IMG/VR virus record: IMGVR_UViG_3300023109_000186
Span: 1-20,275 of that record
Length of the DNA stretch: 20,275 nucleotides
Source: a virus
Strand: one strand, 5' to 3'
In this document: in pieces, positions 1 through 20,275 of the stretch
Numbering within the stretch: the first letter of the stretch is position 1
Layout: the number at the start of each line of letters is the position of its first letter
The notes under the pieces: generated by a model
The model's database searches: none
Told to the model about the DNA's origin: nothing
Seen by the model: only the letters and a program-made list of their open reading frames with translations
Program-made: the position numbers and the translations under genes

Positions 1-1137
1 CATCTCATCAATCAAATCAAAACCGTGTCCTCCAATTGGAGAAAGAACTGGTCTAAGAAAACAACGAACGTCTGTAGATCCAGCTGCACCAGGATCAAAC
101 TCAAAAAGAGGATCCTTGATCTCTGCCGTAAGTTGGTGATATCCACTACCAAAATCTAGAATAGTAACTGAAGAAATATTTCCTCCGACAACATTTGCCT
201 TTGCCGCGGCACCCGTTCCATCTCCTTTTATTTCAACCTGAGGCTGAATAGAGAACGATGAGTTTGGCGCAAAGTTTCCTCCACCTACTGCTGAGAGAAA
301 ATCACCATCGCTTATTGTGACTCTGCCAACAGCTTGTCCGTCCGAAGACTGGGAGATATATTGATAATCAGAAATCTTGTACAAGCGTGATACACCACCG
401 GGATCTGTACAATATATCGACATTCCCACATAGTAACCAGCTGTCTGACTTAGATTTGCTGATCTTACTCTTACCTCACTATTATTTGGAGGAGAGGATG
501 CAAATATACCAGACACAAAAGGATACCCAGCATTCTCGATTGGATTTGTTACAAAGATATCACTAACAGAAGAACCCGAAACTTCTACCTGAGTATTCGC
601 TAAAGGATCTGAATCTGTAATACCAATAAGCGGAACATAACCAGAAGCATTGTAAGCTTCAAAATCAGATTCAGAAATCACGAACATAAACTTCCAGACA
701 TATTTGTCTGCAGTTCTGTAGATTTGGTTTTCTGTCTGTGAGTTGTAGTTGGGTGGATTCAACGATGGAGATTCAAAGTTGTTAAACAAACACTTATAGA
801 CTCTATAGTCTCCGGTGTCGTTATTGTTTGGGCCGACTACAGCATAAAACTTTTTATCTTCTAGATCTATAGTATCATCATATTGCACATATACCTGATC
901 TTTTTGCCAAGCATGGTACTTAATCATATAACGAACATCGCCTGGAAAGATCTTTTTGCCAAACAGTGTTTTTTCTAAAAATAAATTCTTATTTTGAATA
1001 GAGTTAACAGCGCTCAAGCGAGTGTTTGTCTCGGTTGTTACTGCCGAAACAAAAACATATAAATTATTATCTCTGACTTCTTTATCAAATAGACGTAAAT
1101 TGTCAGCTTTTAATCTTGTGGTTACTACTTCGCCCAT
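1..1137 (-). CDS. Baseplate wedge protein, gp8-like (3' end cut off)
   Basis: The gene starts at ATG 1137 (MGEVVTTRLK...) and stays open to the window edge, giving 379 residues without the C-terminus. The middle has a pattern like T4 gp8: a YRVYKCLFNN strand, an Asn/Pro-rich loop, then DKYVWKFMFVI, comparable to the YRCL...DGYVWEYLFEI arrangement of gp8. T4 gp8 is 334 aa, so this version is longer. It also has a VTILDFGSGY segment near the visible end, the same G-x-GY element seen in the gp7-like protein. A late-promoter match lies 22 nt upstream. Role by homology: peripheral baseplate wedge, binding gp7 and gp6. The family call rests on a remembered motif and position after gp6/gp7; another marine-phage wedge or fibre-base protein is possible. 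Confidence 0.55.
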   Translation of the reverse strand, partial: MGEVVTTRLKADNLRLFDKEVRDNNLYVFVSAVTTETNTRLSAVNSIQNKNLFLEKTLFGKKIFPGDVRYMIKYHAWQKDQVYVQYDDTIDLEDKKFYAVVGPNNNDTGDYRVYKCLFNNFESPSLNPPNYNSQTENQIYRTADKYVWKFMFVISESDFEAYNASGYVPLIGITDSDPLANTQVEVSGSSVSDIFVTNPIENAGYPFVSGIFASSPPNNSEVRVRSANLSQTAGYYVGMSIYCTDPGGVSRLYKISDYQYISQSSDGQAVGRVTISDGDFLSAVGGGNFAPNSSFSIQPQVEIKGDGTGAAAKANVVGGNISSVTILDFGSGYHQLTAEIKDPLFEFDPGAAGSTDVRCFLRPVLSPIGGHGFDLIDEM

Positions 1138-1158
1138 ATCAATCTCGCTGTTTTACAA

Positions 1159-1166
1159 TATTTATA
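1159..1166 (-). promoter_or_regulatory. T4-type late promoter (TATAAATA)
   Basis: The minus strand reads TATAAATA exactly, the T4 late -10 element recognised by gp55-loaded host RNA polymerase. It sits in the only non-coding gap here (1138-1173), directly after the protease stop codon and 22 nt before ATG 1137. The predicted start is about 6 nt downstream, giving a short leader of roughly 16 nt. This would allow the gp8-like gene to be transcribed separately from the protease. Confidence 0.75.
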
Positions 1167-1173
1167 AACATTT

Positions 1174-2853
1174 CTAGCCTCTTCTTCTGATTCTAGGACG
1201 TGGATAGACTCTTCCTGAAGAAGCTCTAGGTCTAAAATTTTTCTGTGGGTAACTGGTGCCACTTTCTGGTCTTTGATTAATCCAACGAGCAAAAAGATTT
1301 GCACCACCTCTTAAACTTTGCCAATCTGTTGGATCATCAGCTCCGGAATCAAACATTTGATTTTCGTTTGCATTATTGATAATCCATGCGTGTGCTTCAG
1401 CTTGTGTCATGTTTGGCCATGATTCTGCCAACAAAGCTAGAATACCTGCTATCTGCGGCCCAGACATACTCGTACCTTGATATTTTCCTAGATAATAACT
1501 GCTGTCTCTAGGATCTGTTCTTGAACTACCAACTTGGCCTGACGGTGTATGTATGCTACTTTGAATTGCTTCTCCTGCACCGTAAACGTCTACTTGATCT
1601 CCGCAGTTACTAAATGAAGCTTTATCTTCATTACTATCATTGCTTGTTGCTCCGACAACAATTACAGGAGCGTATCCCGCACCGGATCCAGTTCCTCTAT
1701 TATAGTAGAAATTATAATTAAATCCAAAATATGTCAAATAACACACGTTATTATAGTCTTGATCTGTTGGAGTACAAATTTTCCAATAATCATTACCAGC
1801 AGATGCTACAATAATAATTCCATCATCTATTGCATCTTGAATATCTGCTTGTCTTGATGTAAAATAATTTGGAAATGCGTAGTCAACTAAAGAATCATTA
1901 CCAAAGCCACGAGTATTTAATTCTGCTAATGTACAGTCTCTGCCAGGAGCGAAATCCATGCCACGGTAATTAACTCTTGTTACATTACCAAAGTTGTTAT
2001 TGCCGGGAGTAATTCCAGAACCATAACTGTTGTTTGTTACTGTTGGATTTTTTCTTCCGGTTGCAGGATTAATAGGCTTAGCGTTGTGCCATGCTCTCAT
2101 ATAATCCCAATAAGTAGATGAGCTGAAACCGAGAGCAGTCCAGTTTGGATTGGTACTATATGGACTAATATTATAAACATTAGCATCTCTAGCCCAGCCT
2201 TGAGTATTACCTGCTACTGTTCCGCCGCAATGACAACCATGATCGTTATCAACAGCGTCGATTGCGTTTGTATAAGAACCTGAACGGTCATATTGATAGG
2301 TTCCTGTTCCAGAACCGATATCGTTTTGGAACCAGTTATACTGTACTACTCTTGAACCACCACTACCATCTGGGTTTACTGCAAACTCTGGATGGTCTGG
2401 ATCAATATGTCCATCAACAATAATAACATCAACATGTTTTCCTGAAGATGTAATTGTTAAATCACTAATGACTTGTGTAGTACCACCGTCACCCCAGCCA
2501 GATCTATTGGATGATTCTGATTGGCGAAGCAATCCCCAGTTAATATCATCTGCATCTCCAGCCCAAGACTTAGAAAATTCTCCATTTTCTATTTTATATG
2601 ACGGTCTTGTAGTAATGTCAATCAATTCTGCTAACTCAACATCCCAAACTCTATCATCGGCTTTTACAAGTTCAACCTCCGATCTAGTTAGCATATAATG
2701 AGTATTGCGAGAAATAGTTCTGCGTTTAGAAACTTCTACTTCTCTATCTGGAATGTACAGGTTACCGCCAGGAGTTTCCATATCATTATAGAAATCCTCT
2801 AAATCCTCTTTACGATGAAGAGTGACGATCCATTCTTGTTTTGGTTCTTCCAT
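1174..2853 (-). CDS. Subtilisin-like serine protease (peptidase S8), likely virion-associated
   Basis: A 559-aa protein with a full subtilase triad: Asp147 in VDVIIVD, His205 in DHGCHCGGTVAG, and Ser462 in GTSMSGPQIAG. The oxyanion Asn354 lies in VASAGND. Residues 1-80 look like an I9-type propeptide, ending in DDRVWDVEL much as inhibitor I9 domains do, so self-processing is plausible. There is no signal peptide, so it would act inside the host or on the particle. Cysteines flank the active-site His (207, 209) and four more occur at 307, 360, 371 and 417. The tail is Arg/Pro-rich and probably disordered. The start is firm: GGAGG lies 5 nt before ATG, and the upstream stop abuts it (TAGATG). 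It is co-transcribed with the fibre-like gene. Protease family certain; substrate unknown (candidates: host surface protein, virion protein, fibre maturation). Confidence 0.9.
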   Translation of the reverse strand: MEEPKQEWIVTLHRKEDLEDFYNDMETPGGNLYIPDREVEVSKRRTISRNTHYMLTRSEVELVKADDRVWDVELAELIDITTRPSYKIENGEFSKSWAGDADDINWGLLRQSESSNRSGWGDGGTTQVISDLTITSSGKHVDVIIVDGHIDPDHPEFAVNPDGSGGSRVVQYNWFQNDIGSGTGTYQYDRSGSYTNAIDAVDNDHGCHCGGTVAGNTQGWARDANVYNISPYSTNPNWTALGFSSSTYWDYMRAWHNAKPINPATGRKNPTVTNNSYGSGITPGNNNFGNVTRVNYRGMDFAPGRDCTLAELNTRGFGNDSLVDYAFPNYFTSRQADIQDAIDDGIIIVASAGNDYWKICTPTDQDYNNVCYLTYFGFNYNFYYNRGTGSGAGYAPVIVVGATSNDSNEDKASFSNCGDQVDVYGAGEAIQSSIHTPSGQVGSSRTDPRDSSYYLGKYQGTSMSGPQIAGILALLAESWPNMTQAEAHAWIINNANENQMFDSGADDPTDWQSLRGGANLFARWINQRPESGTSYPQKNFRPRASSGRVYPRPRIRRRG

Positions 2854-3870
2854 CTATGCCTCCAGCTGGAGAACTGTTAGGGTAACTTGTACTGTTGATG
2901 CAGATCCAGATTTGTTTGTGACTCTCACCGGGATTGTTGTATCAGGTGTACTCTCGTTACTAAACCCGATAGTGCCTGGAGAGATAACTACTGTTTCCGC
3001 GCCTGTTGTAATAACTTCGGCAATTACTCCTGAGTCTGGCGTAGGATCTGATGTTTCAACTCTGCTTACATCTGCTGTACGAGCCGCGGCATCAGTATAA
3101 ATTCTTACCCAAGCTGCTCTGTCTGTTTCGATTTTTAGCAAAGCATAACCTTTAAAACCAGTAATTTCTATATTTGCAGAGGCGTCATTGTTCAAAGATG
3201 AAGATGTACCTGTTGCGCTTGAACGAGTTTGTAGAGATGAACCACCTCCTCCGCCTCCACCCAAGTCTGAATTATTAGCAAGCTGTACCCATGCACCGCT
3301 GTGAGCAAAATATGCTGCACCAGTAGCATGAACGTGAGCAAACATGCCGTGATACGTTGCAGCGCTTGGAAGTGAGTTTGTGTCTGGAAAGACGTTTGCG
3401 AAATAAACTTTACCAGTTGTTGTAATATCGTTAGTACCCATATCAAGGTTTACTGCTTGAATTGCGTCAACTGCATCTGAATCCGTATATGTTGAGCCAC
3501 CACCAGATTGTGCAACCCACGCATAGTCACTGCCATTCCAACTTAGTACTTCATTGCTACTTGCAGTACTTGTATTTAAGTGAGTGTCAACAGCAGCGTC
3601 ATTACTTGCTGAAGCATCTACGAATGTAAAAGTGCCTGCTCCATCTGTAGATAGAACTTGTCCTGCAGTACCTTCAGTGATACTAAGATCAAGTAATGTT
3701 GCAGGAATAGTTGGTTTGCCGGACAAACTTGTGTAAGACCCGTCAAACATATTTGCGACGTTGGCGTAAAGCTCAATAAAGTTGCCGTTAACTTTATCCA
3801 TAGCATCGCGCAACGGATCTCCTGTTCCGTCGTTCGACGTTACGCCGATGTTAATATTTTGCCTTGCCAT
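2854..3870 (-). CDS. Tail-fibre/baseplate appendage protein with Gly linker
   Basis: A 338-aa protein that opens with NINIG...NDGTGDPLRDAMDKVNGNF, a motif common at the N-terminus of marine phage fibre and baseplate proteins and likely a particle-attachment element. Next comes a low-complexity Ser/Thr/Gly/Asp region with short repeats of the form seen in trimeric fibres. A seven-Gly linker follows (about residue 205), then a C-terminal beta-rich domain of about 110 residues ending in VQVTLTVLQLEA. A strong Shine-Dalgarno AGGAG lies 6 nt before ATG 3870, and a late-promoter-like element lies just upstream. It directly precedes the protease gene, which suggests a joint adhesion/processing unit. 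It occupies the place of T4 gp9-gp12-type appendage genes, but I cannot assign it to one. Receptor unknown. Confidence 0.65.
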   Translation of the reverse strand: MARQNINIGVTSNDGTGDPLRDAMDKVNGNFIELYANVANMFDGSYTSLSGKPTIPATLLDLSITEGTAGQVLSTDGAGTFTFVDASASNDAAVDTHLNTSTASSNEVLSWNGSDYAWVAQSGGGSTYTDSDAVDAIQAVNLDMGTNDITTTGKVYFANVFPDTNSLPSAATYHGMFAHVHATGAAYFAHSGAWVQLANNSDLGGGGGGGSSLQTRSSATGTSSSLNNDASANIEITGFKGYALLKIETDRAAWVRIYTDAAARTADVSRVETSDPTPDSGVIAEVITTGAETVVISPGTIGFSNESTPDTTIPVRVTNKSGSASTVQVTLTVLQLEA

Positions 3871-3891
3871 TTCAGCTCCTAAGTTTTTAGT

Positions 3892-3899
3892 TATTTATT
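3892..3899 (-). promoter_or_regulatory. Late-promoter-like element (AATAAATA)
   Basis: The minus strand reads AATAAATA, one mismatch from T4 TATAAATA. It lies across the gap between the gp7-like stop (3898) and the fibre gene, about 22 nt before ATG 3870 and its AGGAG ribosome site. The placement matches that of the exact promoter before the gp8-like gene, which supports function. It overlaps the TAA stop of the gp7-like gene. Confidence 0.5.
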
Positions 3900-6105
3900 A
3901 TAATGCGTCAACCTTGAGAATGCTGCTGTCTACTGTAATGTCTGTTTTATCAGATGTTACGGCATAAGTGTTGGCGCTCTGTCCTGGCCCAACAACCGGT
4001 GGACCACCGACAACATAATCATCTTTACGTGTTAATGCAAATTTAGATCCAATATTTGTTTTGACTTTAGTTTTATAAACAAACTTGTTGAATGTTTTAG
4101 TACCTGCAGGGTGTACAGTTCTTTTCAGAATATCTCCGTATTCAACAGGATCAACAACACCTTGAATCTCATAAGAGAATTCTTGATAGTAATCATTATC
4201 TCTAATCTTATTCTCAGGCTTAATATGAGAATTAAAGTTTCCGTGGTAACCCTCTGTTACACCTTGTTCCAGAGCACTCAGAGTACCTTGTGCAACAACA
4301 TCGGTATTAGCATCTCTTAGATAAACAGTTTCTTGGTCAATATAACCAAAGCCTGAATTGATTACTTTTACTTTATTGATACGACCGATTGAGAATTCAG
4401 TAAGTGTATTTACAAGAGCGTTCTCACCAAACTTTTTAGAATCATAATTTCTTTCTGCTGTAATTACAGAGTACGAGTTGTTTTCATGAACAATTGAACC
4501 AGCTGTAAATCCATAATAAGCATACGGTCTTATTTGTAAAACATTGTTTGTAGAATCAAAACCAATAATTTCGCCTGTTACTGAACCTTGCGTAACCGTG
4601 TCGCCTATATCAAAGTTAGCACTAAATTGTGAAAGAACAAGGTTTTGATCGAATCTTTCAAAAGCTTCCATTACTGGATCTCTCAAAATAGCAAACACGT
4701 CGTTTTCATATGATGCACCTGGATTAACATTAACAAGAGTTTTAACCTTACCAATATCAAACGGCGTAAGATCGAATGCTTCGTTAATAACAGAATCTAA
4801 AGCAGGTGTTGGATCTGCACCAGACATGGCCACTAGAGCCGGTGGTACTGCGTTATAATTTGTAGAATTAATTGGAACACTTAAAAAGTTTCCAATAATA
4901 TCTGTAATAAGACCAATATTTTCTACATTACTTAAAGTAACTTGTACGTCATCGGGATCAGCAGTATCTGGGAATAGACTGCCGGGTGAGGAGCTATTTA
5001 ATTCTGATAAAGAAAAATCTGCTGGTTGAAAAGTAATATTTGGTGTTCTATCGAGTGTTGAGATCGCTGTACCATCAAACTCGTTTCCTGCGTTCATCTT
5101 AACACCAACAGCAGCAGGGTTTTGCCCAGTTACAAAACCTTCGTTACCACTTGCGTCTCTAAGTCTTTCTTCAATTATAAAGTCTTGGTCTGCATTATCT
5201 AAAATAATTACTTGATCTGAAACGTGCAATCTTGTTTCAGCAACCGTATAACCAAAGCCGCCATCTTTAATTGTGTATGAGATTGTACCTGTAAATTCAT
5301 CTTGCAATTCTGTAACAATACATCTACCACCTTTACCAAGAGTAGATGTAAAGTCAAAAATATCACCGATATTATTATCTGTAGTTCTAGGCGAACTCTG
5401 ATCGATAGCAATAGAAGAGGCTGAGCCTTGCACTTGACCAAACTTAATATCGGTACCATCTACTCTTGTAATAATATCATCAAACTTAATAAATGTACCT
5501 TTAACATCGTTAATATAAATTACAGGAACAAGAGTTCTGTTTAACATAATAAAGTTAATTTTATCTACTGCAGCTCTAGCACCAGAAATACTACCAACAA
5601 TGTTCTTACCTGCTAATGAATCATATTCGTATATAATAGATGTATTTGCTGGTGAACGGAATTCTGCGTTGTTTGGAAATAACTGAAGATATGTACCAGT
5701 TTTCCAGGAAGAATCAGAAGGCTTTAGAATATTAGATGCAGGATAATAGATCTCCACATCTTCTTTAAAGAACATTCTAAAGAAAAGAATAATACCGCTC
5801 TCAGAACCTTTTCTTCTGTAAAGGCTCATAATATTTCTTACGATGAACTTGACCGTACCTACATCGTCGAGTGGTAGATCTGCAAGAAACTTTTTCTGAA
5901 AGAATATAATCATTTCAGATAGAGTTGTAGCAATGTCACGGTATTCAAACAAACGCCTGTTATTGTACACAGACATATTAGCTTGTGTTTCTAGAAACTT
6001 ATAGTATTCTTCTACGAATTTTACAAGCTCGTGACCCTCATCCCTGTAAATTGCAGGAAACTGCAGCTGGATCTGATGAGCAATATTTTTCTCGATTTTC
6101 GCCAT
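3898..6105 (-). CDS. Baseplate wedge / virion structural protein, gp7-like
   Basis: A 735-aa protein in the T4 gene 7 position, directly after gp6 (TAATG, 1-nt overlap). Residues 1-135 are helical, with FVEEYYKFLE, a repeated KKFL/YRRKGSE pattern and YYPASNILKPSDSSW, as in large structural proteins of marine T4-like phages. The middle is beta-rich with three similar turns: DGGFGY (281-286), NPGASY (461-466) and NSGFGY (583-588). Residues about 635-675 hold DNDYYQEFSYEI...HPAGTKTFNKF, a C-terminal element I associate with the same family. T4 gp7 is 1032 aa, so this is shorter, and I see no direct match to the T4 gp7 N-terminus. The wedge role is inferred from gene order; structural nature is fairly sure. 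Confidence 0.6.
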   Translation of the reverse strand: MAKIEKNIAHQIQLQFPAIYRDEGHELVKFVEEYYKFLETQANMSVYNNRRLFEYRDIATTLSEMIIFFQKKFLADLPLDDVGTVKFIVRNIMSLYRRKGSESGIILFFRMFFKEDVEIYYPASNILKPSDSSWKTGTYLQLFPNNAEFRSPANTSIIYEYDSLAGKNIVGSISGARAAVDKINFIMLNRTLVPVIYINDVKGTFIKFDDIITRVDGTDIKFGQVQGSASSIAIDQSSPRTTDNNIGDIFDFTSTLGKGGRCIVTELQDEFTGTISYTIKDGGFGYTVAETRLHVSDQVIILDNADQDFIIEERLRDASGNEGFVTGQNPAAVGVKMNAGNEFDGTAISTLDRTPNITFQPADFSLSELNSSSPGSLFPDTADPDDVQVTLSNVENIGLITDIIGNFLSVPINSTNYNAVPPALVAMSGADPTPALDSVINEAFDLTPFDIGKVKTLVNVNPGASYENDVFAILRDPVMEAFERFDQNLVLSQFSANFDIGDTVTQGSVTGEIIGFDSTNNVLQIRPYAYYGFTAGSIVHENNSYSVITAERNYDSKKFGENALVNTLTEFSIGRINKVKVINSGFGYIDQETVYLRDANTDVVAQGTLSALEQGVTEGYHGNFNSHIKPENKIRDNDYYQEFSYEIQGVVDPVEYGDILKRTVHPAGTKTFNKFVYKTKVKTNIGSKFALTRKDDYVVGGPPVVGPGQSANTYAVTSDKTDITVDSSILKVDAL

Positions 6106-7904
6106 TATGCTATCTTAATCGGTTTAATGTTGATCGTTACATCTTCATCTCGGACAAAGAAGATTCTTCCATTAGGTGACTTAATGTCGTCTCGTCTTGT
6201 TGTTGCCATTACTTTAATTCCAGCGCCGGTATAGTTTTGCACTGTAAGTCCTGTCAAGTTAACTTCACCAGTAGTATAATTTACTGTACCAGTTTTTGGC
6301 AGAATAACCTTAGGATCTACTGGGTCGTTTGTTACAATTTGAATATTTCCGTTACCATCGTCTTGCAGATAAACCTGTGTATTATCATATGTGAAAGCAC
6401 CGGTTTTAATTGCAGGCTTATAATCTACAAATCCAATTGTATCATCAAAAGGATACGGTTTAACTAGTTCAGCGAAGAACTTAAATGATGGGTTTGCTGA
6501 TACACCTTTTGCAGGCGAATACAAGATATACGGACATGCATCGATCTCACTAGATTGAATTGATTCGTCTACAGCATCGATATTGCCGCCAAGTTTTGAT
6601 ACACGGAGTGTTGTATTAAAGTCATCGAGATTGGTATTACTATAAGTCGTAATAGCAGTTCTGATTTCCGTTTCTATTTGGTCTGGAGATTTACTTGTAA
6701 GGTTTGAATTGTAATAAACGTCGATAGCCAAACAAGCATATAGGAATTCAGATTCAATAAAGATAGGTTCAATTGCAACAGGAGATCTTTCTCTTAAGAA
6801 CTCAATATATCTTGCAGACAATGTTTGTGATAGACTGTCTTCTCTTTCACCAAGATAAACCGAGATAGCAACTCGGCCAAACTTCGGAGGTGTAAGATCT
6901 TCACCACCGTAAGCAGAAACCGCTTTAATTTCTGGGAAGTTTTGTTTAAGTAAAACCTCATAGTCTGACGTAGTAATTGCACGTTCTTGAATCTGTAATG
7001 CTTTTGGAGCAAAGTAACGAATGCTTTCAAGAGTTTCTCTTTCAGCGCCGTTTTCTGCTGCATGAATTGTTTCAACAACAGCAGTACCACTATTTAATTC
7101 AAGACTAAATATGTCAGCGCCATTTGGCTCTTCACCAGAACAAATTCTGTATCTTACTCGAACATCCTCAAATTCCAGAGGCTGCGAACCGAATCTATTA
7201 TTACCAAAGTATATTGTGTATCTTCCATCAAAATATGGTTCTACATAGAATACTTTATCGTCTGGTCCTACACCAAAAATATCATTCTTTCTTACAAATA
7301 TGTTTTGGTTTTCTGTTTCTTCGGCGTCAACAAATACAACGATTGAATCTGTATCAGCATTCTCGTTTGAGAGGATAACACGAAGAATACCGTCAGCATC
7401 AACAAAATAACCTTCACGTTCAAAGCTTGCAAGCATTTGACCTTCGAAGATCTCTACATTATCTGCAACAAATGTATTGACTGCAACCTTTTTAGCAACA
7501 TAACCTTTGTCTGTAACAAACTCAAAGTTTTCACCTTGATATACGCATTGGAACTGAGTATATTCTGGAATTGGAATAGTTTGAATTCCTGGCGTGTCGT
7601 TTGTAATTGTGATTTTAACAGTAGCCCTTGCAGATCTTCTACTTCTTGGTAGATAGTTTAGTTCCTTAGCATGAGAAACAACAGAGTTCATAAGTACCGC
7701 CGAATCGAGGAACATCTCGTTCAGTGCCATATTAGAATAAAAGTTATTATGATACGTGTTGTATGCTAATACGTCAAGAAGAACACTCATGTTAGAGCCT
7801 TCAAAGTTATAATCTTTGAACTGCGTCTGACTCTTCATATATTCTTTCAGTGACGATTTCACTGTTGCGAAATCTAATTCATTAATCTTGAGTTTAGATG
7901 CCAT
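6105..7904 (-). CDS. 6: Baseplate wedge protein gp6
   Basis: A 599-aa protein, near the 660 aa of T4 gp6, following gp25 exactly as a wedge core gene should. The N-terminus (KINELDFATVKSSLKEYMKS, then FEGSNMSVLLDVLAYNTYHN and MALNEMFLDSAVL) is the classical gp6/phage-J-like baseplate signature. The centre carries RYFAPKALQIQERAITTSDYE, the conserved segment of the gp6 and P2 gpJ family. gp6 dimers form the inner ring of the baseplate that opens during contraction, bound to gp25 and gp53 and contacting gp7. The gp25 stop and this start are adjacent (TAAATG), with AGGA about 9 nt upstream. Among the most secure calls in the window. Confidence 0.92.
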   Translation of the reverse strand: MASKLKINELDFATVKSSLKEYMKSQTQFKDYNFEGSNMSVLLDVLAYNTYHNNFYSNMALNEMFLDSAVLMNSVVSHAKELNYLPRSRRSARATVKITITNDTPGIQTIPIPEYTQFQCVYQGENFEFVTDKGYVAKKVAVNTFVADNVEIFEGQMLASFEREGYFVDADGILRVILSNENADTDSIVVFVDAEETENQNIFVRKNDIFGVGPDDKVFYVEPYFDGRYTIYFGNNRFGSQPLEFEDVRVRYRICSGEEPNGADIFSLELNSGTAVVETIHAAENGAERETLESIRYFAPKALQIQERAITTSDYEVLLKQNFPEIKAVSAYGGEDLTPPKFGRVAISVYLGEREDSLSQTLSARYIEFLRERSPVAIEPIFIESEFLYACLAIDVYYNSNLTSKSPDQIETEIRTAITTYSNTNLDDFNTTLRVSKLGGNIDAVDESIQSSEIDACPYILYSPAKGVSANPSFKFFAELVKPYPFDDTIGFVDYKPAIKTGAFTYDNTQVYLQDDGNGNIQIVTNDPVDPKVILPKTGTVNYTTGEVNLTGLTVQNYTGAGIKVMATTRRDDIKSPNGRIFFVRDEDVTINIKPIKIA

Positions 7905-8321
7905 TTATCTTGTCCTCTCTAGAAATACGTCAACTGATATTGGGTTTGCTTGGTTGCGTATCATGAAGTCAACACGAACTCTTACAGTATTATCATCAAC
8001 TAGAGAGGATACTGATACATCTAGTAATTCAGCTCTAGGCTCGTAAATATCTAGTGTTGTTCGTACTTGGTCTTCGATTGTTTTTAAAACGCCGGGCGTT
8101 ATATTTTCAAATAGCATGGCTTTGAGATGACCACCAAGATTTGGCTGCATCAATCTTTCACCACGGTCAGTAAGTAATAAATTTTTAATTGCTTCTTTTA
8201 CAGAATCTTCGTCTTTGCGCACTGTAATGTCAGAAGACACAGGGCTTTTCTCCATATCCTTTTTAAAATCGGAATATATGGAGATCTTTTTTGTTCTACC
8301 TGTTAATAGTTTTATTGTCAT
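7905..8321 (-). CDS. 25: Baseplate wedge protein gp25 (TssE-like)
   Basis: A 138-aa protein, close to T4 gp25 (132 aa). It has the gp25/TssE fold signature: a helix with SVKEAIKNLLLTDRGERLMQP, then the EPR motif at Glu94-Pro95-Arg96 in IYEPRAELLDV, then beta strands. gp25 with gp6 and gp53 forms the wedge core, and it nucleates sheath polymerisation. Its start overlaps the M15 peptidase stop as ATGA, and it runs directly into gp6, so the genes are translationally coupled. Confidence 0.95.
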   Translation of the reverse strand: MTIKLLTGRTKKISIYSDFKKDMEKSPVSSDITVRKDEDSVKEAIKNLLLTDRGERLMQPNLGGHLKAMLFENITPGVLKTIEDQVRTTLDIYEPRAELLDVSVSSLVDDNTVRVRVDFMIRNQANPISVDVFLERTR

Positions 8322-9949
8322 GTTGACGTAATACCTAATTGTTGTCTTTCTAGTTCCCTAAATTGTTCAGACTTCCAAAGTCTTGTTGGGCCGTAATCAA
8401 TATGAATAAATCCTTTATATCGTCCAAACCCTCTAAAGCCTACTTCTTTTGCTAAGTCCATGAAATCATAAGCTTCATCTGAAACCGGCGTGGTTTCTCT
8501 GTTCCAGCCGGCCCATTTAATATCAAAAGCCATTCCCTTCGTGTGCAGGCTGTTGAGTGTATTAGTTTTACCAGCGTCATAAAGCATTTTCTGATACTGC
8601 ATACTTCTCCAGCAGCTATTTACGATAAGACGCCTACCGGCTTTAGCCTGAAGCGCCATTAGCATGGCTTTTACTTTTCTATCGGTCTGGGTCCATCCAG
8701 CACTTCCAAGAGCCGCAATCCAACCACCTTGAATACCAATCTTAGGATGATTATTATCTTTAATTTCTTCCCAAGTTGGCACGCCTTCATACTCTTGAGT
8801 TGTTGGAGGCGGTACATTACCTTGTTGTTCAAATCTCTCTCTTGAGTTATTTATTCTTTCTTTGCGCACCTCATCATCTAATCTGATAGCTCCAGCTCTA
8901 ATAGCTTCACCTTTTACCCTATCTGATACATTTTTTAGCGTATAAAACACTTCTTCGTAACGTTTTGAGAAGTCATTGAGAGGATCTTTTAGTTTATTAA
9001 TCACTCCTTCAATGCCAGTAATCAATCCACAGATTTTTGCAATTAAAAGTTGTACCTCTTCGATAGATGGATTCTCGAAAACACTCATAGCATAATCGAT
9101 CTGTGCTTTAAGTTTCTTTCCTAGATTCTTAATATTTTCTTCACTAAAGAATTCTAATATTTCTTCTTTAAGCTGAGTAATTCTTTTTACAATTTTGTCG
9201 TTAACAAATGTTTCGATTTGTCCCATAACATTCTCAACACTAAAGTTCTTAATAGCGTTCTCTACTCGCTTGACGATCTTTTGAAATGCCTTTTCCACCT
9301 TTTCTTTGATTGCTTCGATAAGAGCTTTTACTTTAATCTTTTCAAAGAATGCTTTAATTTCATCTTCAACATTACGTATCTTTGCAAGGAATGCAAATGC
9401 ATCCTGAACCAAACCGTCGATATCGTCGAGCAGATCGAAGAAAGCATCAATAGCTGCAAATACATTTGGCATAAGTGCGCAAAACTTTCCTAGGATACTA
9501 TTTGAAGATGACCCAGTATAATAATAGTTAAGTTCAGATACAATCTGTGCCGGCTTTGTATTGTAAAGGTTTTCAATAGAAGTAGGCGTATGATTAAACT
9601 CTCTTAAATACTCAGCATATTCTAAAGGAGTAATAGGACCACGATTTAATCTATATTCTAATACCTCATTATCACCCGCGTTTATGTAAGTTTGTGCAAT
9701 ATCTCTTTTTAAGAAGTCAGTGTTAAAGCTTGAAAGAGATTCGTAAAAGTTTGGAAATCTTTTTACAGATTGAATTAAAGCATTTCTTGAAGTATCCTCA
9801 ATCATGCTTGATCTAAAATTTGTTTCAATTTGATCTAGAGCACTGATTGTAAGCTCACCTCTGCCGTTTACGCCAGAAAGCTTCGTGGTTGTATCTATTT
9901 GTTGGCCAGGATTTAAACATTGGTCCATGCCACAACATTTACACGTCAT
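8318..9949 (-). CDS. M15_3-type metallopeptidase with helical stalk, virion-associated
   Basis: A 543-aa protein from the ATG at 9949. A GGAGG five nt upstream fixes this start over an in-frame ATG at 9973. The N-terminus is Cys-rich (TCKCCGMDQC). Residues about 155-360 are long charged amphipathic helices, probably a coiled-coil stalk. The C-terminal 130 residues are an M15_3 (DUF882-like) peptidase: SCWRS, the SLHTKGMAFD zinc motif (His469, Asp476) and GFIHIDYGPTRLW (His516). Such enzymes cut peptide bonds in peptidoglycan cross-links. It overlaps gp5 by 11 nt and gp25 by 4 nt. T4 has no counterpart at this place. Inference: a baseplate-carried murein peptidase acting with the gp5 lysozyme domain. 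Catalytic fold fairly sure; virion location inferred. Confidence 0.82.
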   Translation of the reverse strand: MTCKCCGMDQCLNPGQQIDTTTKLSGVNGRGELTISALDQIETNFRSSMIEDTSRNALIQSVKRFPNFYESLSSFNTDFLKRDIAQTYINAGDNEVLEYRLNRGPITPLEYAEYLREFNHTPTSIENLYNTKPAQIVSELNYYYTGSSSNSILGKFCALMPNVFAAIDAFFDLLDDIDGLVQDAFAFLAKIRNVEDEIKAFFEKIKVKALIEAIKEKVEKAFQKIVKRVENAIKNFSVENVMGQIETFVNDKIVKRITQLKEEILEFFSEENIKNLGKKLKAQIDYAMSVFENPSIEEVQLLIAKICGLITGIEGVINKLKDPLNDFSKRYEEVFYTLKNVSDRVKGEAIRAGAIRLDDEVRKERINNSRERFEQQGNVPPPTTQEYEGVPTWEEIKDNNHPKIGIQGGWIAALGSAGWTQTDRKVKAMLMALQAKAGRRLIVNSCWRSMQYQKMLYDAGKTNTLNSLHTKGMAFDIKWAGWNRETTPVSDEAYDFMDLAKEVGFRGFGRYKGFIHIDYGPTRLWKSEQFRELERQQLGITST

Positions 9950-12008
9950 AGGTACCTCCAGATTCAGGTTCATTAGTTACAGTGGTAGAAGCTGTTTCGT
10001 AGTTTGCTTTAATCTCATCAAGAACTCTCTCAAATTCTCCAACTGTTATCTTCGCTCTATTCTGTACTAGTTTGCCGTCAGCATAAATCGGTTTCGAGTA
10101 TCTGCTTTGGCCAGCTTTTGGACCGTTTACAATTGGAAGTGAAGCCCACTCTGCGGCAAGATTATTTGCAAAGTCTGTTTTATTCATAGCACCGCTGAGA
10201 TATCCGTCAAGACCACGGAATCTAATTAATTCTATAGCCATTTTATCTTGGTTAATAGGACTAAATTTATCGCCCAATCCTAGACCTGCTCTTGTATATA
10301 ATGGATCACCTGGAGGCGGTGGATCGTTGTCGTCGTTATCATATCCGCGAAGAGTATCTTCCATGATTTGATATCTGCCCATAGCCTCTGAACCAGAAAA
10401 GCTATCAACAGCTTCTTGATATTGAAGAAGCTGACCTATTGTCATAGTTGTAATTGGTCTAGATGGGTGCAGCGCATTATCAATAAAACCTGATATAGCA
10501 TTATACCCACCATCCTGATCTCCTTCAAATCTTGCAATAAGATTCAGGAGAGGAGTTAAGCTGTTTTGCATTGCTGCAGTTGCAGGGGTCGTTGGTGCGA
10601 CAGTTTCTGTGGTCGATACTGTTTCGCCAGAATGGTCAGGTGAAGATGCACCAGCACTACCACGAGATCCAGTATCTCTATTTGTTTGTAGGTTAACACC
10701 TTTCTCAGGAGGCTCTGGAGCTTTAACAGGTTGCGCATTAGTATCCATACCAGCTGGTCTTGCGACATCCTGCGCATCTCTAGCCGCATCTGCGCTGCCT
10801 TCAGCCATACGAACAAAGTCGTCAATAAATGTAGTAGTACCACGAACCATAACATAACCGTCAGAACTTACTCTTAATTCAGCATCACCTTTGAGATCAA
10901 ATGAATCTGTTCCTTGGAATCTTACATCAGCACCTTTGATCTTAAAGTCTTCTGCTGAATCCATAGCAAACAATTTATCTGAGTGCCAAAGCATTTCTTC
11001 TGACGCAGTACCAAATATTTTTGGTGCCTGAATACCGATACCCTGTCCGGCTTCTATCTGCGTTTCTTTCTTTGCGAGTAAAGACATATATCCAACGTTG
11101 GCTTCTACTTTGACCTGTCCTGCTCTCATCTGTAGGTTTTCAGATCCATTGATAATTGTTTCAGGGCCACCTACACCAAGATAATAATTACCATGCACAA
11201 TTTGTTTAAAATCACCTTGAATCTCTTCGATCTTGTGGCCTTTTACATAAACTCGCGCATCGCCATTAATTGTTACAGTACTTGCATTACCAACTAATAC
11301 GTGTTGTTTTCTATCGATAACTTCATATTTGTCTGATGTAGATTTTTCGGTAACAGTGCCACGAGAATCGATCTGTACATAGGAACCTTCTTTATGCCAG
11401 ATAGTAACTCTTTCTGAGCCGGGTGTATCGTCAAGTTCAATAGTATGTACACCGCTTTCAATTACTTTGTTGTGCGGGTATTCGGTATCATATGCTGGTG
11501 CGGGTTCATCCCATGTTTCTTCAGAATCCGCTACTTTAACATTTAAGGCTCTACCCATCTCCCATTCAACGAGAGATGTTTCGTGTAAATATTCACCGCG
11601 TGCTAGTCTAGAGACGTCATGCTGACCAATGCTTTCTGGTTCAGATCCCTTAGCAAGAAGATGTGCATCTCTTGGCGGAATAGTTCCCCAGCCATTCTTT
11701 TCTGGATCAATCCCATCAAGATTTTGTGTTGGAACTGTACCAATAATCATAGGTTGCTGAGCATGTCTTCCGTCTAGGAATAAACCAAACACCCATTTAT
11801 TTACCTTTGCGCCGTGGAAAACGTTCGCGTCATAGGCGCCTGAAACAAGAACAGCCCAAGGTAAATCGTCATCAGGTATATCTTTATTTGTTCCGTGTAT
11901 ACCAAACGCGCGCACCTGCACTCGCCCTTCTTTACGAGGGTCAACAGTGTTTGCAATAACACCTACAAACCACAGTGGGTCGCGTATTCCTATACCGTAA
12001 TCAGGCAT
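9939..12008 (-). CDS. 5: Baseplate hub spike gp5 with C-terminal lysozyme-like domain
   Basis: A 689-aa protein from ATG 12008 (MPDYGIGIRDPLWFVG). A TTG further out at 12047 is open but has no ribosome site. The N-terminal OB fold (FVGVIANTVDPRKEGRVQVRAFG ... PMIIGTVP) is that of gp5/VgrG spikes. Residues about 190-430 resemble the triple beta-helix (VLVGNASTVTINGDARVYVKG and similar). A Ser/Thr/Pro linker leads to a lysozyme-like domain at about 484-650: ARFEGDQDGGYNAI (Glu495, probable acid), AMGRYQI, KFSPINQDKMA, FRGLDG and AAEWASLP. This block order matches lambda R/GH104 transglycosylases. T4 gp5 has its lysozyme between OB fold and helix, so the enzyme is moved here. It overlaps the hub gene by 8 nt. 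Confidence 0.9.
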   Translation of the reverse strand: MPDYGIGIRDPLWFVGVIANTVDPRKEGRVQVRAFGIHGTNKDIPDDDLPWAVLVSGAYDANVFHGAKVNKWVFGLFLDGRHAQQPMIIGTVPTQNLDGIDPEKNGWGTIPPRDAHLLAKGSEPESIGQHDVSRLARGEYLHETSLVEWEMGRALNVKVADSEETWDEPAPAYDTEYPHNKVIESGVHTIELDDTPGSERVTIWHKEGSYVQIDSRGTVTEKSTSDKYEVIDRKQHVLVGNASTVTINGDARVYVKGHKIEEIQGDFKQIVHGNYYLGVGGPETIINGSENLQMRAGQVKVEANVGYMSLLAKKETQIEAGQGIGIQAPKIFGTASEEMLWHSDKLFAMDSAEDFKIKGADVRFQGTDSFDLKGDAELRVSSDGYVMVRGTTTFIDDFVRMAEGSADAARDAQDVARPAGMDTNAQPVKAPEPPEKGVNLQTNRDTGSRGSAGASSPDHSGETVSTTETVAPTTPATAAMQNSLTPLLNLIARFEGDQDGGYNAISGFIDNALHPSRPITTMTIGQLLQYQEAVDSFSGSEAMGRYQIMEDTLRGYDNDDNDPPPPGDPLYTRAGLGLGDKFSPINQDKMAIELIRFRGLDGYLSGAMNKTDFANNLAAEWASLPIVNGPKAGQSRYSKPIYADGKLVQNRAKITVGEFERVLDEIKANYETASTTVTNEPESGGTYDV

Positions 12009-13413
12009 TTCCTTGATCCGTTCTACTATCAGTTGCAGACCAATCAAACTTCACCAGAAGAAGAGAAGTTGTAAGCTCTCCATGTTTCATCTGATGGCTT
12101 GTGGTCTTAATCATATATTTACCACTAAGAGATTGATTTCTTTTAGAGTCAACATTCAACTGAGCAATATCTAATTGAATGATTTCACCAGGACGTAAAT
12201 CTAATCTACCCTTAAGTGCGGCTTTTACTTGTACATTATTTAAGTGATGATAATAAGAAACTCTGTTCTGTGTAATCGTAGGAACAAATCTCTCCGACCT
12301 AATGTTCGACCTAATATCACCAATACTTTGATAATCTTTATATACTACAAAATTTCTTGCATTTTCTTCTGTAAATGTTTCATCTCTAAACGCTTTTGTA
12401 TGCGGCTGAGTATCTTCACTACTCGTTCGAGCTTGGTTACCACTAAAATCCATATAATCAGCGTCTTCATCGTAATTAAAATTATAGTCAGTAACTTGTT
12501 TTCTTACAATATCAATCTCTGTTACTTTGCTTCTATAAGCGCCTGAGAAAATATCAGTAGCTGTATCTAAACCTTTATTAACAATTTGTAACTGCTCAAT
12601 TCTTTCGAGCTGAGCTAAAGGCCTATTTGGATCAAGGCTGCCAAGAGGGCCATAGTACAAGTGTTTAATCTTACCGGCATTGTGTTTATGAATAAAGAAT
12701 TCGTCAGTTACCCAGTAATAAGATTCAAGAGTCTCAAAGAATCTATAAGTACAGGATGGAACGTTTGTATTGTATCCCATACTCGCGAGCATATTCATTG
12801 TATACGGTGGCGTGTAATCAGGTATAGTTAAACCCGTTGCAGAAGAAGTATCTTGAAGATAAAACTTTCTTTGTCCGAAGTTATCTTCAACAATTGTAGA
12901 TTCTTTAAGATTGTATCTTTTTGCAGAGTTCATTGTAAAGTCTTGGCCATACAATTGATCTATCTTAGTCTCTCCACCAATCTTAGCATAGTAAGTTTGG
13001 AATACTCTTTTTGCAATCTCGTGCACTTGGCCGTTGTAGGCTTTGATTATTTTTCTTTTGTTGGCATTAAAAGTTTCTTTAGAAACAAAGTGCATTTTAT
13101 ATACAGCACCGTCTGTATTTTCCATAGGTGTAATATCACTTACACGGATCACTCTTGTTTGTAAAATAACCTTGTACGGCATATCAGAAGAAATAATTGT
13201 CATAAGCAATGTTTCTTCTGCGCGTAACGGCAAATTCTCAAGAAGACCAACTGTCTCCTCGATCTCTAAAAATCCCTGATACTGATGAGCTTCCATGCTC
13301 TGTGAAATCTCAAAGCCAGTAATAAACTGAGCAATATCCTCTACGCGTTTGGGATCAAACTCGTTTACAATCTGGCAGGATACGACTTCGCATTGAGATA
13401 GATTACGTGACAT
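12001..13413 (-). CDS. Baseplate hub protein, gp27-like
   Basis: A 470-aa protein immediately upstream of gp5, its expected partner in the hub trimer. It begins CEVVSCQIVNEFDPKRVEDIAQFITGFEISQSM, followed by EIEETVGLLENLPLRAEETL, the strand pattern expected of tube-like hub domains. Near the C-terminus, LDLRPGEIIQLDI and GKYMIKTTSHQM resemble the hub-domain turns of gp27/gpD-type proteins. T4 gp27 is 391 aa. Its TGA overlaps the gp5 start by 8 nt, and its own ATG shares bases with the upstream stop (TGATG), so translation is coupled. No enzymatic motif is seen. The gp27 assignment is from position and general pattern, not from a diagnostic motif. Confidence 0.65.
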   Translation of the reverse strand: MSRNLSQCEVVSCQIVNEFDPKRVEDIAQFITGFEISQSMEAHQYQGFLEIEETVGLLENLPLRAEETLLMTIISSDMPYKVILQTRVIRVSDITPMENTDGAVYKMHFVSKETFNANKRKIIKAYNGQVHEIAKRVFQTYYAKIGGETKIDQLYGQDFTMNSAKRYNLKESTIVEDNFGQRKFYLQDTSSATGLTIPDYTPPYTMNMLASMGYNTNVPSCTYRFFETLESYYWVTDEFFIHKHNAGKIKHLYYGPLGSLDPNRPLAQLERIEQLQIVNKGLDTATDIFSGAYRSKVTEIDIVRKQVTDYNFNYDEDADYMDFSGNQARTSSEDTQPHTKAFRDETFTEENARNFVVYKDYQSIGDIRSNIRSERFVPTITQNRVSYYHHLNNVQVKAALKGRLDLRPGEIIQLDIAQLNVDSKRNQSLSGKYMIKTTSHQMKHGELTTSLLLVKFDWSATDSRTDQGNA

Positions 13414-13670
13414 CAGCTATTTCTTAATTTTCTAATAAATTCTTGTTCTACGCGCGGCAGATATTCTCTATCGATTAGGAATATTTCTTTCTTATTTTCA
13501 TTCAACGCATATTCTTCGTCGTAAATCTTCCAAGGTTTCCATTCATCTGGAATAATTCGTTTAATAATAATCTTACGACCCGTTTCAGTACGCAAGATCA
13601 CGCGATCTTCTTTACGAAGGTAAATAGTTCGGAAAGATTCCGGCGCTAGTTTGACAATTTCTACTGCCAT
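13413..13670 (-). CDS. Small unknown protein between gp53 and hub
   Basis: An 85-aa protein I do not recognise. It is rich in charged and beta-forming residues (EIVKLAPESFRTIYLRKEDR, GRKIIIKRIIPDEW), with no cysteine, membrane segment or signal peptide. AGAGG lies about 9 nt before ATG 13670, three nt separate it from the gp53 stop, and its own stop overlaps the hub start (TGATG). Being locked into this operon argues for a structural or assembly role in the baseplate; T4 has no gene here between 53 and 5. It might be a small wedge or hub accessory. No function is claimed. Confidence 0.7.
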   Translation of the reverse strand: MAVEIVKLAPESFRTIYLRKEDRVILRTETGRKIIIKRIIPDEWKPWKIYDEEYALNENKKEIFLIDREYLPRVEQEFIRKLRNS

Positions 13671-13673
13671 TTA

Positions 13674-14048
13674 CTATACCTCTTTGTAATAATATATAAT
13701 GTTCTCGTCATTATCGTCTTTTGTCCAGTCGATAATGTTCTCACCCGTGAGTCCTGATGCTTCACCGTATTTGTCAATTAAGAATAAATTGAACTCGTAA
13801 TTTGATTTAGGCCATTCGTGATATGGATCTGTAATGTTATTAGCCATATAAACTAGCCATTCATAATCTACAGAGCCATAATACCACTCTGCGATATCCT
13901 GTGCTCTCTCGCCTTCCTTAACAGTATAAGGCATGTAAAGAAGTGGATTGTTTGTAACTTCTTTTGTAAACGTATTACGGCGAGTGATGTCTTTAACCTT
14001 AACACCGAGGTACTCAATTTCTGGAAATTTTTCAAAATATCTTGTCAT
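13674..14048 (-). CDS. 53: Baseplate wedge protein gp53
   Basis: A 124-aa protein, shorter than T4 gp53 (196 aa). It opens TRYFEKFPEIEYLGVKVKDI, and the core YTVKEGERAQDIAEWYYGSVDYEWLVYMANNITDPYHEWP is the LysM-like fold typical of gp53. gp53 clamps neighbouring wedges through gp6/gp25, closing the inner ring. The start overlaps the gp48 stop as ATGA. The T4 order gp4-gp53-gp5 is preserved in outline here, with gp48 inserted and strands changed. The missing C-terminal part relative to T4 is common in marine relatives as far as I recall. Confidence 0.9.
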   Translation of the reverse strand: MTRYFEKFPEIEYLGVKVKDITRRNTFTKEVTNNPLLYMPYTVKEGERAQDIAEWYYGSVDYEWLVYMANNITDPYHEWPKSNYEFNLFLIDKYGEASGLTGENIIDWTKDDNDENIIYYYKEV

Positions 14049-15136
14049 GCCATTGTCGTCCCATTATTGTTACCTTGATTTGCTTCAGCAGGAGGAGTTT
14101 CTGCTCGTGCAGTAGCAGGCGGAGGAGTAGCAATGCCATAATCGTGTGCTGTTTCAACCTCAAGCTCTGATAACTGGATACCAAGTCCTATCGCTGCTGG
14201 TTTACCACCTCTCATAATCGATACGCCACCCGTAGGTCCATAATCAACTGTAATGTTTTGAATCATAGCAGGTTTAAATTTCATGAAGTGTTCTCCATTT
14301 ACACCAAGCAAATAAAGGTTCACAGTAGATGGATACTTTAAAAACGCTGAATTGATTCCAAATAGATTTGCTGTTTGAGGCAAAGAGTGCTGTTTCAGGT
14401 GATAAACAATATTCTTAATTACATCCGAATCTCTTGGGTTATTTGGAAACAGTTCCCAGTTAAACTGGTGCTGTCTTAGGTTTACACCTTCAAACGTAAG
14501 GGTTTCACGAGGGTTCAGAACTTGGCCAGTAGCATTGTTTACTGCACGGGCATAGTCGCCCGGCAATGCTTTTCTTAATAGATACTGAGCACCAGTTACG
14601 ACATCAGCAATATCTGTACCCATAGCATTCCCAAGTGCGCCTTGAAGTTGAGCCATCGCACCACCACCACCTGACGTGCCACCACCTCCAAGCATGCTGC
14701 CAACAGCGGCGCCCATACCTTGCAGAATCTTTGGAAGATCTCCAATAGTTTGACCGTTACCACCAGACTGAATATAATTGTTTACTCTTGTAGCAATCTG
14801 TTCTACAAATGGATCTCTCTCAAAGTTATTTACTCTGAGGCTTGTTTGATCTGTGAGCTGTTTGGGAAAAGGTAACTCGATTGATGTAGTAGTTTTAAGA
14901 GTTGATGCAACAGTTCTACCGAACTGATCTTCCGGCGCTTCAAGAAGTCCACGGGCTGTTCCCACGGAATCTCCGTCTCCAAATAAAGATTTGAAGTCGT
15001 ATTGTTTGAAAACCATAAGTATCTTGTGCGGCTGGCCTTCAGAAGGAAAGCTAAAAAATTTTGGAGCTTTCTCTTCTTCTTTTTTGCTTCTCAGCACTTC
15101 AGGTGGGGTAAATTTTCTGTAGGTTGCGCCATACAT
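14045..15136 (-). CDS. 48: Baseplate tail-tube cap protein gp48
   Basis: A 363-aa protein, the same length class as T4 gp48 (364 aa). Residues about 140-170 form a Gly/Ala-rich low-complexity stretch. The C-terminal half carries the tube-like domain: TLTFEGVNLRQHQFNWELFP, FLKYPSTVNLYLLG and KFKPAMIQNITVDYGP...SIMRGGKPAAIGL. gp48 sits on the hub and, with gp54, starts tail-tube polymerisation. It is the first gene of the minus block, with an exact late promoter 41 nt upstream. The ribosome site is weak (AAGG about 12 nt away). gp54 is the alternative name, but the 263-aa plus-strand protein fits gp54 better. Confidence 0.78.
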   Translation of the reverse strand: MYGATYRKFTPPEVLRSKKEEEKAPKFFSFPSEGQPHKILMVFKQYDFKSLFGDGDSVGTARGLLEAPEDQFGRTVASTLKTTTSIELPFPKQLTDQTSLRVNNFERDPFVEQIATRVNNYIQSGGNGQTIGDLPKILQGMGAAVGSMLGGGGTSGGGGAMAQLQGALGNAMGTDIADVVTGAQYLLRKALPGDYARAVNNATGQVLNPRETLTFEGVNLRQHQFNWELFPNNPRDSDVIKNIVYHLKQHSLPQTANLFGINSAFLKYPSTVNLYLLGVNGEHFMKFKPAMIQNITVDYGPTGGVSIMRGGKPAAIGLGIQLSELEVETAHDYGIATPPPATARAETPPAEANQGNNNGTTMA

Positions 15137-15155
15137 TAAACTGCTGCCTTTTTTA

Positions 15156-15163
15156 TATAAATA
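15156..15163 (+). promoter_or_regulatory. T4-type late promoter for the gp4 operon
   Basis: An exact TATAAATA in the 55-nt gap between the divergent gp48 and gp4 genes. The expected start is near 15169, giving a leader of about 23 nt to ATG 15192. It faces the opposite promoter at 15177-15184, and both form one 9-bp inverted repeat (15156-15164 and 15176-15184). Confidence 0.82.
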
Positions 15164-15176
15164 GGTTATTATGATC

Positions 15177-15184
15177 TATTTATA
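15177..15184 (-). promoter_or_regulatory. T4-type late promoter for the gp48 operon
   Basis: The minus strand reads TATAAATA exactly. The expected start is near 15171, about 34 nt before the gp48 ATG at 15136. Initiation from here proceeds across the plus-strand promoter, so only one of the two can fire on a given template at a time. Confidence 0.82.
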
Positions 15185-15191
15185 CTAAATT

Positions 15192-15659
15192 ATGAGGTGC
15201 GATTTGGCATACAGCGGAAGGTTTAGACCAAAAAACCCAACTAAGTATAAGGGTGATCCGACAAAGATTATTTATCGTTCCATGTGGGAATTTAAGTTTT
15301 TTCGTTATGTGGATGAACACCCGCATGTTTTATGGTGGGCTAGCGAGGAATACGTAATTCCATACTATTCACCAATTGACGGTAAGAGGCATCGGTATTT
15401 TCCTGATGTTGTTGTTTGTAAAAAAGGACCGGATGGATCGCAAACTACTATGATGATTGAGATCAAACCAAAGGGACAAACAAGACCTCCGGATAGATCT
15501 AAAATGAAAACGCCTAAGGGTAACTTATCAAGGCGATATATTAACGAGGTAAAAACGTACGGTATCAATGAAGCAAAGTGGAAAGCAGCTCGAGCATGGT
15601 GCGCACAACGTGGATGGACATTCCACATATATACTGAGGACCAATTAGGAATCAAATAA
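15192..15659 (+). CDS. 4: Head completion protein gp4 (nuclease-fold)
   Basis: A 155-aa protein near T4 gp4 (150 aa). The N-terminus YSGRFRPKNPTKYKGDP is the family signature. A PD-(D/E)XK-type core is visible: Glu33 in SMWEFKFF, Asp72 in YFPDVVV, then Glu90-x-Lys92 in MIEIKPKG. gp4 acts at the end of DNA packaging so that the head can accept a tail, and its fold resembles TnsA nucleases. Start: ATG 15192 has no ribosome site. An in-frame TTG at 15204 has GAGGTG 4-6 nt before it and would begin LAYSGRF (as MAYSGRF), so the true protein may be 151 aa. The stop overlaps the next start (TAATG). Confidence 0.88.
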   Translation: MRCDLAYSGRFRPKNPTKYKGDPTKIIYRSMWEFKFFRYVDEHPHVLWWASEEYVIPYYSPIDGKRHRYFPDVVVCKKGPDGSQTTMMIEIKPKGQTRPPDRSKMKTPKGNLSRRYINEVKTYGINEAKWKAARAWCAQRGWTFHIYTEDQLGIK

Positions 15660-16285
15660 TGGCTGAGATATTTAGCAACATTCTATCACAAGGTATTAGA
15701 GCGGGCCAGATGCCTGCTCGTACAGCACAGGCTCGCGATTGGTATAGAGACCAAGCAAAAGAAGTTACTCGGTCATCTCGAAACGGAACTCGCGCAGATC
15801 AATTGATACGAGAGATTCGTAGAGATGGAGATAGACCGCAGCGCAGTACATTTAGACTGGGTGACATGTATCTTTTTACCTACGATCCAAAGCATAAAGA
15901 CAAGCTTCCGTACTATGATAGGTTTCCTCTTATTTTTCCAATAAATAAAGCTAAGGGTGGATTCTTAGGTATTAATATGCATTACCTACCGCCAATGTTA
16001 AGAGCAAAGTTAATGGATCAGTTGTATACTGTTACGACAAATAAACGTTTTGATGAGACTACAAGATTAAGATTGTCATATGATATTTTGAATGGTGCGG
16101 CTAAGTTTAGAGAGTTTAAGCCGACGATCAAACATTATCTCAGTGCTCATGTGAGAACAAAGCCAGCTTACATTTATCCAAGCGAATGGGATGTTGCATT
16201 GTTCTTACCAACGCAGAAATTTGTCGGTGCGAATGCTACTCAGGTTTATGCCGACTCTAGAAGAATCATAAGGGCGTCACGTTAA
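15659..16285 (+). CDS. Conserved phage structural/assembly protein, function unknown
   Basis: A 208-aa protein between gp4 and the gp54-like gene, coupled to both by TAATG overlaps. The first 65 residues are Arg/Gln-rich and helical (ARTAQARDWYRDQAKEV). A compact domain follows: LGDMYLFTYDPKHKDKLPYYDRFPLIFPI, then GGFLGINMHYLPPMLR. I think this pattern recurs in marine and other T4-like phages, but I cannot name it with confidence. The neighbour of gene 4 in T4 is gene 2 (DNA end protector), so a gp2-like role is one guess; a neck or tail-tip role is another. The basic N-terminus would suit DNA contact. No enzyme motif, membrane segment or signal peptide is seen. Confidence 0.75.
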   Translation: MAEIFSNILSQGIRAGQMPARTAQARDWYRDQAKEVTRSSRNGTRADQLIREIRRDGDRPQRSTFRLGDMYLFTYDPKHKDKLPYYDRFPLIFPINKAKGGFLGINMHYLPPMLRAKLMDQLYTVTTNKRFDETTRLRLSYDILNGAAKFREFKPTIKHYLSAHVRTKPAYIYPSEWDVALFLPTQKFVGANATQVYADSRRIIRASR

Positions 16286-17076
16286 TGGCATTTAACTTAT
16301 CACAATTCAAATCTCAGATGGACTGGTTCGGTGGACCAGATCGTGCCTCTTTATTTGAAGTAGAGCTTAGTGGTCTACCTTTAACTAAATCGAGAGCGGG
16401 TTCATATGACCTTAAATTTTTCTGTAAAAACGTAGCCATACCCGGCATGATCTTTAACCCAGCTCAATATGAAGCCGTGGGCCAGATGCGTAAGGTCTAT
16501 CCTATGGGATTTAACCCAGAACCAGTACAAGCAATCTTCTTACTTGATGCTGATAAACAAGTACTTACATTCTTTCATGGCTGGGCACAGAGTATGGTAA
16601 ACTTTAGTACTGCAGGCGGAGCATTCTCTGCCGTTGACGGTACGAAACCATTTGAAATTAATTATCGTGATGATTATGCATGTCGAATGGTTATCAGACA
16701 TTATAGTGCAAACTATACAGAAACCGGACAATATTATGAGGTAATTCTAGATAAAGCATTCCCAATTCAAATGGGTGATGTGGATCTTGCATGGGAGAAC
16801 GGCGACAGTTTTGTTGTTCTACCAGTAAGTATTCAATATGACAGAATTGAGTTCTCAGGTGAAAGATACGGTGTTCCTATAGGTGGGGATGGAAACAGCC
16901 TACTTAAATTACTGACAGCTGCCGGTAGAATCAACGACATTATGGGCGGTGATATTCTTCCACAAGGTGTACAGGATGCAGTTAATAAACTCACTGGCAT
17001 TAACGCAGAATTTGACAATATTTCTAGAAAAGGTCGAAGCTTCGCAAACCAGGTGAGTAGATTCTTAGGTGGATGA
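16285..17076 (+). CDS. Baseplate-tail tube initiator, gp54-like (tube fold)
   Basis: A 263-aa protein with the tail-tube fold pattern: RASLFEVELSGLPL, then KFFCKNVAIPGM, a central strand set, and KAFPIQMGDVDLAWENGDSFVVLPVSIQYDRIEF. The last part matches the late strands of T4 gp19 (WPTNVGELQLDWDS...LALDYWE) in shape. It is longer than gp19 (163 aa) by a helical C-terminal tail (INDIMGGDILPQGVQDAV), which fits gp54, the adaptor between gp48 and the first tube ring. The start overlaps the upstream stop (TAATG). Alternatives are the tail tube itself or a tube paralogue. Confidence 0.65.
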   Translation: MAFNLSQFKSQMDWFGGPDRASLFEVELSGLPLTKSRAGSYDLKFFCKNVAIPGMIFNPAQYEAVGQMRKVYPMGFNPEPVQAIFLLDADKQVLTFFHGWAQSMVNFSTAGGAFSAVDGTKPFEINYRDDYACRMVIRHYSANYTETGQYYEVILDKAFPIQMGDVDLAWENGDSFVVLPVSIQYDRIEFSGERYGVPIGGDGNSLLKLLTAAGRINDIMGGDILPQGVQDAVNKLTGINAEFDNISRKGRSFANQVSRFLGG

Positions 17077-17093
17077 ACAGGAGAAATTAAATT

Positions 17094-17792
17094 ATGCTAC
17101 CAAAAATTGATCTTCCTATTTTTGAAACAACCTTACCATCAACAGGTGAGAAAGTCAAATATAGAGCGTTTACAGTTAAAGAAGAAAAGATTCTTCTTGT
17201 TGCGCAGGAATCTAACGATATCGGTCAAACTATCTTAGCAATCAAACAGGTCGTAAATAATTGTGTTCTTAGTCATGACGTAGCTGAGTTTGCTATGTTT
17301 GATCTAGAATACATGATGCTTATGATACGTGCTAGGGCAGTTGACGATACAGTTAAATTCGTAATTACAGATCCAGACACTGATAAACCAGTAAACTTAG
17401 AGATGGCTTTAGATGATGTACAGATTGTAAAGAAAGATGAACATAAAAATGAAGTGGCTATCAATGATGAATACAATCTTTACTTAAAGTATCCAACGAT
17501 AGACCAGTTCATAAGAATTGTAGAGATGGATCAGTCAGATCCTCTTGTAAATTATACGATTATGATATCTTGTTTGGATAAAGTGGCTTCGGAAGACGAG
17601 GTTCATGAGTTTACGAACTACTCTGAAAAAGAGATAGATCAATTCATGGAAAACGTTGATACTAAGGTCCTTAAAGGTATTCAAAAATTCTTTGAGACTA
17701 TGCCTAAGTTAAAGCATGAAGTAACTTATGTAAATGATAACGGAGATGATAAAATATACGCTGTTGAAGGAATCAATAGTTTTTTTTTCTAG
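17094..17792 (+). CDS. Baseplate hub assembly protein gp26-like / tail-assembly chaperone, short form
   Basis: A 232-aa protein of the T4 baseplate hub-assembly family. It opens LPKIDLPIFETTLPSTGEKVKYRAFTVKEEKILLVAQES, which I take as the gp26 signature (T4 gp26 is 208 aa). The rest is mixed alpha/beta and strongly acidic, ending INSFFF at a nine-T run. AGGAG lies 10 nt before ATG 17094. The gene sits directly before the tape-measure gene, where other tailed phages encode a short chaperone and a frameshifted long form. A -1 shift at the T run would give such a long form here (see the extension entry). T4 gp26 and gp51 are hub-assembly factors, so a chaperone role is consistent with both views. 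Confidence 0.8.
   Translation: MLPKIDLPIFETTLPSTGEKVKYRAFTVKEEKILLVAQESNDIGQTILAIKQVVNNCVLSHDVAEFAMFDLEYMMLMIRARAVDDTVKFVITDPDTDKPVNLEMALDDVQIVKKDEHKNEVAINDEYNLYLKYPTIDQFIRIVEMDQSDPLVNYTIMISCLDKVASEDEVHEFTNYSEKEIDQFMENVDTKVLKGIQKFFETMPKLKHEVTYVNDNGDDKIYAVEGINSFFF
17780..17789 (+). promoter_or_regulatory. Slippery heptamer run for -1 ribosomal frameshift
   Basis: Nine T residues (17780-17788) and a C follow AGT in the gp26 frame. Read in zero frame they give T TTT TTT (17780-17786) and T TTT TTC (17783-17789), both allowing tRNA-Phe to re-pair perfectly one base back. The zero-frame TAG follows at 17790-17792. A stem-loop begins 5 nt after the first heptamer, a standard spacing. Confidence 0.8.
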
Positions 17793-17959
17793 TGCTGAGC
17801 CACATTAGTTTGGCGGATTACTATAAAGTGGTGTTCGCTTTGGCTCAGCACCATAAATACTCTATAAGTGATATTGAAAACTTAATGCCATATGAGCGTG
17901 ACATCTACTACAACATGATTATAAATTATATTGCAGAGCAAGAACAAAATCGAGGTTAA
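17786..17959 (+). CDS. -1 frameshift extension of the gp26-like chaperone (long form C-terminus)
   Basis: In the -1 frame the sequence stays open from the T run to TAA 17957-17959. It adds 57 residues after Phe231, for a 288-aa fusion (start 17094). The extension reads VLSHISLADYYKVVFALAQHH then ISDIENLMPYERDIYYN and ends EQEQNRG. The helical LMPYERDIYYNMI element is protein-like and resembles the short C-terminal domains that contact tape-measure proteins in G/GT-type chaperones. There is no ribosome site or good start for separate translation upstream; an internal ATG in the frame has no Shine-Dalgarno. The stop lies 3 nt before the tape-measure ATG. Product predicted, not shown; a missing T in the run (sequencing error) would equally give one 288-aa gene. 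Confidence 0.75.
   Translation, partial: FLVLSHISLADYYKVVFALAQHHKYSISDIENLMPYERDIYYNMIINYIAEQEQNRG
17792..17851 (+). promoter_or_regulatory. Frameshift-stimulating stem-loop
   Basis: Bases 17792-17802 (GTGCTGAGCCA) pair perfectly with 17841-17851 (TGGCTCAGCAC): 11 bp without mismatch, seven of them G-C, in an AT-rich setting. The loop is 38 nt. The stem starts 5 nt after T TTT TTT and 2 nt after T TTT TTC, where a paused ribosome would meet it. Both arms are coding in the -1 frame (VLSH and LAQH). I looked for a pseudoknot partner of the loop in the next 60 nt and found no convincing one. Confidence 0.8.
17852..17859 (+). promoter_or_regulatory. Possible internal late promoter (CATAAATA)
   Basis: CATAAATA differs from the T4 late element only in the first base and lies 104 nt before the tape-measure ATG, touching the 3' arm of the stem-loop. 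It lies inside the frameshift extension, so it may be chance coding sequence (HHKY). Confidence 0.25.
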
Positions 17960-17962
17960 GAG

Positions 17963-19921
17963 ATGGCTCTTTCAGAAGATACACAAGCTATCATAGATAG
18001 ACTAAAAGCAGAAGGCGATTTGATCCGCGACAGCGGACCTAATTCTATGCGAGCTGTAAACATTAAACTAGATCGATTTGAAGGTCTGTTTAAAAGTATC
18101 AACGATAATGTCATCAGTCAAACCGATATGATGCGCCAGCAAATGGGCATAGCTTCTCAACAAAGACGTCAAGAAGAAACTCGCCGCCAACAAGAAGAAG
18201 TACTACCACCCGAACCGACAAGCGAACCAGCAGCTGGAAGTCCAGTAAACGGGCGAGCGAATGGCGAAAGAAATATCGATAGTGCAAGTAAGTCGATTGC
18301 CGAAGCTTTATCATTTAAGAACATTGTACTTGGTGGTGCTGCGTTGTTCGCAGGATATAATATTCTAAAAGGTTTCATCGATCAGAAAACTGGTGGTGGA
18401 TTTACCGATATGGAAAGTGGTATCGGAGATTTTGCGTCTAAATTAAGAACGTTCGAGATGCCAGATTTTACAGGCACAATGACTAGATTAAATGAAACAA
18501 TTGACGGCCTTAAAACTACAATCGATGGTCTAAGAGCTGATATAGAAAACACCGTATCTACCCTCAAGGACTGGCAATTTTGGATCAGTCTTGCTATCGG
18601 AGCAATTGGTCCTTTTGTTGCAATTAATAGACTACTTAAAATTAGATTAGAAAAACTCCGGTTGCAAAATCTAGAATTAGAAAAGCCCCCTAATGTTCCT
18701 GATGATGCGCCAACCCAGCCGAAAATAGGCAATTACGATGTAGATAGTAATAATCCAAACTTCAGAGGATGGGGTGAAGATGGCAGACCGGTTTTTGGAG
18801 ATACACCTAACGCGCCTAGAGTTATTCTTAGACCAGATGGTACACCAATTAGAGGTGGTTCGCCAACAAAACCGCCTGCTGTGACTGATATACCGCCTCG
18901 ATTTTCAACGCCTCCAGGTGGTTCAGATACTCCAGTACTTTCTACTCCTGATGGCTCAACACCAAGAATGTCACTGCCAGATATGTCAACTCCAGAATTG
19001 CGTGGCCAAAACAGACCAATAATAGCAGATAATATCACTAGAGGTGGTGGTAAAATTGGCTATAACCAAGGCGCGGGCAGATTTACTGTAAACCCAGATG
19101 GAACTGGTGGATTTCTTTCAGACGCCGATGCAATTAAAATGATGGGAGAAAATATTGTTCGCGAAGCTCCACGCTACGCTAAAGCTTATGCTAACGTTGT
19201 TAAATTTTTAAAGTTCCTTGGGCCACCTGCGCTAGCATACGAGATATTTAGAGTTTATGTGGTGATGACATCAAGCTCAACCAAATCACAAAAGATCGCA
19301 GCTGTATCAGGAATCATTGGTGGGATGGGTATTGGTTTCGTTGCAGGCGGCTTAGTAGGTGCACAATTGGGTATTTGGTTCGGACCTTGGTCTGCTCTTA
19401 TCGGTGGTTTACTTGCCGGTGTTGCTTTTGGCTTTGGTGGGGAATACATTATTAGCGCTATGGTAGAAGCGATGTTTGAAGAACCGGAAGCTAGGCAAGC
19501 AAGATACAAAGAAATGCAAGAGCACCAATTAGAAGCTATGAGACAAAACGGTTCATACGCCGATTACCTAAGTTCTATGGAAAGAGCGCAAATGGGCGGA
19601 TCAAGAGCGTTCTCAGATTCTGGTTTTGCTCCAGATCTAGGGTTCGGTTCTGGCGGTGCTCTTGGGAACTCTAGAGGTAACTATTTTATGGGAAGAGACG
19701 GTCAAATGTACCGTCAGGATGGACAGACGTATCGAGTTGAAAGAATGTCATTAGGTGGCGTTGGGGGAGGTGGTGTTGTAATCAACGCGCCTCAAATAAG
19801 TGCGCCCGTAGTGAATAATGTAGAAGGTGGGAAGTCGGCCAACTACATTCAGATGGCCTCCTTCGGTGGTGGCGGTGGCGGCTTTGGAAGCGACGATCCC
19901 TACAACCTATCATTTGTATAA
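17963..19921 (+). CDS. Tail tape-measure protein (gp29-like hub protein)
   Basis: A 652-aa protein directly after the gp26 chaperone frames, the usual tape-measure place; T4 gp29 is 590 aa. Residues 1-80 are helical, ending in a Gln/Arg/Glu-rich coil. Hydrophobic segments lie at about 120-139, 205-224, 412-434 and 444-499, the last Gly/Ala-rich and probably two or three membrane spans, suiting a protein that helps DNA cross the inner membrane. Residues 242-350 are Pro/Thr/Gly-rich and probably disordered. The C-terminal 90 residues are Gly-rich and end DDPYNLSFV. GAGG lies 7 nt before ATG 17963. At about 1.5 angstroms per residue the length suggests a tail near 100 nm, comparable to T4. No murein-hydrolase motif is seen. 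Call made from context and hydrophobicity more than from motif. Confidence 0.75.
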   Translation: MALSEDTQAIIDRLKAEGDLIRDSGPNSMRAVNIKLDRFEGLFKSINDNVISQTDMMRQQMGIASQQRRQEETRRQQEEVLPPEPTSEPAAGSPVNGRANGERNIDSASKSIAEALSFKNIVLGGAALFAGYNILKGFIDQKTGGGFTDMESGIGDFASKLRTFEMPDFTGTMTRLNETIDGLKTTIDGLRADIENTVSTLKDWQFWISLAIGAIGPFVAINRLLKIRLEKLRLQNLELEKPPNVPDDAPTQPKIGNYDVDSNNPNFRGWGEDGRPVFGDTPNAPRVILRPDGTPIRGGSPTKPPAVTDIPPRFSTPPGGSDTPVLSTPDGSTPRMSLPDMSTPELRGQNRPIIADNITRGGGKIGYNQGAGRFTVNPDGTGGFLSDADAIKMMGENIVREAPRYAKAYANVVKFLKFLGPPALAYEIFRVYVVMTSSSTKSQKIAAVSGIIGGMGIGFVAGGLVGAQLGIWFGPWSALIGGLLAGVAFGFGGEYIISAMVEAMFEEPEARQARYKEMQEHQLEAMRQNGSYADYLSSMERAQMGGSRAFSDSGFAPDLGFGSGGALGNSRGNYFMGRDGQMYRQDGQTYRVERMSLGGVGGGGVVINAPQISAPVVNNVEGGKSANYIQMASFGGGGGGFGSDDPYNLSFV

Positions 19922-20003
19922 AAATTAGTAGCAATACTTTACTACGTTTTCATCATACCACCTGATCTGTTTGCGTTTTGACATTTCATCAAAAAACATT
20001 TAC
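19922..20003. other. Convergent intergenic gap, no clear terminator
   Basis: An 82-nt AT-rich gap between the tape-measure stop and the convergent 75-aa gene. Two weak inverted repeats occur: GTAG...CTAC around 19928-19945 followed by GTTTT, and TTTTGA/TCAAAA around 19976-19994 without a T tract. Either might slow polymerase, but neither is a convincing intrinsic terminator. Confidence 0.4.
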
Positions 20004-20231
20004 TTATTTGTCGCCCTTATCTGAAACGAATGTATACATTTCTTTCGCTTTTTCCATCATTTCTTCAACAGAATACATTTCAGTTTGTTTCTGAAACTCT
20101 TCTAATTGCATTTTGCCTTCTTCTACCATGCGTTCTGCAAATTGAACATTCATATGGTAAGCTTGATCCATATATTCTTTTGCAAGCTGAAGCATTTCTG
20201 AACGGATTTCGAATGGATTTTTATTGCTCAT
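20004..20231 (-). CDS. Small helical protein, unknown
   Basis: A 75-aa protein, nearly all helix, rich in Met, Glu and Lys (NPFEIRSEMLQLAKEYMDQAY; ERMVEEGKMQLEEFQKQTEM). There are no cysteines and no membrane segment. The opening NPFEIRSE-LQLAK resembles small proteins I recall from marine T4-like phage genomes, with no known function. Its ATG overlaps the upstream stop as ATGA. A small scaffold-like or chaperone-like helical protein is possible, but this is a guess. Confidence 0.7.
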   Translation of the reverse strand: MSNKNPFEIRSEMLQLAKEYMDQAYHMNVQFAERMVEEGKMQLEEFQKQTEMYSVEEMMEKAKEMYTFVSDKGDK

Positions 20232-20275
20232 TTTGCCACCTTTGCCATAGCTTCACTAATTGCATTAGCAAAATC
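20228..20275 (-). CDS. C-terminal end of an upstream gene (cut by window edge)
   Basis: Fifteen codons, DFANAISEAMAKVAK, then TGA, are open from the right edge. The stop overlaps the ATG of the 75-aa gene (ATGA), and AAGG with nearby GGTGG lies upstream of that ATG inside this tail. It is therefore probably the end of a co-transcribed gene. Too short to identify. Confidence 0.55.
   Translation of the reverse strand, partial: DFANAISEAMAKVAK

Follow-up and report, generated by a model that had tools for sequence, protein, structure and literature searches.

Most of the enzymes known from phage tails cut sugars or cell walls. Tail-spike depolymerases act on polysaccharide, and the Peptidase_S74 fibre chaperones act on themselves. 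In T-even phages, the gp37 fibre gene is followed at once by the gene for gp38, an adhesin borne at the fibre tip.

The protease family considered here is already known by sequence, as phrog_9158 or T4-GC 292, where its members are annotated as unknown or with the bare word "protease". It includes P-SSM2 PSSM2_297 (annotated T4-GC 292 with PF00082), S-RSM4 SRSM4_039 and the "subtilisin-like serine protease" of S-H38, which stand in the same place, after a fibre gene; several phage relatives bear the annotation subtilisin-like protease or peptidase. In the available text of the open-licence literature, including PMC9602691, PMC9964418, PMC10665884, PMC3037559 and PMC12796325, no function is described for the phrog_9158 protein, and we found no experiment on any family member in the portions of that literature open to us. 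Another S8 peptidase, T4-GC518, is reported from P-HM1 and P-HM2 in the accessible text of Sullivan et al. (2010).

Here we describe a relative of these proteins from a marine virus of bacteria, in a virus record of 20,275 bases, the whole of which was analysed and is called the window. Compared with the cyanophage members of phrog_9158, it sits in a phiM12-like backbone that is not typical of cyanophages. The novelty lies in how tightly, and in both directions, the S8 gene is coupled to an exchangeable fibre end domain. The protease gene and its parts are as follows, where the states of each active-site residue are counted over 113 S8 open reading frames (ORFs):

1174..2853, minus strand: subtilase gene (phrog_9158 / PF00082), 559 aa, ATG start
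2602..2853, minus strand: prodomain of I9-type fold (beta-alpha-beta-beta-alpha-beta), residues 1-84, from the AlphaFold model and structure alignment
2551..2601, minus strand: low-confidence linker and predicted self-cleavage zone, residues 85-101 (pLDDT below 50 at 86-93)
1264..2550, minus strand: catalytic domain of proteinase K-like fold, residues 102-530, from the 4dzt alignment
2413..2415, minus strand: codon of catalytic Asp147 (D 109, E 1, gap 3 of 113)
2239..2241, minus strand: codon of catalytic His205, within HGCHC (H 112, gap 1 of 113)
1792..1794, minus strand: codon of oxyanion Asn354 (N 110, gap 3 of 113)
1468..1470, minus strand: codon of the nucleophile Ser462, in GTSMSGP (S 104, T 1, gap 8 of 113)
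1177..1263, minus strand: basic tail ending YPRPRIRRRG, residues 531-559 (pLDDT below 50; predicted disordered from about 537)

The PF00082 model of Pfam covers residues 138-499 of the protease with 95.9 bits, against a curated cut-off of 21.8, and the phrog_9158 profile covers residues 4-555, the full length, with 376.7 bits. The Asp-His-Ser order of the triad and the oxyanion Asn are kept (D147, H205, N354 and S462), at the positions that a sequence-only reading of this DNA had assigned to them. The ratio dN/dS is 0.14 against the relatives in L004 and L007, and 0.11 against L008, a value to be read in the light of synonymous sites near saturation; GC at codon positions 1/2/3 is 0.48/0.47/0.23. 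A chance ORF is rejected on dN/dS and codon-position GC, and a pseudogene is rejected as the main reading on dN/dS and the kept triad. The stretch 1174-2853 is thereby confirmed as a real, complete subtilase under purifying selection. The lack of a signal peptide, also claimed from the letters, agrees with the hydropathy profile, where the best 19-residue value in the N-terminal region is -0.72 and neither a signal peptide nor a membrane segment appears. The further claim that the Cys residues of HGCHC are unusual for a subtilase proved weak, as Cys occupies position 207 in 57 and position 209 in 58 of the 113 rows; with each present in about half of the rows, HGCHC was dropped as a mark of the family. 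A Cys at the position of Cys209 is known from proteinase K as well.

The AlphaFold model of the protease has a mean pLDDT of 87.3 and a pTM of 0.89. In structure alignments, mature proteases match the model from about residue 102 onward, and high scores are reached by aqualysin 4dzt (Z 33.4, rmsd 2.0, 265 aligned) and proteinase K 1ic6 (Z 32.0, rmsd 2.3, 268 aligned). With PCSK9 and other pro-subtilases, the prodomain and catalytic domain align jointly: 3afg_B spans 1..529 of the model (350 aligned, rmsd 3.5, Z 30.2), and PCSK9 with its prodomain, 5vla_A, spans 5..526 (322 aligned, rmsd 3.2, Z 30.0). Because these structures align from the start of the model, residues 1-84 are assigned by fold as an I9-type prodomain. 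The I9-like propeptide of the sequence-only reading stands as a fold, in the position that it has in solved pro-subtilases, and falls as a Pfam sequence match, with PF05922 (Inhibitor I9) unmatched at E values up to 10 in the 10 members scanned, where HMMER filters may drop weak matches. This prodomain would act as both chaperone and inhibitor during folding, and we infer that the chain would then cut itself near residues 85-101. Within the basic tail, P551, R552 and R556 are almost invariant across 42 sequences. The fold, triad, oxyanion Asn and prodomain are thus held in common with proteinase K and aqualysin-type subtilases, from which the window protease differs in having no secretion signal and in its long inserts, basic tail and coupling to a virion-fibre gene.

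Matches to the S8 protein occur in 40 of 50,697 phage records (33 Synechococcus phages, 4 Prochlorococcus phages and 3 marine single-cell virus contigs), at about 24-46% identity and in every case below 60%. Isolates that carry the gene are S-H38, S-CREM1, S-RSM4 and Sf-FR1. The sequence-only reading had contrasted the locus with T4, and with matches limited to cyanophages and marine single-cell virus contigs, the contrast holds for T4 itself; it does not extend to novelty among T4-like phages, given PSSM2_297 in P-SSM2. From IMG/VR, a single-sequence query returned 24 relatives and an alignment query at least 592, of which 80 were analysed.

Nearly all active-site gaps in the 113-ORF set come from ORFs truncated at the end of a contig or locus, and the single Ser to Thr case is likewise in an ORF that a locus end cuts short. 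A second set of 79 ORFs was retrieved via the fibre domain, which makes it independent of protease patterns, and gives D 70, E 5 and gap 4 at the Asp, H 72 and gap 7 at the His, N 65, H 1 and gap 13 at the Asn, and S 61 and gap 18 at the Ser. Glu takes the place of the catalytic Asp in L134, L135, L147, L148, L171 and L123 (S-CAM1), with His, Asn and Ser kept, and the five Glu sequences of the 79-ORF set form one group resembling the S-CAM1 protein. In L137, the first of two tandem S8 ORFs (1442-3718) is uncut and is without the Ser block. The Glu subgroup and this copy keep their position after the fibre, as would be expected if catalysis served only to free the prodomain, which stays, and the mature protein were a receptor-binding tip in the manner of PCSK9. 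The presence of PCSK9 with its prodomain among the close structural matches points the same way, as does the alternative partner family described below, which has no protease match. However, active proteases such as proteinase K and aqualysin fit the model at least as well, and the triad is otherwise kept in both ORF sets; we regard such a purely binding role as improbable.

Two S8 genes stand in tandem in L014, L025, L137, L139, L165, L187, L193, L196, L200, L202 and L203, and the second copy in L014 and L025 has its own fibre-domain gene. A plastocyanin/azurin-like C-terminal segment is found in the S8 proteins of L029 (ACG-2014h) and L036 (S-H9-1), where PF00127 scores below its cut-off (E 0.0014 and 0.051, respectively), and plastocyanin-like segments were seen by eye in those of S-CAM4 and AG-345-P14. 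About 300 additional residues are carried by the S8 proteins of L022 (8588-11248), L023, L098, L109 and others; in L022 they sit between the triad Asp and His and have no Pfam match. About 220 additional residues, also with no Pfam match, lie between the prodomain and the catalytic domain in L020 (9768-12122), as well as in L018 and L019.

The stop codon of the gene upstream abuts the ATG of the protease, with 0 bases between them, and this gene encodes a fibre:

2854..3870, minus strand: gene of the baseplate fibre (338 aa), immediately before the protease gene
3751..3864, minus strand: T4 gp9/gp10-type N-terminal motif, fibre residues 3-40, the expected baseplate attachment
2857..3246, minus strand: conserved jelly-roll C-terminal domain, fibre residues 209-338, the proposed dock

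The fibre matches phrog_677 and phrog_958, and PF07880 scores 23.7 bits at its N-terminus, slightly below the cut-off of 25. Judging from the family, the gp9/gp10-like N-terminus would fix the fibre to the baseplate. The sole Pfam match at E values up to 0.001 is T4_gp9_10_N, Peptidase_S74 is absent from the fibre, and the gp38 family is absent among the PHROG matches. Residues of about 210-338 form a confidently predicted domain whose fold finds generic jelly-roll matches only (best Z 7.5). The subtilase Tk-SP came up as the third Foldseek hit to this domain (E 2.6e-3; Z 6.2), with the alignment falling on the part of Tk-SP after about residue 420, and was set aside as too weak to be called a relative. 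The C-domain is conserved to its final residues, with E337 invariant and L336 and A338 nearly so, and a Gly-rich stretch (4 or more Gly in a span of 20 residues) marks its start in 82 of 100 sequences. The gene pair may be likened to gp37 and gp38, in that the gene of another protein directly follows a fibre gene, the proposed tip protein of the window being a subtilase.

The coupling of the two genes extends well beyond the window. The fibre C-domain ends the ORF directly upstream of S8 in 95 of 104 testable ORFs (the 113 S8 ORFs, from which 6 duplicate loci had been dropped, minus 9 at contig edges), mostly at a distance of 10 nt or less or overlapping; L123, counted among the 95, is a locus that had been retrieved via the fibre C-domain. 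Nine ORFs fall outside this count. In L108 the C-domain is present just upstream of S8 and the overlap is larger; another is the first of the two L025 copies; and in the remaining seven (P-SSM2, AG-345-E02, S-SCSM1, S-T4, Sf-CH8, AG-345-L05 and AG-345-F15) S8 follows a fibre with a different C-terminus. In the reverse direction, a search with the 130-residue fibre domain alone finds an S8 gene next in 79 of 80 loci, and the remaining one is at a contig edge; these are the best 80 of 196 confirmed relatives, and 10 of the 80 contigs are shared with the first set. Fibre ORFs that are complete and bear the C-domain measure between about 240 and 1871 aa; the fibre body thus varies in length, and the end domain and protease stay together. 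Among 78 loci of bacterial or archaeal genomes with a distant S8, the fibre domain occurs in the 4 that look like phage and is missing from the other 74. The coupling to a fibre-like gene between wedge genes, which had been noticed from the letters of the window, is borne out by these counts.

Co-evolution was considered as a pointer to the C-domain specifically and was rejected. The 88 pairs gave 56 usable triples, of which 40 remained after dereplication; in a Mantel test on these 40, S8 correlates with the C-domain at r 0.51 and with the fibre N-terminus at r 0.46, values that do not discriminate; the C-domain and N-terminus correlate at r 0.32.

The S8 protein is not the only neighbour of this fibre end. 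Proteins of another family, about 600-930 aa long, are encoded directly after the fibre domain in S-BM3, Sf-CH1b, the first copy in S-H9-1, S-SCSM1 (gp141/gp140) and AG-345-F15; a scan of four of the five, all but S-SCSM1 gp140, gave no Pfam match. S-H9-1 holds both arrangements, one copy with S8 and one with the alternative partner. In S-CAM1, a divergent S8 annotated "tail fiber protein" stands next to the fibre domain, and the siphoviruses S-CRES1, PSS2 and S-CBS2 have other genes after it. As the fibre end works with two unrelated neighbours, a docking role explains it more readily than a role as the substrate of a protease, and we infer that it probably serves as a dock. More tentatively, and with odds somewhat short of even, the jelly-roll may be a socket common to cyanophages and phiM12-like phages for exchangeable tips, a zymogen subtilisin in some cases and in others a non-proteolytic member of another family; lineages would swap these tips, and proteolysis of host surface proteins would become a tool of host range. 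If so, this would be the proteolytic counterpart of the tail-spike polysaccharide depolymerases.

The near-invariable position beside the fibre domain could also be that of an assembly protease, which would trim the fibre in trans, for example by removing the jelly-roll after trimerisation, and would do its work inside the infected cell, with no need for it to remain in the virion. The Gly-rich and probably exposed linker before the domain (82 of 100) would offer a site, and control by a prodomain suits timed processing. Yet fibre ends of this kind are also paired with a non-protease partner, the conservation of the C-domain runs to its last residues (L336, E337, A338), the fibre has no Peptidase_S74 match, and in S-SCSM1 the homologue bears a lectin domain and a virion-protein tag. 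We consider fibre processing unlikely.

This S-SCSM1 homologue, gp144, is annotated "baseplate wedge subunit (virion protein)" and carries a Laminin_G_3 domain (90.9 bits), a lectin domain. It is a distant relative at about 27% identity, and the fibre that precedes it has another type of C-terminus. The S-SCSM1 record has 47 CDS tagged as virion protein, a number that is unequal to the 45 proteins detected by mass spectrometry according to the accessible text (PMC9602691). The tag probably records mass-spectrometry detection, since it is given to a translational repressor and skips some structural genes named by homology. For S-CREM1, whose S8 is 42% identical, the available text gives 14 virion proteins by mass spectrometry and does not name the peptidase among them. 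Taken together, the presence of the protease in virions appears partly supported. It also bears on the idea of an intracellular effector, a late protease that would cut host proteins or aid lysis and whose baseplate position would be one of operon convenience. A protein with no signal peptide would indeed stay cytoplasmic until lysis, but the reciprocal linkage to the fibre domain, the lectin fusion and the virion tag all speak against this role, which we hold to be very improbable.

We therefore favour, with a probability of roughly 0.5, a zymogen subtilisin that is docked on the baseplate fibre and cuts host surface proteins. The protease would attach to the jelly-roll C-terminal domain of the fibre encoded just upstream, a step suggested by the reciprocal gene linkage, and on the particle its place would be the outer fibre end, beyond a glycine-rich tether. 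At adsorption, it would cut outer-membrane proteins, the S-layer or other large proteins of the host cell surface. The sequence-only reading had proposed a structural S8 protease acting on either host surface proteins or fibres; its link to the fibre stands, and of its two options cutting of the surface appears the better, because a non-protease partner exists and the S-SCSM1 protein is fused to a lectin domain. In contrast to the tail-spike depolymerases and Peptidase_S74 chaperones, the window encodes a separate serine protease, which is proposed to act in trans. If this is true, infection by some aquatic phages involves cleavage of a protein barrier or receptor, the proteases give a handle on surface proteins of marine bacteria and Synechococcus that are important for entry, and phrog_9158 gains a function. 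As S8-bearing isolates exist, the proteolytic fibre tip is both the leading reading and a testable one.

The protease and fibre genes lie between a gp7-type wedge gene (3898-6105) and a gp8-type gene (1-1137). The gene order of the window is that of Sinorhizobium phage phiM12 (gp19, gp2, gp4, gp48, gp53, gp27-like, gp5, M15 peptidase, gp25, gp6, gp7, gp8), which has an additional HNH-type gene before gp6. In phiM12 (L212), gp7 ends at 13792 and gp8 starts at 13811, 18 bases apart with nothing between, and it is this interval, empty in phiM12, that the fibre and protease occupy in the window. A survey of the neighbourhood in other phages finds the full order gp7-fibre-S8-gp8 in 40 of 180 loci with an S8 ORF, with gp7 before in 51 and gp8 after in 72. 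In S-H38 and S-CREM1, the fibre-S8 pair comes after giant baseplate-wedge genes, and fibre genes surround it in other cyanophages, which places the pair in differing genome contexts.

The host of the window phage is likely alphaproteobacterial, to judge from three features of these genomes. The window gp6 is closest to those of Sinorhizobium and Caulobacter phages. None of 15 longer contigs with the fibre-S8 module has a psbA-type gene; a gp23 search of the same 15 gave 3 above the cut-off. Close relatives occur in contigs of the Rhodobacteraceae bin Water_Bin34, which has four S8 matches, and two of its contigs (L213 and L214) show the order gp7-fibre-S8-gp8, which marks them as phage contigs binned with a Rhodobacteraceae genome; the bin may be contaminated by phage contigs.

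Elsewhere in the window, the gp53-type wedge protein is encoded at 13413-14048 as two adjacent ORFs that match phrog_232 positions 1-127 and 152-194. The gp53 of phiM12 is one gene, and the split in the window is either real or a sequence error. A Peptidase M15-type gene lies at 8318-9973, between gp5 and gp25, and is found in the same place in phiM12.

Follow-up and report, generated by a model that had tools for sequence, protein, structure and literature searches.

Gene Organization of the Junction Locus

The 20,275 bases of the window are a fragment from an uncultured T4-like virus. The + strand carries genes for a head-closure-like protein, a DNA end protector and the tail tube, along with a gp26-like gene, an open -1 frame and a tape-measure-like gene. 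The features around the junction of the gp26-like gene and the -1 frame are the following:

16285-17076, + strand: tail tube protein gene, directly 5' of the gp26-like gene (PF23849, E = 2.4e-7; phrog_45, E = 2.9e-27)
17094-17792, + strand: gp26-like gene, predicted short chaperone form (TAC-N-like), 232 aa (PF12322, E = 3.5e-51; phrog_150, E = 5e-55)
17780-17789, + strand: slippery run TTTTTTTTTC, read from the sequence, with the heptamers T TTT TTT (17780-17786) and T TTT TTC (17783-17789) in frame
17790-17792, + strand: 0-frame stop TAG, end of the short form, read from the sequence
17792-17802, + strand: 5' arm of a putative stimulatory hairpin, GTGCTGAGCCA (folding; covariation in relatives)
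17841-17851, + strand: 3' arm of the putative hairpin, TGGCTCAGCAC (folding; covariation), closing a 38-nt loop that is itself foldable
17789-17959, + strand: -1 frame extension, gp51-C-like (TAC-C-like) (phrog_634, E = 4e-23; hhalign to the T4 gp51 C-terminus, E = 5e-8)
17963-19921, + strand: tape-measure-like gene, 652 aa, weak by profile (phrog_167, E = 5e-5; phrog_794, E = 0.003; phrog_1047, E = 1.8e-6)

The gp26-like gene is flanked by a firmly assigned tail tube gene and by a tape measure gene with weak profile matches: phrog_167 and phrog_794 stand for tail length tape measure and phrog_1047 for tail associated lysin. The -1 frame ends with the stop codon at 17957-17959, and the next ATG (17963) follows 3 nt downstream, as had been noted in the first-pass annotation of the window. 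The lambda G/GT-like arrangement proposed there is borne out by the gene order, the gp26-like gene and its extension lying between tail tube and tape measure, with the tape measure weak by profile. The same gene order is annotated in RHph_I1_18, and a tape measure is annotated in Cr30 and HTVC008M, too. Weak EF-hand matches were observed for small genes of HTVC008M (segment 3397-3729) and phiN3 (segment 2693-3112) that separate the chaperone gene from the next large gene, which is tape-measure-like. Promoter/terminator and tRNA scans revealed nothing relevant. Elsewhere in the window, the - strand encodes a 559-aa subtilase-family protein (1174-2853; PF00082, E = 3.5e-27) amid baseplate/structural genes and a 551-aa protein (8318-9973) amid baseplate genes, the latter with a peptidase M15-like domain at its C-terminus.

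The Slippery Run and the -1 Frame in Relatives

The 0-frame of the gp26-like gene ends with AGT (17778-17780), TTT TTT TTC and TAG (17790-17792), i.e., with nine T residues (17780-17788) followed by C. For comparison, 160 loci with both protein parts were taken from viral contigs, mostly of marine origin; in all, 163 loci, a few of them phage genomes, hold both parts and yield 96 distinct junctions. The extension lies in the -1 frame relative to gp26 in each of the 163 loci, which derive from many assemblies and vary in the length of their T-run. T TTT TTT or T TTT TTC was found in frame 2-5 codons 5' of the gp26 stop in 95 of the 96 distinct junctions, the lone exception being G TTT TTT, as compared to 4 of 21,528 codon positions in the rest of gp26. 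Moreover, T TTT TTN is in frame in all 16 further frameshift-type phages examined outside the Ackermannviridae, namely cyanophages, a pelagiphage and phages of Methylophilales, Rhizobium, Sinorhizobium, Caulobacter, Desulfovibrio, Vibrio, Aeromonas and Cronobacter. Among the junctions of relatives, differences in the -1 extension amount to 0.27, 0.15 and 0.47 at codon positions 1, 2 and 3, respectively: the -1 frame is under purifying selection, and the extension shows the evolution of a coding sequence read in this frame.

In Cronobacter phage S13 (segment 3178-3375) and Aeromonas phage G2 (segment 3181-3369), too, gp26 has T TTT TTC at its end, followed by a -1 extension that is missing from the annotation. 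Ackermannviridae relatives and Vibrio phage K476 possess an overlapping -1 extension without a T-run (segments 3220-3244, 3140-3160 and 2480-2492); the site in KNP4 is G GTT TTC, of the kind known from T7 gene 10, and in K476 the stop is part of TAATG. Because the T-run is absent and these other signals are present, decoding in the Ackermannviridae relatives and K476 may differ from that in the T-run phages.

A Hairpin Downstream of the Slippery Run

The first-pass annotation had additionally pointed to an 11-bp stem after the run. This stem, formed by GTGCTGAGCCA (17792-17802) and TGGCTCAGCAC (17841-17851), is perfect in the window and begins 5 nt after T TTT TTT and 2 nt after T TTT TTC. A stretch of 101 nt starting at 17780 folds with -29.7 kcal/mol (z = -3.6). 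For the 75-nt stretch of the relatives that begins with the gp26 stop, the median z was -3.7, with 84% below -2, whereas control windows within gp26 gave a median z of -0.1, with 10.5% below -2. The spacing between run and stem is nearly fixed in the relatives, at 5-7 nt.

Covariation was analyzed in 87 junctions (75 distinct sequences) that align almost without gaps. RNAalifold detected no consensus structure in the full 87-row alignment, which includes stemless rows, and pairs were therefore counted on a named stem with nine core pairs. These nine pairs are formed in 94.5% of the cells over the 75 distinct sequences, and two-sided changes numbered 51 as compared to 14.4 in shuffles. The covariation score was 0.227 versus 0.127 in shuffled alignments and was reached in none of 500 shuffles; shifting the stem partner by 1-3 columns reduced pairing to 24-35%. 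The most telling pair occurs as A-U (25), U-A (25), U-G (15) and G-C (2); its 5' base is position 1 of a Ser/Cys codon, and its 3' base, 47 nt downstream, is position 3 of an Ala GCN codon, a synonymous wobble position that is free at the protein level. Parsimony on the gp26 protein tree requires a minimum of 11 changes for the 5' base of this pair and of 25 for its 3' base. Independent covariation comparisons on well-supported branches number 3-4, almost all of them in the expected direction, which is too few for significance. About one quarter of the 96 junctions are without an uninterrupted stem at the same place. Since other T4-like groups have different downstream hairpins or none, the 17792-17851 stem is a feature of the marine clade and not of the whole T4-like family.

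Relation to T4 gp26 and gp51

Homology of the window proteins was found both to gp26, corresponding to the short form (PF12322), and to the C-terminus of gp51, corresponding to the end of the long form: the extension family phrog_634 is labelled "baseplate hub assembly catalyst", i.e., gp51, and the hhalign profile comparison links the last approximately 45 residues of T4 gp51 to the -1 extension (E = 5e-8). A gp26-like front part had been expected from the first reading of the window, along with a chaperone-like C-terminus. The fusion was modeled with AlphaFold2 from a translation in which TTTT was read as F, leaving out one Phe; the model has a mean pLDDT of 81, with the link between residues 227 and 243 poorly predicted. 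Foldseek against a viral library returned many gp26/baseplate hub protein matches. Foldseek of the fusion model against the PDB gave no significant match, the HK97 tail assembly chaperone (gp13, 2ob9) being found at rank 16 (E = 1.4, prob 0.47), and PDB sequence searches with gp26, the fusion profile and T4 gp51 gave nothing meaningful.

T4 gp51 is colinear with the window fusion, consisting of a gp26-type domain and an extension-like end. As its residues 1-201 match PF12322 (3.9e-52; T4 gp26 matches at 8.8e-64) and its last approximately 45 residues match the -1 extension, T4 gp51 is, judged from its sequence, the long form in one uninterrupted frame, and T4 gp26 the short form. T4 and its close kin would accordingly make the short form from gene 26 and the long form from a separate gene 51, while the window phage would make both from one gene. 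Genes 26 and 51 are divergently oriented in T4, and a frameshift joining them within T4 itself was thereby ruled out. In RB43, gp51 and gp26 are in tandem, in the order 51-26-25. An apparent gap of about 2 kb between gp26 and gp51 in P-SSM2 turned out to be an artefact, the two records compared having different coordinates.

A tree of gp26-type domains places T4-type gp26 and the N-terminal part of gp51 together in one clade (99/98), which would be consistent with one duplication; the T4 segment 4803-6229 is among the data for this clade. The frameshift type falls outside and includes the Straboviridae phages phiAS5 and S13 as well as Vibrio phage D491s. The branches of this tree are long, and a support of 75/89 does not fix the exact attachment point. 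It had been suggested initially that the gp26/gp51 functions either derive from or converge on a frameshifted chaperone system: the fact that T4 gp51 itself is composed of a gp26-like domain plus the extension speaks in favour of common descent of the frameshift gene and T4 gp26/gp51 within T4-like phages.

Proposed Decoding of the Junction

The locus is very probably a tail assembly chaperone gene that is read in two ways by -1 ribosomal frameshifting. Following this, we propose that most ribosomes stop at 17790-17792 and release the gp26 short form, whereas a minority would pause at the hairpin 17792-17851 with both tRNAs on T TTT TTT (or T TTT TTC), shift back by one base, bypass the stop and add approximately 56 residues, yielding a gp26-gp51C fusion of approximately 288 aa as the long form. 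If the two forms work like lambda gpG/gpGT, the short form would coat the tape measure protein and the C-terminal part of the long form would recruit tail tube subunits, neither form being expected to remain in the virion. Sequence shows the signals and how they are conserved, as well as the covariation and the homology, and it is the frequency of the frameshift, the protein amounts and the chaperone action that we infer. The programmed -1 frameshift proposed in the first-pass annotation is supported by the invariant -1 frame, the conserved run and the covarying stem of the relatives.

The locus might instead comprise two separate genes, gp26 ending and the same ribosome restarting at an overlapping start (TAATG or TAGTG) to produce a free gp51-like peptide, as cyanophage records annotate. 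This is improbable. An ATG or GTG does overlap the gp26 stop in the -1 frame in 53 of the 96 junctions, the stop context in the window is TAGTG and two genes are annotated in many GenBank records; however, a Shine-Dalgarno-like sequence precedes only one of these 53 possible starts, and in 34 of the 96 junctions the -1 frame reaches the conserved YYK motif without any ATG, GTG or TTG. Moreover, the slippery run, superfluous for reinitiation, is almost invariant (95/96) and is kept where the start codon is not, and T4 gp51 is a continuous fusion with a gp26-like domain.

Slightly less probable still is transcriptional slippage, in which RNA polymerase would add or skip a base in the T-run and some mRNAs would carry the fused frame. 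Nine T residues, as present in the window, suffice for polymerase slippage in some bacteria, but the run is only T6C in 14 of the 96 junctions and also in the majority of the examined cultured phages, which argues against this route, and a covarying hairpin at a near-fixed spacing of 5-7 nt is a signature of ribosomal frameshifting. An assembly or sequencing error splitting one gene, e.g., the loss of a tenth T, can be dismissed: homopolymers are prone to error, but the -1 offset is identical in all 163 loci, whose runs differ in length, and is also found in finished phage genomes, which refutes such an error.

Comparison With Known Tail Assembly Chaperones

The proposed ribosomal frameshifting at this locus has to be seen in the context of earlier work on T4-like phages. 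T4 genes 26 and 51 were reportedly assigned as tail assembly chaperones (TACs) by Vladimirov and colleagues in 2022. The identification of the T4-like TACs is credited to Vladimirov, Gautam & Davidson (Virology 2022, 566:9-15) in the PRFect and Adele papers (PMC10885494; PMC12846349). According to the PRFect paper, separate short and long genes occur in some T4-like phages (PMC10885494), and the Adele paper mentions T4-like phages whose TAC-N genes have poly-T frameshift sites (PMC12846349). The statement in the first-pass annotation that no described frameshift was known for gp26/gp51 is thus not supported: as cited in these papers, T4-like TACs with a frameshift in some groups were already reported in 2022, and the window locus is a well-supported further example. 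As the core idea was published then, the gain lies in confirmation, breadth, a candidate RNA stimulator and the evolutionary relation of the frameshift gene to the duplicated gene pair; the covarying hairpin and the grouping of T4 gp26/gp51 in one clade are possibly new, and of all parts the most likely to be so. Many independent marine sequences provide strong comparative evidence for a frameshift that is entered as two genes, or overlooked, in many public records, and the role of T4 gp26/gp51 becomes testable as that of a short/long chaperone pair.

With the T4-like TACs of the 2022 study, as they are cited, the window phage shares the gp26/gp51 gene family and the -1 frameshift logic, and it differs in being an uncultured marine member. 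As compared to T4 genes 26 and 51, PF12322 is common to T4 gp26 and gp51 (1-201) and the gp51 C-terminus matches the window -1 extension; however, T4 has two divergent genes without a frameshift, whereas the window has one gene with a predicted frameshift.

In lambda, the short form gpG binds the tape measure lengthwise and the rare gpGT brings tail tube subunits (PMC5009743). Both systems have the gene 5' of the tape measure and short and long forms via a -1 frameshift near the 3' end, with the long form being the minority in lambda; the likeness proposed here is one of working, and the window phage, unlike lambda gpG/gpGT, has a T-run and a downstream hairpin. That gp26 and gp51 may act like gpG and gpGT is suggested by analogy, since the gene order fits, T4 gp26 and gp51 appear in a published list as hub assembly chaperones (PMC3004832) and an assignment as TACs has been published. 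Finally, the TAC genes of Vandenendeviridae and Andersonviridae (PMC12846349) have in common with the window a -1 frameshift in the TAC gene of a myovirus, but they belong to a different phage family and use a different slippery motif, GTTTTT.
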